In this document: in pieces, positions 1 through 52,200 of the stretch
Position numbering within the stretch: position 1 is the stretch's first letter
Layout: the number at the start of each line of letters is the position of its first letter
Assembly (NCBI GenBank): GCA_026392155.1
Contig: JAPLCP010000172.1
Location: 1-52,200 of the forward strand
Reading direction: 5' to 3'
DNA: 52,200 nucleotides
Source of the DNA: Armatimonadota bacterium
GTDB lineage: Bacteria > Armatimonadota > Armatimonadia > Armatimonadales > Armatimonadaceae
The notes under the pieces: generated by a model
Seen by the model: only the letters and a program-made list of their open reading frames with translations
The model's database searches: none
What the model was told of the DNA's origin: nothing
Translations under genes and position numbers: made by a program

Positions 1-966
1 GAGCGCATCTCGCCCGACTCGCTCAAAGGCAACCTCTCGTTTCTAGCGTCGGATGCGCTGGAGGGCCGGGCGACACCCTCACCAGGGCTGACGATTGCCG
101 CTGAGTTTATTGCCGCGCAGTTTCGTAAGGCGGGCCTAGAGCCGGGCATCAAGACGGAGAGTGGGGAGAGCTACTTTCAGACCACGACTCTCAAGGCACG
201 CGGCTCCGACGAAGAAAAGCCGGTTTCCAACGTGATCGGGGTACTACGCGGCTCCGATCCGAAGCTCAAAGACAGCTATATTATCGTCACGGCGCACTAC
301 GACCATATCGGAATGAACCCGAACGCTCCCGGCGACGATAAGATCTTTAACGGGGCCAACGACGATGGCAGCGGCACCGTGGGGGTGATCGAGCTGGCGC
401 AGGCGCTGAGCACACTGAAGGTGCGGCCCAAGCGCAGCATTGTCTTCATGACGTTTTTCGGCGAGGAGCGCGGTCTATTGGGCTCACGCTACTACGGCAA
501 GAACCCAATCTTCCCGCTAGAAAAAACAATCGCGCATCTTAATTTGGAGCAGATCGGGCGCACCGACGATCGCGAAGGCCCACGGGTGAGTGGCGCTTCC
601 ATGACCGGCTTTGACTTCTCCGATATCGGCCCGATCTTTGCAGCGGCGGGCAAGGCAGTCGGAGTAGACATTAGTAAGCACCCCCAAAACAGCGATGCCT
701 TCTTCGGCCGCTCCGACAACCAAGCCCTCGCCGACTTAGGCATCCCTGCCCACACGGTGTGTGTTGCCTATGTCTACCCTGACTACCACGGTGTGGGCGA
801 TCACTGGGAGAAAGTGGACTATCCCAACACCACCAAAGTGCTCAAGGCAATCGCCCTGGGCCTCCTCACCCTCGCCGACAGCAAAGATGAGCCACGCTGG
901 AACGCACAGAACGCGAAAGCCGCCCGCTACCTAAAAGCCTGGCAGGAGCGGCAACCCACGAAATGA
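1..966 (+). CDS. M28-family zinc aminopeptidase, 5' end cut by window edge
   Basis: The reading frame is open from base 1, so the first 321 codons seen are the C-terminal part of a larger protein. M28 peptidases are secreted or cell-envelope exopeptidases with two catalytic zinc ions. The ligand pattern is complete in order: H99 in AHYDHIG, D121 in NGANDDGSG, the general base/ligand pair E155-E156 in FFGEERGLLGS, E183 in LNLEQIG, and H263 in DYHGVGDHW. The region before residue 99 looks like the usual short lead into the catalytic domain (LASDALEGRATPS). The signal peptide, if any, is outside the window. It ends convergently with the ATP synthase operon. The family call is secure; the substrate is unknown. 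Confidence 0.93.
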   Translation, partial: ERISPDSLKGNLSFLASDALEGRATPSPGLTIAAEFIAAQFRKAGLEPGIKTESGESYFQTTTLKARGSDEEKPVSNVIGVLRGSDPKLKDSYIIVTAHYDHIGMNPNAPGDDKIFNGANDDGSGTVGVIELAQALSTLKVRPKRSIVFMTFFGEERGLLGSRYYGKNPIFPLEKTIAHLNLEQIGRTDDREGPRVSGASMTGFDFSDIGPIFAAAGKAVGVDISKHPQNSDAFFGRSDNQALADLGIPAHTVCVAYVYPDYHGVGDHWEKVDYPNTTKVLKAIALGLLTLADSKDEPRWNAQNAKAARYLKAWQERQPTK

Positions 967-995
967 GCAACGCACTCGCAAATCTAGCCACGCTC

Positions 996-1163
996 TCAGT
1001 GGCGAAGAGTAGGTACCAATACGAGGCTAGCTATCCCTTTGCAGCATTCTCTTCGATCCTTTTGTGTCTTTACTCGCGCTGACTCAGCACCTGCGCCGCC
1101 GTCTAGCGGGACACAGCCCGCCAGAAACCCAGCCCCGGTGATCAAAAGTCCTCTGCGGTTCAT
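996..1163 (-). pseudogene. Lipoprotein N-terminal stub (about 55 codons)
   Basis: An ATG at 1163 opens a 55-codon frame ending in TGA at 996-998. Its start looks like a twin-arginine lipoprotein signal: MNRRGLLITGAGFLAGC, that is, an RR pair, a hydrophobic stretch and a good lipobox (LAGC) at Cys17. After about 30 residues the sequence loses any secreted-protein look and ends. It lies just behind the ATP synthase terminator. I read it as the leftover N-terminus of a lost lipoprotein gene; it could instead be a genuine very small lipoprotein. No clear ribosome-binding site is seen. Confidence 0.3.
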
Positions 1164-1181
1164 GGCAATATCATTGCCACC

Positions 1182-1214
1182 AAAAAATAACCCCCTCCCG
1201 TTATCGGGAGGGGG
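1182..1214 (-). terminator. Intrinsic terminator of the lysC-ATP synthase operon
   Basis: A perfect 10-bp stem (CCCCCTCCCG at 1191-1200, CGGGAGGGGG at 1205-1214) with a TTAT loop is followed on the minus strand by TTATTTTTTG (1190-1181). It lies 28 bases after the atpA stop codon. It marks the operon end after atpA, before any gamma, beta or epsilon gene. Confidence 0.85.
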
Positions 1215-1241
1215 TGGTGAGCAACGAGCCGGGGGAGGGTC

Positions 1242-2756
1242 TTACGGATTAAAAGTAGCCTTGAACTCACCCAGAGCGCGGTTCAGGTTGTCCTCAATGT
1301 CCTGAGAGAAGGTCTTGGTCTCGGCGATCTTCACCGGGACGTCGGGGTACTTGTCCGCGACGTAGGCCAGGAACTCTTTCTCGAACTTGCGGACGGACTC
1401 TACCGGCAGGTCGTCCAGAGCGCCCGACGTCGCGGAGTAGATCGAGATGATCTGCCACTCCACACGCATCGGGGCGTACTGATCTTGCTTGAGCAGCTCG
1501 ACGAGGCGCTGGCCACGGGAGAGCTGGTGCTGGGTCGCTTTGTCAAGATCCGAGGCGAACTGGGCGAAGGCCTGCACCTCGCGGTACTGTGCCAGCTCCA
1601 GCTTGATGCGCCCACCGACTTTCTTGTCCTTCATCGCCTTGATCTGCGCCGAGCCACCCACGCGGCTCACCGAGACACCCACGTCAATGGCCGGGCGAAC
1701 GCCCGAGTTGAAGAGGTCGGTCTGAAGGAAGATCTGGCCATCGGTGATCGAGATCACGTTGGTCGGAATATAGGCAGAAACGTCTCCAGCCTGCGTCTCG
1801 ATGATTGGCAGCGCCGTGAGCGAGCCACCACCGCGCTCGTTGGAGAGCTTGGCGGCGCGCTCCAGAAGCCGGGAGTGCAGATAAAAAACGTCGCCCGGGT
1901 AGGCTTCGCGCCCTGGCGGGCGGCGCAGGAGCAGCGATACCTGGCGGTACGCGACGGCTTGTTTGGACAGATCATCGTAGATGATCAAGGCGTGGCGGCC
2001 TGAGTCTCGGAAGTACTCCGCCATCGCACAGCCGGCGTAGGGCGAGAGGTACTGGAGTGACGCGGGATCGGACGCCGTGGCGGCGATCACCGTGGTGTAC
2101 TCCATCGCGCCATTGGCGCGAAGCGCCTCAACGACCATACGAACCGTAGAGGCTTTTTGACCGATCGCCACGTAGAAACAGAACACGTCCTGCCCCTTCT
2201 GGTTGATGATCGTGTCAATTGCAATCGCGGTCTTACCCGTCTGGCGGTCGCCAATGATCAGCTCACGCTGTCCACGGCCAATGGCGAGCATCGAGTCAAT
2301 AGACTTGATCCCCGTGTACATTGGCTCTTTAACAGGCTGACGGTCCACAACGCCGGGAGCTTTGATCTCCAGAAGGCGTTGCTCAGCGGCGACGATAGGT
2401 CCACCGTCGTCAATGGGCTGACCGAGCGCATTGACCACACGGCCTACAAGCCCTTCGCCCACCGGCACTTCGATAATGCGCCCGGTACGCTTGACGGTGT
2501 CGCCCTCGCGGATTCCCTCGGCATTGCCAAGAATAATCGCGCCGACATTGTCCTCTTCCAGGTTGAGCGCCATTCCCATGACGCCGCCGGGGAACTCCAA
2601 AAGCTCCGCCACCGCGACATCACTCAGGCCGTAGATACGAGCAACGCCATCACCGACCTGAAGGACGGTACCGACGCCGACTTCCTCGACCCCGCTCTGA
2701 TAACTTGCCAGCTCTCGCTCTAGGATGCTGGTGACTTCATCGGGTCTTACTGCCAT
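1242..2756 (-). CDS. atpA: F1 ATP synthase subunit alpha
   Basis: Non-catalytic nucleotide-binding alpha subunit of the F1 head, acting on the cytoplasmic side of the membrane. The 504-residue length is typical. The N-terminal beta-barrel ([18 protein letters not shown]) is followed by the Walker A motif GDRQTGKT at residues 169-176 and the family signature with the arginine finger, [17 protein letters not shown]. The ATG at 2756 is preceded by a modest GGAAAA ribosome-binding site, 12 bases after atpH. It is the last gene of its operon: a strong terminator follows, so the gamma, beta and epsilon subunits must be encoded elsewhere. Confidence 0.98.
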
Positions 2757-2768
2757 AATTTTTCCGTT

Positions 2769-3311
2769 TTACTTTTTGGTAAGAAGCTGCTCGCGTAGTC
2801 GCTCCAGCTTCCCCTTAACCGTGCCATCCAGCACCGTGTCGCCAATACGCACCAGAATGCCCCCCATCAGGCTAGGATCCACGCTGGTAGTCAGCTCGAT
2901 ATCCTTGCCCGTGCGTGCTTCTAGCGCCTTCTCCAGTGCCGCAAGCTGCGCCGCGCTGAGAGGGACTGCCGTGGTAGCCGATGCGGAGACGACATTGTTA
3001 TGTGCCCGGACAAGGGCGTCAAACTCCGTCTTAGCATCGGCGAGCAAGTCCATGCGCCGCTTATCGGCCAGCAAGCTCAGAAACCCAAGGGTCGCCGGTG
3101 AGACGGCTTTGGAGAAAGCGGCATCAAGTACCATTTTCTTGCGACTCACCGTCGCCAGAGGGTGCCCAATCATGCGTGCCAGCGCCGCATTGCCCACAAG
3201 AGCCTCCGCGACATGTGCCAGATCCGCTGAGGTTTCCTTCAGCGTGTTGGTTGCCTTGGCCTGGTTGAACAGTGCCGCCGCGTAGCGACGGGAGACAGAC
3301 TCTTCGCGCAT
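2769..3311 (-). CDS. atpH: ATP synthase subunit delta (OSCP)
   Basis: Peripheral-stalk subunit that links the top of F1 to the b-subunit stalk. It has 180 residues, the normal length, with the typical opening SVSRRYAAALFNQAK and a C-terminal region ending MGGILVRIGDTVLDGTVKGKL, which matches the conserved delta C-terminus (GG+.++IGD.V.D.S). Its ATG shares one base with the atpF stop codon (TAATG), so it is probably translated by re-initiation after atpF. Confidence 0.96.
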   Translation of the reverse strand: MREESVSRRYAAALFNQAKATNTLKETSADLAHVAEALVGNAALARMIGHPLATVSRKKMVLDAAFSKAVSPATLGFLSLLADKRRMDLLADAKTEFDALVRAHNNVVSASATTAVPLSAAQLAALEKALEARTGKDIELTTSVDPSLMGGILVRIGDTVLDGTVKGKLERLREQLLTKK

Positions 3312-3817
3312 TACGCCTCCGCCACGCCCTTGGCGATGTACTCGTCAATCAGCTTGCCATGACGATCCGCATCCAGGCTCTCGCCGACCACTTTGGTCGT
3401 CGCGCCCAGAGCGAGATCTACGATCTGCTGACGTAGCGTGATCATTGCCTGCTCACGCTCGCGTTCGGCATCGGCTTCCGCTTTGCTGACAATCTCACGG
3501 GCTTGTGCCGTGGCATCGCTGACGATCTTATCGCGCGTGGCCTGAGCCTCTTTGATCGCACTGGAGATCTTCTCGCGGGCCTCGGACTCGATGGACTCAA
3601 GCCGAGACTCGTAGTCGCTCTTGAGCCGCTGCATCTCCCGCTGATCGGCATCAAGCCGGTCGTAGGTGCTAGCGATCTCGGTCTCGCGACTGGTGAGAAG
3701 GGTTCCAATGGGATCGAAGACGAGCTTCTTGGCGATCGCGTAGAGCGCACCAAAGCCCACGATGTTGACAACAATCAACGTCGGGTCAATGTTTAGGTCG
3801 CTCAGGATATTTGCCAT
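3311..3817 (-). CDS. atpF: ATP synthase subunit b
   Basis: Membrane-anchored peripheral stalk of the Fo sector. I start it at the ATG at 3817 (MANILSDLNIDPTL), because the frame upstream of this codon lacks a membrane segment and an ATG with good context, while a purine-rich AGGAAAAG lies upstream. This gives 168 residues: one N-terminal transmembrane helix (about residues 10-30, ending in FDPIGTLLTSRETEI, the usual post-helix segment) and then a long charged coiled coil rich in Glu, Arg, Lys and Ala. It sits between atpE and atpH in the common Fo order. Confidence 0.95.
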   Translation of the reverse strand: MANILSDLNIDPTLIVVNIVGFGALYAIAKKLVFDPIGTLLTSRETEIASTYDRLDADQREMQRLKSDYESRLESIESEAREKISSAIKEAQATRDKIVSDATAQAREIVSKAEADAEREREQAMITLRQQIVDLALGATTKVVGESLDADRHGKLIDEYIAKGVAEA

Positions 3818-3881
3818 GAGTATTCTAGTCTTTTCCTGGCGGGGCAGCTCGTGCCCCACCGTCAGAGAGTGTCGGTAGAGC

Positions 3882-4148
3882 CTACTTCACCGACATGAGC
3901 TGGTCGGCAGTGAGTGCCGGGAGCTTACCCTGGAGCATGAAGAACATCAGCAGGGCGTAGATAACAAGGGACTCGATAATCGCCAGGGCGATAATCATCA
4001 TGGTCTGGAGCTTGGAAGCCATCTCTGGCTGACGTGCAACGCCCTCCAGAGCAGCCGCAGCCGCTTTTCCCTGACCAAGACCCGCACCGATAACGGCGAT
4101 TGGCAGACCAATCGCAACACCCAGACCCAGAAGACCAAGATACAGCAT
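3882..4148 (-). CDS. atpE: ATP synthase subunit c (rotor ring)
   Basis: An 88-residue two-helix proteolipid that forms the ion-driven rotor ring. Helix 1 has the packing motif G21-x-G23-x-G25-x-G27, the polar loop has R39-Q40-P41, and helix 2 has the ion-binding carboxylate E59 in the segment ESLVIY. Q26, E59, S60 and Y64 match positions used for ion coordination in several families; position 61 is Leu, as in cyanobacterial and chloroplast proton rings, and not the Thr seen in classic sodium rings, so proton coupling is more likely. It has the best ribosome-binding site of the operon (GGAGG, 12 bases before the ATG), as expected for the most abundant subunit. Confidence 0.97.
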
Positions 4149-4186
4149 TTTAATTTTCCTCCAAAAAATTGCCGCGCAACGCGAGT

Positions 4187-5113
4187 TTAGTGTGCGTGCG
4201 CCGCGTCCTGATGGCCATGTACGTCGTGCCCATGACCATGCTCGTCGTGACCATGGCTATCGCCATGATCGCCGATGGCCAGTGCGATATAGGAGCAGGT
4301 CAGGATCGCAAAGACCCCCGCCTGCACAATCGCACCGAACACACCGAAGGCCAGCATCGGGGCGTGTAGCGGGATCACAAACGTGGCCGCTGACATCGTC
4401 ACGAGTACCGCAATAACGGTCTCTTCCCCGAAGATATTTCCAAAAAGTCGCATCCCAAGCGAGATGGGACGCACCAGAACCCCGATGATCTCAATCGGGA
4501 ACAGCAGGGGAGCCAGAAACGGGATGGGACCGGCGAAGTGCGCCAGGTAGTTTTTGATCCCGTTGGCCTTGATTCCCACCACATTGAAGATCACAAAGAC
4601 GATGAAGCCCAGCGCCAGTGTGAGAGAGAGGTTGGAGCTCGGAGCGGGCGTGAACGATCCTGCAGGGCCACCCGGCTCGTGGCTTTTTTGCAGATAGAAC
4701 GGCAGCACGCCACAGAGGTTGGAGCAGAGCACAAAGGCAAAGATCGTCCCCACAAAAGCGGTAAACTTCTCGCCACCTGGCCCAATCGCGCCGCGGCAAA
4801 AGTGCTGCATCGAGGCCACAGCCTGCTCCGCCAGCAGCTGTCCTCGGCTGGGATTGCGCGCAGAGAGGTTCTTGGCACGCATGCCGAAGAAGAAGACAAT
4901 TGCCAGCCCGACTCCCATCGCCATGAAGCTGTAGTAAGATGCCGGATGTTCCGCCAGCGGATTGACCGCTTCATGGGCCGCGCCGTGTGCGCCTGCTGCG
5001 CCGTGCTCGCCCCCTGCCTCACCGCCGTGCTCCTGCGCCCAAGCAAGTGCCGTCGTCAGAGCCAGAGTGATCAGGCTCGCCCCTATTCGCTTCAGTTGTA
5101 TCGCCAAGCTCAT
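4187..5113 (-). CDS. atpB: ATP synthase subunit a with His-rich termini
   Basis: Stator channel subunit of Fo. The 308-residue protein has the conserved half-channel helix with the essential arginine, in [17 protein letters not shown], and the usual five to six membrane helices. It starts with a signal-like hydrophobic segment (residues about 8-26, ending LAWAQ) and then a Gly/Ala/His-rich stretch. The last 30 residues hold 10 histidines alternating with Gly and Asp (such as [15 protein letters not shown]). Such a His-rich tail is not part of the usual family and looks like a metal- or proton-binding extension. The ATG overlaps the stop of the preceding gene (ATGA). Confidence 0.96.
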
Positions 5114-5544
5114 TTTTTATCCGTCGTGCCCTGTTCGGTGAGAATCTTTCCCACCGCTCTCAGGGCTATCGCTGCATGTAGCAGAAGAAATCCTATCACG
5201 AACGCCGCCAGCTCTCTCGTGGCCCATACCCGGGTAAGCCACCAGATCAGCGCTCCGACCAGCGGGTATTTTACCAGAGCAAACAGCAGAAACAGTGCAA
5301 CTGTCCGCGTCTTTCTCCGACTTTTTTCACCCGCACTCGCTCCGACCGTCTTTTTGGCGGCCTGAACCAGCGCCTGGATAAACCCCCACCAGCCGAGCAA
5401 GAGTACCACAGCCAGCGCCAATCCCGCCAACAGGGGCACAATCGCCCAGGGCAAACCGAAGTTCGCCAGACAGAGACTTGCACACGCCGCCAGTATCCCA
5501 GCGGCCCGCAGAGTTTTCTGCACATACTCTCGCGTCTCGTCCAT
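5110..5544 (-). CDS. AtpI-like four-helix membrane protein
   Basis: A 144-residue protein with four predicted membrane helices, roughly at 15-33, 34-60, 80-103 and 109-132, separated by a basic loop (AGEKSRRKTRT). Its length, topology and position directly before atpB match AtpI, a membrane protein thought to help assemble the c ring in some bacteria. The sequence is too divergent to be certain. Its stop overlaps the atpB start (ATGA) and it follows the AtpZ-like gene by only a few bases. An alternative is an unrelated four-helix protein captured by the operon. Confidence 0.7.
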   Translation of the reverse strand: MDETREYVQKTLRAAGILAACASLCLANFGLPWAIVPLLAGLALAVVLLLGWWGFIQALVQAAKKTVGASAGEKSRRKTRTVALFLLFALVKYPLVGALIWWLTRVWATRELAAFVIGFLLLHAAIALRAVGKILTEQGTTDKK

Positions 5545-5551
5545 TTTGCGA

Positions 5552-5905
5552 CTATTTATTCAGGGCATTTGCAAGCTTGATTAAGTTCGCAAACCCTGAG
5601 ATCGTCCCTAGCAGAAAGCCGACAATCAGCCCGTAGGGAGTGGCGGACTTAATCAGATACTTGTCTACCAGCCAGCCGACCAGCACACCGCCGATGATCG
5701 AGCCCACGAGAGCCGTGCCAATTCCCATGGCCTTTCCCATGTTACCCGCATCTTCTCCCCCGATTCCACGGCGCTTTAGGTAGCGCTCAGCAGGATCTTC
5801 GAGGGAGCGGGGACGCTGATACGACACTTGGGGCGGCTCAGGCAGACGGGGCCGAGCGGGCAGCTCCGGCTCGGCTAGCTCTTCGGCATCACTTTTGGCA
5901 CTCAT
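5552..5905 (-). CDS. AtpZ/ATPase gene 1-like membrane protein
   Basis: A 117-residue protein with a proline-rich cytoplasmic N-terminus (PEPPQVSYQRPRSLEDP) and two C-terminal helices containing GGVLVGWLVDKYL and TPYGLIVGFLLGTISGFANL. The second segment is the hallmark of the AtpZ/AtpQ family (PF09527), which lies at the head of many ATP synthase operons and has been linked to magnesium or calcium transport. I prefer the ATG at 5905, which overlaps the lysC stop as ATGA and has GGGAGAA just upstream; a GTG three codons earlier is an alternative. Confidence 0.85.
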   Translation of the reverse strand: MSAKSDAEELAEPELPARPRLPEPPQVSYQRPRSLEDPAERYLKRRGIGGEDAGNMGKAMGIGTALVGSIIGGVLVGWLVDKYLIKSATPYGLIVGFLLGTISGFANLIKLANALNK

Positions 5906-7278
5906 TTCTCCCACCCCAGCCCAAACTCTTCGTGCAGGGCCCGTGTGGCCTTCTGGGCATCGGCTTCGGGGATCAGCGCTGATATCGAGTGACGCGAGTC
6001 GGCCATCTGAAAGACGGGGATTCCTAGCGCGTTTAGTGTTCCCAGTATCCGGAGGACGACACCCGGAATGTCTTCCAGCCCTGAGGCAATCACCGAGACC
6101 ATCGTGCAGTTCTCGATCACATCGGCCTGTACATGACCAAGAGCGATATAGGCTCTCGCGCCTTCGAGCAGTCCTTTTTGTGCGGTGAACCCCTTCCCCT
6201 TGGGACCAACTCCCAGCAGATAGATCGTCCCAAACGGCGGCTGGCGACGCACCACCCCAAGCTGAACGGGAAGTACCAGGCCATCCAGAAGCTCTTTGAG
6301 CCGCGGCAAGTGCGTCCGCTCGACCGCAAACGCAAAGTCCGTGTCACTGGCGCTGGTGAGCTGTACCGCGATCTTCTCACGCTCTAATAGCCGGTAGACC
6401 TCGACCTCAACCCGCGCACGATCCGCCTCCGGGCTATCTAGAGGCAAGGGGAAGCGCAGATAGACCAGCTTACCGGTATGGGTAACTCCGGTAAAGCGCG
6501 CCTGTCCACCGCCTGAGTCTGCCGTGATCAGAGTCCCCTGCTCCTCGTCAAACGTATTTTTCACCCAGAGCGGCACACCGTGAATGCCTGCGATCTCAGC
6601 AGCACGCGGATGGACGACTTTCGCACCCTGGTGCGCCATCTCCGCCACTTCGTCGTAGGTGGCACGGGGGAGAGTTCTCGCCGCAGGCACGTGGCGGGGA
6701 TCTGCGGTCTTGACGCCGTTCACATCGGTGTAGATCTCGACCTCGACGGTCTCTGCATGAGGCTTTAGAGCCGCTCCCAGAGCCGCTGCTGTGGTATCGG
6801 AGCCGCCGCGCCCCAGAGTCGTGATCGCGCCGCGCTCGGTGCCCCCCTGGAAACCGGCGACCAAAACGACTTTCCCCTGCCCCAGCATCTCCACAATATA
6901 GGCGGGGTTGATCGAGAGAATACGGGCGTTGCCAAACTGGTAGTTGGTGAGAATTCCGGCCTGTAGCCCGGTGAGCGCGATGGAGTCTAGCCCCGCAGCA
7001 CGGAGCGCATGGGCCAAGACCACGGTCGAGATGATCTCACCACAGGCCATCATCATGTCCAGCTCACGCGGTGCGGGGGGAACCGCAGGGTCAACATCGC
7101 GCAGGGTCTGGATCAGCGTATCGGTGGCGTAGGGCGCTCCCGCACGACCAATGGCACTCACGACCACAACAACCTGCCAGCCCGCCTGCACCGCGCGGAT
7201 GATCTTGCTGGCGGCCTTCTGCCTTGCTTCATCCGTCGCAACCGAGGTTCCGCCGAATTTCTGAACGAGAATTCTCAT
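5902..7278 (-). CDS. lysC: Aspartate kinase
   Basis: Cytosolic enzyme that phosphorylates L-aspartate, the first step of lysine, threonine, methionine and diaminopimelate synthesis. At 458 residues it is a full monofunctional enzyme: the amino-acid kinase domain opens with VQKFGGTSV (residues 5-13), contains TLGRGGSDTTAAALG and YTDVNGVKTADPR, and is followed by two ACT domains; the second contains VIASGLEDIPGVVLRIL and SRHSISALI, the usual effector-binding pattern. It overlaps its neighbours by ATGA on both sides, so it is translationally coupled to an ACT-domain protein upstream and to the ATP synthase genes downstream. This linkage is unusual. Confidence 0.95.
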   Translation of the reverse strand: MRILVQKFGGTSVATDEARQKAASKIIRAVQAGWQVVVVVSAIGRAGAPYATDTLIQTLRDVDPAVPPAPRELDMMMACGEIISTVVLAHALRAAGLDSIALTGLQAGILTNYQFGNARILSINPAYIVEMLGQGKVVLVAGFQGGTERGAITTLGRGGSDTTAAALGAALKPHAETVEVEIYTDVNGVKTADPRHVPAARTLPRATYDEVAEMAHQGAKVVHPRAAEIAGIHGVPLWVKNTFDEEQGTLITADSGGGQARFTGVTHTGKLVYLRFPLPLDSPEADRARVEVEVYRLLEREKIAVQLTSASDTDFAFAVERTHLPRLKELLDGLVLPVQLGVVRRQPPFGTIYLLGVGPKGKGFTAQKGLLEGARAYIALGHVQADVIENCTMVSVIASGLEDIPGVVLRILGTLNALGIPVFQMADSRHSISALIPEADAQKATRALHEEFGLGWEK

Positions 7279-7841
7279 ACAACGGCCTCCGTGGCCAAGC
7301 CGAACTGCTCACGCAGTGCTGCCACCGCACGCTCCGCATCGGCAGAGGGCACCAAACAGAGAACAGCATCGTAGGCATCCCCAACCTGGCGGTTGGGAAT
7401 TGAGGCGCTCAGCAACGCCTCACAGATGCGTGCGATTACCCCTGAGAGATCCCGCATTGCCCCTGCGAGCGTACTAATAAGCGCCATGTCTCCAAAGACA
7501 CTCACTTCCCCTTTTTCGTCATTCAAGAGCTTTTTGCAAGCGCTGGCATGGTTCTCGCTAATGACAAAACACAGTCCTTCAGGGAGGAGCTTAACTTGGT
7601 TGATAGGGACGCGGGCTTGGGCCAACACATCAAGCAAGCGAAGGCGGCTCTGAGGAATGGCATCGGGGAAGCGAACACTGACCAGTGCCATGTGGTTCTC
7701 AACCCGGATAGAGGTAACTCCCGGCTCGCGCTCAAACGAGGCAAGTCGGTTGGGTTCCACTCCGGTATGAAGTTGTGTATTTTGAGAAAGTTCGGACACG
7801 GTGATGTAAAACTTTGTGCGAATTTTCACGAATTGTACCAT
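7275..7841 (-). CDS. Free-standing tandem ACT-domain protein
   Basis: The protein consists of two ACT-like domains resembling the regulatory half of an aspartokinase: a first one around GVTSIRVENHMALVSVRF and a second one around FGDMALISTLAGAMRDLSG, with NRQVGDAYDAVLCLV near its end. ACT domains bind amino acids, so a regulatory partner of the adjacent LysC is the natural reading, though not proven. The stop overlaps the lysC ATG. The start is unsure: I list the ATG at 7841, but a promoter-like -10 at 7832-7837 lies just inside it, which would favour a GTG at 7799 (174 residues). No kinase domain is present. Confidence 0.75.
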   Translation of the reverse strand: MVQFVKIRTKFYITVSELSQNTQLHTGVEPNRLASFEREPGVTSIRVENHMALVSVRFPDAIPQSRLRLLDVLAQARVPINQVKLLPEGLCFVISENHASACKKLLNDEKGEVSVFGDMALISTLAGAMRDLSGVIARICEALLSASIPNRQVGDAYDAVLCLVPSADAERAVAALREQFGLATEAVV

Positions 7842-7861
7842 TGTTTGGCGATGCCATGCAA
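7832..7861 (-). promoter_or_regulatory. Predicted sigma-70 promoter of the ACT-lysC-ATP synthase operon
   Basis: On the minus strand TTGCAT (7861-7856) and TACAAT (7837-7832) are 18 bases apart, and the -10 is part of an extended GGTACAAT. It would start a transcript near 7825. No lysine riboswitch core was recognised in front of it. Confidence 0.5.
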
Positions 7862-7866
7862 GAAAA

Positions 7867-7917
7867 CCCGTATTTCGACAGACTTTCCTGCCAGAAATAC
7901 CTTTCAGTAAATACGGG
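7867..7917. repeat. 9-bp inverted repeat between divergent operons
   Basis: CCCGTATTT at 7867-7875 and AAATACGGG at 7909-7917 form a perfect inverted repeat with a 33-base spacer, and a third AAATAC lies at 7895-7900. It lies just upstream of the minus-strand ACT-lysC promoter and upstream of the flgM riboswitch. It could be an operator pair or an RNA hairpin. Confidence 0.4.
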
Positions 7918-7961
7918 ATTTCTTTCGAATGGCTCTGCTTCTCTGTTGGGGGAGCTTCTAT

Positions 7962-7969
7962 GGTACGAT
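7962..7969 (+). promoter_or_regulatory. Extended -10 of the flgM riboswitch transcript
   Basis: GGTACGAT fits the extended -10 pattern seen at other genes of this window. A start about seven bases on (near 7976) would place the first nucleotide exactly at the 5' strand of riboswitch stem P1. No good -35 is seen. Confidence 0.45.
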
Positions 7970-7975
7970 AATGAT

Positions 7976-8071
7976 AGTGCAAAGGCAAAGCGCTCCGAAA
8001 GGGCGCGACGCAAAACCACGGGCCTGTGAACCCTCTCCAAGGGGTTTTTATGGTAGCCGGGTTGCCGCGCT
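7976..8071 (+). promoter_or_regulatory. Cyclic di-GMP-I (GEMM) riboswitch in front of flgM
   Basis: The conserved GEMM-I core is present in order: AAAGGCAAAG (7981-7990), a stem capped by a GAAA tetraloop (GCGCTC...GAAA...GGGCGC, 7989-8006), GACGCAAAACCACGGGCCT (8007-8025), a variable hairpin (AACCC...GGGTT) and ATGGTAGCCGGGTTGCCG (8050-8067). P1 can form between AGTGC (7976-7980) and GCGCT (8067-8071). The last ten bases, TTGCCGCGCT (8062-8071), can also pair with AGCGAGGCAA (8091-8100), which contains the GAGG ribosome-binding site of flgM, with one mismatch. Ligand binding should hold P1 and free the ribosome-binding site, so this is predicted to be a translational ON switch. Confidence 0.88.
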
Positions 8072-8102
8072 CAGGATTTCTAGATCAAAAAGCGAGGCAA
8101 AG

Positions 8103-8366
8103 ATGAGAATCTCTAACGAGGAGCTACGGCATATTGCCGTGCAAGGTTATGGCGAAGATGTTGTTTCCACGGGGGCGAATGTGATTCTGGCACTAGAATC
8201 TCCGGACATGCAGACGATTAATGCGGCACTCTCGGAAGTCCCTGACACCCGTGAGCAGCTTATCGCCAGCTTAAAAGAGCGCATTGAGTCGGGCACCTAC
8301 CAGGTGACCGGCGATCAGATCGCCGAGATGATGGTTCGTCGTTCACTTGCCGATCGTATGCGCTAG
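8103..8366 (+). CDS. flgM: FlgM-like anti-sigma-28 factor
   Basis: An 87-residue protein whose C-terminal half (REQLIASLKERIESGTY, then QVTGDQIAEMMVRRSL) matches the sigma-binding region of FlgM, the factor that holds the flagellar sigma-28 (FliA) inactive until the hook-basal body is complete. The N-terminal half is poorly conserved, as in the family. The ATG at 8103 follows GAGG with good spacing and lies 31 bases after the end of a c-di-GMP-I riboswitch; the frame is open further upstream but that part is the riboswitch. The logic fits: high c-di-GMP would raise FlgM and shut down late flagellar genes. No other flagellar gene is in the window. Confidence 0.85.
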   Translation: MRISNEELRHIAVQGYGEDVVSTGANVILALESPDMQTINAALSEVPDTREQLIASLKERIESGTYQVTGDQIAEMMVRRSLADRMR

Positions 8367-8373
8367 CTTTTTT

Positions 8374-8389
8374 TGTTTCACGTGAAACA
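8374..8389. other. parS: parS site 1 (perfect)
   Basis: TGTTTCACGTGAAACA, the exact 16-bp consensus bound by ParB, lies between flgM and parA, 57 bases before the parA start codon. Confidence 0.95.
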
Positions 8390-8413
8390 TTGGCACAAAC
8401 GCGGGTCGGGTGT

Positions 8414-8421
8414 GGTATCCT
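8414..8421 (+). promoter_or_regulatory. Predicted extended -10 of parAB
   Basis: GGTATCCT lies 24 bases before the parA ATG and matches the element seen before prfC and the GTPase module. parS site 1 is just upstream, so ParB spreading could touch this promoter. Confidence 0.4.
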
Positions 8422-8445
8422 GTGCGACGGAGGATACACTGCGTT

Positions 8446-9267
8446 ATGGCGCTAGTTTGGGCCGTTGTTAATCAAAAAGGCGGTGTCGGCAAGACAACCA
8501 CGGCCATCAATTTGGCCGCTTATATTGCGCGGGAGCGCCGGGTCTTGCTTGTGGACACCGATCCTCAGGGAAATGCGACTAGTGGTCTTGGCATAGATCG
8601 GGCGCAAGTGGAGAAAGATGCCTATAGCATTCTGGTCCAGGGCGACACCATTGCAGAGACTCGTCGCAAGACCGCGATCCCCAACCTGGATCTGGTTCCT
8701 GCAACCATCAACCTCGCAGGTGCAGATCTCGAGATCGCCAGCCGAGCCGAAAGAGAGTACATTCTCAAGAAAGCCCTTGCGGAGGTCGCTGATGACTACG
8801 ACTATGTCCTCATAGACTCACCGCCCTCACTTGGGATGATCACGGTCAACACCCTTACCGCAGCCAATCAGGTCATCATCCCCCTCCAATGCGAGTACTT
8901 TGCCCTCGAGGGAATCACGCAGCTTTTGGAGATCATTGATCGAGTGCGTCGCGGCCTCAATCCCGACCTCGAGATTGGGCGCGTCGTACTGACACTTTTT
9001 GATGGACGCACCAACCTAGCCAACCAGGTGATGCAGGAAGTCAAGTCTTATTTTGGCGATGCGGTCTCACCGACCGTCGTGCCACGCAACGTCAAGCTCT
9101 CCGAGGCTCCCAGCTTCGGTCAGCCTATCTCTGCCTACGACCCCAAGTCCAAAGGGGCGGTGGCCTATGAAAATATCGCGAAGGAGTTAATAGCGCATGT
9201 CGAGCGGAAAACGGGTACTGGGGAGGGGACTGGCCGATCTGATTCCCGTTGGTGGCGGCGCCGCTAA
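8446..9267 (+). CDS. parA: Chromosome-partition ATPase ParA/Soj
   Basis: Walker-type ATPase that moves ParB-parS complexes along the nucleoid. The ATG at 8446 follows GGAGG and gives 273 residues. Walker A with the deviant lysine (KGGVGKTT, residues 11-18), Walker A' region LLVDTDPQGNATSGLG and Walker B LIDSPPSLG are all present, as are the late motifs ALEGITQLLE and PRNVKLSEAPS. It is the chromosomal (Soj) type without an N-terminal helix-turn-helix. The reading frame runs 71 bases into parB, giving a C-terminal tail of basic, Gly/Trp-rich residues beyond the usual family end; this tail looks incidental. Confidence 0.96.
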   Translation: MALVWAVVNQKGGVGKTTTAINLAAYIARERRVLLVDTDPQGNATSGLGIDRAQVEKDAYSILVQGDTIAETRRKTAIPNLDLVPATINLAGADLEIASRAEREYILKKALAEVADDYDYVLIDSPPSLGMITVNTLTAANQVIIPLQCEYFALEGITQLLEIIDRVRRGLNPDLEIGRVVLTLFDGRTNLANQVMQEVKSYFGDAVSPTVVPRNVKLSEAPSFGQPISAYDPKSKGAVAYENIAKELIAHVERKTGTGEGTGRSDSRWWRRR

Positions 9268-10195
9268 TGTCTTAGGGGTCGGGAGCGATGGCGAGCTCTC
9301 TTTGGCCATTTCGGGGCATGAGATCCCGATTGCTAGCCTGCACGCCCACCCAAATCAGCCACGTACCCGCTTTGATGAGGGTGCACTGGAGGAGCTTGCC
9401 AACTCCATCCGGGTCAATGGGATTCTCCAGCCAATTCTGGTGCGTCCCCGGATCGCAGGTGGCTATGAGATCGTCGCTGGTGAGCGCCGCTATCGGGCCG
9501 CCCTCCGTGCGGGCCTGGTTAAAGTTCCCGTAGTCATCCGTGAGATCTCGGATGAAGACACGCTGGCTCTTGCCCTTATTGAGAACCTCATCCGTGAGGA
9601 CATCGGTCCGATGGAGACAGCGCGGGCCTTCCGTCGCCTCATGGATGACTTTGGTTGGACTCAAGAGGAAATGGGGCAACGGGTAGGCAAGAGTCGTCCT
9701 GCCATTGCCAACTCCCTGCGCCTTTTAGAGCTCCCCACCCCCATTCAGCTCAGTGTCGAAAATGGAGACATTACCGAGGGCCATGCTCGTGCGCTTCTTG
9801 GAGATCGCAAGAGCCGCCAGGATGTGGTTTTTCAGAAACGTCAGCTCGATGTCTTTAACCAGGCAGTGAATAAAGGGTTGACGGTTCGTGATGTTGAGCG
9901 CTTGATGAGCCCTCCGGCTCCCTCGACCTCCATAGCGCCTGACCCTGAGCGTGTCACGCCTGCGGACTGGAAAGCTCTCGAAGATCGGCTCCGCACGGCC
10001 CTTGGGACACGTGTCCGCTTAGTAGGCACCGAAGACAAGGGTAAGATCGAGGTGGAGTTCTTCTCGGGTGAGGAGCTAGAGGGGCTGCTGCTACGCCTCG
10101 ACCCACCGCCCGCCCCAACGAGCCTTCCTGCTCCTAACCAGAAACAGGCGGGAAGTCGCATCTCGGGCCTGCTAACAACCCGCCGCACCCTCTAA
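9197..10195 (+). CDS. parB: ParB/Spo0J centromere-binding CTPase
   Basis: Binds parS and spreads along DNA as a CTP-dependent clamp. The 332-residue protein opens with the typical VLGRGLADLIP segment, then has the ParB N-domain with HPNQPRTRFDE and the arginine-rich CTP-binding box GERRYRAA, the helix-turn-helix around TQEEMGQRVGKSRPAIANSL, and a C-terminal dimerisation region (GKIEVEFFSGEELEGLL). Two perfect parS sites lie immediately upstream of the parA promoter and immediately after the parB stop codon. It overlaps the 3' end of parA by 71 bases. Confidence 0.96.
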   Translation: MSSGKRVLGRGLADLIPVGGGAANVLGVGSDGELSLAISGHEIPIASLHAHPNQPRTRFDEGALEELANSIRVNGILQPILVRPRIAGGYEIVAGERRYRAALRAGLVKVPVVIREISDEDTLALALIENLIREDIGPMETARAFRRLMDDFGWTQEEMGQRVGKSRPAIANSLRLLELPTPIQLSVENGDITEGHARALLGDRKSRQDVVFQKRQLDVFNQAVNKGLTVRDVERLMSPPAPSTSIAPDPERVTPADWKALEDRLRTALGTRVRLVGTEDKGKIEVEFFSGEELEGLLLRLDPPPAPTSLPAPNQKQAGSRISGLLTTRRTL

Positions 10196-10196
10196 T

Positions 10197-10910
10197 TTGT
10201 TTCACGTGAAACAAATTCAATTAGAAGCCTCCCTCAGTGCTGAGGGAGTAACGGTGGGAAGTGCCCTCACAGCGGTCACGCTAAAGCTTCCCGCAGGGCA
10301 GCTCACGGGGATCATCGGCCCCAATGGCTCCGGCAAGACCACGCTCCTGCGCTGCCTTGTGGGAGAACGCAAGCCTGACTCTGGTAGAATCTGCCTCGGG
10401 AAAGAGGCCCTAGAGAACCTAAAACCTCAACTGAAGGCCCAGCTCCTGACCTATCTACCGCAAACCACCCCCATTTCCTTTGCTTTCACCCTGAAAGAGC
10501 TGGCAGGGCTCCAGGCAAGATCAGCCGACACTCTTGCCGCGGCTCTTGAGGCAATGGAGCTAGAGAGCCTGGCGGATCGCTCTCTTCTTACTCTCTCAGG
10601 GGGAGAGCGCCAGCGTGGTGCCATTGCGCGTGTGCTCGCTCAGGCCACACCCCTGCTACTCCTAGACGAGCCCCTCGCCCACCTTGACCTGCGCTACCAG
10701 AAGCGCTTACTGGGGTTTCTCGTGAAACACTGCCAGGCAGGAGGCAGCGTCGCGCTGGCTCTTCATGAGCTACGTCTGGCGCAAAACTGGTGCGACTCTC
10801 TTGTGCTCTTGCACCAGGGGAAGCTCGTTGCAGAAGGAACACCTACCGAGGTTCTGACTCCGGATAGACTTGAAAACGTCTTTGGTGTCGAAGCAGGTTT
10901 TGCCTATTAA
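10197..10910 (+). CDS. ABC transporter ATP-binding protein, FecE/BtuD type
   Basis: A 237-residue ABC ATPase with all motifs: Walker A GPNGSGKTT, signature LSGGERQR, Walker B LLLLDEPLAHLD and the switch histidine in ALHEL. Overall it is closest to ATPases of iron-siderophore, heme and cobalamin importers, but no permease or binding protein is nearby, so the partner is unknown. The likely TTG start at 10197 overlaps a parS site, so the first residues (MFHVKQ) are the in-frame reading of parS; a GTG at 10206 is an alternative. There is no visible Shine-Dalgarno sequence and it begins one base after the parB stop, pointing to co-transcription. Confidence 0.88.
   Translation: MFHVKQIQLEASLSAEGVTVGSALTAVTLKLPAGQLTGIIGPNGSGKTTLLRCLVGERKPDSGRICLGKEALENLKPQLKAQLLTYLPQTTPISFAFTLKELAGLQARSADTLAAALEAMELESLADRSLLTLSGGERQRGAIARVLAQATPLLLLDEPLAHLDLRYQKRLLGFLVKHCQAGGSVALALHELRLAQNWCDSLVLLHQGKLVAEGTPTEVLTPDRLENVFGVEAGFAY
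10198..10213. other. parS: parS site 2 (perfect), overlapping a start codon
   Basis: TGTTTCACGTGAAACA lies three bases after the parB stop and covers the first codons of the ABC ATPase gene. Confidence 0.95.
10714..10729. other. Degenerate parS inside the ABC ATPase gene
   Basis: GGTTTCTCGTGAAACA matches the parS consensus at 14 of 16 positions (mismatches at 1 and 7). It lies within coding sequence 0.5 kb from parS site 2 and may be a weak ParB site or chance. Confidence 0.35.
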
Positions 10911-10959
10911 CATGGTCTTAATGTCAAAAGCGTGATTATTTGATAGACTGACAGACAAC

Positions 10960-11592
10960 GTGGCAAAATCAAAACAACCTTTTGAGGAAGAGCTCAAGGA
11001 ACTTCGGCGTATGCTCCTAGAGATGGGAGTGGCGGCGGAAGAGATGATCGGCGACGGTATTGCCGCACTGGTTCGGCAAAATACGGAGCTCGCCGATGCC
11101 GTGCTTGAACGAGATAACATTGTGGATCGGATGGAGCAGGAAGTGGAGCTACACTGCCTGAGGCTACTCTCTCGTAAAGTGGCCTCGGGCAGCGAGCTGC
11201 GCCATATTACCTCCGCCCTGCGCGTCGCAACGGACATTGAGCGAATCGCGGATCATGCCGTAGATATCGCACAAGCCGCCAAGCGCCTCTCGGTCGAGGC
11301 GATCTACAAGCCTCTGGTAGACATTCCTCATCTGGGAGAGTTAGCCCAGAACATGCTGCGCCTCACCCTAGATGCCTTTGTGCGGCGAGACCGTAAGCAA
11401 GCCCCGATTTTGATTGCCTCCGATGACGAAGCCGATGCACTCTACAAGCACATGCGCGGCGAGCTGAAATCCACTCTGGAAAGCGATCCCCATGCCGTCT
11501 CCCAGGCGATCTACTTGCTCTTTGTGGCCTACTACTTAGAGCGCATCTGCGATCACTGCACCAATATTGCAGAGCGCGTGGGGGATGCATGA
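10960..11592 (+). CDS. PhoU-domain protein
   Basis: A 210-residue all-helical protein with the two PhoU repeats: the first around EEELKELRRMLLEMGVAAEEMI and ITSALRVATDIERIADHAVDIA, the second around FVRRDRKQAPILIASDDEADALY and YYLERICDHCTNIAERV. The acidic E/D-xxR-xxDH motifs are the family's metal-binding sites. PhoU proteins modulate phosphate signalling and uptake, usually beside pstSCAB and phoR; none of these is here, so the role is inferred from the family only. It starts with GTG at 10960. Its stop overlaps the next gene (ATGA). Confidence 0.9.
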   Translation: MAKSKQPFEEELKELRRMLLEMGVAAEEMIGDGIAALVRQNTELADAVLERDNIVDRMEQEVELHCLRLLSRKVASGSELRHITSALRVATDIERIADHAVDIAQAAKRLSVEAIYKPLVDIPHLGELAQNMLRLTLDAFVRRDRKQAPILIASDDEADALYKHMRGELKSTLESDPHAVSQAIYLLFVAYYLERICDHCTNIAERVGDA

Positions 11593-11852
11593 TAGGCGAT
11601 ACAGACTCCCTCATTGAAGAGTTTCTCGATGGTGCCCCTCGCGCTGAGACCTGGAGCAAGCTACACGAAGCGCTGGCCCTGCGCCTCGAAGCCGCACGAC
11701 GTGAGGGAGATGCCCCGCAGATCGAGCAGCTAGAGCAACAAGTGGCCGCTCTTGCCCAAGAAGAAGCCATCACTCGCTTTGTCGAAGACTCCGTCCGAGT
11801 GACTCTGGTGCGCCCGCGTGGCGGTGAGTTCGATTTCGACGACGAATTCTAA
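11589..11852 (+). CDS. Small acidic protein of unknown function
   Basis: An 87-residue protein coupled to the PhoU gene by an ATGA overlap. It is rich in Glu, Ala and Leu, with a helical middle (SKLHEALALRLEAARREG, then QIEQLEQQVAALAQEEAI) that could form a coiled coil, and an acidic C-terminus (GGEFDFDDEF). I do not recognise a family. The overlap and the codon use, which is like its neighbours, support it as a real gene; a helper of the PhoU protein is conceivable but not shown. Confidence 0.65.
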   Translation: MIGDTDSLIEEFLDGAPRAETWSKLHEALALRLEAARREGDAPQIEQLEQQVAALAQEEAITRFVEDSVRVTLVRPRGGEFDFDDEF

Positions 11853-11871
11853 CAAAACCCGTACGATATTG

Positions 11872-11879
11872 GGTATAAC
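11872..11879 (+). promoter_or_regulatory. Predicted extended -10 directly before the HAD gene
   Basis: GGTATAAC ends five bases before the ATG at 11885, so the transcript would start at or next to the start codon (leaderless mRNA). No ribosome-binding site is visible for this gene. Confidence 0.45.
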
Positions 11880-11884
11880 GGGTC

Positions 11885-12622
11885 ATGGGCAACCTGCGAG
11901 GCATTTTTTTTGATCTCGATGATACGCTGATTGACTCCACGGGCGCGATGCGAGCTGCCATCAGTGCCGTCTTGCCCCTGATGCCGGAACACTCTCCCAC
12001 GCAGATCGCCGAGGCTCTTAAGCATGCCTACCACCAGCTCTGGGGCTACAAGACACCTGGCTATGCTGCTCTCAGAACCATAGCGACGCCCGAACTACGC
12101 TGCCGGCTCACGAAGGCCGCGCTAGAAAAACTCGGGATCACCAGCCCGACCCGCCTCACTAAGGTTCAGCAGGCCTACGAAGCCACTGAGCAGGCTACGC
12201 TTCAACTACTTCCCGGCACACAGGAAACACTTCAAGCACTTCAGCAGAGCTTTCGCCTCGGAATTATCACCAATGGCCCCTCGAATATCCAACGGGAGAA
12301 GCTCGCCCAAGTTGGTCTAGCGGAGTTTTTTGATGTTATTGTTGCAGACGCGGATTTTGGCGCTCCTAAGCCCGATCCACGGCTCTTTGACTATGCAGGA
12401 GGGCTACTTGGTTTAACATCGAGCGAACTAATGTTTGTCGGTGACTCACCCGAAGCTGATATTGCCGGGGCACGTGCCGCAGGCTGGCAAAGCGTGCTTT
12501 TCCGGGGAGCAGGTAGCTCTGAAGCAAGCTTCTGTATCGAAAAACTAGAGGAGATCTTGCTCTTGCCACCTATTCTCGAAACAAAACACTTGCATCCGGC
12601 GCAAAGGTCGCCGATACTATAG
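11885..12622 (+). CDS. HAD-superfamily phosphatase
   Basis: Haloacid dehalogenase-type hydrolase of 245 residues, probably a small-molecule phosphatase in the cytosol. Motif I FFDLDDTLID holds the nucleophile and acid aspartates, motif II is TNGPS, the motif III lysine is in GAPKPDPRLFD, and motif IV is GDSPEADIAGA. The helical cap between motifs I and II is of the phosphoglycolate phosphatase/YjjG class. The C-terminus extends about 40 residues past motif IV. The substrate cannot be told. It probably has its own promoter just before the ATG. Confidence 0.92.
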   Translation: MGNLRGIFFDLDDTLIDSTGAMRAAISAVLPLMPEHSPTQIAEALKHAYHQLWGYKTPGYAALRTIATPELRCRLTKAALEKLGITSPTRLTKVQQAYEATEQATLQLLPGTQETLQALQQSFRLGIITNGPSNIQREKLAQVGLAEFFDVIVADADFGAPKPDPRLFDYAGGLLGLTSSELMFVGDSPEADIAGARAAGWQSVLFRGAGSSEASFCIEKLEEILLLPPILETKHLHPAQRSPIL

Positions 12623-12635
12623 ATTAAGTAGGGAA

Positions 12636-13229
12636 ATGATGTTAGCACCCGCTCGAATGCTAGATCTGCTCACTCCGCGTCTCTGGACACCCGATCAGGG
12701 CGCGGCAGGGCTGATTTTCATCCCTCCCCCTCGGAGATTGATCACCGTAGTAGGGGGACAGATAGCATCGGCAGGAGACCGTGTGAGCGCAAGCCTCACG
12801 GTGCAAAGAGAGCGCTTTCAAGCGACACCAGGAGGTTTAATCATCGTGAGCAGTTCGCGCAAAAAGGAGCCCGGTCGAACGATAGGGCACCCAGATCTCG
12901 CCTCAGGGGCCAGCGTGCAACGAGGCGATGTCCTCTATGTCTCTATTGCGGAAGCGGTCTACCGCGAGTCACGCGGGGAGACTATCGAGCTCCATTTCGA
13001 GTCCACCGAAGAAGACAACGAAGCGCTTCGGGAGCTACGCGTGCGTGCCCGCAACCGCTGGGAGAACGATCGCCTCCCCGATGGTTGGACACGACCGCTC
13101 CCCCTACCTGCCCCCAGCCCCAAGAAAACGGGCCTCTCTGAAGAGCTACGCGCACTCGCAGAGGAGTGGAACGCCCGCCAGAGAGGCCCTGAAGCTCTTG
13201 AGGCCCCAGAGGCTACCGAAGAGGACTAA
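12636..13229 (+). CDS. Hypothetical protein
   Basis: A 197-residue protein that I cannot place in a family. The first half has alternating beta-type stretches (GLIFIPPPRRLITVVGGQI and GDRVSASLTVQRERF), the second half is charged and ends in a Pro/Lys-rich linker (PLPLPAPSPKK) and an acidic helix. There is no signal peptide or membrane helix. The ATG at 12636 follows AAGTAGGGA, a fair ribosome-binding site, 13 bases after the HAD gene, so the two are likely co-transcribed. It ends convergently with htrA, overlapping it by four bases. Confidence 0.7.
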   Translation: MMLAPARMLDLLTPRLWTPDQGAAGLIFIPPPRRLITVVGGQIASAGDRVSASLTVQRERFQATPGGLIIVSSSRKKEPGRTIGHPDLASGASVQRGDVLYVSIAEAVYRESRGETIELHFESTEEDNEALRELRVRARNRWENDRLPDGWTRPLPLPAPSPKKTGLSEELRALAEEWNARQRGPEALEAPEATEED

Positions 13230-14350
13230 GGCGCTTCCGCAAGACGCAGACGGACGGTGCTAGGCTGGCCATCACGGAGGATTCCCAGCTCAACTTCCTG
13301 CCCGATTCGCTGGCTCTCCAGCACCTTGCGGTAACTTGCCTCATCGGGAGTGGGAGTGCTTGCCAGTCGCACGATGACATCGCCCTGCTGAAAGCCTGCC
13401 ATGGCCGCGGGGGAGCTACGGTAGACAGCCCGAACCACCACGCCACTTGTTCCCTCAGGAAGCCGTAGCATCCGTGCCAAGCGTGCCGTCAGCTCCGTGG
13501 TAACCACCCCATCGTAAGGGCGCCGGACCTTGCCGTAGCGCTTGAGCTCTCCGACGATCTGCATGGCGGTCTTGATAGGGATCGCAAAGCCGATATTCTG
13601 GGCATCCGTGCGCACCAGAGTGTTAATTCCCACGACTTTCCCCCCCAGGTCCACCAGCGCCCCCCCCGAGTTGCCCGGATTGATAGCCGTGTCGGTCTGA
13701 ATGAGATTCTCGTAGGTGCGGTCTTCCATCACCAGAGGTCGTCCCAGCGCCGAGACCACGCCTGCTGAGACCGAGTGCGAGAGGCCCACAGGGTTGCCAA
13801 TCGCCAAAACCGTCTGACCAGGCAGCAGCGCATCGTTCTCCCCAAGCTGAGCAGTCGGCAGGCGCTGTGGGTCTTGGACTTTAAGAAGCGCAACATCGGT
13901 GGCGCGATCCGCCCCAACAGGCTGCGCGGTAAATACCCGGCCATCGGTGAGGGTGATCGTGATCTTTCCGCCCGTCTTTACGGACTCCCCGACCACGTGC
14001 TGATTGGTGAGGACATAGCCACCCTCTAACAAAACACCCGACCCCGCTCCCGTCGGCACTTCGCGGGTCTCCTGGCGGCCCCGGCCATAGAACCAGTCCT
14101 CACGGCTATCAAAGACCGTCCGACTCTGGCGTGAGGTTGTGTCAATCGCCACTACCGAGGGAGCCGCGAGCCGTGCCGCCTGCACAATGGGCTCTTTATC
14201 CGCCGCGTAGGGAGGGGCCGCCACCGCCAGCTTGCCCGGCAGAAGCGACTCCACACTTCCCCCCCGCACTGTCACACACGCCCCTGCCAGCATGCCCACG
14301 AGCAGCGTCCCAAGAGCTGTTGCGGGGTGATTCCATCGAAAACTAGCCAT
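13226..14350 (-). CDS. HtrA/DegP-like serine protease with PDZ domain
   Basis: Envelope protease for misfolded proteins. I start it at the ATG at 14350, which has AAGGAG 11 bases upstream; this gives 374 residues. An N-terminal hydrophobic segment (residues 9-27) is a signal or anchor. The trypsin-like domain has the complete triad: H118 in LTNQHVVG, D152 in RATDVALLKV and S228 in NPGNSGGALVD. One PDZ domain follows (about 282-370, with SSPAAMAGFQQGDVIVRLA), placing it in the single-PDZ DegS/HtrA group. The gene is transcribed alone, away from a small divergent ORF. Confidence 0.95.
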   Translation of the reverse strand: MASFRWNHPATALGTLLVGMLAGACVTVRGGSVESLLPGKLAVAAPPYAADKEPIVQAARLAAPSVVAIDTTSRQSRTVFDSREDWFYGRGRQETREVPTGAGSGVLLEGGYVLTNQHVVGESVKTGGKITITLTDGRVFTAQPVGADRATDVALLKVQDPQRLPTAQLGENDALLPGQTVLAIGNPVGLSHSVSAGVVSALGRPLVMEDRTYENLIQTDTAINPGNSGGALVDLGGKVVGINTLVRTDAQNIGFAIPIKTAMQIVGELKRYGKVRRPYDGVVTTELTARLARMLRLPEGTSGVVVRAVYRSSPAAMAGFQQGDVIVRLASTPTPDEASYRKVLESQRIGQEVELGILRDGQPSTVRLRLAEAP

Positions 14351-14496
14351 GACAAATCTTACTCCTTTTGCCTTTTTCATACGCAGGAAAAAAAACAAAG
14401 TTCCCCAAGTGAAAGAAATTGCACGGGGAAGCTACAGCGCCACCCGCGTAGCTACAAGCAGCTCAAAGAGATTGGCATAGAGGAGGAAATAGAGTT

Positions 14497-14652
14497 GTGA
14501 ACAACAATTTGCCTGAGTCTACTCTAGGCAAACATTTGCAGGAAGAAGCGGCTCAGCCCACACCTGCAACCTCAGGACTCTGGGAACGTGTGCAGACCAA
14601 ACGAAGCAAAAAGACGTTTCTTACACGTGTATTTCAGGTCAAAACCCAGTAG
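14497..14652 (+). CDS. Small 51-residue ORF with strong ribosome-binding site
   Basis: A GTG at 14497 is preceded by AGGAGG (14481-14486), one of the best ribosome-binding sites of the window, and opens 51 codons up to TAG at 14650. The product is polar with a basic C-terminus (VQTKRSKKTFLTRVF) and no membrane segment. It overlaps the end of the minus-strand permease gene by 19 bases. Upstream, 14351-14496 holds an inverted repeat (TTCCCC at 14401-14406, GGGGAA at 14425-14430). I do not recognise it; the case rests on the ribosome-binding site and the otherwise empty interval. Confidence 0.45.
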   Translation: MNNNLPESTLGKHLQEEAAQPTPATSGLWERVQTKRSKKTFLTRVFQVKTQ

Positions 14653-15422
14653 CGTAGGAGGGTCTGCACGGAGAGCATCACACCGATGGCGATCACCAGC
14701 TTGCGGACGTTGCCTGCCCCCAGTTTACGTGCCACACCGACGGCAAGCCAGCCGCCTAGCATCGCGCCGATGGTCATCAAGGCCGCGAGCTTGAGATCCA
14801 CTTTGTGGCTGATCATGAGCACCACCGACGCCACGACGTTCAAGCCACCCGTGAAGACCGTCTTGAGGCCGTTCATCTTATGGATCTCGGTCATGCCCAG
14901 CATTCCGAGAGCCGCCAGCGTCAGAATCCCAATGCCCGCCCCAAAGTAGCCACCGTAGACCGCCACACCCAGCAAAAACAAGGCAATGGGTAAGGGGAAT
15001 TTCTTCCCCTCCTCCCAGGATTGGGAGGAGGGAGGAGCGGAGCGGAGGGAGGAGGGCTTGAGCTTATCTTGAAAGGCGAAGAGCAGCGTCGCAGCGAGAA
15101 TCAGAAACGGGATCAGCCGGTCAAAGATGCGGGTCGGGGTGGCCAGTAGCAGCAGCGCGCCAATCGTTGCTCCGACAAGTGCAATCAGGGCTAGGGGGAG
15201 CATGAGATGACGCAGGCCACCCAGCTCTTTTCGGTAGCCCAGAAACGAGGCCAATGCCCCCGGAGCGAGCCCGGCGGAGTTGGTGGCGTTGGCGACAATC
15301 GAGTCTATGCCGCCGGAGAGGAGCACAGGGAAGGTCAGGAGTGTTCCCCCACCCGCCACAGAGTTCACACCCCCTGCCACAAAAGACGCCACAAAGACCA
15401 GCCCGAGCTGGAGCATGGTCAT
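14634..15422 (-). CDS. TSUP-family (TauE/SafE) membrane permease
   Basis: A 262-residue inner-membrane protein with eight or so helices. The duplicated TSUP signatures are clear: AGGVNSVAGGGTLLTFPVLL near the N-terminus and GGYFGAGIGILTLAALG in the second half. Family members export sulfite, sulfoacetate or related anions; the substrate here is unknown. The loop between the two halves (PSSLRSAPPSSQSWEEGKK) is encoded by a dispersed palindromic repeat, described separately. The ATG overlaps the stop of the presenilin-PDZ gene (ATGA), so the two are coupled. Confidence 0.9.
   Translation of the reverse strand: MTMLQLGLVFVASFVAGGVNSVAGGGTLLTFPVLLSGGIDSIVANATNSAGLAPGALASFLGYRKELGGLRHLMLPLALIALVGATIGALLLLATPTRIFDRLIPFLILAATLLFAFQDKLKPSSLRSAPPSSQSWEEGKKFPLPIALFLLGVAVYGGYFGAGIGILTLAALGMLGMTEIHKMNGLKTVFTGGLNVVASVVLMISHKVDLKLAALMTIGAMLGGWLAVGVARKLGAGNVRKLVIAIGVMLSVQTLLRYWVLT
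15004..15032 (-). repeat. Palindromic repeat copy 1, inside the TSUP gene
   Basis: A 10-bp perfect stem (CCTCCTCCCA / TGGGAGGAGG, 15008-15031) with a four-base loop, in frame within the central loop of the permease. The same sequence occurs between proS and an SDR gene at 40151-40178. Confidence 0.75.
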
Positions 15423-16648
15423 GGAAGCATCACTTTCACATCCAGCGGCTTCTTCTCGCCAAGGCGGCGCAGTCGAACACTTAGCCCCGTTTTCTCGGCA
15501 TCCTCTAGCGCCTTAAACCAGTCCTCATTGCGTATCAGAGTGGCTGTCTTGACCCCATTGATGCTCTCAATCACATCACCCGGCTTGATGCCCGCTTTTT
15601 CGATGGGCATATTTGCCATCACGCCCACGACCAAGCGCTCGCTTGTCTCGCGAACGACTCCCACCTGCCAGCCCCACTTGGGGACGCGCTGGTTGCTGGC
15701 GGGCTCTTTGGGCTGACTGGCGAAGAAGCGCTTGGCTCCAGCGATAATAAGCGCGGCGCAGAAAATCGCAAAGACGGCCCCGATCCACAGATCCCGCCTC
15801 TCTTGCTTGGAAAAAGCGGCGTAGCGAGCGTTGGCGATCAGCAGGCCAATCCCCATCGGCACCCACGCGGGAATCGGGAGGCCCGTGGTCTCGACAAGCA
15901 CCAGCGCCAGCGCAAGAAGCCCAAAGACCCACCAGAAGGTTCGCTTGAGTGGGATCTGCCACTCGGGCTTTAGCCTTGGGAACTGGACAATGGCCGCAAA
16001 GAAGAGCGCGGGCAGCAGCACATCGGCGGGGCCAATCGTCACCCCAGAGAGAAGCGGGATGGCTTTCGTGAGCTGCATCGGTAGCTGCGGCTGGGGCGAG
16101 CCGCCCCCCACAGAGACCAAGGAGATCAGCTTAGAATTAGCCTGCATCGCCTGCGCCACCGTGCCCATGGTCACCATCACGATATCAAAGAAGATCACAA
16201 TCCCCGCCAGCGCCAAGAGTGTGTTGGGATGCTTGATAATCTTGCGCCCCAGGGCTGCCCCCATCAAAATCACGCCCACCGGCAAAAAGAGATTGTTGGC
16301 GGTCAGAAAGAGCGGCAGAGGCACCGGCACACGGAATGTCTCCGTGAGAAGATAGACCACGCCCATAGGGACGGCAAGTAAAAGCCCCACGAGTCCTAAA
16401 AATCCTGGGCTCTGGGGAAGACGTGCCGCTCCTGCGGCGGCAGTCATCAGGGCGAGCAAGAGAGGGAACAGATAGACTAGCGATCCGAGATGCCCCGCCA
16501 CACTCTGCGCAGCAGGAATGGGCACCCAAACGCCTAGATAACGGTTGAGGAGCGTGAGCAGAAACGCCCCGAAAGCACCACCGACCAGTGCCCAAAAGGC
16601 ACCCGAAACTTGCTGAGGCGATTCATGAGGTGAGGTGGAGACTGTCAT
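15419..16648 (-). CDS. Presenilin/SPP-like intramembrane aspartyl protease fused to PDZ
   Basis: A 409-residue membrane protein starting at the ATG at 16648 (AGG just upstream). About nine helices are followed by a C-terminal PDZ domain (residues about 328-409, with NMPIEKAGIKPGDVIESINGV). The membrane part shows the order of landmarks seen in presenilin and signal peptide peptidase: an aspartate in helix 6 (D155, VIFFDIVMV; family YD), a linker resembling their MV.VA...P, a second aspartate in IGPADVLLPALFF (D209; family GxGD followed by hydrophobic-P), and a PAL-like PIPAWVP (258-264) about 51 residues later. I infer an intramembrane protease, but FD and GPAD depart from the strict motifs. 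Coupled to the TSUP permease. Confidence 0.65.
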   Translation of the reverse strand: MTVSTSPHESPQQVSGAFWALVGGAFGAFLLTLLNRYLGVWVPIPAAQSVAGHLGSLVYLFPLLLALMTAAAGAARLPQSPGFLGLVGLLLAVPMGVVYLLTETFRVPVPLPLFLTANNLFLPVGVILMGAALGRKIIKHPNTLLALAGIVIFFDIVMVTMGTVAQAMQANSKLISLVSVGGGSPQPQLPMQLTKAIPLLSGVTIGPADVLLPALFFAAIVQFPRLKPEWQIPLKRTFWWVFGLLALALVLVETTGLPIPAWVPMGIGLLIANARYAAFSKQERRDLWIGAVFAIFCAALIIAGAKRFFASQPKEPASNQRVPKWGWQVGVVRETSERLVVGVMANMPIEKAGIKPGDVIESINGVKTATLIRNEDWFKALEDAEKTGLSVRLRRLGEKKPLDVKVMLP

Positions 16649-16775
16649 TGGTACCTGTTCATTAGCCTTGCAGGTGGCAAGGATGCTAAAATCAGTATAC
16701 AATCGAAAGCTGTCGCGTGTCTATGGCGGAGGTTTTGATCTTACTGCTGAGACACAATTAAGGAGTTTTGAATAA

Positions 16776-17351
16776 GTGGAACCACTGCGAATTGTGATCG
16801 CAGACGATGAGCCCATCATCCGAATGGACCTCCGGCGTACGCTGGAGAATATGGGACACATCGTAGCGGGGGAGGCTGGGGACGGTCGCCAAGCGATCGA
16901 AGTCACCCGCGAACTCAAGCCAAATGTCGTGATCCTCGACGTGAAGATGCCCCAAATGGACGGAATTGACGCCGCCAAGGTTATCTCCACGGAGGGTGTC
17001 GCACCTGTCCTGCTCCTGACCGCCTACTCCGACCGGGAGCTTGTGGAGCGGGCTAAGGATGCAGGCGTCTTCGCCTACCTGATCAAGCCTTTCAAAGAGG
17101 CAGATCTAATGCCCGCCATCGAGATCGCCATCGCTCGTTTCGAGGAGATGCTGGAGATCGAGAAAGAAGTGGCAGACCTGGAGAACAAGCTAGAGACCCG
17201 AAAAGCGGTAGACCGCGCCAAGGGGATCTTAATGGATCTCTACGGACTCAAGGAGCAAGACGCGTTCCGTCGTATCCAAGTCCAGAGCATGAATACCCGT
17301 AAGTCCATGCGTGAGATCGCTGAGGCGATCATTATCGCAAACTCGGTCTGA
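16776..17351 (+). CDS. ANTAR-domain response regulator
   Basis: A 191-residue two-domain regulator. The receiver domain has the acidic pair (ADDEP), the phospho-acceptor Asp in VVILDVKMPQMDG, the switch Thr/Ser in LLLTAYSD and the conserved Lys in YLIKPF. A coiled linker leads to a C-terminal ANTAR domain (KAVDRAKGILMDLYG, then EQDAFRRIQVQSM). ANTAR domains bind paired RNA hairpins and prevent transcription termination, so its targets should be leader RNAs. It starts with GTG at 16776 behind AAGGAG and is followed by its likely partner kinase one base after its stop. Confidence 0.95.
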   Translation: MEPLRIVIADDEPIIRMDLRRTLENMGHIVAGEAGDGRQAIEVTRELKPNVVILDVKMPQMDGIDAAKVISTEGVAPVLLLTAYSDRELVERAKDAGVFAYLIKPFKEADLMPAIEIAIARFEEMLEIEKEVADLENKLETRKAVDRAKGILMDLYGLKEQDAFRRIQVQSMNTRKSMREIAEAIIIANSV

Positions 17352-17352
17352 C

Positions 17353-19065
17353 GTGCAAAAACAAACCGCGGAGGAGCTTCAGCGACTTCTGGAGCGACGC
17401 GAGCACGAGCTAGCGGATGCCCGTCAGCGCATCCGCCAGCTTGAAGAAGCACTCGATGCACGCGCCTCTGAGGCAGCTGCCCTCCGCCGTATCTCTGAAG
17501 CCACCGGTCAGGTGGTCACGACCGACGACATCCTTCCCTTAATCGCCGAGATCGCTCTGGAGGTGACCGACACAGAGTCCGCTCTGGTCTATCTCTTCAA
17601 CGAGTCGGGCGACACTCTGGTACTACGCGCCGCCACTGACGAGCCGATCAAGCCCCTTATTGGCAAGCTACGGCTGAAGATCGGCGAGGGGATCACGGGG
17701 TGGGTTGCAAAGGAGAAAAAACACGTCGCGCTGGCTTCCGAAGCCTGGAGCGACGAGCGCTTTAAGTTCCTCCCCGAGCTCAACGAGGACCGCTACCAGA
17801 GCATTCTCTCGGTGCCGCTTATCTGGCGCGATGAGTGCATTGGCGTGGTCAACGTTCGCACGCAGGCCCCCCACACCTACACCAAAACCCAAGTCCAGCT
17901 CCTCTCGGCCATTGCCTCCCAAGTCGCGGGGGCCATCCAGACCAGCCGCAAAGTGCGCAACGCCGAGAAAAGCGCCACACATCTCTCGACCGTGGCCGAG
18001 GTCTCACGAACCATTACCTCCAATCTCTATCTGGAAGAGATCTTGCAGCTCGCGGTTGCGGCCATGGCCCAGACCCTGAACTTTAAGATTGTCGCTCTGC
18101 GCCTGGTGGATGAAGAGAAACAGCAGCTCGTCGTCAAGGCCGTGCACGCCGCCTCAAAAGACTACGCCCGTCGCCCACCGCTTCATATTGGCGAAGGTCT
18201 AGCTGGGCGCGCTGCCGAGACGGGAAAAGTGGTCACGGTGCTTGATGTCAAAAAATCCCCCGACTACAAGTTTGGCGATATCGCCCGTGAGCAGAATCTT
18301 ACGAGCTTAGCGTGTGTGCCGCTCAAAGTGCGCGACCGGGTGATTGGCGTGCTCAACTGCTACACCGACCAGCCCCATGACTTCACTGAGGGTGAGCTCA
18401 ACGTGCTCTCGACACTAGGTAACCAAGTTGCCGTAGCGATTGAGAACGCCAAGCTGATGGTCAAAGGTGCCCTGCTTCAGGAGATGCATCACCGCGTTAA
18501 GAATAACCTCCAGCAGATTGCCAGCCTCTTGCGCCTCCAGAAACACTACGCCGGCGATCGGCCTGCCACCGAAGTGCTGGAAGAGTCCATAGGCCGCGTG
18601 ATGGCCGTCTCTGCTGTCCATGAGCTACTCTCTCGCGAGGATCTGGACACGATCTCCATCCGCAAGATCGCTGAGCATATCGTTCTGGCGACCAAGCAGA
18701 GCCTGACGCTCCCTAACAAGCGCATTGAGTTCCGGGTAGAGGGGCCCGAGCTGCGCCTCTCCAGCCACCAGGCAAACTCCGTCGCGCTGGTGCTCAACGA
18801 GATGGTGCAAAACGCCGTCGAGCATGGTTTCAAGCTCGCCGATGAGGGAACGATTCTGGTGCGCCTCATGGAAAAACCCAATGACTGGCTCTTAGAGGTG
18901 CGTAATACGGGCGATACCCCCCGCCCCGACTTTAACCCGGATAAGCACCACGACCTAGGGCTACAGATCGTCCAGGGTCTCGTGCGCGGCGACCTTCAAG
19001 GCGAGTTCAAGCTCCTCCGTGATGGCGAAGAGACCGTCGCCTCCATCCGCTGGCCCAAGACGTAA
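17353..19065 (+). CDS. GAF-GAF histidine kinase (HisKA_2/HWE type)
   Basis: A 570-residue kinase starting at the GTG at 17353, one base after the ANTAR regulator's stop. A coiled N-terminus (LQRLLERREHELADARQRI) leads into two GAF domains (about 50-200 and 215-370, each with LVLRAATDE or LVVKAVHAA-type strands and the phrase GEGI/GEGL...GRAAETG). The phospho-acceptor helix is of the HisKA_2 type (EMHHRVKNNLQQIASLLRLQ) and the ATPase domain has NEMVQNAVEHGFK. There are no membrane helices, so it senses a cytosolic ligand. The arrangement resembles EutW/EutV-like kinase-ANTAR pairs, but the signal is unknown. Confidence 0.94.
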   Translation: MQKQTAEELQRLLERREHELADARQRIRQLEEALDARASEAAALRRISEATGQVVTTDDILPLIAEIALEVTDTESALVYLFNESGDTLVLRAATDEPIKPLIGKLRLKIGEGITGWVAKEKKHVALASEAWSDERFKFLPELNEDRYQSILSVPLIWRDECIGVVNVRTQAPHTYTKTQVQLLSAIASQVAGAIQTSRKVRNAEKSATHLSTVAEVSRTITSNLYLEEILQLAVAAMAQTLNFKIVALRLVDEEKQQLVVKAVHAASKDYARRPPLHIGEGLAGRAAETGKVVTVLDVKKSPDYKFGDIAREQNLTSLACVPLKVRDRVIGVLNCYTDQPHDFTEGELNVLSTLGNQVAVAIENAKLMVKGALLQEMHHRVKNNLQQIASLLRLQKHYAGDRPATEVLEESIGRVMAVSAVHELLSREDLDTISIRKIAEHIVLATKQSLTLPNKRIEFRVEGPELRLSSHQANSVALVLNEMVQNAVEHGFKLADEGTILVRLMEKPNDWLLEVRNTGDTPRPDFNPDKHHDLGLQIVQGLVRGDLQGEFKLLRDGEETVASIRWPKT

Positions 19066-19078
19066 CCGCGCCTAGAGT

Positions 19079-19196
19079 ACGTAGAGTGCTCCGGCGATTT
19101 CCGCAAGGCCTGGGAAGTGAGTGGCTCCTGGGCAAGCACGGGGACAGCAATCAGCAAACTGGCAGTAGTAACAATAGATCTAAGGTTGCGGGTCAA
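19079..19196 (-). pseudogene. N-terminal stub of a secreted hydrolase-like protein
   Basis: On the minus strand the frame reads a good signal peptide (SIVTTASLLIAVPVLAQ) and then ALRKSPEHSTY, which recalls the start of secreted dienelactone-hydrolase-like proteins. It then runs into the 3' end of the kinase gene and ends. A TTG at 19196 or an ATG further up could start it. I take it as a gene remnant with low certainty. The rest of 19066-19263 holds only a TATAAT (19238-19243) that may serve the tat genes. Confidence 0.3.
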
Positions 19197-19263
19197 GAGA
19201 GGGTTTCGCGTTTTTTCGAGGCACTTTTGAGCCACGATATAATGTGTTTCGTAGAGGCGGATC

Positions 19264-19770
19264 ATGTATACGTTTGCTTATCTTGGAATGCAGAATATTG
19301 TCATCATCTTGGTGATTGCCCTGCTTATATTTGGACCTCAAAAAGTTCCCGAACTGGCTCGTCAGATCGGGGGGGCACTGCGTGACCTGAAAAAGATGTC
19401 CAATGACGTTCAGTCGGCGTTCGATTTGGACGATCACTCGTCGTACGATCGCTACGAGCCGCCCACGTACGAGTACACCCCTCCGGTCAGTACGACCTAT
19501 GACCACGAGCCGCTGGATCAGTATGGCTTGCCTGCTGTCGCAGAGCACCCAGCTATCGAAGCGGCGGACACGGAGCACTCTGTTGATGTTGATATTGATA
19601 TTGATACAGAGCACTCCACGGAGACGCTGGTGGATGCGGTCGCCACGGAGCAGCTCGCAGAGGCTATCGCTGTAGTACCGCCACTTGAGCTGGAGGCGGG
19701 AACCACCGTATTAGAGGCGGAGACCACAAAAGAAGCGCTAGGGGTCGCTGCGGCGGCAGAGAGCGCTTAA
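19264..19770 (+). CDS. TatA/TatB-like twin-arginine translocase subunit
   Basis: A 168-residue protein with a short N-terminal membrane helix (QNIVIILVIALLIFGPQKVP), the FGP hinge and an amphipathic helix (ELARQIGGALRDLKKM), as in TatA and TatB. The long C-terminal region is acidic and low in complexity (DVDIDIDTEHS; alternating Glu/Ala/Thr), which is longer than usual for TatA and more like TatB. It probably contributes to the Tat pore or substrate receptor in the inner membrane. A TATAAT lies 20 bases upstream of the ATG and AGAGGCGG serves as ribosome-binding site. No tatC is in the window. Confidence 0.88.
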   Translation: MYTFAYLGMQNIVIILVIALLIFGPQKVPELARQIGGALRDLKKMSNDVQSAFDLDDHSSYDRYEPPTYEYTPPVSTTYDHEPLDQYGLPAVAEHPAIEAADTEHSVDVDIDIDTEHSTETLVDAVATEQLAEAIAVVPPLELEAGTTVLEAETTKEALGVAAAAESA

Positions 19771-19789
19771 GGAGAAGAGTTAGACTGCT

Positions 19790-20023
19790 ATGTTGAACAT
19801 AACATTTGCCTATTTTACAAGCTACACCGACTGGCTTATTGTCGGCGCGATCGTTCTGGTTCTGTTTGGGGGAAGCAAGATTCCTCAGCTCGCCCGTGGG
19901 CTGGGTGAGGGAATCCGTGAGTTCAAGAACTCCATCAATGGCGAACCCGCTAAAGAGGAAGAAGACGAAAAGAAGCCTGAAGGCGATAAAGAAAATAAAG
20001 AGAAGACAGGCAACGAGTCATGA
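19790..20023 (+). CDS. tatA: TatA-like twin-arginine translocase subunit
   Basis: A 77-residue protein with one membrane helix (TDWLIVGAIVLVLFGGSKIP), the FGG hinge, the amphipathic helix (QLARGLGEGIREFKNSI) and a highly charged tail (EEEDEKKPEGDKENKEK). This is the standard TatA/TatE plan, and it would form the pore multimers that move folded proteins. A ribosome-binding site GGAGAAG lies upstream. It follows the longer TatA/B-like gene by 19 bases, and its stop overlaps the next gene as ATGA. Confidence 0.93.
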   Translation: MLNITFAYFTSYTDWLIVGAIVLVLFGGSKIPQLARGLGEGIREFKNSINGEPAKEEEDEKKPEGDKENKEKTGNES

Positions 20024-20268
20024 GTATCGTCATCGGTATCCTCACGGGAGTGATGCTTATTCTCTCGGGAGGGCTCATCTGGATTGTCACGATGCAGACC
20101 CCTAAAAACGAGGGGTTCGGCGGTGGCGTCGCCAACACTCCTAGTAGCAACTTCCGCGGCAAAGCAGGCTACGATGAGATGCTCTCTCTCTACACCCGCA
20201 ACCTCGTGATCGGCTGGATGAGTACAGCGCTCCTGCTCTACATTCTCCACGAAGTGAGTGGAACCTAA
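20020..20268 (+). CDS. secG: SecG-like preprotein translocase subunit
   Basis: An 82-residue protein with two membrane helices, at about 3-25 and 61-79, joined by a Gly-rich loop (KNEGFGGGVANTPSSNFRG) and TR just before the second helix. This fits SecG, the small accessory subunit of SecYEG, although the usual QQGKG after helix 1 is diverged to MQTPKNEG. Its ATG overlaps the tatA stop, so Tat and Sec components would be made together. A strong hairpin follows. Confidence 0.78.
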   Translation: MSIVIGILTGVMLILSGGLIWIVTMQTPKNEGFGGGVANTPSSNFRGKAGYDEMLSLYTRNLVIGWMSTALLLYILHEVSGT

Positions 20269-20277
20269 AAAAACTTT

Positions 20278-20307
20278 CCCGGCTACCTGTAAGCACAGGT
20301 AGCCGGG
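20278..20307. terminator. Bidirectional terminator between secG and a small minus-strand gene
   Basis: A perfect 13-bp stem (CCCGGCTACCTGT at 20278-20290, ACAGGTAGCCGGG at 20295-20307) with an AAGC loop. On the minus strand it is followed by AAAGTTTTTTT, on the plus strand by a T-run after ten bases (20317-20322). Confidence 0.85.
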
Positions 20308-20312
20308 AGTAA

Positions 20313-20402
20313 CTAGTTTTTTACTTCAGAGCACGCGGTGCCAAGCAGATAAGCATAGAAAGCTACCGCGGCAACGCAGTAAACCAGGATTCCGATCCAC
20401 AT
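20313..20402 (-). CDS. 29-residue single-helix membrane protein
   Basis: An ATG at 20402 opens 29 codons ending in TAG at 20313. The product is a single hydrophobic helix (MWIGILVYCVAAVAFYAYLL) with a short polar tail. It is too short for gene callers, but a consensus promoter (TTGACA-17-TAGAAT) lies 23 bases upstream, GAGGG serves as a possible ribosome-binding site, and a strong terminator follows five bases after its stop. Size and shape recall small subunits of respiratory oxidases or transporters such as CydX or KdpF, but I see no specific match. It is transcribed divergently from the Omp85 gene. Confidence 0.7.
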   Translation of the reverse strand: MWIGILVYCVAAVAFYAYLLGTACSEVKN

Positions 20403-20424
20403 CGTCGTATATACCCTCTGTTCT

Positions 20425-20453
20425 ATTCTAACAAGGGTTCTCCTTTCTGTCAA
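20425..20453 (-). promoter_or_regulatory. Consensus sigma-70 promoter of the 29-residue gene
   Basis: TTGACA (20453-20448) and TAGAAT (20430-20425) are 17 bases apart on the minus strand, predicting a start near 20418, about 16 bases before the ATG. It is the best -35/-10 match noted in the window. Confidence 0.8.
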
Positions 20454-20463
20454 GGCGGTTGGC

Positions 20464-22002
20464 ATGCGCCGTTTTTGCCTCGTAGGTTCTGGTTTGGTTC
20501 TCGTGGGAGCCCCGACACAAGCACAAGACATTACGCGGATCCAGAGTATTGAGGTAAGCGGAACCTCTGTCCTACCCTCTGCCTCCGTACTGGAAGTTGC
20601 AAGAACCATGCTAGAGGGCAAAGAAGCCCAACCCGAAGCTCTCCGCGGCGCTTTTGAGGCAATCAAGGCGCTCTATCAGGCCAAGGGCTACACGCTTGCA
20701 CAAGTCGTCGGCTACCAGCTCTCACCAAGTGGCACGCTCTCTCTCACGATTGCCGAGGGACGTATCCGAAAGATCACGATTCAAGGAGCCAAACGCACCC
20801 GCCTTTCTGTTATCCACGAGGCTCTCTCGCAGCATGAAGGGACGGTCTACCGCGCGGCAACGATTCAGCAAGACCGGGCGCGACTGGGGCGGCTGGGAGT
20901 CTTCAGCGAGGTACTTATCAGCGGTGTCCCTCCCGAAGAGAGTGATGCCACCGACACCATTGGCCTTGTGGACTTAGTAGTGAAGGTCAAAGAATCGCAG
21001 ACCGGCAATGTCGCCGCGACCGTCGGCTATGGCGATGGAACGGGGCTGGTGGGGTTTGTGGACCTCACAGAGAACAACCTGCTTGGAAATGCCCAGCGCG
21101 TCTCAGCTCAGTGGCAGCGGTTTGGGCGGGTGCTCCTTGATAACGATGGCTTTCTGGTGCAAGAAGACCCTCGGACGGCGTTTTATGTCACTCTTCAGCG
21201 CCCTGCTATCGGCCCGCGAAGCCTCGCCTATGGCGTGAGTGTCTATGACCAGAACACAATTTTCCTGCCCACGTTTGGAACTCCGATAGAAACGTTCCGG
21301 AGCTACGAGCGCCGCAAGGGCTTCAATGCACAGCTAGGCAGACCTATTGGAGGAGTCTGGAACCTTGCCCTCACCGCACGGCGTGATGTGGTGGGCTACG
21401 ATCCCGTCCCGGATCGCCTCAATCCACCAACGGCAGAGCTGAGCCGCGCCGGTGCGACGGTTGGTGCGCTCGGGTTCTCGCTCGCGGCGGACACGCGAGA
21501 CCGTGCGGACAACCCACGGACAGGACTTCTCCATCGCCTGCGCTACGAAGCAGCAGGCTCTCTGTTGGGAGGCACGCGTAGCTTCACACAGACCAGCCTG
21601 GATCTGCGCCGCTACAGCCCGATGAGTCTTCCTAAGAAGCCCAATGCCGTCTTTGCCTCTCGCCTTCTGGCAGGGATCTCCTCAGGCGATGTGCCCCTCT
21701 CCGAGCAGTTCTTTCTGGGTGGCTTCGACCTACTACGCGGCTACGAGTTCTTCTCCGTGCGCGGCGATAAGATGGTGCTAGGCTCTGCCGAGGCACGAGT
21801 CCCTCTAGGCGCAGACACAACCGGAGTGGTTTTTCTTGATGCAGGCAATGCCTGGCTGCCGGGCCAGAGTGTCTCGGCGAGTGGACTAAAGGTCGGAGGG
21901 GGCGTTGGGCTGCGCTTCCAGAGCCCCCTTGGCCCGATTCGCTTTGATCTCGCCTTTGGCAATGCATCGCGCACCTATATCTCCCTGGGACAGTCTTTTT
22001 AA
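20464..22002 (+). CDS. Omp85/BamA-superfamily outer-membrane protein
   Basis: A 512-residue protein with a short signal peptide (cleavage likely after TQA, residues about 1-19), two POTRA-like domains (IQSIEVSGTSVLP..., then IRKITIQGAKRTRLSVIHEAL) and a C-terminal beta-barrel (from about residue 180) ending in the family pattern GVGLRFQSPLGPIRFDLAFG and the terminal aromatic GQSF. This group inserts or secretes proteins at the outer membrane. With only two POTRA domains it is shorter than BamA and closer to TamA- or ShlB-like members. Its presence supports a diderm cell. It may be co-transcribed with the next two genes. Confidence 0.92.
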   Translation: MRRFCLVGSGLVLVGAPTQAQDITRIQSIEVSGTSVLPSASVLEVARTMLEGKEAQPEALRGAFEAIKALYQAKGYTLAQVVGYQLSPSGTLSLTIAEGRIRKITIQGAKRTRLSVIHEALSQHEGTVYRAATIQQDRARLGRLGVFSEVLISGVPPEESDATDTIGLVDLVVKVKESQTGNVAATVGYGDGTGLVGFVDLTENNLLGNAQRVSAQWQRFGRVLLDNDGFLVQEDPRTAFYVTLQRPAIGPRSLAYGVSVYDQNTIFLPTFGTPIETFRSYERRKGFNAQLGRPIGGVWNLALTARRDVVGYDPVPDRLNPPTAELSRAGATVGALGFSLAADTRDRADNPRTGLLHRLRYEAAGSLLGGTRSFTQTSLDLRRYSPMSLPKKPNAVFASRLLAGISSGDVPLSEQFFLGGFDLLRGYEFFSVRGDKMVLGSAEARVPLGADTTGVVFLDAGNAWLPGQSVSASGLKVGGGVGLRFQSPLGPIRFDLAFGNASRTYISLGQSF

Positions 22003-22005
22003 GCG

Positions 22006-22911
22006 ATGAGCAGCACTGTCGAGCGCCTCGCGTTGCGCAAGCTGGTCAGCCCTCCCAAGTGGCTCCCCGGCTGCATCGCCTACGAGACCATCATGGGATC
22101 CATGGCCTATGGCGTCTCCTCCGACTCATCGGACATGGATGTCTACGGCTTCTGCGTCCCGCCCAAAGACGATGTCTTCCCACACCTGCGCGGCGAGATT
22201 CCGGGCTTTGGACGGCAGCTTCAGCGCTTCGAGCAGTTTCAGCAGCATCACGTGGAGGATAAAGACGCTCTGGCGGGCAAGGGCCGCGAGTACGACCTGA
22301 CGATCTTCTCGCTGGTCAAGTTCTTCCAGCTCGCGATGGAGAACAACCCCAATATCGTAGACTCGCTCTTCACCCCAAGAGAGTGCGTGCTCTACTGCAA
22401 TCAGATTGGTGAGCGCGTGCGAGAGAGACGCCAGATCTTTCTTCATAAAGGCGCGTGGCATAAGTTCAAGGGCTATGCCTATTCTCAAGTCCATAAGATG
22501 GAGATCAAGACCCCACAAGAGGGCAGTAAGCGTGCACAAACTATCGAAGAGTTCGGTTTTGATCTGAAGTTTGGCTATCATGTAGTGCGATTACTTGATG
22601 AAATTGAGCAAATACTGACATTAGGCGATCTTGACTTGCAACGTGATCGTGAGCGGCTGAAAGCCATCCGACGCGGTGAGTGGAGCCTAGAGCAAGTCAA
22701 GGAGTTTTTTGTCACGAAAGAAAAAGAGCTGGAGAGCGCCTACACCAGTAGCAAGCTCCCACACAGCCCCGACGAGGCGGCGATAAAGACGCTCTTGCTG
22801 GAGTGCCTTGAAGTACAGTACGGCTCGCTGGAGAGTGCTATCACCCTGCCTGGCCAGGAGCGGGCGCTTCTGGCGCAGATAAAAGCCCTCTGCGAGAGAG
22901 CGGGCGTATGA
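22006..22911 (+). CDS. Predicted nucleotidyltransferase, RlaP/YcgL type
   Basis: A 301-residue protein with the polymerase-beta-type nucleotidyltransferase core: ETIMGSMAYGVSSDSSDMDVYG carries the GS motif and the DxD metal ligands. It also contains EYDLTIFSLVKFFQLAMENNPNIVDSLF and a C-terminal helical part, which agrees with the RlaP family (PF10127) often seen with RNA ligases or repair genes. No RNA ligase is adjacent, so the substrate (RNA end or protein) is unknown. The ATG is three bases after the Omp85 stop, and its own stop overlaps the next start (ATGA). Confidence 0.87.
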   Translation: MSSTVERLALRKLVSPPKWLPGCIAYETIMGSMAYGVSSDSSDMDVYGFCVPPKDDVFPHLRGEIPGFGRQLQRFEQFQQHHVEDKDALAGKGREYDLTIFSLVKFFQLAMENNPNIVDSLFTPRECVLYCNQIGERVRERRQIFLHKGAWHKFKGYAYSQVHKMEIKTPQEGSKRAQTIEEFGFDLKFGYHVVRLLDEIEQILTLGDLDLQRDRERLKAIRRGEWSLEQVKEFFVTKEKELESAYTSSKLPHSPDEAAIKTLLLECLEVQYGSLESAITLPGQERALLAQIKALCERAGV

Positions 22912-24212
22912 AATCCCTCTATGCCATTCTTGCCGCCGCGTTTCTGCTCTCGGTGAGCTTTGCGGTCAAAGTCCCGCTTGACCATAATCCCGACGAGTCA
23001 TCGCACCGTGACTATATTCGGCTCATGGTCGAGCAAAAAGGCTTGGTAATGTTTGTCCCAAGTAAGGGCCGAAAGCCTTTGCCTGCGCCCGTGATCGAGA
23101 AGATGCAGGCACGAGAGGGAATGACCGAGCTGCCCGAGGGAGCAATCAGTCGGGATGAGGCGCATCAGCCCCCCCTCTACTACGCTCTCGCGGCGCTGGT
23201 CTTTGCGATCACAGGCGGTGGGAGTTTACTGGCGCTACGCTTAGTCGCGCTACCGTTTCAGCTTGCGACCGTCTGGATTGCCTGGAAGGCGGGGCGAGAT
23301 CTCTTTCCCAAGCGACCCGAGCTGGCTCCCGCGCTGGCGGCGTTTGTGGCTCTCTTGCCCACGCAGGCACAGCTCGGCGGCGCGATCAGCAACGATGCCA
23401 CCACGCATTTTTTCTGCGCACTGATTGTCTGGCGCATGGCACGCTTCTTCGCCCCACATATCGCCCCGCCCCACCGCGCCCATGCTTGGGGGGAAGGAGC
23501 ACTCTTAGGGCTCTTTTTCGGGCTGGGCCTGCTCACCAAGCTTACGGTGCTCCAGCTCTATCCCGTGCTCTTTGTGGCCTGTACGCTTGCCATAAAGCAA
23601 AAGCGCATCACGTTTGCCGACACTGTGGGAGTCTTTGGGGCTGCCGTGTTAGTTGGGCTTGCCTTGGCTGCTCCCTGGCTGGCGCGAAACCAGATGCTCT
23701 ACGGCGATTTTCTTGCACAGACAATCTACAAAGCCACCGGGCCGAATTTTTCACCCAGCGCGATTAGCCAGGCGTTTGGCTGGAGTGGCGAGGACTATGC
23801 CCGCAATGTAGGGCTCCGCTCGCTGGCAAGCTTCTGGTATTTTCTGGCTCCCGATCTGCCCCCAAAGCAGTTTGTGGGGCCGCCCATTCTGCTCCTACTT
23901 GCGCTGGGGCTGAGCTTGTTGCCGCTCTTGGGGCTCTACAAAGCCAGCAAAGAGAAATCCGTCGAGCCTGTCTTTGGATTTACCACGCTGGTGCCACTAT
24001 GTCTAGTGCCGTTTTTCACGAAGTTCGTCTACGAGGTGTTTCAGGCGCAGGGACGGTACTTTCTACCCTCACTGCTGGCTGTAGCGCTGGTGAGTGTGGG
24101 TGGGTTTGCCGCGCTGGGAAAGAGCAAGTGGGCCGCTTTTGTGCCGGCGGCCCTGCTCTTTTTGCTCTCGCTCTGGCAGCTAGTTGGTGGAGGATACGCC
24201 GCTAGTCGCTGA
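22908..24212 (+). CDS. GT-C-like polytopic membrane protein (DUF2142 type)
   Basis: A 434-residue inner-membrane protein with about ten helices. The first extracellular loop begins with DHNPDESSHRDYIR, which matches the acidic PDE.xH motif of DUF2142 and related GT-C glycosyltransferases, and DEAHQPPLYYALAALVF follows, the usual Q-P-P-L-Y-Y segment. These enzymes move a sugar from a polyprenyl-phosphate donor to a lipid or protein outside the membrane. The acceptor here cannot be told. It overlaps the nucleotidyltransferase by four bases and, at its 3' end, the convergent GTPase-module gene by 33 bases. Confidence 0.85.
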   Translation: MKSLYAILAAAFLLSVSFAVKVPLDHNPDESSHRDYIRLMVEQKGLVMFVPSKGRKPLPAPVIEKMQAREGMTELPEGAISRDEAHQPPLYYALAALVFAITGGGSLLALRLVALPFQLATVWIAWKAGRDLFPKRPELAPALAAFVALLPTQAQLGGAISNDATTHFFCALIVWRMARFFAPHIAPPHRAHAWGEGALLGLFFGLGLLTKLTVLQLYPVLFVACTLAIKQKRITFADTVGVFGAAVLVGLALAAPWLARNQMLYGDFLAQTIYKATGPNFSPSAISQAFGWSGEDYARNVGLRSLASFWYFLAPDLPPKQFVGPPILLLLALGLSLLPLLGLYKASKEKSVEPVFGFTTLVPLCLVPFFTKFVYEVFQAQGRYFLPSLLAVALVSVGGFAALGKSKWAAFVPAALLFLLSLWQLVGGGYAASR

Positions 24213-25367
24213 GGGACGTGCGGCCTGTGGAGCGGTAAGATAGCCTAGCCCCCAGCCCGCCGCAAAGAACACCAGAGCACAAAGGGCAAGCACTAAAGGG
24301 CGTGAGAGCGGGGCCATCGTGGGCGGCTCGTTGTTTTGCGGGTCATCGAGCTCAGGGAGGAGCCTAGGGCGAAACGGAGGAGGCTGCTTCTCCAGGCCCA
24401 GCTCAAGGCGTGCGTACTCTCGCCCGATCCGTGCGACCGTTTCCACGGTTTCCTCAGAGAGAGTGCCCCGCAGTGCCAGTGCCTTTAGGTTTCGGGCCAT
24501 GCGAGCCCCGAGCCCCGCTCCCTCGCTGGTGCGTGCCCGCCAGTCGCCTGGCTCCAGAGTATCCCCGAGGCGCATTGTCTCTCCCACATGATCCGCGAGC
24601 AGATTGGCATCTTGCGCTAGGGTCTGGGTTAGCTCGCGGGTCGCCGCATCGTCCACGAGGGTTGGTGGAAGTGCGCCGACGAGCTCCGCGGAGAGGCGAT
24701 CGGCGAGCTGCTTGATCTCCCCACGCCCTGGCAGCAGGAGCGAGGGCGCACGCAGTACCACCGAAAAGACACCGCGGGGCGTAGGACGCGTCGAAGGCCA
24801 CCAGGTCGCAAACGTGGCAAACTGGTTGACCGCCATCAAGGAGTGCAGCCAGCGCTGAAGCATCGCCTCACTTGCCGGAGAGAACGGAAGCTCGGGCGCA
24901 AGCTGCTCTGGCACCGTGGGCTCTGCTGCCTTGGCCACGGGTGGCGGCGGGGTGAGGAGTAAAAGAGTCGTGTCCTGTCCACGCGACTTCTCCTGAATCG
25001 CCTCCCAGACCGCATCGGCTCCCATCAGAGTCAGTGGCCCTCCCATTCGGAGAACCTGCTCGCTGGAAAGAAACAAAAGAAGAAACTCGACCCCGCGCCG
25101 CTGCCCGGCAAGCTCTTGGTCATCAGTGATGCGGCTCAGTGCCCAGAGGTCTTTACGGATCTGCCAGAAGAAGAAGACTTTCTGCTCGACGCTAGGCAGC
25201 TCGATATCGGAGTAGAAGCCATGGCAGACAAAGCGGATAGACTCCGTCAGGCTCTCTTGAACCCCTGGCCCACCCTCCGCCACCATGGACGTCACTTTAT
25301 AGTCGTCATAGGGGCCACGCCCGCTTCGGAACACGGCCCACTGCACCCCAATGTGCTCATCACTCAT
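24180..25367 (-). CDS. C-terminally anchored partner of the membrane GTPase
   Basis: A 395-residue protein with a soluble beta-rich N-terminal domain (VQWAVFRSGRGPYDDYKVTS, then RRGVEFLLLFLS), a helical middle (residues about 160-340) and a single C-terminal membrane helix (PLVLALCALVFFAAGWGLGYL) with a short tail. The N-terminal part faintly recalls the GAP1-N domains that accompany double-GTPase conflict or signalling systems, but I cannot confirm this by eye. It starts three bases after the stop of the GTPase gene, so the two form one unit. I call it a GTPase partner on context only. Confidence 0.65.
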   Translation of the reverse strand: MSDEHIGVQWAVFRSGRGPYDDYKVTSMVAEGGPGVQESLTESIRFVCHGFYSDIELPSVEQKVFFFWQIRKDLWALSRITDDQELAGQRRGVEFLLLFLSSEQVLRMGGPLTLMGADAVWEAIQEKSRGQDTTLLLLTPPPPVAKAAEPTVPEQLAPELPFSPASEAMLQRWLHSLMAVNQFATFATWWPSTRPTPRGVFSVVLRAPSLLLPGRGEIKQLADRLSAELVGALPPTLVDDAATRELTQTLAQDANLLADHVGETMRLGDTLEPGDWRARTSEGAGLGARMARNLKALALRGTLSEETVETVARIGREYARLELGLEKQPPPFRPRLLPELDDPQNNEPPTMAPLSRPLVLALCALVFFAAGWGLGYLTAPQAARPSATSGVSSTN

Positions 25368-25370
25368 GGC

Positions 25371-27395
25371 TTACTTCCCTGTGGCACGACGCTCTTCAAT
25401 GGCGGTCTGCCAGAGCTCGACAACCCTCTCAATATGCCGGATCGCGTCCAGATGCCTCTGTGTGGTAGTGTCCGTGCTTCCCAGCAGCCAGCGCCGTAGC
25501 TCGGTAAACGTGGTGACATTCCAGCGGAGTGCCCGTGCCGTCAGCCAAAGCAGGGGCGTGGCGCAGTTGGTGGGCGCGGTATCCTGCGGGGAGATCATCT
25601 CAAACTTGCGAGAGAGATCCGGCTGGCCATCGGGGCCATTGGCGGGACGCGAGGCGGTAATCGCTGTGGTCTTGAAGATCTCCGCATCGGCAAAACCAGG
25701 GCCGGTCGCGCGGCACTTCTCCTCCCACTCCTGGAGAATGCCGAAAGGACCGCTGTAGCGCAGCAGTGATGAGTTCACATCGTCTTTGCCGCGCACCCGT
25801 CGCTCGCCGTAGATAAGCTCATCCATCTTCACATGGTCAGGCAGCCCACTCGTTAGATCCACGCACTCGTCGCACTTGGTCATTACCATCCCGACTGGGA
25901 TCACGCGGTTCTTTCCATTCCCCTCGATCCGGCCTTCGGTGTTCACCCCCATCTTGCGATCGGTCTTGCCATCAATGAGAATATCCATCACAGCACGGAA
26001 GGCATTCTGAACATCACTCAGCCCCTCTTCCTGAACCCCACGTCGTAGGCTTGAGATATCCCCGACAAAGAGAATCCCATCTGAGTCCGCGATCCGGTTC
26101 CAGTACTTTTTATGGGCATCGGCAGAGTGATCGCTGGTCACCAGCAAGCTTCCGGGGTAGTCGAGGAGGTTGATGCGCGCCACCTTAACGGGCTTATCGT
26201 TCTTACGCAGGCGCACAAAGACATCGAACTTGAACTCGCGCATGCCCTGCGTACTAGGGGGCCACTGGTTATAGGTGTAGATCAAGTCCGAGAGATAGTC
26301 TAGGTTGCGGTCTAAATAATAACGCTTCTGCGCCTCGTCAAGCTGCTCGTAGTTGACGGGCGTGATGTCCACAGGCTTGACAATTACCCCATAGCGCTCT
26401 GCTGTGTTCTCCATCCACTCTTTGTAGGCTCCGGCCAGCAGCACGGTCTTCCCCGACTCGCGGCCCCCGATCACAGTGAAGTTCATCTCCAGCGCCTCAC
26501 CGCCCGTGGCGACGTAGCGTGAGTCGCGGCCCTGCTTGCCGCCTTGGAGAAAACGTAGCTTCTTGTCGGCGTCCCATGCCAGCTTTAGAGTCACACCAGC
26601 CCATGCAAACCCGATCAGGGTCGGAACTCCTGTTGCCCAGGTCATGAACGGCCAGCTCTGGATAGTGCCCTCTATCAGGCTATTAAACGGAAGCGTGAGA
26701 AAGCCCACCAGAGCCGCTTGGGGCAGGAGCTGAATCAGCCCTAAGTTGCCGCCTCCCATCACCGCATCGCCGCGCAGTGCCAGCTTGCGCGCCACCATCA
26801 GCCCAACAATCGCGGCGATCGCGTTGGCGATAAACCGAGAGATAAAGAACTCCGGGGAAGGCTTGTCCGTCCCAATTGAGGGGAGCACCGCACGCACGAT
26901 CAAGATCGCGAGGGCCGCCAAGACCCCCGTGATCACACCCGTAATCGCCCAGTCCCGGATAGCATCCACTGCTTTGTAGCCGCTTCCCTTGGTCTTGGTG
27001 GCTTTCTTAGCGGCAAAAGAGCGAAAGAGTGCTGTGGAGACAAACGCCGCAATCGTGGCTCCCACGGGCACGAGGCTATAGGCAACACTGAGCCCCTGCG
27101 CCTTGCCCGATGCTATAAACGCCGACCAGAGCACTGCCTTGAGCCAGAGAAAAAAACCACCCAGGCCAATCAGTATCGCCCACTTGGCGAGCTCCGCAAC
27201 CTTGAGGCGCTCCATCGGATCAAGCCGCTGGATCAGTTTTTTGTTAGCCGTCTTGGCCGTCACCAGAGGCGCGGGAGCCTCTGAGGGACGCTCATAGGCA
27301 GACAAATTCGGTTTGGGAAGCTCAGGAGGAGGCGTAGGAGCAGGAGCATCAGGCTCCGCTGAAAAGTCCGACTCGGTGAACATCTCTCGCCGCAT
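25371..27395 (-). CDS. Membrane-embedded P-loop GTPase, double-GTPase-like
   Basis: A 674-residue protein. The N-terminal 50 residues are Pro-rich; residues about 70-275 hold six or so membrane helices; the rest is a cytosolic GTPase: Walker A GGRESGKT (310-317), Walker B/G3 LLDYPG (410-415) and G4 TKCD (506-509). Between G3 and G4 lies a long insert (DGILFVGDISSLRRGV...). This plan resembles the TRAFAC-type DO-GTPase2 group described in multi-component conflict systems; the membrane domain fused in front is notable. The start at the ATG 27395 has AGGGG upstream; a second ATG lies four codons on. Transcribed with the partner gene downstream. Confidence 0.75.
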   Translation of the reverse strand: MRREMFTESDFSAEPDAPAPTPPPELPKPNLSAYERPSEAPAPLVTAKTANKKLIQRLDPMERLKVAELAKWAILIGLGGFFLWLKAVLWSAFIASGKAQGLSVAYSLVPVGATIAAFVSTALFRSFAAKKATKTKGSGYKAVDAIRDWAITGVITGVLAALAILIVRAVLPSIGTDKPSPEFFISRFIANAIAAIVGLMVARKLALRGDAVMGGGNLGLIQLLPQAALVGFLTLPFNSLIEGTIQSWPFMTWATGVPTLIGFAWAGVTLKLAWDADKKLRFLQGGKQGRDSRYVATGGEALEMNFTVIGGRESGKTVLLAGAYKEWMENTAERYGVIVKPVDITPVNYEQLDEAQKRYYLDRNLDYLSDLIYTYNQWPPSTQGMREFKFDVFVRLRKNDKPVKVARINLLDYPGSLLVTSDHSADAHKKYWNRIADSDGILFVGDISSLRRGVQEEGLSDVQNAFRAVMDILIDGKTDRKMGVNTEGRIEGNGKNRVIPVGMVMTKCDECVDLTSGLPDHVKMDELIYGERRVRGKDDVNSSLLRYSGPFGILQEWEEKCRATGPGFADAEIFKTTAITASRPANGPDGQPDLSRKFEMISPQDTAPTNCATPLLWLTARALRWNVTTFTELRRWLLGSTDTTTQRHLDAIRHIERVVELWQTAIEERRATGK

Positions 27396-27431
27396 AGCTT
27401 ACTAAACCCCTATACAAACACATTGCCTGTG

Positions 27432-27474
27432 AGGATACCATAAAACTACCAGGGTAGAGTGTGGAATCCTACAC
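27432..27474 (-). promoter_or_regulatory. Predicted promoter region of the GTPase module
   Basis: On the minus strand GGTATCCT (27439-27432) fits the recurrent extended -10 and is 37 bases before the ATG. Upstream of it lies a near-perfect 16-bp palindrome, GTGTGGAATCCTACAC (27459-27474, one mismatched pair on each arm), a possible operator. Confidence 0.4.
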
Positions 27475-27534
27475 GGTGAAATACTGGATTATAAGTCGGC
27501 AGATTTGCTTAAAAACTAGATCATCGCTTTCTCT

Positions 27535-28404
27535 CTACCGTTTCAGGTACTTGTCAAAGAAGGCGAAGAGAGCGGCATCGGCTTGCTTGGCTTGCTCCCC
27601 CCCGAACCCGTGGCCTGCGCCCTGTAGGGTCACCAGCTCCGCGTCTACTCCGGCGGCCAGAAGGCGATCCACCATCCAGATAGACTGCTCGTAGGCAACA
27701 TAGTTGTCTTTGGTGCCGTGCACGCAGAGGGTCGGTGGCGCTTGCGGAGTTACCCAGTAGAGCGGGCTTGCCGTAATGTGCTTGGGACGTTCTTTTTCCA
27801 CATTGCCCCCGAGAAACAGCGGCAGCACCTCGGCGGCATCCACGCTCTTGCCATAGGACTTGGTCAGATCGCTGGGGCCGTAGAAGTTCACGACGCAGTT
27901 GACTTTACTCGACAGCGTGGGGTTTCCACCCTCGCCCTCCAGCTCTTTCACGCCACCCGTTACCCCCAGATAGAGAGCCAAGTGCCCACCCGCCGAGCCG
28001 CCCGTCACCCCAATCCGCTCCGGGTTGATGTGGTACTTGGCGGCATTGGCCCGCAGCCAGCGCACGGCGGCTTTCACATCGTGGATGGCGGCAGGAAACG
28101 GGTACTTAGGCGCAAGCCGGTAGTCCACCGTGATCGCGACATAGCCCCGTGCCGCGAGCTGCTTGATGAGCCCATCGTAGCCATCGCGGGTTCCGGCACG
28201 AAAACCGCCGCCATGAATACAAAGCACGGCAGGAAACGGCCCGTCGCCTTTTTCAGGCCGCGCGAGATCGAGCTTCAGGTGCTGGTCATCGGGGTTGGTG
28301 AACTCGATACCCTTCTCAAAGACCACACCCTCTTGCGCCTGAGCTTGAACAGGCGCAAGTGCCAGTAGTATCAGCGCCAGTGCGACCAGTACATTTCGTT
28401 TCAT
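27535..28404 (-). CDS. Secreted alpha/beta-hydrolase esterase (BD-FAE/HSL-like)
   Basis: A 289-residue protein with a clear signal peptide (residues 1-22, ending VQAQA). The oxyanion-hole motif HGGGF (64-68), nucleophile S137 in GVTGGSAGGHLA, acid D233 in VHGTKDNYV and base H265 in GAGHGF make a complete triad. It belongs to the carbohydrate-esterase/lipase-like group often encoded near polysaccharide degradation genes; the natural ester is unknown. It begins directly after the stop codon of the SDR gene (TAA-ATG), so the two are one operon. Confidence 0.92.
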   Translation of the reverse strand: MKRNVLVALALILLALAPVQAQAQEGVVFEKGIEFTNPDDQHLKLDLARPEKGDGPFPAVLCIHGGGFRAGTRDGYDGLIKQLAARGYVAITVDYRLAPKYPFPAAIHDVKAAVRWLRANAAKYHINPERIGVTGGSAGGHLALYLGVTGGVKELEGEGGNPTLSSKVNCVVNFYGPSDLTKSYGKSVDAAEVLPLFLGGNVEKERPKHITASPLYWVTPQAPPTLCVHGTKDNYVAYEQSIWMVDRLLAAGVDAELVTLQGAGHGFGGEQAKQADAALFAFFDKYLKR

Positions 28405-29163
28405 TTAGTGCATGTCCAAGCCGCCGGAGATGTCAATTGAGCCGCCCGTGATGTAGGCAGCTTTCTCGCTGGCAAGATAGGCGATCAGCTCGGCGATCTC
28501 ATCGGGGCGGGAGAGGCGCTTGACGAGTAGCTTGGCCATGAAGGCTTCCACATCTTTGTCGCCGCCGGTCTGGCGGCGCTCGGCGAAGTTTTTCTGCATC
28601 ATGCCCGTATCCACGGCGGCGGGGCAGACACAGCAAACCCGAATGCCCTCTTCGCCCAGCGAGATCGCGGCGGACTTGGTGAGATGGATCATTCCCGCCT
28701 TGCTCAAGCCATAAATAGTCTGCGTGGGCCGACCGGAGCGCCCGGCGGCGCTGGCAACATTGACCACGACGCCGCCATTGCCAAACTTCTTCATCTCAAC
28801 AGCAGCGGCCTGGGTACAGAAAAATGCCCCCTTGAGGTTGATGTCCATCAGCCAGTCGTAGGTCTCTTCCGTGACATCCCAGATCGGCTCCAGACGAAAG
28901 ACCCCGGCGTTGTTGACCAAGCAGTCCAGCCGCCCCAGCTTTGTCGCTAGCGCCGCAAAGACCTCTCGGATCTGCGCGACGTTGCGGATGTCCAAAACGG
29001 CGGTCTCTGTCCCCTCGCCCACTTGCTCGGCGGCACCCGTTAGCGCCTCGGCGTTGATATCCACCAGCACGACTTTCCAGCCATCGCGCCGGAAGATCTT
29101 TCCTGTCTCGATCCCAATTCCCCCGGCCCCGCCGGTCACCACTACTACTTTTTGCTCGCTCAT
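28405..29163 (-). CDS. Short-chain dehydrogenase/reductase
   Basis: A 252-residue classical SDR: NAD(P)-binding TGGAGGIGIETG near residue 8, NNAG in the fourth strand, and the catalytic Ser with YxxxK (IYGLSKAGM). DI in LVDINAEALT suggests a preference for NAD(H). I start it at the ATG at 29163, with GAGGGG upstream, because the longer frame adds a sequence without SDR character. It would oxidise or reduce a hydroxyl/keto group on an unknown substrate, perhaps linked to the esterase downstream. Confidence 0.9.
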   Translation of the reverse strand: MSEQKVVVVTGGAGGIGIETGKIFRRDGWKVVLVDINAEALTGAAEQVGEGTETAVLDIRNVAQIREVFAALATKLGRLDCLVNNAGVFRLEPIWDVTEETYDWLMDINLKGAFFCTQAAAVEMKKFGNGGVVVNVASAAGRSGRPTQTIYGLSKAGMIHLTKSAAISLGEEGIRVCCVCPAAVDTGMMQKNFAERRQTGGDKDVEAFMAKLLVKRLSRPDEIAELIAYLASEKAAYITGGSIDISGGLDMH

Positions 29164-29380
29164 GCTGCTAAATTCCCCTCGCCCCCAGCAATTTCCTGTC
29201 ACCAAATCGCAAAAAGATGCGTCTTTAGTCTCCGATGGCACGCTTCGCCAGTACACGCTCTCCTCGCAGGGCCTTTTTGCAGACTATCTCAAGGGCGATG
29301 GGCCGACCAAAGCTGGCCTGGCGACTGGGAACTAGATACCAAGCTCAACAGCGGCAACCTGCGCGGCTCATCGCTGATGT

Positions 29381-29548
29381 ATGGAACGGAGGCGCTTACT
29401 GCTCCGGTGTCCTGTAGAACAAGCGCAAAAACTCACGCGGCTAGAGCGGCTGTAGTTGTGTGCCTGGCTCTGGGAGGCGATGAAGTGGGATCAGAATCGG
29501 CGCGTACGAGAGGCCGCACGTGCTTGCATGGACGAGCTACGCAGCTAA
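29381..29548 (+). pseudogene. Possible decayed gene in a 430-base gap
   Basis: The stretch 29164-29596 has no intact gene. A plus-strand frame from ATG 29381 to TAA 29546 reads protein-like sequence (VEQAQKLTRLERL, then WDQNRRVREAARACMDELRS, which looks like a HEAT-type helix) but is broken by TAG at 29453. I read it as a gene remnant; chance is possible. Confidence 0.25.
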
Positions 29549-29585
29549 AACTCAGAGCCACTCCGCGGTGCGTGGCTCTGAGTTT
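29548..29585 (-). terminator. Terminator after the DUF1592-DUF1552 operon
   Basis: A perfect 14-bp stem (AAACTCAGAGCCAC at 29548-29561, GTGGCTCTGAGTTT at 29572-29585) with a ten-base loop, 11 bases after the DUF1552 stop on the minus strand and running into TTTTAG. Confidence 0.75.
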
Positions 29586-29596
29586 GGACTTGGATT

Positions 29597-30931
29597 TTAG
29601 ATTCCGGCGAGGCGGGTGGTGGCATCACCGAAGCGATCCAGCTTGACTCCCATGTTGTCCATGAGGGAAAGATAGAGGCTGCAGACCTTGCGGTTCTCGT
29701 CGCCCTTGTCGCGGAAGTTGAGCACGCGGCCTGTCTTGAGGGTGCCACCCATACCACCGACGGTCAAGATCGGCAGGTGGGAGTTGTCGTGGACGGAGCC
29801 GGAGTACATGTTCGAGAGCCAGAGGATACAGGTGTTGTCCAGAACGGTTCCCTGGCCCTCGGGCATGGCATCGAGCTTGCCTGCAAGATAGGCAAGCTGC
29901 GTGATGTAGTGCCGCGTGATGCGCTCGTAGCCCTCGGAGTTGTCACTGTGCGAGGCGATATGGTGGCCATCGTTGACATTGAGGAACGGGTAGAACAGCC
30001 CCGAGAGGTCGCGGCACATGAGCATCGAGGCGATGCGGGTCTTGTCGGTCTGAATGGCGAGGGCGACAATATCACACATCAGCCGCATGTGATCGCGCAG
30101 GTCCTCGGGGAGGCCATCGTCGGGGCGCTTCATGGCGATCAGTGGCTTGCCCTTGCCCCGTGCGTTGTCCGCGGCTTTCCCCAGCTCGCTCCGCATCTTC
30201 TGGGCGCGCTTCTCCACTTCACGAACACTGTTCAAGTACTCATCCAGCTTGGAGCGATCCTCACGGCTGATCTTGCGGCGCAGGCTCGCGGCTTCGTCAC
30301 TGACTCGGTCCAGCACACTCTCCATACGCTGGTTGCCGTTATTGTCAAAGAGGCTATCGAAGGCCAGCGACGGGTAGACCTCACTGGGGACGGGCGAGTC
30401 CGCATCCTGCCAGGAGATAAACGAGCTGTAGGCCATCGAGAAGTTCGACTCATGGTAGCCCGTGAGGGGCTTCTCACACGAGAGAACCAGGCTCGGCTGA
30501 GCCGTCTCTTGCCCTAGGCGCTGTGCCAGAACCTGATCCATGCTAACGCCGCCATGCAGCACCGCACCACGGCTAAGAGAGGCTCCCGAGAGGATACCGC
30601 CGGTCATTCCGGGGTGAATCCCGACGCCTGTCGAGGGTTTGTTAAAGAGCCCACTGATCACATTGAGCTTGGTCTTGAGCGGCTCCAGCGGCGCAAGGCT
30701 CTTTGACAGCTCCATCTGAGCGCCCTCGCCCTTGGCTCCCCAGTTATTGGGGCTGATTCCCGTTCCCATGAACTGCACCACAAAGCGCTTCGGAGGAGTG
30801 GCAGGGTCTTTTTGTGTGCTCCGTAGCGGGGCTCCCCAGACAGGCAGTGACTCTAGGAGTGGCAGGGACATCGCCACACCGGCTCCCCGGAGCAGGATAC
30901 GTCGAGACAGTTTCGGTTCTTGGTTGGACAT
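29597..30931 (-). CDS. DUF1552 secreted protein with Tat signal
   Basis: A 444-residue protein. The N-terminus (LSRRILLRGAGVAMSLPLLESLP) is a twin-arginine signal. The body matches DUF1552 (PF07586): KRFVVQFMGTGISPNNWGA, GIHPGMTGGILSGA, YSSFISWQ and a C-terminal part with WLSNMYSGSVHDNSHLPI. This family is always next to DUF1592-type cytochromes in planctomycetes, Verrucomicrobia and relatives, as here, and resembles the DUF1501 alkaline-phosphatase-like fold. Its role is not established; breakdown of complex polysaccharides is suspected from genome context. The ribosome-binding site AAGGAAAG lies in a 16-bp tandem duplication at the gene junction. Confidence 0.92.
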   Translation of the reverse strand: MSNQEPKLSRRILLRGAGVAMSLPLLESLPVWGAPLRSTQKDPATPPKRFVVQFMGTGISPNNWGAKGEGAQMELSKSLAPLEPLKTKLNVISGLFNKPSTGVGIHPGMTGGILSGASLSRGAVLHGGVSMDQVLAQRLGQETAQPSLVLSCEKPLTGYHESNFSMAYSSFISWQDADSPVPSEVYPSLAFDSLFDNNGNQRMESVLDRVSDEAASLRRKISREDRSKLDEYLNSVREVEKRAQKMRSELGKAADNARGKGKPLIAMKRPDDGLPEDLRDHMRLMCDIVALAIQTDKTRIASMLMCRDLSGLFYPFLNVNDGHHIASHSDNSEGYERITRHYITQLAYLAGKLDAMPEGQGTVLDNTCILWLSNMYSGSVHDNSHLPILTVGGMGGTLKTGRVLNFRDKGDENRKVCSLYLSLMDNMGVKLDRFGDATTRLAGI

Positions 30932-30932
30932 C

Positions 30933-30964
30933 GTGACTAACTTTCCTTGTGACTAACTTTCCTT
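30933..30964. repeat. 16-bp perfect tandem duplication at a gene junction
   Basis: GTGACTAACTTTCCTT occurs twice in a row (30933-30948 and 30949-30964). Read on the minus strand, one copy holds the end and stop codon of the DUF1592 gene; the other supplies AAGGAAAG, the ribosome-binding site of the DUF1552 gene. Confidence 0.85.
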
Positions 30965-33900
30965 CGTCGTCGTTGTTGTCGCCACGGAGACGCGGCGTGT
31001 GCGGAACTGTGGGCTGGTGACAATGGCCTCCACTAGCGTGTTAAAGCGATAGTTATTATTGATCAGCCGCTTTTGCATCTCCAAGAGGAGCGGCTCATCA
31101 GAGGGTAGCAGGGTTCGTCCTAGCGAGTAAGACAAAAGCTTGCGACCAAAGTTATCGAGAAAATCTTTCTGGCGGCGCTGCTTGAGGAACTCTTGGAGAC
31201 CCGCGACATCCTCAAAGTCTTTTCCACCAGGGAACGGAGCGCGGCTATCCACCTGCTTGCCACCGCCATCTTTGGTGCGTCGCTCGCCAATCGGGCCAAA
31301 CTTCTCAAAGACCAGGCCGTAGGAGTCGAAGCGAGCATGGCAGCCCGCACACGCCGGGTTCTTGCGGTGGGCCGCCAGCACCTCACGGAGGGTTTGATCC
31401 CCCATCTGGGTCTCGTCCTTGGGAAGCTCGGGCACCACGGCGGGCGGCGGGGGAATCTGCTCGCCCAGCAAGCGCCGCACGACCCAGTAGCCACGCCGCA
31501 CGGGGCTGGTGCGTAGCCCCGAGGCGTTCTTGGTCATAAAAACGGCCATCGGGAAGAGGCCACCACGACCATATTTCTCCGCGCTCTGGACTTTCACCCA
31601 GGCATCTTTCTCCACTTTTATATCGTCCATGCCGTAGTGCTTGGCAAGGGGCGCATTGACGAAAGTATGCTTTGCGTAGAGCCAGTCGAGAACGGAGCCG
31701 TTGCTCTGGAAGGTGTCCATCATGAAGTGCACAGGCTCCTCGAACATCGCCTGACGCAGGGTGTCGTTGAAGCTCGGAAAGCGCTCGCGGTCCACGGCGT
31801 TGTGCTCTTCAAACCGGCGGAAGTCCAGCCAGTTGCCGCCAAACTCCACTGCCAGCGCCTGGACGCGTGGGTCTTTGAGCATGCGCCGCGCCTGAGCTGC
31901 GAGCACCTCGGGCTTGTGCAGCTCGCCCTTTACCGCAAGCGCCATCAGCTCGTCATCGGGCAGGCTGGCCCAGATAAAGTAGCTCAGGCGGCTCGCCAGT
32001 GCGAGATCTGAGAGCGGCTGAGTCTTCGCCTTGCTCGGCGGGGCTTGCACGTTCGACGAGAGAATCTTCCCGGTAGCGGGCTTTGCCGGTACAGCGGGCG
32101 CATCGCCATCGAGCCGGAACAGGAAGCTAGGCGACATCAGAATGCTGGCAACGCAGTCCCGAATGGCGCTCTCGTGGGGAATGCCCTCTTTCTGTCGGAG
32201 AGTTTTGTAGAAGCCTAGTAGGCTCGTGCGCTCGGCCTCGGTGAGGGGGCGACGGTAGGCACGGCGGGCGAAGTCGAGCAGCGCCTTGACATGCACCGGC
32301 TCCGCGGCGGCCCGGTCGCGCTCTTCCTGGCGGATATCCGCAGACGCGCGCTTGAAGTAGTCCTCATAGGCCGCCAGTGTCTCTGGTTCCGCTCCCTTGC
32401 GCTTGGCCTTGGCAAGATAAAGATCCGCGTAGCGCTTGATGAACTCCTCGCTCGCACTAGCCCGGTCGGTGTACTTGGCAAAGTTGAACTCCGGGTCGCG
32501 CTCAGCGAGGATTGTCTGCGCCTCAAGCCCCTCGTAGAACATTCCCTGGAGGTAGGTCTCCTCATTGTAGGCAGCCATGATCGCAAAGTCGCGCCAGAGG
32601 GCATCGAGCTCTCTCTGGCCCTTCGCGTCTAAAACCAGCTCCATCAGCGGCACATCGTCGCGGAAGTAGCTGGTTGCGTTGTGGGTTCCCCCGGTCAGCA
32701 GGCGATCGGTGCGCTGGAAGATATTGTCAGACTCCATTAGGCCACGCTCATCAATAAAGAACGCATCCGGGAAGATACTGCTGAACTGCTCGAAGCTCGC
32801 TTGATACGGAGCTCGCTCCGCCTCGCCTGAGGGGATAAAGAGATCCGCATCTACCGGATCGGTGATCATCTTCGGCGGGTCTTTTACCTGGCCCAGAGAG
32901 CCGCCTTTCACAGGGGCGGGGCGGCTTGCAGGAACGCCATCCACTTGCAGAAGCTTGTCGTTGAACTTGCGGCGGTGGGCCGCGTAGAGCCGGTCTTTCC
33001 AGAGGATATTGGTGAAGCTGCCTGCCCGGAACTCGGCAGGAACCTTAAGGTTTCCAAAGCGCCAGGCGATCTTACGACGCAGGCCAACAACCCACTCGCG
33101 TAGCTCGCGACTGCCGGCTTTAGCCGCCTCGGGGTCACTCGGAAGAGCGCTGAACTTTTTCTGGAGGGTCGCCACAGGCCCGACTTTGTACTCCGGGGCG
33201 TTGAGCAGCTTCCAGATCGTCTCTAAGTACTTCGCACTGACTTTCTCCTCCACAGCGACGGTCGCCAGAGGCTTACCAGAGCTCTTGAGCTTCCAGGCGG
33301 CGTAGAAATAATCGGCAAGCTCGGTGGGCTGGCTCTTGTAGAAGGCGACAATGCGCTTGGTGCAGAACTTATTGCGGTCTGTCTCCACCACAACAGGATG
33401 CGCAGCAAAGGCAAGCCCTGTGGAGGTGAGCGCCATGTGGTCGGAGATTTTCTTTGCCGCCGCGATGTACTTCTTCAGGAGTGCGGGAGAGAACGTCAGT
33501 GACTCGCCGGAGTTGTCAAAGCCTTCCTGGTTGGCGGGGTCTACCGGGAACTCTTTCGTCGGGCGAAGATCCACGCCCGTGAGATCACGAACCGTGTAGT
33601 CGTACTCGGCATTGCTGAGGCGCCGGGCGAGCACCGGGCCAGGGTCGCCTGCCGTGCGCGAAATCTCTAGCTGCCGTACGGCGGCAATCCAGGCCATGAC
33701 TGCCGCGCGTTGCTTGTCTGTGGGACGCTTGGAGAAGTCGGCGGGAGGCATGTCTTTGGCATGCAGTCGCTCCATCACCAGAGTCCAGTGCGGCAGGTCT
33801 TTGACCACGGATGCCATGGTGGTGTAGCCGGCAAGGTTGAGCTGGGCCTGCGGTTTATCTTTCCCGTGACAGCCTGTGCAGTAGGCTTGCATAAACGGGC

Positions 33901-34072
33901 GAACCGTGCTTGCAAACTGCTTCTCCAGCTCCCGCGCTGTCGGCCCCACAGTCGCCGCCCCAGACCTCCCCGTCCATAAAAGCATGACAGAAAGCGAGAG
34001 GGTGGACGCCAAGGCGCCCCCGGTGTAAAGATTCAACCTGAACTTACGATGCATCATCTCAAATGATAGCAT
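30953..34072 (-). CDS. DUF1592/DUF1588-type planctomycete cytochrome c protein
   Basis: A 1039-residue exported protein. After a signal segment, a heme-binding CTGCH (residues 65-69) lies in a PSCyt-type domain, followed by the DUF1587 (RRLSNAEYDYTVRDLTG), DUF1595, DUF1592 (LASRLSYFIWASLPDDELM), DUF1588 (a second heme-like CAGCH in KNPACAGCHARFDSYG) and DUF1585 (LLSYSLGRTLLPSDEPLL) domains at the C-terminus. It is the usual partner of DUF1552. These large periplasmic proteins are typical of planctomycetes; function is unproven. The ATG at 34072 has AGGGAG very close; the ATG pair at 34057/34054 is an alternative. Confidence 0.93.
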   Translation of the reverse strand: MLSFEMMHRKFRLNLYTGGALASTLSLSVMLLWTGRSGAATVGPTARELEKQFASTVRPFMQAYCTGCHGKDKPQAQLNLAGYTTMASVVKDLPHWTLVMERLHAKDMPPADFSKRPTDKQRAAVMAWIAAVRQLEISRTAGDPGPVLARRLSNAEYDYTVRDLTGVDLRPTKEFPVDPANQEGFDNSGESLTFSPALLKKYIAAAKKISDHMALTSTGLAFAAHPVVVETDRNKFCTKRIVAFYKSQPTELADYFYAAWKLKSSGKPLATVAVEEKVSAKYLETIWKLLNAPEYKVGPVATLQKKFSALPSDPEAAKAGSRELREWVVGLRRKIAWRFGNLKVPAEFRAGSFTNILWKDRLYAAHRRKFNDKLLQVDGVPASRPAPVKGGSLGQVKDPPKMITDPVDADLFIPSGEAERAPYQASFEQFSSIFPDAFFIDERGLMESDNIFQRTDRLLTGGTHNATSYFRDDVPLMELVLDAKGQRELDALWRDFAIMAAYNEETYLQGMFYEGLEAQTILAERDPEFNFAKYTDRASASEEFIKRYADLYLAKAKRKGAEPETLAAYEDYFKRASADIRQEERDRAAAEPVHVKALLDFARRAYRRPLTEAERTSLLGFYKTLRQKEGIPHESAIRDCVASILMSPSFLFRLDGDAPAVPAKPATGKILSSNVQAPPSKAKTQPLSDLALASRLSYFIWASLPDDELMALAVKGELHKPEVLAAQARRMLKDPRVQALAVEFGGNWLDFRRFEEHNAVDRERFPSFNDTLRQAMFEEPVHFMMDTFQSNGSVLDWLYAKHTFVNAPLAKHYGMDDIKVEKDAWVKVQSAEKYGRGGLFPMAVFMTKNASGLRTSPVRRGYWVVRRLLGEQIPPPPAVVPELPKDETQMGDQTLREVLAAHRKNPACAGCHARFDSYGLVFEKFGPIGERRTKDGGGKQVDSRAPFPGGKDFEDVAGLQEFLKQRRQKDFLDNFGRKLLSYSLGRTLLPSDEPLLLEMQKRLINNNYRFNTLVEAIVTSPQFRTRRVSVATTTTTKES

Positions 34073-34135
34073 GTCTCCCTAGTTTCGTCGAATAGTTTCC
34101 CTCGTCATTCGCTCCTTTTTTACGAATCGCTGTGC

Positions 34136-34154
34136 CGCCGGTTGGAAACCGGCG
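34136..34154. repeat. Short palindromic element upstream of the PQQ gene
   Basis: CGCCGGTT (34136-34143) and AACCGGCG (34147-34154) form a perfect 8-bp stem with a GGA loop. The form is REP-like. A second copy was not found in this window. The rest of 34073-34250 holds GGTATAGT at 34199-34206, a possible -10. Confidence 0.5.
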
Positions 34155-34250
34155 TCTACAACAGCCTTCGTCTAGGGAACCTCATCGTAGCGCACTCGGG
34201 TATAGTAGGGCAATCCTAGATTTTTCCCAGAGCGGAAGAAAGAAGCACTC

Positions 34251-35507
34251 ATGAAAATTCAAAATCTTGCGCTGGTGGCGCTGGCACTGACGGCAGTGGG
34301 GACGATGGCACGGGCCGACGACTGGACGCAGTGGCGTGGGCCGAAGCGCGATGGTGTCTCGCTGGAGAAGGGGCTGCTTAAGGCGTGGCCTGCCAGTGGG
34401 CCGAAGCTGATCTGGCAGGTGAAAGAGATTGGTTCAGGGTACTCCACGCCCGTAGTGGTGGAAAACCGGCTCTATGTTCTGAGCAACGAGGGGCTAGAGA
34501 ATGAGTTTGTCCGGGCCTACAGCGCCACCAATGGCAAGCAGCTCTGGTCTACGCGGCTTGGCGCGGTGGGCAACCCCAAGCAGCAGCCCAGCTACCCCGG
34601 CTCACGCTCCACGCCCACCGTGGATGGCAAGCTGCTCTACGCACTCGGCTCCGATGGTGACCTGGCGTGCGTCGAGACGGCAACAGGAAAGCTTGTCTGG
34701 AAGAAGAGCCTGCGAGCGGACTTTGGAGGGACGGCAGGTGTCTGGGCCTACTCCGAGTCGCCCCTCGTAGACGGCAACAAGGTGATTGTCTCGCCTGGTA
34801 GTGAGAGCGCCGCGATGGTGGCCTTAGATAAGAAAACGGGCGCAACCCTCTGGAAGTCCGCGATCCCAGGCGAGAAAGCCGCCAGCTACGCATCTGCGAT
34901 TGCGACCGAGATCGGCGGCGTGCGGCAGTATGTCCAGTACCTGAGTAAAGGTGTGGTCGGGGTGGAGGCCGCGACAGGCAAGCTGCTCTGGCGCTTCGAC
35001 AAGACCCTCGACACGCGCTTTGGGATGCATGCCCTCACGCCGATTGCCTCGACCAACTTCATCTACACCGGCGCAGCGTCGGCCAGTGGCGCGGCGAAGA
35101 TCAGCGCGGCGGCGGGGAGCTTCAGGGCAGACCCAGCCTATATCGAGCGCAAGGCTCCCAACGGCCTCGGGGGGGCAGTGCGCCTGGGCGACTATCTCTA
35201 CGGCACGTCGGGGCCGGTGCTGCTCTGTACCGAGTTCGCCACAGGAAAAGTGCTCTGGGAGGAGCGCAGCATCGGGTCATCGGCGATCTGCTCTGCCGAT
35301 GGCCTTCTCTTCCTGCACGGGGAGAACGGCGAGGTCGCGCTGGTTGAAGCCACCCCTGCAGGCTACAAAGAGAAGGGCCGTTTCGCGCCACCTGCTCAGC
35401 CGGATCGTGGCCAGAGCAAGGCGTGGGCACACCCGATTGTCGCCAATGGGAAACTCTATATCCGCGATCTGGGCTGCCTCTGGTGCTACGACATCAAGGC
35501 AAAGTAA
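34251..35507 (+). CDS. Secreted PQQ-type beta-propeller protein
   Basis: A 418-residue protein with a signal peptide (residues 1-22, ending MARA) followed by DDWTQWRGPKRDGVS, the standard opening of PQQ-like propeller proteins in planctomycetes. Repeated blades carry the pattern DG..LYALGSDGDLACVETATGKLVW and TGKLLWRFDKT (AxDxxTGxxxW type). There are no quinoprotein dehydrogenase catalytic residues visible, so it is more likely a binding or scaffolding protein than an enzyme. It stands alone, converging on the DUF2723 gene with a 14-base overlap. Confidence 0.9.
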   Translation: MKIQNLALVALALTAVGTMARADDWTQWRGPKRDGVSLEKGLLKAWPASGPKLIWQVKEIGSGYSTPVVVENRLYVLSNEGLENEFVRAYSATNGKQLWSTRLGAVGNPKQQPSYPGSRSTPTVDGKLLYALGSDGDLACVETATGKLVWKKSLRADFGGTAGVWAYSESPLVDGNKVIVSPGSESAAMVALDKKTGATLWKSAIPGEKAASYASAIATEIGGVRQYVQYLSKGVVGVEAATGKLLWRFDKTLDTRFGMHALTPIASTNFIYTGAASASGAAKISAAAGSFRADPAYIERKAPNGLGGAVRLGDYLYGTSGPVLLCTEFATGKVLWEERSIGSSAICSADGLLFLHGENGEVALVEATPAGYKEKGRFAPPAQPDRGQSKAWAHPIVANGKLYIRDLGCLWCYDIKAK

Positions 35508-37326
35508 GGCGCTTAAGCCCTGCCTCGACTTCTGAGTCACGGAAGATGAAGCTGGCCCCGGTGTAGTGCTCGCGGGCCAGCTCCTCTTGCCCTTGTTTCT
35601 CGGCAAGCTGGGCAAGCGCTTTATGGGCACTGAAGTAACGCACCATCACGTGGAGCTGGAGGGGATCACTTTCGTCTTCATTTCCATGGTTACGGTAGAC
35701 TCCACGGGTCTTGAGCTGTGGCCAGAGAGCCGCGTTTTGCGCCAGAAGCGCCGTGCTCTCAGGGACATTCCCCGGTTCGTAGAGGCGCTGGGTAATGCCC
35801 CACGGGACGCGTACAAAAGGCTGGAGCCTCTGATTCAGCGTGGGGAATCCGACCTCTGCCGGGCGATCATCTTGCCTATCATCGGAGACAAGGAGCACCG
35901 GACGGTTCTCTGCAAGGGCCATGCGAACCAGGAGCTGAAGGTACGTGCCATCCGCTGTCGCCTCACGGGACAGGCCATGAAGAGAGGGTAGGCTAGGCCA
36001 TTGACGCTGGAGATGAACAAAGTACCAGTCGGTGTCATTGCTGAGCGTCCCTTCCAACAAGTCCACATTCAGCACCGCGACATCGGGGCGCTGGTGTTTG
36101 ACAAACTTAAGATACCAGAGGGTAAAAACGGTGTTATTGGTCGCCAGAACCACCGCATTTTTGGGCGAGCTGGTCAAGATATTCGCTGCAAAATCCGCTT
36201 CGATAAAGTTGCTGCTCTTCTCTGTTGTCGCCAAGTGAGTGGTCATCTGTACGAGGGGAGTTAGAAGTGCCAGGATCGCCAGAGGGCGCACCACCGGGGG
36301 ACACTTGCCACTCAGCCACGTTCCCACCTGGCCCATGCCCACGGCAATCCAAGCGGCGACACAAAGATACGACGGAATGTAGTAGACATAGATATCCGCG
36401 ATCGCGTAGTTTGTCGCGTAGATAATGTCCACGATAAACACCCAGCCCGTCAGCGCCAAGATAGCTCGTTTGCGTTTCCCGAGCGCGATCATCCCCGGCA
36501 GCATAAAAGCCAGAAAGACACCCCCAAACTCTTTCCAGAGTGCGCCCGAGGCATAGCTCCAGAGCCGCAGGTGCCAGGTTCCTAGGGGCTGGGTAAACAT
36601 TAGCGGACGATACTGTGAGCCATTAACATGCTGGAAAAACCGGGGCCAAGTCTGCGGATCACCCCACTTGAGCGGCGAGTCACTGAAGTGCGCGGCGAGA
36701 GGAATATAGGCATAGAGAAGCAAGGGAAGCAGAAAAAGTGGCACGAGAGGCAAGAGCTTCTTGAAGCTGACTTTGTAAAGCGCTAATAACAGAAAGCCCG
36801 GCAGAAAAAGCGCCATCGTCAGGTTGTTGGTCAGGGAGAGACCATAGACCAGCACCAGTGACTTCAAGACAGGTTCGCCCCGCTCTAAGCGTACACTGAG
36901 CCAGAGAATCGTGCAGAGAAACAGCGCCGTGAGGGTATAGACCTCGCACGAGAGCGACTGCTGCCAGAGAGTCGGGGCAAAAGCAAGCAAAAGCGCTACG
37001 CTTACTGAGACAGCGCGTGAGGTCACGATGCTCGCAACAAAGCGATAGAACATCGCCACAGCTCCGGCTCCAAAGAGCGCAGTCATCAGATTGACGCGGG
37101 CGGCGGGCTCTTCGATCAGGGGCACGAGTCCAAAGAGAAACGCCCGTCCCAGAAGCGTGAAGAGCGGGTAGCCCGTGGGATGGCAGATCCCCAGCGTGTA
37201 CATCGCCGTCTCAAAGTCGCCGTCATCGCCCGTGTAGATCGTCCGGCACATGGTCGCGGCATAAACGACGGCGGCGAGGGCAAAGAGCAGCCACGCGATC
37301 TTACGGTCGGAGAGGGTTTGAAGCAC
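35494..37326 (-). CDS. DUF2723/TMEM260-like GT-C membrane protein
   Basis: A 610-residue protein with about ten to twelve helices in the first 400 residues. The first loop has TGDDGDFETAMYTLGICHPTGYPLF, the signature of DUF2723 (PF11028), whose animal relative TMEM260 is an O-mannosyltransferase. The C-terminal 200 residues are soluble and probably extracellular, with helical repeat character near the end (SAHKALAQLAEKQGQEELAREHY). It likely glycosylates an exported protein or lipid. There is no operon partner. Confidence 0.87.
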   Translation of the reverse strand: MLQTLSDRKIAWLLFALAAVVYAATMCRTIYTGDDGDFETAMYTLGICHPTGYPLFTLLGRAFLFGLVPLIEEPAARVNLMTALFGAGAVAMFYRFVASIVTSRAVSVSVALLLAFAPTLWQQSLSCEVYTLTALFLCTILWLSVRLERGEPVLKSLVLVYGLSLTNNLTMALFLPGFLLLALYKVSFKKLLPLVPLFLLPLLLYAYIPLAAHFSDSPLKWGDPQTWPRFFQHVNGSQYRPLMFTQPLGTWHLRLWSYASGALWKEFGGVFLAFMLPGMIALGKRKRAILALTGWVFIVDIIYATNYAIADIYVYYIPSYLCVAAWIAVGMGQVGTWLSGKCPPVVRPLAILALLTPLVQMTTHLATTEKSSNFIEADFAANILTSSPKNAVVLATNNTVFTLWYLKFVKHQRPDVAVLNVDLLEGTLSNDTDWYFVHLQRQWPSLPSLHGLSREATADGTYLQLLVRMALAENRPVLLVSDDRQDDRPAEVGFPTLNQRLQPFVRVPWGITQRLYEPGNVPESTALLAQNAALWPQLKTRGVYRNHGNEDESDPLQLHVMVRYFSAHKALAQLAEKQGQEELAREHYTGASFIFRDSEVEAGLKRLTLP

Positions 37327-37376
37327 ACCTAAAGTATCGGCGTGCCCCCGTAATTTTTACAGCCTCTGCTTTCAGA

Positions 37377-38498
37377 TCATAGGACGCCTCGCAAGTAGTC
37401 CGGGCCATCCAGTGCGCCTTGGGGAGGGACGATTTTCGAGAAGGCGTCGTTGGTCTCTTGGAGGGCAAACAGCAAGGGGAACTTTCCCGGAGGCGGGCTG
37501 GGGGTGTACGTCCCTGCCCCCCAAGCACGGCCCTCGGCAAAAGCGCGGAGCTTACGAATCTTTGCGCTGGCCCGGTCAAGAGTGAAAATGCCCTCCATTT
37601 TTCCGTCGAGTCCGCGCTGAGCATTTCCTGTCTGCATGGCATAGTCACCGGTGAAGCGAATCTCAACCGTCTCCGCGGTTTTCTGGAGGATCGTCCCTAC
37701 AAACCGGGCTCGCTTTACCTCACCTACCTGCCAGAAGTTAGGCTCCCCTCGGACAAAGTCCGTCAGGTGGTAGCGAGCAAGCCTTGCGATCAGAGTGGGA
37801 GGCAGAGCAAACTCCCCGGTTGCGGGTGCCTCCGCCATCGCACGCACCTCGTCGGGCAAGACCCAGAGATGGTCACGCGCCGCCCCCTTATTGAGCTCGT
37901 GGCAGCCTGCAGGCAGGGGATGAATTCGGACAAAGAGACGCAAGATGGACGATCCCGCAGGCGCAAGGCGTGTGAAATCGCTGCCAAGCTCACTGGCGGC
38001 AACGGTCACCCGAGCGGGCGGATTTTGGGCGAACTTCTCCTGCCCAGTTTTTAATAGCTGTAGCAGACGCTCCACATCGCGGTTATTGTTGAAGCCGTAT
38101 GCCGCTCCATCCGCCCCGGCAACATAGTGTCCTTGCGCCGTCTGCCCGCTTAAGATTCGGGGGTTGACGGTCTGGGCCATCGCCATGAACCAGTTGCGAG
38201 CCGGAGACTTTCCATTCTGGATTTCGTGGGTATCGCCGGTAACGGGAATAAATTCCTGCTGAAGGGATTTGATCACGCGGGGATCGCTAAACTTGGACGC
38301 ACGGTCCAATTTCCCGTTGTTTCAAACACAGCCCAGAGGATTGCCGTTCATGATCCAGAGATACAGAGGCTTGCCCGTGCGCTGCGCTTCAAGCCGAGCC
38401 GCCATGATATTGGTGCGCCAGGGAATCTGTAGCCAGAGTTCTTCTTCCGGAGTGGGGAGCACTACCTTGATCTTCTGATCCAGCGTGTCAAGAGTCAT
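37377..38498 (-). CDS. Thioredoxin-fold protein with in-frame UGA: candidate selenoprotein
   Basis: From the ATG at 38498 (AAGGA eight bases upstream) the frame reads 58 codons, meets TGA at 38324-38322, and continues in the same frame for 314 more codons to 37377. The first part is a thioredoxin-like segment (PWRTNIMAARLEAQRTGKPL, YLWIMNGNPLGCV), the UGA falls exactly in the redox position (Cys57-Val-UGA59), and the following NNGKLDRASKFSDPRVIKSL continues the fold. A hairpin suitable as a bacterial SECIS follows. With selenocysteine the product is 373 residues. If UGA is a true stop, the rest would need the TTG at 38309 and the gene would be a pseudogene. The downstream half is intact, which argues for read-through. 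The function is probably a redox or disulfide role; the C-terminal domain is unrecognised. Confidence 0.7.
38291..38312 (-). other. SECIS-like hairpin after the in-frame UGA
   Basis: On the minus strand TTGGAC (38309-38304) and GTCCAA (38298-38293) make a perfect 6-bp stem with loop CGTGC, and can extend with A-T pairs across one bulged G. The loop starts 18 bases after the UGA and has G as its second base. Both features meet the general description of bacterial SECIS elements. Confidence 0.55.
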
Positions 38499-38654
38499 CG
38501 TTGTTTCCTTACAAGCAAACCATTCCTGCTTTTCTTTGCACTATACCTGATGGCAAGCGGGTGAGTTGGTGGGTGGTCGAGGATTTTTTGTGTGTGATCC
38601 GATACAATCGGGCGGGCACTTTAGCGCCTCACACTTTCATCACGACAAAGAATT

Positions 38655-40136
38655 ATGGCAAAACAAACTATCACCACGCGCGAAAAAGACTACTCGCAGT
38701 GGTATCTCGATATCGTCAAAGAGGCAGATCTTTCTGACTACTCCCCGGTGCGTGGCTGTATGGTCATCAAGCCCACGGGCTACGCGATCTGGGAGATGAT
38801 CCAGCAGGGGCTCGACAAGCGCATTAAAGACACGGGCCATGTCAATGCCTACTTCCCGCTGTTTATTCCCGTGAGCTTTCTGACCAAAGAAGCGCAGCAC
38901 GTCGAGGGCTTCGCGCCGGAGGTGGCCGTGGTGACGCACCACAGGCTCGAGAGCGACGGCAAGGGCGGGCTGGTTCCGGCAGCGCCACTAGACGAGCCGC
39001 TGGTCGTCCGCCCGACCTCGGAGGCGATTATCGGAGATAGCTTCTCGCGCTGGGTGCAGTCGTGGCGCGACCTGCCGCTGCTGATCAACCAGTGGGCCAA
39101 CGTGGTGCGCTGGGAGCTGCGCACGCGCCCGTTTCTGCGCACCGCAGAGTTTCTCTGGCAGGAGGGCCACACCGCCCACACCACCCACGATGAGGCCGAG
39201 GAAGAGACGCTAAAAATTCTTCATGAGGTCTACTCGGACTTTCTGGAGAACGTCATGGCGATCCCGGTCTTCAAGGGGCAGAAAACCGAGAAAGAGAAGT
39301 TCGCGGGGGCCCTGCGCACCTACGCCATCGAGGCGATGATGCAGGACGGCAAGGCGCTCCAAGCGGGCACGAGCCACAATCTCGGGCAGAACTTTGCGAA
39401 AGCTTTCGAAATTAAGTTCCAGGGCCAGAACCAGAACGAGATCGAGTATGCCTGGACCACGTCTTGGGGCGTCTCGACCCGTCTGATCGGTGCACTCATC
39501 ATGGCGCACTCCGACGACGACGGCCTGGTGCTGCCGCCGCGCCTCGCTCCAACCCAGGCGGTGATCGTCCCGATCTACAAGACCGACGACGAAAAAGCCG
39601 CGACGCTGGCCGCCGCCGAGCAGCTCAAGGCCGCGATTGGCGATAAAGCCCGTGTCAAGATCGACGCGCGGGACAACGTGACGCCAGGCTTTAAGTTCAA
39701 CGAGTGGGAGGTCAAGGGCATCCCCGTGCGGATCGAGATCGGGCCGCGTGATGTCGCCAACCAGACCGTGGTGCTGGGCCGCCGGGACCGTCCGGGCAAA
39801 GAGGGCAAGCGCTTCGTCAGCTGGGCCGAGCTCCCCGAGGCTCTTCCTGCGCTTCTCGAAGAGATCCAGACTGCGCTCTACGACCGCGCCAAGGCCTTCC
39901 GCGACGCCCATGTGACGGATGTCGCCAGCTACGCCGAGCTAGCGGCTGCTGTCGAGACCGGGTTTGCCCGCGCTTGGTGGGCAGGCTCGCGCGAGGACGA
40001 AGACAAGATCCAGCTAGAGCTAAAAGCCACGATCCGCTGCATCCCGCTGGAGGCAGACCAACCCGGCGGCGAGGGCGTCTGTGTGCTCACCGGCCAGCCC
40101 GCCACCCAGCAAGTGCTGTTTGCGCGGAGCTACTGA
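38655..40136 (+). CDS. proS: Prolyl-tRNA synthetase, archaeal/eukaryote type
   Basis: Charges tRNA-Pro with proline in the cytosol. The 493-residue length and the layout are those of the ProS type without the bacterial editing insertion: class II motif 1 around GYAIWEMIQQGLDKRIKDTG, TSEAIIGDSFSRWV, motif 2 (LRTRPFLRTAEFLWQEGHTAH), the histidine-rich AGTSHNLGQNFAKAFEI region and motif 3 (GVSTRLIGALIMAH). The anticodon-binding domain (VIVPIYKTDDEKAATLAAAEQL) and the zinc-like C-terminal domain end in the typical terminal Tyr (LFARSY). It is transcribed alone. Upstream a GATACAAT (about 38604) may be a -10. Confidence 0.97.
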   Translation: MAKQTITTREKDYSQWYLDIVKEADLSDYSPVRGCMVIKPTGYAIWEMIQQGLDKRIKDTGHVNAYFPLFIPVSFLTKEAQHVEGFAPEVAVVTHHRLESDGKGGLVPAAPLDEPLVVRPTSEAIIGDSFSRWVQSWRDLPLLINQWANVVRWELRTRPFLRTAEFLWQEGHTAHTTHDEAEEETLKILHEVYSDFLENVMAIPVFKGQKTEKEKFAGALRTYAIEAMMQDGKALQAGTSHNLGQNFAKAFEIKFQGQNQNEIEYAWTTSWGVSTRLIGALIMAHSDDDGLVLPPRLAPTQAVIVPIYKTDDEKAATLAAAEQLKAAIGDKARVKIDARDNVTPGFKFNEWEVKGIPVRIEIGPRDVANQTVVLGRRDRPGKEGKRFVSWAELPEALPALLEEIQTALYDRAKAFRDAHVTDVASYAELAAAVETGFARAWWAGSREDEDKIQLELKATIRCIPLEADQPGGEGVCVLTGQPATQQVLFARSY

Positions 40137-40150
40137 CCCTCCTCCCCTAG

Positions 40151-40178
40151 CCCCTCCTCCCAATCCTGGGAGGAGGGG
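40151..40178. repeat. Palindromic repeat copy 2, between convergent proS and SDR
   Basis: A 12-bp perfect stem (CCCCTCCTCCCA / TGGGAGGAGGGG) with an ATCC loop fills the 45-base gap between the two convergent genes. 26 or more bases are identical to copy 1 in the TSUP gene. It may act as a terminator in both directions, although no T-run follows. Confidence 0.8.
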
Positions 40179-40181
40179 AAC

Positions 40182-40907
40182 TTACCACGTAAACCGGGGG
40201 GCTTGGATGCCGCCCTCGATCCAGAGAAACTTCCCGTTGGTCTCGCTTGCCGGTGCGGCGACAATTTTGCAAACTAAGTCGGCGGCTTTCTCGGGCGGGT
40301 CGCCGCCCGTGCGCTCCACTAAGTCCGCCCAGCCGGGCATGCCACCAAACTCTTTAATGTCTTCCCACATCTCGGTCTTGACCTCGCCGGGATGGATCGC
40401 GCAGCACGAGAGCTCGCTGCCGACCAGCTCGGCGGCGAGCTGGCGGGTGAAGAAGTTGAGGGTGTACTTGGAGAGAATGTAGTCCGCGCCGGAGCCCTCA
40501 GGCGGGGCGAAACCGGCGGCGGAGCTGACATTGATGATCCGCCCCCAGCCTAGCGCTTTCATCCCCGGCGCACAGAGGCGGGCGAGAAGATAGGGCGCGT
40601 AGATATTGGTGAGCAGGGTCTGCCGCCAGCGCTCCGGGTCGCTCTCGGTGATCTTGTCGAAGCCATTGTGAACCCCCGCGTTGTTGACCAGCACCGAGAC
40701 CGGGCCAAGCTCTGCGAGCACTTGCTCCATTGCCGCCGGGTCGCTGGCATCCCCAACACAGATCTTTCCGGCCGTCAGCGCTGCGGTCTCTTCCAGCTTC
40801 TCCCGCCGCCGCCCGACCAATGCTAAAGAGAAACCTTCTCGGGCCAGTGCCACGGCGGCGGCTTGGCCCACGCCACTGCCCGCGCCGGTGACAAGAGCCG
40901 TTTTCAA
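40182..40907 (-). CDS. Short-chain dehydrogenase/reductase
   Basis: A 241-residue SDR: TGAGSGVGQAAAVAL at the N-terminus binds the dinucleotide, VNNAG lies mid-domain, and INVSSAAGF with YILSKYTLNFF gives the Ser-Tyr-Lys centre. GRRREKLEE after the second strand suggests NADP(H) use. I start it at the TTG at 40907, which overlaps the prfC stop (TTGA) and has AGGA ten bases before, because the longer frame runs far into prfC. Translationally coupled to prfC, but the two have no evident shared role. Confidence 0.88.
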   Translation of the reverse strand: MKTALVTGAGSGVGQAAAVALAREGFSLALVGRRREKLEETAALTAGKICVGDASDPAAMEQVLAELGPVSVLVNNAGVHNGFDKITESDPERWRQTLLTNIYAPYLLARLCAPGMKALGWGRIINVSSAAGFAPPEGSGADYILSKYTLNFFTRQLAAELVGSELSCCAIHPGEVKTEMWEDIKEFGGMPGWADLVERTGGDPPEKAADLVCKIVAAPASETNGKFLWIEGGIQAPRFTW

Positions 40908-42517
40908 GCCACCGTTTCCTGGGACTCGGAGAGGTCGAGTGCGGTGGAGAGAAATCTGAGCTTGGGATTGTTCTCGATAATATGGTTCATGCCCCACGGG
41001 CTCTCAAACAGACAGACAAAGTTGCCAAAGCTATCCTCGACGCGGCGCGTGCCCATACCCCAGTAAACGTCTCGAATCGCCTCTTCCGGGCCTTGGATCC
41101 AGCGGGCGTGGTTGTAGGGCAAGCGGTCGAGGCCCGTGTCCACGCCGTACTCCGAGAGCAGGCGGAACTGAATCACCTCGAACTGGAGCTGCCCGACCAC
41201 GCCCAAGATCGGCTCGGTGCGCCCCGCGTTGATCTCGTGGAAAAGCTGCACGACCCCTTCTTCACTGAGCTGCTCGATGCCTTTTTGGAACTGCTTGTAC
41301 TTCTCGGACTTGCGGTTTCGTAGCACACCAAAGTGCTCCGGGGCAAAGCGCGGGAAGCCACGAAACTGCACCGGTGTTCCTGTGCAGACCGTGTCGCCCA
41401 GCTGGAAGACGCCCGGGTTGGTGAGGCCGATGATATCGCCGGGATAGGCCACGTCCACCGTCTCCCGATCCGACGCAAAGAGCTTCTGGGGGCGCGTCAG
41501 GCGCACGGACTTCTTGGAGCGGGGATTGAGGGCCACCATATCGCGCTCAAAGCGCCCCGAGACCACGCGCAAAAACGCCACGCGGTCGCGATGATTCGGG
41601 TCCATGTTGGCCTGGATCTTAAAAACAAAGCCCCGGAACTCTGGCTCGCTCGGCTCAATCTCACCGTCTTGACTTGGTCGGGAAGTGGGGGCCGGCGCGA
41701 GCTCGATAAAGCGCTTCAGGAACCGCTCGACCCCAAAGTTGGTGACGGCGCTGCCAAAGAACAGCGGCGTGATCTCCCCTGCCGCGATCCGCACCGGGTC
41801 GAGCGGCTCGCCGGCCACATCGAGTAGCTCAATGTCCTCGCGGAGCTTCTGCGCCGGGCCACTGCCGATAATCTCGTCGAGAGTCGGGTCGCTCAGATCC
41901 ACAATGCGAACCGGGGCTTTGTTCGCGCCGTGCTGCACGCGATCATAGAGGTGGAGCTGGCTGGTCTGGCGGTCATACACCCCCTGGAACTGGTCACCGT
42001 CGCCAATTGGCCAGAAGACCGGCGCGGAGCGAATCCCCAGCACTTCCTCCAAGTTGGCCATGAGATCGAGTGGATCGAGGCCGGGGCGGTCCATCTTATT
42101 GATAAACGTGAAGATAGGAATCCCGCGCTGGCGACAGACGGCAAAGAGCTTGATGGTCTGCGGCTCGACCCCACGGGCGTTGTCGATCAGCATCACGGCG
42201 CTATCGGCCGCGACCAGCGTGCGATAGGTGTCCTCCGAGAAGTCCTGGTGGCCCGGCGTGTCGAGCAAGTTCAGCACGCAGCCGCCGTACTCGAACTGAA
42301 GCACTGTGGACGTGATCGAGATGCCGCGCTGCTTCTCCAGCTCCATCCAGTCCGAGGTCGCCTGCCGCCGGTTCTTCTTGGCCGTCACCGACCCGGCAAG
42401 CTGAATCGCGCCCCCGTAGAGAAGCAGCTTCTCCGTCAGAGTCGTCTTTCCCGCGTCGGGGTGGGAGATAATGGCAAACGTGCGCCGCCGCGCAATCTCT
42501 GTCTCTAAATCGCTCAT
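40904..42517 (-). CDS. prfC: Peptide chain release factor 3
   Basis: GTPase that removes RF1/RF2 from the ribosome after termination. The 537-residue length is typical. G1 is SHPDAGKTTLTEKLL (residues 18-32), followed by the RF3-type AGSVTAKKNRRQATSDW and RGISITSTVLQF switch I, G3 DTPGHQDFSED and G4 INKMDRPG. The C-terminal domains contain AFLRVVSGRFERDM and GVVGQLQFEVIQFRL, as in RF3 and not in EF-G. An extended -10 lies 12 bases upstream of the ATG, so the leader is very short. Confidence 0.97.
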   Translation of the reverse strand: MSDLETEIARRRTFAIISHPDAGKTTLTEKLLLYGGAIQLAGSVTAKKNRRQATSDWMELEKQRGISITSTVLQFEYGGCVLNLLDTPGHQDFSEDTYRTLVAADSAVMLIDNARGVEPQTIKLFAVCRQRGIPIFTFINKMDRPGLDPLDLMANLEEVLGIRSAPVFWPIGDGDQFQGVYDRQTSQLHLYDRVQHGANKAPVRIVDLSDPTLDEIIGSGPAQKLREDIELLDVAGEPLDPVRIAAGEITPLFFGSAVTNFGVERFLKRFIELAPAPTSRPSQDGEIEPSEPEFRGFVFKIQANMDPNHRDRVAFLRVVSGRFERDMVALNPRSKKSVRLTRPQKLFASDRETVDVAYPGDIIGLTNPGVFQLGDTVCTGTPVQFRGFPRFAPEHFGVLRNRKSEKYKQFQKGIEQLSEEGVVQLFHEINAGRTEPILGVVGQLQFEVIQFRLLSEYGVDTGLDRLPYNHARWIQGPEEAIRDVYWGMGTRRVEDSFGNFVCLFESPWGMNHIIENNPKLRFLSTALDLSESQETVA

Positions 42518-42528
42518 AGCCGAGAGCT

Positions 42529-42558
42529 AGGATACCATGATGGCATCCAAGGTATCAT
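42529..42558. promoter_or_regulatory. Divergent promoter pair within an inverted repeat
   Basis: GGTATCCT on the minus strand (42536-42529) faces GGTATCAT on the plus strand (42551-42558); together they form an inverted repeat, GATACC...GGTATC. The minus element is about 12 bases before prfC. The plus element ends seven bases before the ATG of the DUF1549-DUF1553 gene, which predicts a leaderless mRNA. Confidence 0.45.
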
Positions 42559-42565
42559 AGTAAGC

Positions 42566-44887
42566 ATGATTCGTAGGCTTGTGGGGGCGCTGGCGCTGGG
42601 GGGGCTGAGTGTGATGGCGCTCGGGGCGCAGAAGGCGCAGACAACGCAGAAGGCAATCTCGTACCAGCGCGATGTGCTGCCGATCCTGAAGAAGAACTGC
42701 TCGTCGTGCCATAGCAATGGGGCAAAGCAAGGCGACTTCTCGCTCGATAGCCGGGAGGCGATTCTCACCGGTGGCAAGACCCATCCGGTTGCCCGCCCCG
42801 GCAAGGGAGCGCAGAGCTATCTAATCGAGCTGGTGACCAAAGGCGTGATGCCGCCGCAGGGGACGCGCCTCAAGGCCAGTGAGGTGGAGACCCTCCGGCG
42901 CTGGATTGATGCGGGCCTGCCATTTGATGGCACTGCGGAGAACGAGAACGCGGCCTGGACACCACCGATGGCTCTGCGAGAAGTCGCTGTGCCCGCAGGC
43001 GAGGGCAACCCGATTGACCGACTGCTTGCGATACGTACGCCCGGTGTCTTGGTGAGTGACCGGGTGTTTGTGCGGCGGGCCTATCTGGATTTAGTGGGAC
43101 TGCTACCGTCGCCCAGGCAGACCACGGCGTTTGTGCTGGACACGCGCCCCGACAAGCGTGAGCAACTGGTGACGAGCCTGCTGGCCGATACGAAGAACTA
43201 CACCGAGCACTGGCTGACGTTTTGGAACGATGCGCTTCGCAACGACTATATCGGGACAGGCTACATCGACGGGGGCCGGAGCCAGATCACGAACTGGCTG
43301 TACACCGCGCTGGAGACAAACAAGCCCTACGATCAGTTTGTGCGCGAGCTGGTTGCCCCGACAAGCCCCGAGTCTGAGGGGTTTATCAAGGGAATTGTCT
43401 GGCGCGGCGTGGTCAATGCGAGTCAGCGACCGCCGCTCCAGGCGGCGCAGAATATCGGGCAGGTGTTTCTGGGGGTGAACCTGAAGTGCGCCTCGTGCCA
43501 CGATAGCTTCACCAGCAACTGGAAGCTGCGCGATGCCTACGGGCTGGCCGCCGCGTTCTCCGACACCCCGCTGGAGCTGGTGCGCTGCGACAAGCCGACC
43601 GGCACGATGGCGAGCGCGAAGTTCCTCTGGCCCGAGCTGGGCGTGGTGGACGGTAGCGCGCCGCTGGCTGTGCGGCGAACCCAAGTGGCGGCGGCGCTGA
43701 CCTCGCCTGCCAATGGCCGCTTTGCCCGCACAATTGTCAACCGGCTCTGGACCAAGCTGATGGGGCGCGGTCTGATCGAGCCCAACGATGAGCTGGACAA
43801 CAAGCCCTGGAACCCGGCGCTTCTCGACTGGCTCGCTCGTGATTTTGTGGCGCACGGCTACGATCTCAAGCACACGCTGGCCCAGATCGCCACGAGCCGC
43901 GCGTATCAGTTGCCGTCGCAGGGACTGGCGAAAGAGAAGCCGACCGGCTATGTCTTCACCGGCCCGGCCGTCAAGCGTCTCTCCGCCGAGCAGCTCACCG
44001 ATGCGATCTCAACCCTGACCGAGAGCTGGCCGACGCCGGTGGAGACGCTGCGGATCAACAAGGGCGCGGTGAGTGTCCCGAGGCGCACCGGAAAAGTGCT
44101 CTTTGACAGTGGTCTGATGCGCTCTGGAGCGCAGGCGATTGATGTTGACATTACCGGCGCGGAGATTCTCGTCCTCGCCGCCACCGATGGCAATGGCAAC
44201 GCCAACCACGACTGGGCCGACTGGGTCGAGCCGCACTTTGGCTTCCCCAACAACACCGAGCGCGATGCCGATGACTGTGTCTTGTTATCCTCAACAACTG
44301 GCTTTGGGACGATCCAGAAAGACAAAAGCATCGTGGGCAAGCCCTTGCGCCTAGTGGGGAAGACCTACGGCGAGGGAATTGGGACGCACGCCAACTCCGT
44401 GCTGATCTACGAAGTTCCTAAGGGCGCGACCCGCTTCCGTGCGCTGGTCGGGCCGGACCAAGGCGCAGTCGAGGAGGCTCCGAGCGAGGTCTCGGTGCGC
44501 TTTGCGGTTGTGGGAGCTTCACACGCCCTGATCGAGGCTCGCGCCGCACTCACCACCGCCGATGCCTTCACCCGCGCCCTCGGGCGGCCCAACCGCGAGC
44601 AGACCGTCACGCAGCGCCAGAGTGTCGCCACGACGCTTCAGGCACTGGAGCTCACCAACGGCCCACTCCTCTCTGCCCGCCTCAAAACCGGCGCGTCCAC
44701 TTGGCTCCGCCACGCGGGCAATGGCGAGGATGTGCTCAATGGCCTCTACCAGACCGCCCTGAGCCGCCCGCCGACAGCCACGGAGCGGGCCACGATCCGT
44801 CAGGCGGTGGGCACCAAGCTCACCCCCGAGGCACTAGAAGATATTTTATGGGCGCTCCTGATGAGCCCCGAATTTCAGTTATATTGA
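42566..44887 (+). CDS. DUF1549-DUF1553 cytochrome protein with NPCBM-like insert
   Basis: A 773-residue exported protein. A signal peptide (1-20) is followed by a planctomycete cytochrome C domain with heme site CSSCH (45-49) and MPPQGTRL, then DUF1549 (IDRLLAIRTPG..., RRAYLDLVGLLP, with CASCHDSF) and DUF1553 (FARTIVNRLWTKLMGRGLIEPNDEL; the end ILWALLMSPEFQLY). Within DUF1553 there is a beta-sandwich-like insert (KPLRLVGKTYGEGIGTHANS, VLIYEVPKGATRFRALVGPD) that matches NPCBM domains of carbohydrate-active enzymes. It pairs with the DUF1501 gene eight bases downstream. A role in carbohydrate use is suspected, not shown. Confidence 0.92.
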   Translation: MIRRLVGALALGGLSVMALGAQKAQTTQKAISYQRDVLPILKKNCSSCHSNGAKQGDFSLDSREAILTGGKTHPVARPGKGAQSYLIELVTKGVMPPQGTRLKASEVETLRRWIDAGLPFDGTAENENAAWTPPMALREVAVPAGEGNPIDRLLAIRTPGVLVSDRVFVRRAYLDLVGLLPSPRQTTAFVLDTRPDKREQLVTSLLADTKNYTEHWLTFWNDALRNDYIGTGYIDGGRSQITNWLYTALETNKPYDQFVRELVAPTSPESEGFIKGIVWRGVVNASQRPPLQAAQNIGQVFLGVNLKCASCHDSFTSNWKLRDAYGLAAAFSDTPLELVRCDKPTGTMASAKFLWPELGVVDGSAPLAVRRTQVAAALTSPANGRFARTIVNRLWTKLMGRGLIEPNDELDNKPWNPALLDWLARDFVAHGYDLKHTLAQIATSRAYQLPSQGLAKEKPTGYVFTGPAVKRLSAEQLTDAISTLTESWPTPVETLRINKGAVSVPRRTGKVLFDSGLMRSGAQAIDVDITGAEILVLAATDGNGNANHDWADWVEPHFGFPNNTERDADDCVLLSSTTGFGTIQKDKSIVGKPLRLVGKTYGEGIGTHANSVLIYEVPKGATRFRALVGPDQGAVEEAPSEVSVRFAVVGASHALIEARAALTTADAFTRALGRPNREQTVTQRQSVATTLQALELTNGPLLSARLKTGASTWLRHAGNGEDVLNGLYQTALSRPPTATERATIRQAVGTKLTPEALEDILWALLMSPEFQLY

Positions 44888-44895
44888 GAAAAACC

Positions 44896-46287
44896 ATGAA
44901 CCGACGAGAGCTACTTTTATCCGCGCTGGCGGCGGGCTATGCCCGCCCGCTCTGGGCCGCGCAGCCCGCCCCGAAGGCGACGGCGGATGCGGTGATTGTC
45001 TTGTGGATGGGCGGCGGGATGGCCCACACGGAGACCTTCGACCCCAAGCGCTACACGCCTTACGAAACTGGGACGCCCTCAGAGAAGATCTTGTCTACGT
45101 TTCCGGCGATCCCGACCGTAGTAGATGGGCTTCAAATTTCGCAGGGGCTGGAGAAAGTCGCGCAGGTGATGGACCGGGCGACCCTGATCCGCACCTACCG
45201 GGCGGGCGATCTGGGAGCGATCCTGCACTCACGCCACCAGTACCACTGGCACACGGGCTACGCGCCGCCGCAGACAGTCGCGGCGCCGCACATTGGCTCA
45301 GTGATCGCGCGGACGCTTGGGCCGCTCAACGAGGCCGTCCCCGCGTTTATCAATATCGGGCAGCGCTTCGATGTGGGCGAGGGTGAGGAGCTCAAGGCAT
45401 TTACGACGGCAGGCTTTCTGGGGAGTGAGTTTGGCCCCTTTAACTTGCCCTACCCAGACCAAGCCGTCGAGGCTGTGCGCCCGCCCGCGGGAATGACGCC
45501 CTCGCGCTTTGCCAGCCGCCAGGCGCTCTATAAAAAGCTCGCCCAGGAGTCGGTGGTCGGGAAGCTGGGCTCGGACTACCAGAAAGAGAGCCTGCTGCGC
45601 TCGCTGGACAACGCGCATCGTCTGCTGTCATCATCTGCGGCTGCCGCCTTCGACCTGACCAAAGAGCCCAAGGCCAGCTACGACATCTACAACACGGGGC
45701 GCTTTGGGCAGGGGTGTCTATTGGCGCGCCGCCTGCGCGAGGCGGGGGCGCGCTATATCGAGGTGACCACCGAGTATGTCCCGTTCTTTGGCTGGGACAC
45801 GCACGACAACGGCCACACGCGCCTGACCGAGATGAAGCGCCAGATAGATGCCCCCATCGCCCAGCTTGTCAGAGACTTGGAAGAGCGCGGCCTACTCGAC
45901 CGAACCCTGATCGTGCTGGCGTCGGAGTTCTCGCGCGACATGATGATGGAGGGCAAGCCCGATGCCCGTGTCCGCGACCAAGTGACGGTTCCGGATATCG
46001 TCAACGAGCCCAAGTTCTACGGCATGCACCGTCACTTCACCGATGCCGGCAGTGTCTTGATGTTTGGCGGTGGTGTGAAAAAAGGCTTTGTCTACGGCAA
46101 GACCGCCGACGAGCGCCCGTGCAAGACCATCGAGAACCCGGTGGTAATCGAGGACCTGCACGCGACGATCTACCACACGCTGGGAATCTCGCCCAAGCAT
46201 GCCTACGAAGTGGAGAAGCGCCCGTTCTATGTCACCCGCGACGGCCTTGGCAAGCCGATTGGAGCACTTTTAGCAAAAGGGGCTTAG
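44896..46287 (+). CDS. DUF1501 secreted protein
   Basis: A 463-residue protein of the DUF1501 family (alkaline-phosphatase-like fold). I start it at the ATG at 44896, eight bases after the previous stop, because MNRRELLLSALAAGYARPLWA is a twin-arginine signal; the frame is open further upstream but lies in the previous gene. Family motifs are VIVLWMGGGMAHTETFDPK, GYAPPQTVAAPHIGSVIA, WDTHDNGHTRLTEMKRQID, LIVLASEFSRDMMM and MFGGGVKKGFVYGKT. It is the standard companion of DUF1549-DUF1553 proteins and may be a hydrolase acting in the periplasm. Confidence 0.94.
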   Translation: MNRRELLLSALAAGYARPLWAAQPAPKATADAVIVLWMGGGMAHTETFDPKRYTPYETGTPSEKILSTFPAIPTVVDGLQISQGLEKVAQVMDRATLIRTYRAGDLGAILHSRHQYHWHTGYAPPQTVAAPHIGSVIARTLGPLNEAVPAFINIGQRFDVGEGEELKAFTTAGFLGSEFGPFNLPYPDQAVEAVRPPAGMTPSRFASRQALYKKLAQESVVGKLGSDYQKESLLRSLDNAHRLLSSSAAAAFDLTKEPKASYDIYNTGRFGQGCLLARRLREAGARYIEVTTEYVPFFGWDTHDNGHTRLTEMKRQIDAPIAQLVRDLEERGLLDRTLIVLASEFSRDMMMEGKPDARVRDQVTVPDIVNEPKFYGMHRHFTDAGSVLMFGGGVKKGFVYGKTADERPCKTIENPVVIEDLHATIYHTLGISPKHAYEVEKRPFYVTRDGLGKPIGALLAKGA

Positions 46288-46306
46288 CTTAGCTCTCACT
46301 CGCCTA

Positions 46307-46353
46307 TTGACTATTTATGTAGTCTATGATACGCTTTGACTAATCTTGTAGTC
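46307..46353 (+). promoter_or_regulatory. Two BlaI-like operators over the DUF4349 promoter
   Basis: GACTATTTATGTAGTC (46309-46324) and GACTAATCTTGTAGTC (46338-46353) are two dyads of the form GACTA-N6-TAGTC, 29 bases apart start to start (about three helical turns). The first overlaps a -35-like TTGACT (46307-46312); the second lies at the predicted transcription start. The right half TGTAGT is the half-site of BlaI/MecI operators. A BlaI gene lies 1.8 kb away. Confidence 0.65.
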
Positions 46354-46363
46354 GAGGTGTGTA

Positions 46364-47059
46364 ATGCGACGTATCTCTGGAGTTTTGGTGGGCCTTTCCT
46401 TGGTAGTGCCCTGTGTGGTTCAAGCGGCGGACTCGGTAGCGACGCGGGGGGCGGCGCTGGTGCTGAAGGTGGAGACATTCGAGACCGCGCGCCAGAAAGT
46501 CTTGGAGCTGACGCTGAGTAGTGGCGGCGAGGTGCGGCAGGCGCACTCTCAGGTGGCGGAGAAAGGGCGGCGGCATGGAACGGTGCAGCTCAGTGTCCCT
46601 GCCCAGAAGCTGGAGCCACTGCTCACCCAGCTCCGTGGCCTGGGGATTCCCTCGGGCGAGCGCACCACCACTCTGGAGCGCTGGTCAGAGTCCGAGGAGC
46701 TGGCACGGCGGGCGGAGCGCTCAAAAGGGCACCAAGTGCGCCTGAACGGGTTGCTAGGCAGTGGACGGCGGCTACGCGGCAGCGATGTGCTCTATGTCGA
46801 GGAGCGCCTGGTACGTGCCGAAAACGATGAAGACATGCTGCGGCTCCAGCGCGAGAAGCTTCTGCGTGCCACAGCGCTGAGCAACGTGACCGTTGTTCTC
46901 TTCGAGCCGCCAGCGCTCCCAAAGGCAAACCTCACCCACCCGCGCCGCGACTTAGTTTTGTCCTGGATACCCACCGTGCTGACCTGGGCCTTCTGGCTCA
47001 TTGTCGCGGGAGCTACCGGTTGGGTGGTGCGCTGGTGGCGGAGGCAGCAACGGGCTTGA
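46364..47059 (+). CDS. DUF4349 membrane protein, probable BlaI target
   Basis: A 231-residue protein with a signal peptide (1-21, ending VQAA), a DUF4349 extracytoplasmic domain (LVLKVETFETARQKVLELTLSSGGEV, cut here for length as two strands and a helix; then GTVQLSVPAQKLEPLLTQL), a coiled-coil region (LARRAERSKGHQV to LRLQREKLLRA) and one C-terminal membrane helix (VLTWAFWLIVAGATGWVV) with an Arg/Gln-rich tail. Its function is unknown; related proteins often sit near stress or secretion genes. GAGG precedes the ATG. Two BlaI-like operators cover its promoter, and the end overlaps the convergent M56 gene by 47 bases. Confidence 0.85.
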   Translation: MRRISGVLVGLSLVVPCVVQAADSVATRGAALVLKVETFETARQKVLELTLSSGGEVRQAHSQVAEKGRRHGTVQLSVPAQKLEPLLTQLRGLGIPSGERTTTLERWSESEELARRAERSKGHQVRLNGLLGSGRRLRGSDVLYVEERLVRAENDEDMLRLQREKLLRATALSNVTVVLFEPPALPKANLTHPRRDLVLSWIPTVLTWAFWLIVAGATGWVVRWWRRQQRA

Positions 47060-48899
47060 GCAAGAAGCCACGCAGATCCTCGCCCACTTGCCCCTGCCCG
47101 ACGATCTCGCCGCGCTGGTTGATGCCACGCGCAATCCGCAGCGACGGATCGAGTGGGAGGCGTTTCCCTTCTGGACTCCAGAGCGCAGCGTGCCCCTCGG
47201 CCTGTCCCACAATCGTCCCATCATCGGCGATGGACAGGGCGAGGGCATCGGTGCCAGGCAGAGCACGCATCCCGGTTTTTTCGCTCCAGACAAAGGCGAC
47301 ACGCTCGCCGGTTGCTGTCTCGCTCATCCCCACAACCTGCCCCGCACGATTAATCGCGGTCGCCTTACTGTGCCGACCTCCCAGCGTGCCCAGATCGCGG
47401 AGCTGCGTGCCGTCGTAGAGGAACGCGTGGGTCTCGGTGGGGCTCAGATCGGCCTTGCCCACCACCCAGCCTTGGGAATTCACGGCGGCGGCTTGGCTAG
47501 ACGGCCCGCCCAGCGCTCCCAGCTCACGCACCTGTCCGCCCTCCCAGACCACCGCACGCGTCCCCACGCCGTTTCGCGAGCGAGCGCTCCCGATAATCAG
47601 CCCCGAGTCTGTCATGCCCACCGCGACGGTCTCCGGAAAGCCCGGAAGCCCCGGCAAGCTCTGCCGCGCCGCGCCCCGAAGCCACTGCGCCTGCCGTCCG
47701 CCGGGCTTTAGGCGGGAAAGCAACACTCCACCTGTCTCGCTTGCGGCAAAGGCAATGCTGCGCCCCTCCGAGAGCACTTGGGGCGTGCCGTCAGTCCAGA
47801 GTGTCGCCCGGCCCAGACCATCACGCCCGTTTGCCGCGCCCACCACCTGCCCCGAGTCCGTGATCGCGAAGGCATCGCTGTAGAGCCCACCCAGTGTGGG
47901 CAGATCAAGGCGCTGGTAGGAAATCGGAAGTAAGGATGCTTTCTTAGTTACAGGCGCTCGCTCGGCCAGCCGCCAGCCGGGGAGCAGCAGCGCTCCAGGC
48001 AAGAGCAGCGGCCAGATCGCCACACGTTTTTGCGGCACGACCAGTGTCTTTAAGCGACTCTGGAGCTGCGAGTAGACCGGCGAGGCCATCGCCAGTGTCC
48101 CCGGCGAAGAGCGTGTGAGCTTCAGCAAGAGCGCCCCGTACTCCCGCGCCGTCGCCCCCGTGGTCTGCCGCGCCAGCGCATCGCACGCCTCTTCCCGCGC
48201 CGTCGCCAGCATCCGCTCGGCTAGATAAACCGTCGGTAAGAACCAAAACACCACCCGCGCCGCCAGCGGCACCAGCGCCAGCCACGGGTCGCGGCGCGTC
48301 AGATGCGCCTGCTCATGCGCCAGTGCCAGCCGCTTCTCAGAGTCGCTGAGGCCCGTGGGAAGCACGATCACGGGACGAAACAGCCCCAACACCAGCGGCC
48401 CCATGCCCGGAACTTCCCACACATCAGATTGTGAACGATAGGTTCGCAGAACCGCGCAAATCCGAGCCGGGCCGTTCACGGCCCGGACAAAAGTAAAAAG
48501 CGCCCCGATGAGCCAAAAAAACTGAAAAAACGAGATCAAAAGCTTCCTGCCAGTGGGCTTTTTTTCTCGCTCATGCGTCAAAATCTTTGTCCCAGTGTCC
48601 CTCGGCGATTTTTCGAGGTTCCTGAGCGCTGGGAAAGAGGTCTTTTGCTTTGATGCGCTGGTCTGGGGCGATATTTCGAGGGCAATTTCTGTTGAAGGGA
48701 GGGTGTTTTGCTTTGGCGCAGGCAGCAGGGCCAGTGTCAGAGCCGGGATCAGCCCCAAGAGTAGCTTGGCCGGAACCGCCCACCAGAGCCAAAAGCGCAC
48801 CGCGGCGGGAATCTTGGGAAAGCAGCGGCAAACGAGCGCGACGGCGAGCGCGAGCCCGGTTCCCCAGAGCGAGGCACTTAGAAGCCGCTCCCCCTCCAT
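47013..48899 (-). CDS. BlaR1-like M56 metallopeptidase with HAF-repeat propeller
   Basis: A 628-residue membrane sensor-protease. Four helices in the first 310 residues enclose a cytosolic M56 zinc protease: HEQAH (195-199) in LALAHEQAHLTRRDP, with the further ligand in AREEACDALA (about 235-244). Residues about 335-620, outside the cell, are six or seven HAF repeats of the form LGG..S.A.AIN..GQVVG, expected to make a beta-propeller in place of BlaR1's beta-lactam-binding domain. BlaR1 homologues cleave their repressor on sensing a signal; here the BlaI gene is directly upstream with a three-base gap. Last gene of a six-gene operon. Confidence 0.9.
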   Translation of the reverse strand: MEGERLLSASLWGTGLALAVALVCRCFPKIPAAVRFWLWWAVPAKLLLGLIPALTLALLPAPKQNTLPSTEIALEISPQTSASKQKTSFPALRNLEKSPRDTGTKILTHEREKKPTGRKLLISFFQFFWLIGALFTFVRAVNGPARICAVLRTYRSQSDVWEVPGMGPLVLGLFRPVIVLPTGLSDSEKRLALAHEQAHLTRRDPWLALVPLAARVVFWFLPTVYLAERMLATAREEACDALARQTTGATAREYGALLLKLTRSSPGTLAMASPVYSQLQSRLKTLVVPQKRVAIWPLLLPGALLLPGWRLAERAPVTKKASLLPISYQRLDLPTLGGLYSDAFAITDSGQVVGAANGRDGLGRATLWTDGTPQVLSEGRSIAFAASETGGVLLSRLKPGGRQAQWLRGAARQSLPGLPGFPETVAVGMTDSGLIIGSARSRNGVGTRAVVWEGGQVRELGALGGPSSQAAAVNSQGWVVGKADLSPTETHAFLYDGTQLRDLGTLGGRHSKATAINRAGQVVGMSETATGERVAFVWSEKTGMRALPGTDALALSIADDGTIVGQAEGHAALWSPEGKRLPLDPSLRIARGINQRGEIVGQGQVGEDLRGFLLKPVAASATSAPPNR

Positions 48900-48902
48900 A
48901 CG

Positions 48903-49292
48903 CTACTCCAGAGTCTCCAGGAGCGCCTTTAGCTTCGCCCGCTCCTCCACCGTCAGGCTCGCGCCGCCCTCCGCCAGATACGACACAAACGGCGAGACCG
49001 AGCCGCCCAGTGTGCGCTCGACAAAGCTCTGCACCAGCCCGCTCAGCAGCTCGGCTTTGGGGAGCACAGGCAGATAGGCCCAGTTCCCATCGCTGGTTTT
49101 CTCGCGGCTCAGGTGGCCTTTCTCCCGCAGGCGCTCCAGCATCGTCAGCACTGTCGTACGGGCAAGGCCACGCGGCTCGCCCCAAGACGCCACCGCCTCA
49201 CGCACCGTCAGCGCCGCCTCCTGCTCCGCCACAAAGCGCAATAGCTCCGTCTCTTGCTCACCTAAAGTCACCGTCCCCGGTCGTCGTCCCAT
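48903..49292 (-). CDS. BlaI/MecI-family transcriptional repressor
   Basis: A 129-residue winged-helix repressor: GEQETELLRFVAEQEAALTVREAV, with LARTTVLTMLERLREKGHLSREK as the recognition helix and wing, and a C-terminal dimerisation part (LVQSFVERTLGGSVSPFVSYL). I start it at the ATG at 49292, six bases after the PP2C stop, because this fits the family's N-terminus. BlaI dimers bind TGTA-type dyads and are inactivated by the partner M56 protease. Candidate operators lie upstream of the convergent DUF4349 gene; none was seen before its own operon. Confidence 0.93.
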   Translation of the reverse strand: MGRRPGTVTLGEQETELLRFVAEQEAALTVREAVASWGEPRGLARTTVLTMLERLREKGHLSREKTSDGNWAYLPVLPKAELLSGLVQSFVERTLGGSVSPFVSYLAEGGASLTVEERAKLKALLETLE

Positions 49293-49297
49293 AAAGG

Positions 49298-50008
49298 CTA
49301 GATCTCCAGCTCGATGATCGTGACATCGTCGTTCTTGAGGGCTCCGCTGTCTCTTGTGCCTTTGAGCCAAGGGGCAAAGATAGTATCGCGGGGGAGAGTG
49401 TTCCAGGGCTTGCGCTTGCGCTCGAACTCTAAGAGAAACCACGCAGCGACGGCATCGGACATGGCGAAGAGGCGCACGGGCGCGGCGGGGAGCCGGGCGC
49501 TAAATCGGACGATCTCCGGGCGGTCTTTCAGGGCCGTAGGATCGGTTGCCACTAAGCCAGGATGCGAGTTGAACTGCTTGGACTTGGTGAGCGGAAAGGC
49601 GTAGTGGAGCGTGTCTTTGACGACGAGAAAAAGACAGACATCGCCGATAGCCCGTGCCGTGAGCTGGCGACTCTGGGGTTCCACTTCCAGCACCAGGAGC
49701 GATGCTTGCGAGCCCTGGGGAAGCTTCTCTTGTGCGTACCAGGAAGTCGCGCCGGTGCCCACACTGCTTTTCCAGCGTGCTCCCAGCTCGCTCACCTGTG
49801 TCCAGAATGCCTCATCGTCATCGGGGAAGGCCTGATCGCGGGCAAACTCTGCAACGAGAAGCTGTGCCCACTCGCGGGCATAGACCGCCGCCGAGGCGCC
49901 ATCGGCCACAGCCAGCACCGGGCGCGTCTCCGAGAGTGCCCAAGCATCCTCGTACTGCTCGTCGGAGTTGCCGTCCTTGGGAGCCGTGAGCGCCCGAATC
50001 AGCTTCAT
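49298..50008 (-). CDS. PP2C-like protein phosphatase
   Basis: A 236-residue protein of the PP2C_2 type. The metal-binding aspartates appear in order: YEDAW (residue about 20), VADGAS (35-40), FAMSDAVAAW (about 190) and KNDDVTIIEL near the C-terminus; GDVCLFLV supplies the central strand. It would remove phosphate from Ser/Thr residues of a cytosolic target. PP2C proteins are found with vWA proteins in TerY-type modules, usually with a kinase; no kinase is in the window. Its ATG overlaps the toxin gene stop (ATGA), and blaI follows six bases on. Confidence 0.87.
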   Translation of the reverse strand: MKLIRALTAPKDGNSDEQYEDAWALSETRPVLAVADGASAAVYAREWAQLLVAEFARDQAFPDDDEAFWTQVSELGARWKSSVGTGATSWYAQEKLPQGSQASLLVLEVEPQSRQLTARAIGDVCLFLVVKDTLHYAFPLTKSKQFNSHPGLVATDPTALKDRPEIVRFSARLPAAPVRLFAMSDAVAAWFLLEFERKRKPWNTLPRDTIFAPWLKGTRDSGALKNDDVTIIELEI

Positions 50009-50373
50009 GTAGCGCTCTCCTCGTCTTCGGGCTGAGTATTCATCACCGCACTCCTGACTTTCAGAACCAACAAAGTATCTTCCTGCCCATCCCCATCTTC
50101 ATCCGCCAGCTCATACAAAATCTGCCATCCATTGCCAATACGGTAGCGGATCACATAGATTATGCGCTCTCCAAAATCAGACGACTCAGGAGCAATGTTG
50201 TACCATCCCGGCAAAGAAGAACGCAGCATTGCTTCGTCTTGGACACTTTTTTGAAGTCCGGCTAACCATCGCTCGGCATACTCAAAGCTTACCTGTCTTT
50301 GCAAAAAAAGATACGTGTCTTCAATCTGTGCCTCTGCGATCTCACCGTACTCAATCGCCAGAGAAGAGCTCAC
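50005..50373 (-). CDS. RelE/ParE-like toxin
   Basis: A 122-residue protein of the RelE/ParE fold: IEYGEIAEAQIEDTYLFLQRQ, then SFEYAERWLAGLQKSVQ for the two N-terminal helices, and IIYVIRYRIGNGWQILYELA with VLKVRSA for the beta-sheet. RelE members cleave ribosome-bound mRNA and ParE members poison gyrase; which it is cannot be told, and an inactive member is possible. It overlaps the antitoxin upstream and the PP2C gene downstream by four bases each. Finding such a pair inside a signalling operon is unusual. Confidence 0.8.
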   Translation of the reverse strand: MSSSLAIEYGEIAEAQIEDTYLFLQRQVSFEYAERWLAGLQKSVQDEAMLRSSLPGWYNIAPESSDFGERIIYVIRYRIGNGWQILYELADEDGDGQEDTLLVLKVRSAVMNTQPEDEESAT

Positions 50374-50675
50374 GGTTTCTCCTGAGCGAGCTTAGCACGA
50401 CGGATGCGGGCAAAAACCTCCGCTTCGGGGCTCTTTCTCCCCTGGTCACAAGCCTCCAGAGACTTCCGCAAGATCTCAATCTCCGCTTGCTTCTGGTCAG
50501 AAGACAGAGAGGCCCACCATGCCTGCTCCTCAGCTTGTGTTTTCTCGTGGCCCTCCAGAGAGTCTAAGGCGGTCGAAATGGCGGCAAGGGCGAACTGTTC
50601 GGCGTTCCCTCCTCGATGAATGACTCTCTCCAACCGATTTTGGAGACTCTCAGGAAGCTCAAGCGTAAGAGACAT
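50370..50675 (-). CDS. Antitoxin-like protein
   Basis: A 101-residue protein with an N-terminal ribbon-helix-helix-like segment (SLTLELPESLQNRLERVIHR, then NAEQFALAAISTALDSL) for DNA binding and dimerisation, and a charged helical C-terminus (EVFARIRRAKLAQEK) suited to wrapping the toxin. It lies directly before the RelE/ParE-like gene with an ATGA overlap, the usual order. AGAGGAAAGG serves as ribosome-binding site, 25 bases after the vWA stop. Confidence 0.75.
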   Translation of the reverse strand: MSLTLELPESLQNRLERVIHRGGNAEQFALAAISTALDSLEGHEKTQAEEQAWWASLSSDQKQAEIEILRKSLEACDQGRKSPEAEVFARIRRAKLAQEKP

Positions 50676-50700
50676 CGTTCAATACCTTTCCTCTCGTCTT

Positions 50701-51537
50701 CTAGCGCAGGTCCGCCGTTCGGGTGCCGATATCGAGGAACTGCACCAGGGAGCGCAGGTCGGCGTTGAAGGCGAAGCCGCGCGAGTTTTCGCTGGTGGCA
50801 AATCCTTCGCGCTTGGCCTCGTCACGGAGCTTGGGCGGGAGCACGCTGCTGATCTCAAAGAGCATCTGCGCGTACTCGTCGGGCAGGCCAATCTGTGAGT
50901 CCGGGAACTCCACGGGGCGCTTGGCGGCTCCGGAGATATGGATATTGAAAAAGAGCGCCTTGCCATCGTTGGTGCCGAGGTTTTTAAGCTTGTCCGCAGC
51001 CGGGCGCGGGCTACCATCGGTGGGCTCGCCATCGGAGATATTGATGATGCTGGGCGGATACGAGAGCGGGTAGAGCTCGGTCCAGGCTTTCACGATCTGG
51101 TTGGCCTCTTCCACAGCGGCGACCATCGGGGTATTGCCATTGGCCATGGGCTCGAACCAGACCGGGAAGCGCACCTGACGCTCGATCAGCCCGCCCGTGC
51201 CATCGTCTTCTTTGCGTGCCCGCGTCTCGACTCGCAGCGGGTTATCGGCGACTTCTGAGATCGGGACAAACTGTCGCCCGGCAAGCTGCGCTCCGAAGCC
51301 CGTTCGCACCGCGCCGCCGTAGCCAATCACCGCAATCTGGAAGTAGTCGCGGACGTCCTCGCCTTTGGCGCAGCGCAGCACCAGAGTCGCGATCAGGCGG
51401 TTGACAGCATCGGCCACCGCATCGCACTTGCGCTTACCTGAGTCCATCCCGTACGGATCGTCCATCGAGCCCGACTGATCAATAAGAAAGCAAAACGCCG
51501 TCGGCTTGGCCCGACTGATCTCAGCTGTATAAGGCAT
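50701..51537 (-). CDS. Von Willebrand factor A-domain protein
   Basis: A 278-residue cytosolic vWA protein. The metal-ion-dependent adhesion site is complete: DQSGS in FLIDQSGSMDD, the Thr in GNTPMVAAV and the Asp in NISDGEPTDG. It resembles TerY-like vWA proteins that act as metal-dependent scaffolds in signalling or conflict systems. There is no signal peptide or membrane helix. The ATG at 51537 lies six bases after a TATAAT, so the mRNA is predicted to be leaderless. First gene of the six-gene operon ending with the M56 protease. Confidence 0.9.
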   Translation of the reverse strand: MPYTAEISRAKPTAFCFLIDQSGSMDDPYGMDSGKRKCDAVADAVNRLIATLVLRCAKGEDVRDYFQIAVIGYGGAVRTGFGAQLAGRQFVPISEVADNPLRVETRARKEDDGTGGLIERQVRFPVWFEPMANGNTPMVAAVEEANQIVKAWTELYPLSYPPSIINISDGEPTDGSPRPAADKLKNLGTNDGKALFFNIHISGAAKRPVEFPDSQIGLPDEYAQMLFEISSVLPPKLRDEAKREGFATSENSRGFAFNADLRSLVQFLDIGTRTADLR

Positions 51538-51543
51538 GCAAAA

Positions 51544-51551
51544 ATTATACC
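51544..51551 (-). promoter_or_regulatory. Extended -10 before the vWA operon
   Basis: GGTATAAT on the minus strand (51551-51544) ends six bases before the ATG. A -35 with the sequence GCGACC at the right distance is weak. It predicts a leaderless transcript for the whole six-gene operon. Confidence 0.6.
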
Positions 51552-51597
51552 TCACCTAAGGGGCTCGGTCGCCGCAAAATTCGGGTAGCCTGATGCC

Positions 51598-52056
51598 ATG
51601 ACCTTGCCCTGGAACTATCCCGAGTTTGCCCATGACTTAGGAGGAACGATTTTATTTGTCTACGGCGCTCTGATTGCCCAAGAGCCACTTCTCCATGAGC
51701 CGAAACCTCGCTGGAAAGAGACTTTTTTGTTCTGGGCACGGGCAGGAGCGGCAATCGTCCTCACGGCAGCTCTGGCGGAGCTAGGCAAGCGGGTACAAGT
51801 CTGGCCGGGCCACCCGACCTTTCCCAGCGGCCACATGGCCCAAGCCGCAGCGCTTTGTGTCAGCTTAGTTCGCCTACGAGGCAGGCGCTGGGCCTGGCTG
51901 GCCGTGCCACTGCTTCCTGCGATGGCCTGGGCACTCTGGGCCTCCCATGCCCACGACCTCCCCGAGATTTTGGGCGGCTTGGTTCTGGGCACATTCGTGG
52001 GATGGCTGACAGCACTTCGTTTTAGCAGGGAGACAGCAACGCCATCGCGAACCTAA
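51598..52056 (+). CDS. PAP2-family membrane phosphatase
   Basis: A 152-residue membrane protein with about four helices and the PAP2 motifs: a lysine and arginine in GKRVQVWP, FPSGHMAQAA with the acid histidine, and SHAHDLPEILGGLVLG with the nucleophilic His and supporting Asp. It is shorter than most members. Family enzymes hydrolyse lipid phosphates such as undecaprenyl diphosphate or phosphatidate on the outer side of the inner membrane. It is divergent from the vWA operon with 60 bases between them, and the GMC gene follows four bases after its stop. Confidence 0.88.
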   Translation: MTLPWNYPEFAHDLGGTILFVYGALIAQEPLLHEPKPRWKETFLFWARAGAAIVLTAALAELGKRVQVWPGHPTFPSGHMAQAAALCVSLVRLRGRRWAWLAVPLLPAMAWALWASHAHDLPEILGGLVLGTFVGWLTALRFSRETATPSRT

Positions 52057-52060
52057 TCTC

Positions 52061-52200
52061 ATGAAGTTTGACTACGACGTGATCGTGATTGGCTCCGGCG
52101 CGGGCGGCGGGGTGACAGCGGGCTTGCTTGCCGAAGCAGGACGGCGGGTGCTGCTCTTAGAGCGCGGCGGCGAGCCGAGCTTTGAGGAAGTGGGGCGGGA
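52061..52200 (+). CDS. GMC-type FAD oxidoreductase, 3' end cut by window edge
   Basis: Only the first 46 codons are inside the window. They read YDVIVIGSGAGGGVTAGLLA, the FAD-binding Rossmann motif GxGxxG, and VLLLERGGEPSF, the usual GMC-type second strand with its acidic end and following glycines. Alcohol, choline and sugar oxidases belong here; the substrate cannot be told. The ATG lies four bases after the PAP2 gene. Confidence 0.8.
   Translation, partial: MKFDYDVIVIGSGAGGGVTAGLLAEAGRRVLLLERGGEPSFEEVGR

Follow-up and report, generated by a model that had tools for sequence, protein, structure and literature searches.

Motility is known to be halted by c-di-GMP at a variety of steps, in most cases by way of protein effectors. 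The window analysed here, a 52.2-kb stretch of DNA from an Armatimonadota bacterium, raises the question of whether an RNA could do the same by acting on an anti-sigma factor, as it carries a predicted c-di-GMP riboswitch just upstream of flgM. A preliminary description of this DNA had read the element as a translational ON switch through which c-di-GMP raises FlgM and turns off late flagellar genes. We asked what the aptamer would sense, how it could reach the flgM ribosome-binding site, what would transcribe the message and which sigma factor its product would hold.

The aptamer and its target gene

A search with Rfam model RF01051, as the preliminary description had proposed, identified a c-di-GMP-I (GEMM-I) riboswitch aptamer at 7974-8069 on the forward strand, scoring 63.6 bits (gathering threshold 35, E 3.3e-10) over the full length of the model (1-87 of 87). 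This is the sole Rfam match in the window, and repeating the search locally gave the same result. The core is complete and lies, as had been described, 31 bases before flgM, the 3' strand of P1 ending at 8071 and the ATG starting at 8103. The gene (8103-8366, forward strand) encodes a protein of 87 residues that matches the anti-sigma-28 factor FlgM in Pfam (PF04316, 50.2 bits, cut-off 25) and scores below the cut-off of the NCBIfam equivalog TIGR03824 (34.8 vs 40.75 bits); by these sequence matches its membership of the FlgM family is safe, while its status as a strict equivalog is not. Binding and inhibition of sigma-28 by this protein are predicted from the family. The gene sits in a chromosome-partition region, where two perfect parS-like palindromes TGTTTCACGTGAAACA occur at 8374-8389 and 10198-10213 with none expected by chance, one between flgM and parA and the other where the gene following parB begins.

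The arrangement is widespread in the phylum. FlgM matches were found in 215 and c-di-GMP-I matches in 173 of 291 genomes and, among the matches listed, at least 57 genomes have a riboswitch that shares the orientation of the FlgM domain and precedes it by 129-263 nt. A direct scan of 40 further flgM leaders, which accepted E values up to 0.01 and included several hits below the Rfam gathering score, revealed the riboswitch in 29 more; two riboswitches counted as controls also precede FlgM-like ORFs (L183 and L205). With a riboswitch in front of flgM in no fewer than 86 genomes from about 18 families of Armatimonadota, much of the phylum has probably inherited this arrangement from a common ancestor. 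Where a genome has two FlgM genes and a linked copy, the window's own included, only one copy is linked among the matches listed. A leader scan detected no riboswitch before the unlinked copy of the window's genome (L032), nor do the leaders of FlgM genes from other phyla (L034-L036) carry one.

Concerning the ligand, a G at position 20 marks c-di-GMP binders and an A marks cGAMP binders (PMC6456294). The equivalent of Vc2 G20 in the window is G7984 (forward strand, position 11 of the RF01051 match), and G is present at this position in all 57 linked aptamers, so that the A of the cGAMP-binding GEMM-Ib type is absent throughout this set. The A47 equivalent is A8012 (forward strand), the first A of GACGCAAA in the RF01051 alignment, a position assigned from a comparison between the consensus sequences of two Rfam variants, GGC and UAU; the C92 equivalent is C8065, which pairs with the Shine-Dalgarno base G8097 in the alternative fold described below. 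By alignment, all three contact bases are therefore canonical. The GAAA tetraloop of P2 is present in the window (CCGAAAGG in the RF01051 alignment) and in 54 of the 57 linked aptamers. The tetraloop receptor of P3 reads CCUGUG...UAUGG against the canonical CCUAAG...UAUGG, and the deviating strand may weaken ligand binding; a canonical receptor does not seem to be required, because both strands are exact in only 8 of the 57 linked aptamers. This noncanonical strand speaks for a different ligand, for instance cGAMP, but the G at position 20, in the window and its relatives, and the canonical A47 and C92 equivalents make such a ligand very improbable. The altered-ligand variants RF03167 and RF03168, which score best in some relatives, were rejected as well: the aptamers inspected retain GCAAAG and GGC, and the scores are thus a preference of the models. 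The genome holds 19 GGDEF matches, so c-di-GMP is probably present in this organism, and we take it as the predicted ligand of the aptamer.

The same genome contains a second c-di-GMP-I riboswitch (L001 290-378, G000:C150, 75.1 bits), which precedes an ORF reading like a subtilisin-type protease and shares its contig with a GGDEF gene (C150:4149).

The alternative helix

P1 can form between its 5' strand AGUGC (7976-7980, forward strand) and 8067-8071, A7976-C7980 with G8067-U8071, giving a helix of only 5 bp that includes one G-U pair, a weak point of the proposed switch; when P1 partners were exchanged across families, the own partners were favoured, with swaps as good in 2.9%. The P1 3' strand is also part of the switching strand UUGCCGCGCU (8062-8071, forward strand), which includes C8065 and has two alternative partners, the P1 5' strand or the Shine-Dalgarno region. 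The Shine-Dalgarno sequence of flgM, GAGG at 8094-8097 (forward strand, 5 nt before the ATG), was placed by sequence and by an opening-cost calculation; it falls within AGCGAGGCAA (8091-8100, forward strand), the other strand of the alternative helix according to sequence reading and fold prediction. The pairing had been described earlier and its positions are correct: TTGCCGCGCT at 8062-8071 pairs with AGCGAGGCAA at 8091-8100 in 9 of 10 positions, the mismatch being G8067/A8095. The proposed mutual exclusion of the two structures was also borne out by prediction, as ligand binding and masking of the Shine-Dalgarno sequence exclude each other because the helix consumes C8065 and the entire P1 3' strand.

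The two strands pair with a duplex energy of -16.1 kcal/mol. Shuffling the first strand gives a mean of -8.8, with 0.6% of shuffles as good; for the bare 10-mers the same shuffle gives 2.8%. The unconstrained minimum-energy fold of 7974-8120 contains P2 and P3 of the aptamer and exactly the Shine-Dalgarno hairpin, with P1 absent. The folding energy of the whole leader is unexceptional against shuffles (z -1.58), and that of the hairpin region gives z -0.72. The predicted cost of opening the Shine-Dalgarno sequence is 4.88 kcal/mol in the whole leader and decreases to 0.60 once the aptamer and the switching strand are made unavailable for pairing, a treatment that mimics the ligand-bound state.

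A switch of opposite polarity or one acting on transcription, in which c-di-GMP would lower flgM through a terminator or an unrecognised pairing, has to be weighed here. Both polarities are known among c-di-GMP-I riboswitches: Cd1 is an OFF switch, and the pilM riboswitch of Geobacter metallireducens (GEMM-Ib) is an ON switch whose aptamer and alternative fold are mutually exclusive (PMC9262584). The terminator scan also reported a weak hairpin with a T run, located inside the aptamer at 8032-8044. However, the scan finds no terminator between the aptamer and flgM in the window, which removes a terminator platform from consideration; the masking helix takes the ligand-contact base C8065 and all of the P1 3' strand, and therefore ligand binding must free the Shine-Dalgarno sequence; and several families share the masking geometry while differing by compensatory changes, as described next. 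We thus regard an OFF or transcriptional switch as improbable. Prediction and covariation instead agree on what distinguishes a translational ON switch: the strand masking the Shine-Dalgarno sequence is one that the aptamer itself requires when ligand is bound.

Conservation of the helix among relatives

The aptamers of five families (f1, the nearest to the window, f9, f24, f28 and f5) carry (U/C)UGCC on their 3' side, complementary to a GGCA(A/G) that overlaps the 3' end of the Shine-Dalgarno sequence and extends beyond it. At the outermost pair of this core, 15 leaders have U-A and 11 have C-G, a two-sided change in which most C-G cases come from one family. The extension of the helix covaries too, being CGCU/AGCG in the window, CGCUU/AAGCG in its congener G001, UCCUC/GAGGA in G039 and UCUUUC/GAAAGG in G069. 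Own partners reach -15.6 kcal/mol vs -12.5 for partners swapped between families, and random swaps of family representatives are as good as own partners in 1.4% of trials. GGC(A/G) follows the Shine-Dalgarno sequence near the start codon in 37 of the 57 flgM leaders vs 9 of 59 other ORFs bearing such a sequence. Over the 57 leaders, withholding both the aptamer and the switching strand lowers the mean opening cost from 5.2 to 3.0 kcal/mol. With foreign aptamers the difference is small (5.2 vs 4.7 kcal/mol), as the swapped part does not include much of the switching strand. A helix arising by chance was rejected on the shuffles, swap tests and covariation, the swap tests being moderate (1-3%) and the bare 10-mers standing at 2.8%.

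The platform is different in f18, f7 and part of f36 (leaders L086-L101, L106, L114, L116 and L117). There, GUUUGCCUUUUU just after the aptamer complements the aptamer 5' strand AAAAAGGCAAAC, close to another hairpin that precedes the Shine-Dalgarno sequence. That this could be a second route to the same polarity is only an idea, because a crude test of accessibility gave no effect for f18 or f14, two families with differing platforms. In several f18 leaders, GUUUGCCUUUUU could double as a -35 box (TTGCCT-N17-TATGAT).

Probable promoter of the flgM transcript

The preliminary description had placed the transcript start at about 7976. This fits a predicted P1 that begins with A7976, but a scan for sigma-70 promoters gave no match. 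What had been overlooked is a conserved promoter of the sigma-28 type. At the equivalent site upstream of most linked aptamers, the relatives carry CTAAAG-N16-CCGATAAT; at least 12 of 14 motif positions are found in 47 of the 57 flgM-linked riboswitches vs 3 of 41 other riboswitches, and on inspection two of these three are also linked to flgM. The enteric sigma-28 consensus is TAAAGTTT-N11-GCCGATAA, which we take CTAAAG-N16-CCGATAAT to match. The same motif occurs before flagellin genes in four relatives (L234, L239, L252 and L255) and, by sequence reading, before ORFs resembling flagellar rod/hook proteins and CheW (L232, L233 and L242). Because the motif precedes both the linked riboswitches and flagellin genes, the mRNA carrying riboswitch and flgM is probably a sigma-28 transcript in this phylum.

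Compared with the pattern CTAAAG-N15-17-CCGATAAT upstream of the transcript, the window has only a remnant, CTGTTG-N16-ACGATAAT at 7943-7972 (forward strand), with 10 of 14 consensus positions and the conserved spacing; the -10 octamer ACGATAAT keeps 7 of 8 positions and the eroded -35 hexamer 3 of 6. In the congener G001 the -35 is CTGCTC, so that erosion is common to both members of the genus.

The motif was also observed elsewhere. A c-di-GMP-I riboswitch in another genome (L175, G230:C5:8747-8836) has a perfect 14/14 match and no FlgM in front. Both congeners hold a perfect motif (L229 1501-1529, G000:C129:41598-41626; G001:C4:459599-459627) that is directed, in antisense orientation, into the 3' part of a gene resembling pilC/gspF, a possible promoter for an antisense RNA. 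A further perfect motif lies 65-73 nt before a glycosyltransferase-like gene in two genomes (L243, G023:C26:36747; L244, G228:C2:41509), the first of which is without flhA, and sigma-28 may have non-flagellar targets in the phylum.

Sigma-28 factors and a possible flagellar role in this organism

The window's genome (G000) carries two FliA/WhiG sigma factors above the family cut-off, on contigs C102 and C84; genomes with two FlgM and two FliA genes together are several (G000, G037, G038, G050 and G228). The C102 factor is an intact stand-alone gene, and in the tree its protein groups with the sigma-28 of other riboswitch-flgM genomes (100/99 support). The C84 factor falls outside this clade on long branches and is encoded inside a flagellar cluster together with flagellin, flhA and its own FlgM, which has no riboswitch. 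Because of this grouping, and because C84 has a FlgM of its own, the window FlgM most likely partners the ancestral stand-alone C102 factor.

These observations affect the final step of the earlier proposal. The sensor, the FlgM target and the exclusive anti-Shine-Dalgarno helix stand, as does the ON polarity, by which c-di-GMP raises FlgM and which is predicted and well supported by the phylum-wide comparison. A shut-off of late flagellar genes by the switch is best taken only as a possibility in this organism, because the -35 is eroded and the C84 cluster has its own sigma-28 and FlgM. The window copy could even be a relic, a sensor and a FlgM kept by descent in a genus where they no longer regulate flagella, the ancestral system being gone and the C84 cluster supplying its own pair. 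Apart from that pair and the erosion of the -35 in both genus members, this is consistent with the C84 flagellin promoter, where the ancestral motif was not seen, and with G001, the only other genome of the genus, where flhA is absent at 98% completeness and the sigma-28 gene (L262, G001:C4, about 220318-220989) has an internal in-frame TAA, suggesting possible decay of the ancestral flagellar system in that genome. However, comparing G000 with G001 shows conservation of the leader (aptamer, switching strand and Shine-Dalgarno-side strand) and of FlgM in its C-terminal half, set against divergence of the intervening linker, and the stand-alone C102 sigma-28 is intact in G000. On balance we consider a relic unlikely, though less so than an OFF switch.

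Discussion

We consider it likely that the c-di-GMP-I riboswitch of the window is a translational ON switch for FlgM. The aptamer, FlgM, the exclusive pairings with their conservation and the promoter motif of the relatives are read from the sequence; from them we infer ligand binding, polarity in the cell, the cognate sigma factor and the regulon in this organism. At low c-di-GMP, UUGCCGCGCU would fold onto AGCGAGGCAA and mask the Shine-Dalgarno sequence of flgM, so that little FlgM would be made and sigma-28 would be free. At high c-di-GMP, C8065 would enter the ligand pocket and 8067-8071 would pair with 7976-7980; closing P1 in this manner would leave the ribosome-binding site free, FlgM would be made and sigma-28 would be held.

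For the phylum as a whole, we give somewhat better than an even chance to an ancestral coincidence gate, in which sigma-28 would transcribe the mRNA of its own inhibitor and c-di-GMP, through the riboswitch, would decide on its translation. This gate would have been kept despite platform changes between families, from the helix between the P1 3' strand and the Shine-Dalgarno region in most of them to GUUUGCCUUUUU with its neighbouring hairpin in f18, f7 and some members of f36. Among relatives that have flagella and a single sigma-28, high c-di-GMP would stop the late flagellar genes.

A single RNA element that switches on the inhibitor of the motility sigma factor would thereby make the level of the free factor depend directly on c-di-GMP. 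A circuit in which the sigma factor makes the message and the second messenger permits its translation predicts a sharp and fast shut-off, and conservation over about 18 families of a little-studied phylum points to an element that is old and important to the cells.

In the open papers searched, we came across no riboswitch upstream of flgM and no study of riboswitches from Armatimonadota. The aptamer class and ON switches built on exclusive folds are known; in the present case the known sensor would gate an anti-sigma factor in the sigma-28 feedback loop. In relation to other RF01051 riboswitches, the window shares the aptamer fold, the conserved core, the GAAA tetraloop and the contact bases G, A and C, and differs in that its target is an anti-sigma factor, its platform is an anti-Shine-Dalgarno hairpin made from the P1 3' strand and its tetraloop receptor is noncanonical. 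The pilM riboswitch is likewise an ON switch with a mutually exclusive aptamer and alternative fold, but it binds cGAMP and uses a transcription terminator, whereas the window would respond to c-di-GMP and act on translation.

Cd1 is the riboswitch of the flgB operon of Clostridioides difficile and acts on flagellar genes. It has in common with the window the aptamer class and the physiological direction, as high c-di-GMP lowers motility; Cd1 shuts off transcription of a flagellar operon, while the window would turn on the inhibitor FlgM by translation. In enterics, transcription of flgM by sigma-28 is a known feedback. The window shares with this system the Pfam FlgM domain and, as predicted for the phylum, a flgM made by sigma-28; unlike the enteric loop, it inserts a second-messenger riboswitch between the transcription of flgM and its translation.

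Follow-up and report, generated by a model that had tools for sequence, protein, structure and literature searches.

A gene on the minus strand of an Armatimonadota contig most probably specifies a divergent member of the intramembrane aspartyl proteases of signal peptide peptidase (SPP)/presenilin (GxGD) type, to judge from its sequence and those of its relatives. The family to which it belongs is near-core in Armatimonadota and yet almost invisible to the standard family models. The gene lies at positions 15419-16648 of the 52,200-nucleotide stretch of DNA analysed (hereafter the window). These coordinates, given by a first-pass annotation that had proposed a presenilin-like protease fused to a PDZ domain, are correct, and the strand is minus, as it is for all features of the gene listed below.

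The coding sequence runs from an ATG at 16648 to the stop at 15419 and specifies 409 residues. The mechanically called open reading frame starts at a TTG at 16702, 18 codons upstream of the ATG, and has 427 residues; D155 and D209 of the 409-residue frame are D173 and D227 in this longer one. The protein comprises a polytopic membrane domain (15725-16594; residues 37-326 of the 427-residue frame), with about nine transmembrane (TM) helices predicted from the family-averaged hydropathy, followed by a C-terminal PDZ domain (15422-15670; residues 345-427) that is predicted to be extracytoplasmic. The motifs that the first-pass annotation had singled out, namely IFFDIVMV, IGPADVLLPALFF and PIPAWVP ahead of the PDZ domain, are all present. 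The first putative catalytic Asp, D155 (codon 16184-16186), lies in FFDIVMV (16172-16192). The Asp of IGPADVLLPALFF, which follows it by 54 residues, is the second, D209 (codon 16022-16024), and closes the GxGD-like GPAD motif (16022-16033). The proline of the PAL-like PAW motif (15863-15871) in PIPAWVP comes 51 residues after D209. The order and spacing of FD, GPAD and PAW are thus those of the presenilin/SPP motifs; however, each departs from its canonical form (FD versus YD, GPAD versus GxGD and PAW versus PAL), and hence the motifs by themselves do not suffice for a claim of membership. In searches against Pfam and NCBIfam only the PDZ domain is recognized, scoring over three Pfam cut-offs: PDZ_6 (PF17820, E-value 7.7e-7), PDZ (PF00595, 3.8e-6) and PDZ_2 (PF13180, 5e-6). 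The membrane domain is named by no model in these collections: PF06550 and the presenilin/SPP models do not match the protein, and PF04258 is absent among its Pfam matches listed at E-values up to 10.

An initial search found relatives in 33 of 61 related genomes, with some of the weak matches confined to the PDZ part. A profile built from an alignment of 17 relatives matched 268 of 291 Armatimonadota genomes (186 of the 194 good genomes), nearly always in a single copy. Beyond this phylum, sampling 75 genomes from other phyla gave matches in two; the two small phyla concerned have relatives in 3/3 and 5/10 genomes, respectively. A search of plasmids recovered none. Among the relatives from these two small phyla (loci L092-L100), L093, L097 and L098 have a longer loop between the two Asp residues. 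In one genome (G014) the protease gene is tandemly duplicated (1228-2178 and 2203-3108 of locus L014), with both Asp residues kept in both copies. The gene is therefore no oddity of a single genome but is near-universal in its phylum.

Across 152 distinct homologues both Asp residues, whose conservation the first-pass annotation had proposed as a check, are invariant, as is the glycine of the GxxD motif (G224). In the PAL-like motif the proline (P278) is retained in 146, the alanine in 99 and the leucine (L280) in 142 of them. The 152 sequences have about 20-25% identity, and yet the Asp residues are unchanged; in a 49-sequence alignment that includes the two further phyla, the D, G and D of these motifs are the sole invariant columns. 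This invariance, together with the canonical motif forms that some homologues show, takes the motif pattern beyond what might be expected by chance. The residue preceding the second Asp is divided evenly between Gly (76) and Ala (76), giving a family motif of the form Gx[G/A]D. The canonical YD is found in four members (L154, L181, L184 and L144), with the remainder mostly showing [VAIF]D; the canonical GLGD is found in L077 and L107, and the canonical PAL in some members as well.

When 84 members were compared with 24,736 Pfam families, presenilin (six members) and SPP (four, best E-value 1.8e-5) were the commonest matches. One of them, L107, whose membership is clear (E-value 5.5e-51 in the family-profile search), scores over the curated cut-off of the SPP family PF04258 (25.0 versus 23.3 bits, E-value 1.8e-5). 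Its residues 135-238 align to positions 138-248 of the 286 in the model, a match that covers D141 and D193 and stops at the PAL-like motif. L093, from another phylum, has the presenilin family PF01080 as its sole match (E-value 0.0031) and gives the best score to that model, 16.8 bits against a cut-off of 34.3; across 397 genomes PF01080 produced only sub-cut-off matches in scattered places. The archaeal SPP/PSH family PF06550 was found in none of 121 Armatimonadota genomes and none of 75 genomes of other bacterial phyla, with archaeal controls being positive. In profile-profile comparisons with hhalign, the family profile matched an SPP/presenilin fragment profile with a probability of 85-89, while 100 hydropathy-preserving shuffles gave at most 7 and the reversed profile about 1; masking the motifs lowered the probability to 4-6 with the register unchanged. 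The sole check on the SPP fragment used here is its match to the solved SPPL2A (E-value 5e-13). Against PDB sequences, the family profile found presenilin-1 among a few weak matches that are not significant (E-values 0.29-3.7), with an alignment spanning GxGD to PAL, and family consensus sequences searched against Pfam returned nothing useful. Taken together, the conservation of the Asp residues, the PF04258 match of L107, the enrichment among Pfam families and the shuffle-controlled profile comparison support the proposed status of the protein as a divergent bacterial member of the presenilin/SPP group, to which residue couplings add moderate support.

These couplings were computed by a mean-field method on 152 sequences (effective number 130) uncorrected for phylogeny. 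The top pair is V177-P278, which links a residue one turn past the first Asp to the PAL proline, while the antiparallel coupled pairs 184-223, 163-229 and 161-233 set D173 level with D227. Eight of the 60 top couplings join the regions of the first Asp, the second Asp and PAL, a number equalled by 0.4% of random window triples. Upon subsampling, 177-278 was kept in 11 of 12 runs and the other tested pairs among these regions in one to six. The couplings hence moderately favor an arrangement in which the three regions come together. AlphaFold2 models from a two-sequence input (the window protein and L021) were of low confidence (pLDDT 38.5 for the full length and 42.3 for the membrane core) and were not used for fold searches; they contain about nine long helices.

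The nine-helix model of presenilin and SPP has five helices before that bearing the first Asp and none after the PAL helix, with the Asp residues on TM6 and TM7 and the PAL motif at TM9. The hydropathy profile of the present family likewise has about nine helices with a different order: four, then those of the first and second Asp, one more, the PAL helix and one extra. Thus, the two Asp residues fall on adjacent hydrophobic segments, the predicted TM5 and TM6, and one helix follows PAL. The positive charge of the loops alternates such that three elements fall outside: the loop between the two Asp residues, that on the PAL side and the PDZ-bearing C-terminus. The Asp-Asp loop and the C-terminus are accordingly predicted to be outside the cytoplasm, as in SPP, which shares the catalytic Asp pair and PAL with presenilin and is oppositely oriented in the membrane (PMC2947513, PMC7768045).

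In the genomic neighborhood, a TauE/SafE-type membrane protein gene (14634-15422, minus strand) overlaps the protease gene by four bases at the stop, an order kept in a genome of the same genus. The HtrA gene noted by the first-pass annotation is confirmed at 13226-14398 (minus strand), with the TauE gene in between. On the other side, Pfam identifies a divergently oriented ANTAR response regulator (16776-17351, plus strand) followed by a GAF/HisKA_2 histidine kinase (17311-19065, plus strand); both are recurrent neighbors, the regulator being no part of the enzyme. Of 42 loci examined across the phylum, 11 have this cluster, which keeps its divergent position next to the protease gene; the ANTAR regulator is 84-99% identical within the family. 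The alternative recurrent neighbors across families are a following leuS and comEA, both named from sequence. The recurrence of one or the other of these contexts across families supports vertical descent. Elsewhere in the window, ParA-like and ParB-like genes occur together with a third frame (8410-10907, plus strand), as near many bacterial replication origins, again judged from sequence. A functional link to HtrA was considered and rejected, as the locus from the same genus and nearly all other loci have no HtrA match; the neighboring HtrA gene is not conserved and does not speak for a shared pathway. The only other HtrA linkage seen is in L070, a distant family member, where the HtrA relative (4823-5851, minus strand) is directly downstream of the protease relative (5929-6957, minus strand).

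These observations bear on three other readings of the protein. It is quite unlikely that the family, while sharing the superfamily and fold, is non-proteolytic or otherwise specialized, with the PDZ domain serving as the adaptor of a scaffold or a pseudo-protease. The variant motifs of the window protein (FD, GPAD and PAW) would fit such a role, as would the Ala before the second Asp in half of the family; in presenilin-1 the residue at this position must be Gly (Steiner et al. 2000, as cited in PMC7768045). However, the retention of both Asp residues in all 152 homologues at this low level of identity is hard to explain without catalysis, and the Ala-type and Gly-type members are alike in their Asp residues. 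We consider it highly improbable that another membrane family, either a transporter or a GxGD protease of the prepilin-peptidase type (A24), has converged on a D...GxGD pattern. While the motifs are short and the profile signal is largely lost once they are masked, the PAL-like motif is correctly spaced, L107 passes the PF04258 cut-off, and presenilin and SPP come out as the commonest matches in the Pfam comparison. Further, A24 does not occur among the matches of ten members tabulated in full at E-values up to 10 and is absent among the families listed in further Pfam scans, including that of the 84 members.

A third reading retains the protease and reverses its topology: the orientation would be that of presenilin, with the active-site loop in the cytoplasm, and type I segments would be cut after a prior cleavage by HtrA or another site-1 protease. 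The HtrA gene two genes away in the window and the adjoining HtrA relative in L070 would be consistent with this. However, the charge distribution places the Asp-Asp loop outside, and HtrA is unmatched in the same-genus locus and nearly all others, making this arrangement unlikely.

We thus return to the SPP/presenilin-type protease as the preferred reading and compare it with known systems. With SPP (A22B, PF04258) the family shares the Asp pair, the GxGD-like and PAL-like motifs, the context following GxGD (..F.A...RF) and the predicted orientation, in addition to the L107 match. It differs in being bacterial, in its core of about 300 residues, in having most members below the PF04258 cut-off, in its four rather than five helices before the first Asp and in its extra helix after PAL; in the window protein a PDZ domain replaces the PA domain of the SPP family. 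Several members have the GxGD-to-PAL region in the same register as presenilin (A22A, PF01080); unlike presenilin, however, the family is predicted to be oppositely oriented, gives no sign of a secretase complex and is never over the presenilin cut-off. Hence, in profile match and predicted orientation the family resembles SPP more closely than presenilin. The archaeal presenilin homologue PSH/MCMJR1 (PF06550) is prokaryotic and single-chain like the present family, with 58 residues between its Asp residues (D162/D220; PMC2947513) versus 54 in the window protein, and the PDZ domain of the latter is not reported there. Site-2 proteases such as RseP likewise combine an intramembrane protease with extracytoplasmic PDZ domains, and the PDZ domain of the window protein resembles those of Aquifex aeolicus RseP, which is however a metalloprotease with an HExxH motif.

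We propose that D155 and D209 would lie on two adjacent antiparallel helices with the PAL-like motif packed against them, and that the enzyme would cut the TM segments of its substrates within the membrane. In eukaryotes, the SPP orientation is associated with type II substrates (PMC7768045). Given that the predicted orientation is SPP-like, the likely substrates are membrane segments with their N-terminus inside; candidates include remnant signal peptides as well as bitopic or type II anchors, whose cleavage might result in clearance or regulated release. The PDZ domain is present in nine genomes of the window's own family and in neither L010/L021 nor the part of L011 that was read; as far as seen, the fusion is limited to that family of genomes. 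Here, the extracytoplasmic PDZ domain placed after the extra helix may bind substrate ends or gate access to the active site, much like the PDZ domains of RseP or like the SPPL2 PA domain, which affects substrate recognition (PMC12043953). It probably selects or senses substrate ends. The window also encodes, downstream of the kinase, a TatA/TatB-like protein (19264-19770, plus strand) and a BamA/FhaC-like outer-membrane protein (20464-22002, plus strand), both judged from sequence; these genes suggest that the host probably has two membranes and a periplasm in which the PDZ domain could reside.

Replacement of RseP or SppA by this protease was considered and rejected. RseP was found in all 41 genomes tested, always as a separate gene, and SppA scores over its cut-off in 25 of the 41, while the genome that contains the window gave no SppA match; the protease would therefore act beside these enzymes. 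Somewhat more tentatively, the family may be a third, bacterial branch of the presenilin/SPP group: vertically inherited, near-universal and single-copy in Armatimonadota and in two small phyla, with a helix plan shifted by one fewer N-terminal and one more C-terminal helix. It might then be the intramembrane signal-peptide and type II anchor protease of the phylum, having gained an extracytoplasmic PDZ sensor after the extra helix in one family.

To our knowledge, the GxGD enzymes known from bacteria are the prepilin peptidases, and we know of no earlier PDZ-fused protease of the presenilin/SPP kind. GxGD proteases of this kind have been described from eukaryotes and archaea (PMC2947513, PMC7768045). 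In a literature search with thin coverage of subscription journals, we found no paper joining Armatimonadota with presenilin or an intramembrane protease, and one passing mention of bacterial presenilins. While the catalytic kind is already known, what would be new are the bacterial branch, the altered helix plan and the PDZ fusion, all as predicted from sequence. A phylum-wide bacterial family would alter the evolutionary picture of these proteases, implying either an old bacterial branch or an early transfer. Its members may serve as small single-chain models for the active site of presenilin, including ones in which Ala naturally occupies the place of Gly384 in presenilin-1. Finally, the near-universality of the gene in Armatimonadota suggests an important cell-envelope function in this little-studied phylum.

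Follow-up and report, generated by a model that had tools for sequence, protein, structure and literature searches.

Does the single in-frame TGA of a minus-strand gene in the window (the whole stretch of 52,200 nucleotides analysed here) interrupt the gene, or is it read as selenocysteine (Sec)? The original prediction, made from the sequence, took it for a Sec codon in the redox motif of a thioredoxin-fold protein, and proposed an alignment of homologues and a search of the genome for selA, selB, selD and tRNA-Sec as checks. The features on which the question turns are as follows.

37377..38498, minus strand: gene almost certainly encoding a 373-residue selenoprotein in which residue 59 is Sec (translation with TGA as U)
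38506..38510, minus strand: AAGGA resembling a Shine-Dalgarno sequence, 7 nt ahead of the start codon (read directly from the sequence)
38498-38496, minus strand: ATG start codon
38328..38330, minus strand: codon of Cys57, two residues before Sec and candidate resolving Cys of the C-x-U motif
38322..38324, minus strand: UGA codon almost certainly read as Sec (U59), from the family alignment (UGA 29/30, Cys 1/30) and the same codon in a paralogue
37379-37377, minus strand: TGA, the true stop of the gene

Re-reading the sequence bears out the frame as first described, with AAGGA ahead of an ATG at 38498, one in-frame TGA at 38324-38322 and 314 sense codons after it. The UGA does lie two residues after a Cys, Cys57, in the motif GNPLGCV-U-NNGKLDR.

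Conservation of the UGA codon

The source genome holds a full-length paralogue (C181:401-1597) with 40% identity and a UGA at the identical codon (GCT-U-NNG against GCV-U-NNG). When 291 genomes from the phylum were searched with a profile, 55 proved to hold relatives, almost all of which have a single in-frame TGA, and across relatives in 50 genomes protein identity is 30-60% on both sides of the UGA. The family alignment extends over both the part ahead of this codon and the part behind it, and stops close to the final TGA. Of the 30 members of the closest subfamily (alignment A2), 29 carry UGA in the Sec column; the remaining one, L049, has Cys there (S-C-D-D-C). In further relatives lacking UGA the column holds Cys in L086 and L087 and Ser in L083. 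Cys homologues are few (L049, L086 and L087), and the rows without Sec fall in at least two separate places of the tree. The column thus carries UGA or rarely Cys, as the prediction would have it. Cys57 is kept in at least 90% of alignment rows, with Thr in L093. A recent nonsense mutation or a sequencing error in an ordinary Cys-containing gene, the rival that the prediction itself had named, would look alike in a single genome with one isolated UGA in an open frame, but the same UGA in the paralogue and in about 50 genomes, with the conserved and covarying hairpin described below, makes it untenable.

Selenocysteine machinery and the use of UGA

The source assembly (4.77 Mb in 228 contigs, 97% complete) contains all four genes sought: selA, selB and selD, each above its cut-off, and a tRNA-Sec that scores 64 bits against a cut-off of 47 and has the anticodon TCA according to ARAGORN. 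Its selD has an in-frame UGA of its own. Genome-wide reassignment of UGA, for example to Trp or Gly, would leave the present frame open just as well. However, the release factor RF2 (prfB) is present, TGA terminates the window's genes for prolyl-tRNA synthetase and RF3 as well as others confirmed by Pfam, and the SelA and SelB frames are open under the standard code. The presence of RF2 and the TGA-ended genes indicate that UGA is an ordinary stop in this organism, and we regard reassignment as having a negligible chance of being correct.

Across the phylum, a selA match was found in 46 of the 50 genomes with a UGA-bearing member and in 103 of the 241 others (Fisher p 2e-11, a value that is only indicative because the genomes are related and not independent). 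The four genomes with UGA members and no selA match (G012, G013, G026 and G069) are all fragmented assemblies; selB is above its cut-off in G012 and G013, and tRNA-Sec is present in G012. One further genome (G004) has only weak selA pieces (3.7e-14), yet strong tRNA-Sec and selB. Of the genomes whose only relatives lack the UGA, two (G073 and G143) have no selA match and one (G106) has.

A hairpin behind the UGA

38293..38309, minus strand: SECIS-like hairpin UUGGAC-CGUGC-GUCCAA, loop at 38303-38299 (from folding, controls and covariation)

The predicted hairpin has the 6-bp stem and the 5-nt loop with G second that were claimed for it, while its 5' arm starts 13 nt after the UGA and not 15. 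The bSECIS model allows a loop of 3-9 nt, a stem of 4-16 bp, G in the first two loop positions, a UGA-to-loop distance of 16-37 nt and a minimum free energy of -7.5 kcal/mol or lower (PMC13188914). The loop, stem and G of the window hairpin lie within these limits, as does the distance of 18 nt from the UGA to the start of the loop. The energy does so only when the stem is extended (-8.2 kcal/mol), the isolated stem (-6.6 kcal/mol) falling slightly short. When the 61-nt stretch is folded alone its stability is not above that of shuffles (z +1.07), and the evidence for a SECIS element therefore rests on comparison. Only 0.5% of synonymous-codon controls, which keep the protein, equal the window hairpin.

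We compared the best hairpin satisfying the bSECIS loop and spacing rules at each of 65 loci. The mean energy is -8.13 kcal/mol against -3.25 with random synonymous codons (SD of set means 0.28; lowest control -4.11 kcal/mol), and at other in-frame offsets it is -1.2 to -2.8 kcal/mol. In 32 distinct main-subfamily sequences the five core pairs are 83% paired against 71 +/- 1.9 in shuffles, two-sided changes number 15 against 4.5 +/- 1.7, and compensatory changes occur in all five pairs, the shuffle being a control that ignores relatedness. Every covariation measure falls when the 3' arm is slid out of register, a control that retains relatedness but favours the true register. This family-wide signal is overwhelming, and shows that the hairpin is conserved as RNA and not merely through the protein. 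Rfam gave no match at the locus.

A programmed stop, readthrough by a near-cognate tRNA, or two separate proteins (58 aa, and 310 aa from the TTG at 38309) would also account for a UGA here, and the downstream TTG does open a 310-aa frame. A split, however, would leave the predicted thioredoxin fold without its first beta-strand and the turn that bears Sec; moreover, non-UGA homologues have Cys in place of the UGA, the hairpin is SECIS-like and the Sec machinery co-occurs. We consider these explanations very improbable. Decoding as Sec is what the comparative evidence shows, with the Sec genes of the genome, the UGA and Cys homologues and the conserved hairpin lending it strong support, and the UGA of the gene at 38498-37377 on the minus strand is almost certainly read as selenocysteine, as originally predicted.

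Fold and proposed redox role

38013..38498, minus strand: predicted N-terminal thioredoxin-fold domain, residues 1-162 (AlphaFold2 pLDDT 94.3; Foldseek probability 1.00)
37380..38012, minus strand: predicted C-terminal beta-rich domain, residues 163-373 (pLDDT 94.8 in the AlphaFold2 model of the full-length protein)

The thioredoxin fold, at first a guess from sequence, is supported by the AlphaFold2 prediction and by Foldseek, in which the N-terminal domain matches 3f9u, 3ira, 7tkv and 1sen (ERp18) with probability 1.00. With the whole protein no PDB match was obtained at E<=0.001, whereas the N-terminal domain alone did match; the C-terminal domain has no Pfam family. The model agrees with the definition of the thioredoxin fold, beta-alpha-beta-alpha-beta-beta-alpha with a redox residue where the first core helix begins: in it Sec59 directly precedes helix 60-67. 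In weak HMMER alignments to 3f9u (E 0.13) and 3ira (E 0.18), Sec59 is paired with the first Cys of the CxxC motif and Gly62 with the second. The site is therefore not a classical CxxC but C-x-U-N-N-G, with Sec at the nucleophile position and Gly for the second Cys.

These observations suggest the following mechanism. The hairpin, lying 13-29 nt behind the UGA at codon 59, would guide SelB as it delivers Sec-tRNA there, and translation would carry on to give the 373-residue protein. The thioredoxin-fold domain made up by residues 1-162 would be of the Thioredoxin_7/DsbH/ERp18 type; in it Sec59 would stand where CxxC has its first, nucleophilic Cys, with Gly in place of the second (U-N-N-G). Cys57 is the likely selenenylsulfide partner of Sec59, and the choice of substrate is presumably set by the C-terminal beta-rich domain. 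With Sec at the nucleophile position, Gly for the second Cys and Cys57 as likely partner, the fold and motif make the protein most likely a thiol/selenol oxidoreductase.

It is also conceivable, though unlikely, that the Sec site binds a metal or a selenium species and does not carry out thiol-disulfide exchange. The absence of the second CxxC Cys is in keeping with this, as is the Gly at the cis-Pro position, since loss of the cis-Pro in thioredoxin folds can permit metal binding; Gly123 aligns with the presumed cis-Pro of 3f9u in a weak HMMER alignment (AQPFYV against AQGFYV). Against it, a Cys lies two residues before Sec almost invariably in the main subfamily and next to Sec in others, as is expected of a redox pair. 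A redox pair of Sec59 and Cys57 is thus likely, and we hold with high confidence that this is a selenoprotein in which SelB and the hairpin direct Sec to codon 59 of a thioredoxin-fold domain, and which is likely a thiol/selenol oxidoreductase.

A family with several subfamilies

The gene belongs to a whole unlisted family with several subfamilies, a point absent from the original prediction. Further subfamilies have the motifs NGHPLxCT-U-NNGV..RQ.VW, FGDPRGHC-U-QNG, DGRMxxGRC-U-GG and LFGRLDEQLC-U-TN. Many relatives have a hydrophobic, signal-like N-terminus which, by eye, is absent from the window protein and its C181 paralogue. Thioredoxin-fold selenoproteins have probably radiated across the phylum into five or more motif classes (GCTUNNG with downstream LF or VW, GHCUQNG, GRCUGG and LCUTN), with Sec nearly obligatory and Cys seldom in its place. 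If so, methods that depend on Sec/Cys homologue pairs would tend to overlook such families.

Several members are of separate interest. A third, distant relative in the source genome (L006:2466-3443, on contig C225 of G000, minus strand) has its UGA in GRC-U-GGAFATRAVSF together with a strong hairpin (ACACGG-GCC-GUGU), and its neighbour is a redoxin-like gene (CGTTW). In this relative Cys and Sec are adjacent, and it seems to represent a further selenoprotein subfamily that is unlisted. Four loci with FGDPRGHC-U-QNG (L078, L077, L081 and L084), in which Cys directly precedes Sec, share the hairpin CCAGAC/GUCUGG and form a separate, strongly supported clade. The relative with Ser at the Sec column (L083:603-1760, GHPLGTTSSHG) is from a genome (G143) that is 97% complete and has no selA match, and is possibly a relic or repurposed form.

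Genomic context and significance

window 38655-40136, plus strand: prolyl-tRNA synthetase
window 35494-37326, minus strand: TMEM260-like glycosyltransferase
window 40904-42517, minus strand: release factor RF3

No neighbourhood common to the window gene and other family members was found, and in the main subfamily no gene neighbour other than dnaK is shared beyond one genus. The C181 paralogue (L005:401-1597) is divergent from dnaK (1744-3528), after which come small heat shock protein, DnaJ and HspR-like genes, and dnaK lies within about 5 kb of a family gene in four genomes from a single genus (L109, L110, L112 and L113). The setting of the paralogue beside dnaK hints at a stress-response context.

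Standard gene callers stop at codon 58 or start after the Sec, and a class of redox enzymes is therefore probably mis-annotated in the phylum. The family also adds a predicted active-site arrangement, with Sec as nucleophile, no second Cys and a partner Cys two residues upstream, and suggests that the phylum uses selenium more widely than the published catalogue would indicate.

Comparison with known selenoprotein families

No Pfam model reaches its cut-off for family members, and NCBIfam gave only sub-threshold matches, to VPGUxxT selenoproteins and their relatives. Among the models for known families with a CxU motif, NF041203, NF041198, NF041072 and PF13192 have no match in family members. 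Profile matches to PR3/myeloblastin and to beta-lactamases (E-values 0.12 or worse) were dismissed as chance. Table 1 of a 2026 review lists 119 prokaryotic selenoprotein families and subfamilies, none of which matches the present family, and has CxU motifs only in rhodanese form 3, UshA-like, ferredoxin-thioredoxin reductase and Sec.1 (PF13192); the review makes no mention of Armatimonadota or Planctomycetes (PMC13188914). Nor does the deep-Sep paper. Our literature search found no paper joining Armatimonadota with selenocysteine or Fimbriimonas with selenoprotein, and the motif strings CTUNNG and HPLGCTU are absent from the selenoprotein literature searched. With no library model over its cut-off and nothing matching in the review, we rate this as a new family of a known kind: a real selenoprotein family that is, as far as checked, undescribed in Pfam, NCBIfam and the 2026 catalogue. 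Two scans of wider genome contigs found nothing; these used narrow peptides of one member, or Sec back-translated as Cys, and so do not show absence from other phyla. The nine matches to a DNA pattern for the Sec motif in viral contigs are chance ones, none of them recognised as a relative by HMM, and no relatives were found in plasmids.

Four known systems invite comparison. The thioredoxin-like selenoprotein Sec.1 (PF13192) has the CxU spacing in a thioredoxin-like protein (PMC13188914), but PF13192 matches 0 of 30 members here. The Trx7/PDZ domain selenoprotein NF041199 is likewise a selenoprotein with a Trx7 domain; it differs in its CxxU motif and PDZ domain (PMC13188914), and gives only weak matches here, 19.8 bits of 300 in the distant relative L076. 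The VPGUxxT family (NF041382/NF041383) shares a thioredoxin-like N-terminal part, and the weak match spans the Sec region, but its motif is VPGUxxT whereas here it is C-x-U-N-N-G in a 370-residue protein with a different C-terminal domain; members scanned singly score 12.8-29.2 bits with NF041383 (best L076, at 29.2) against a cut-off of 275, and the window protein gives no match. The fourth system comprises Thioredoxin_7 (PF13899) and Thioredox_DsbH (PF03190), with the structures 3f9u, 3ira, 7tkv and 1sen. PF13899 stays below its gathering cut-off of 27 bits (best E 0.0059 in alignment A2, 20 bits in L076). The predicted fold is common to all, with Sec on the first Cys of CxxC, while identity to these structures is 14-17%, and the present family has Gly for the second Cys and an extra Cys upstream of Sec.
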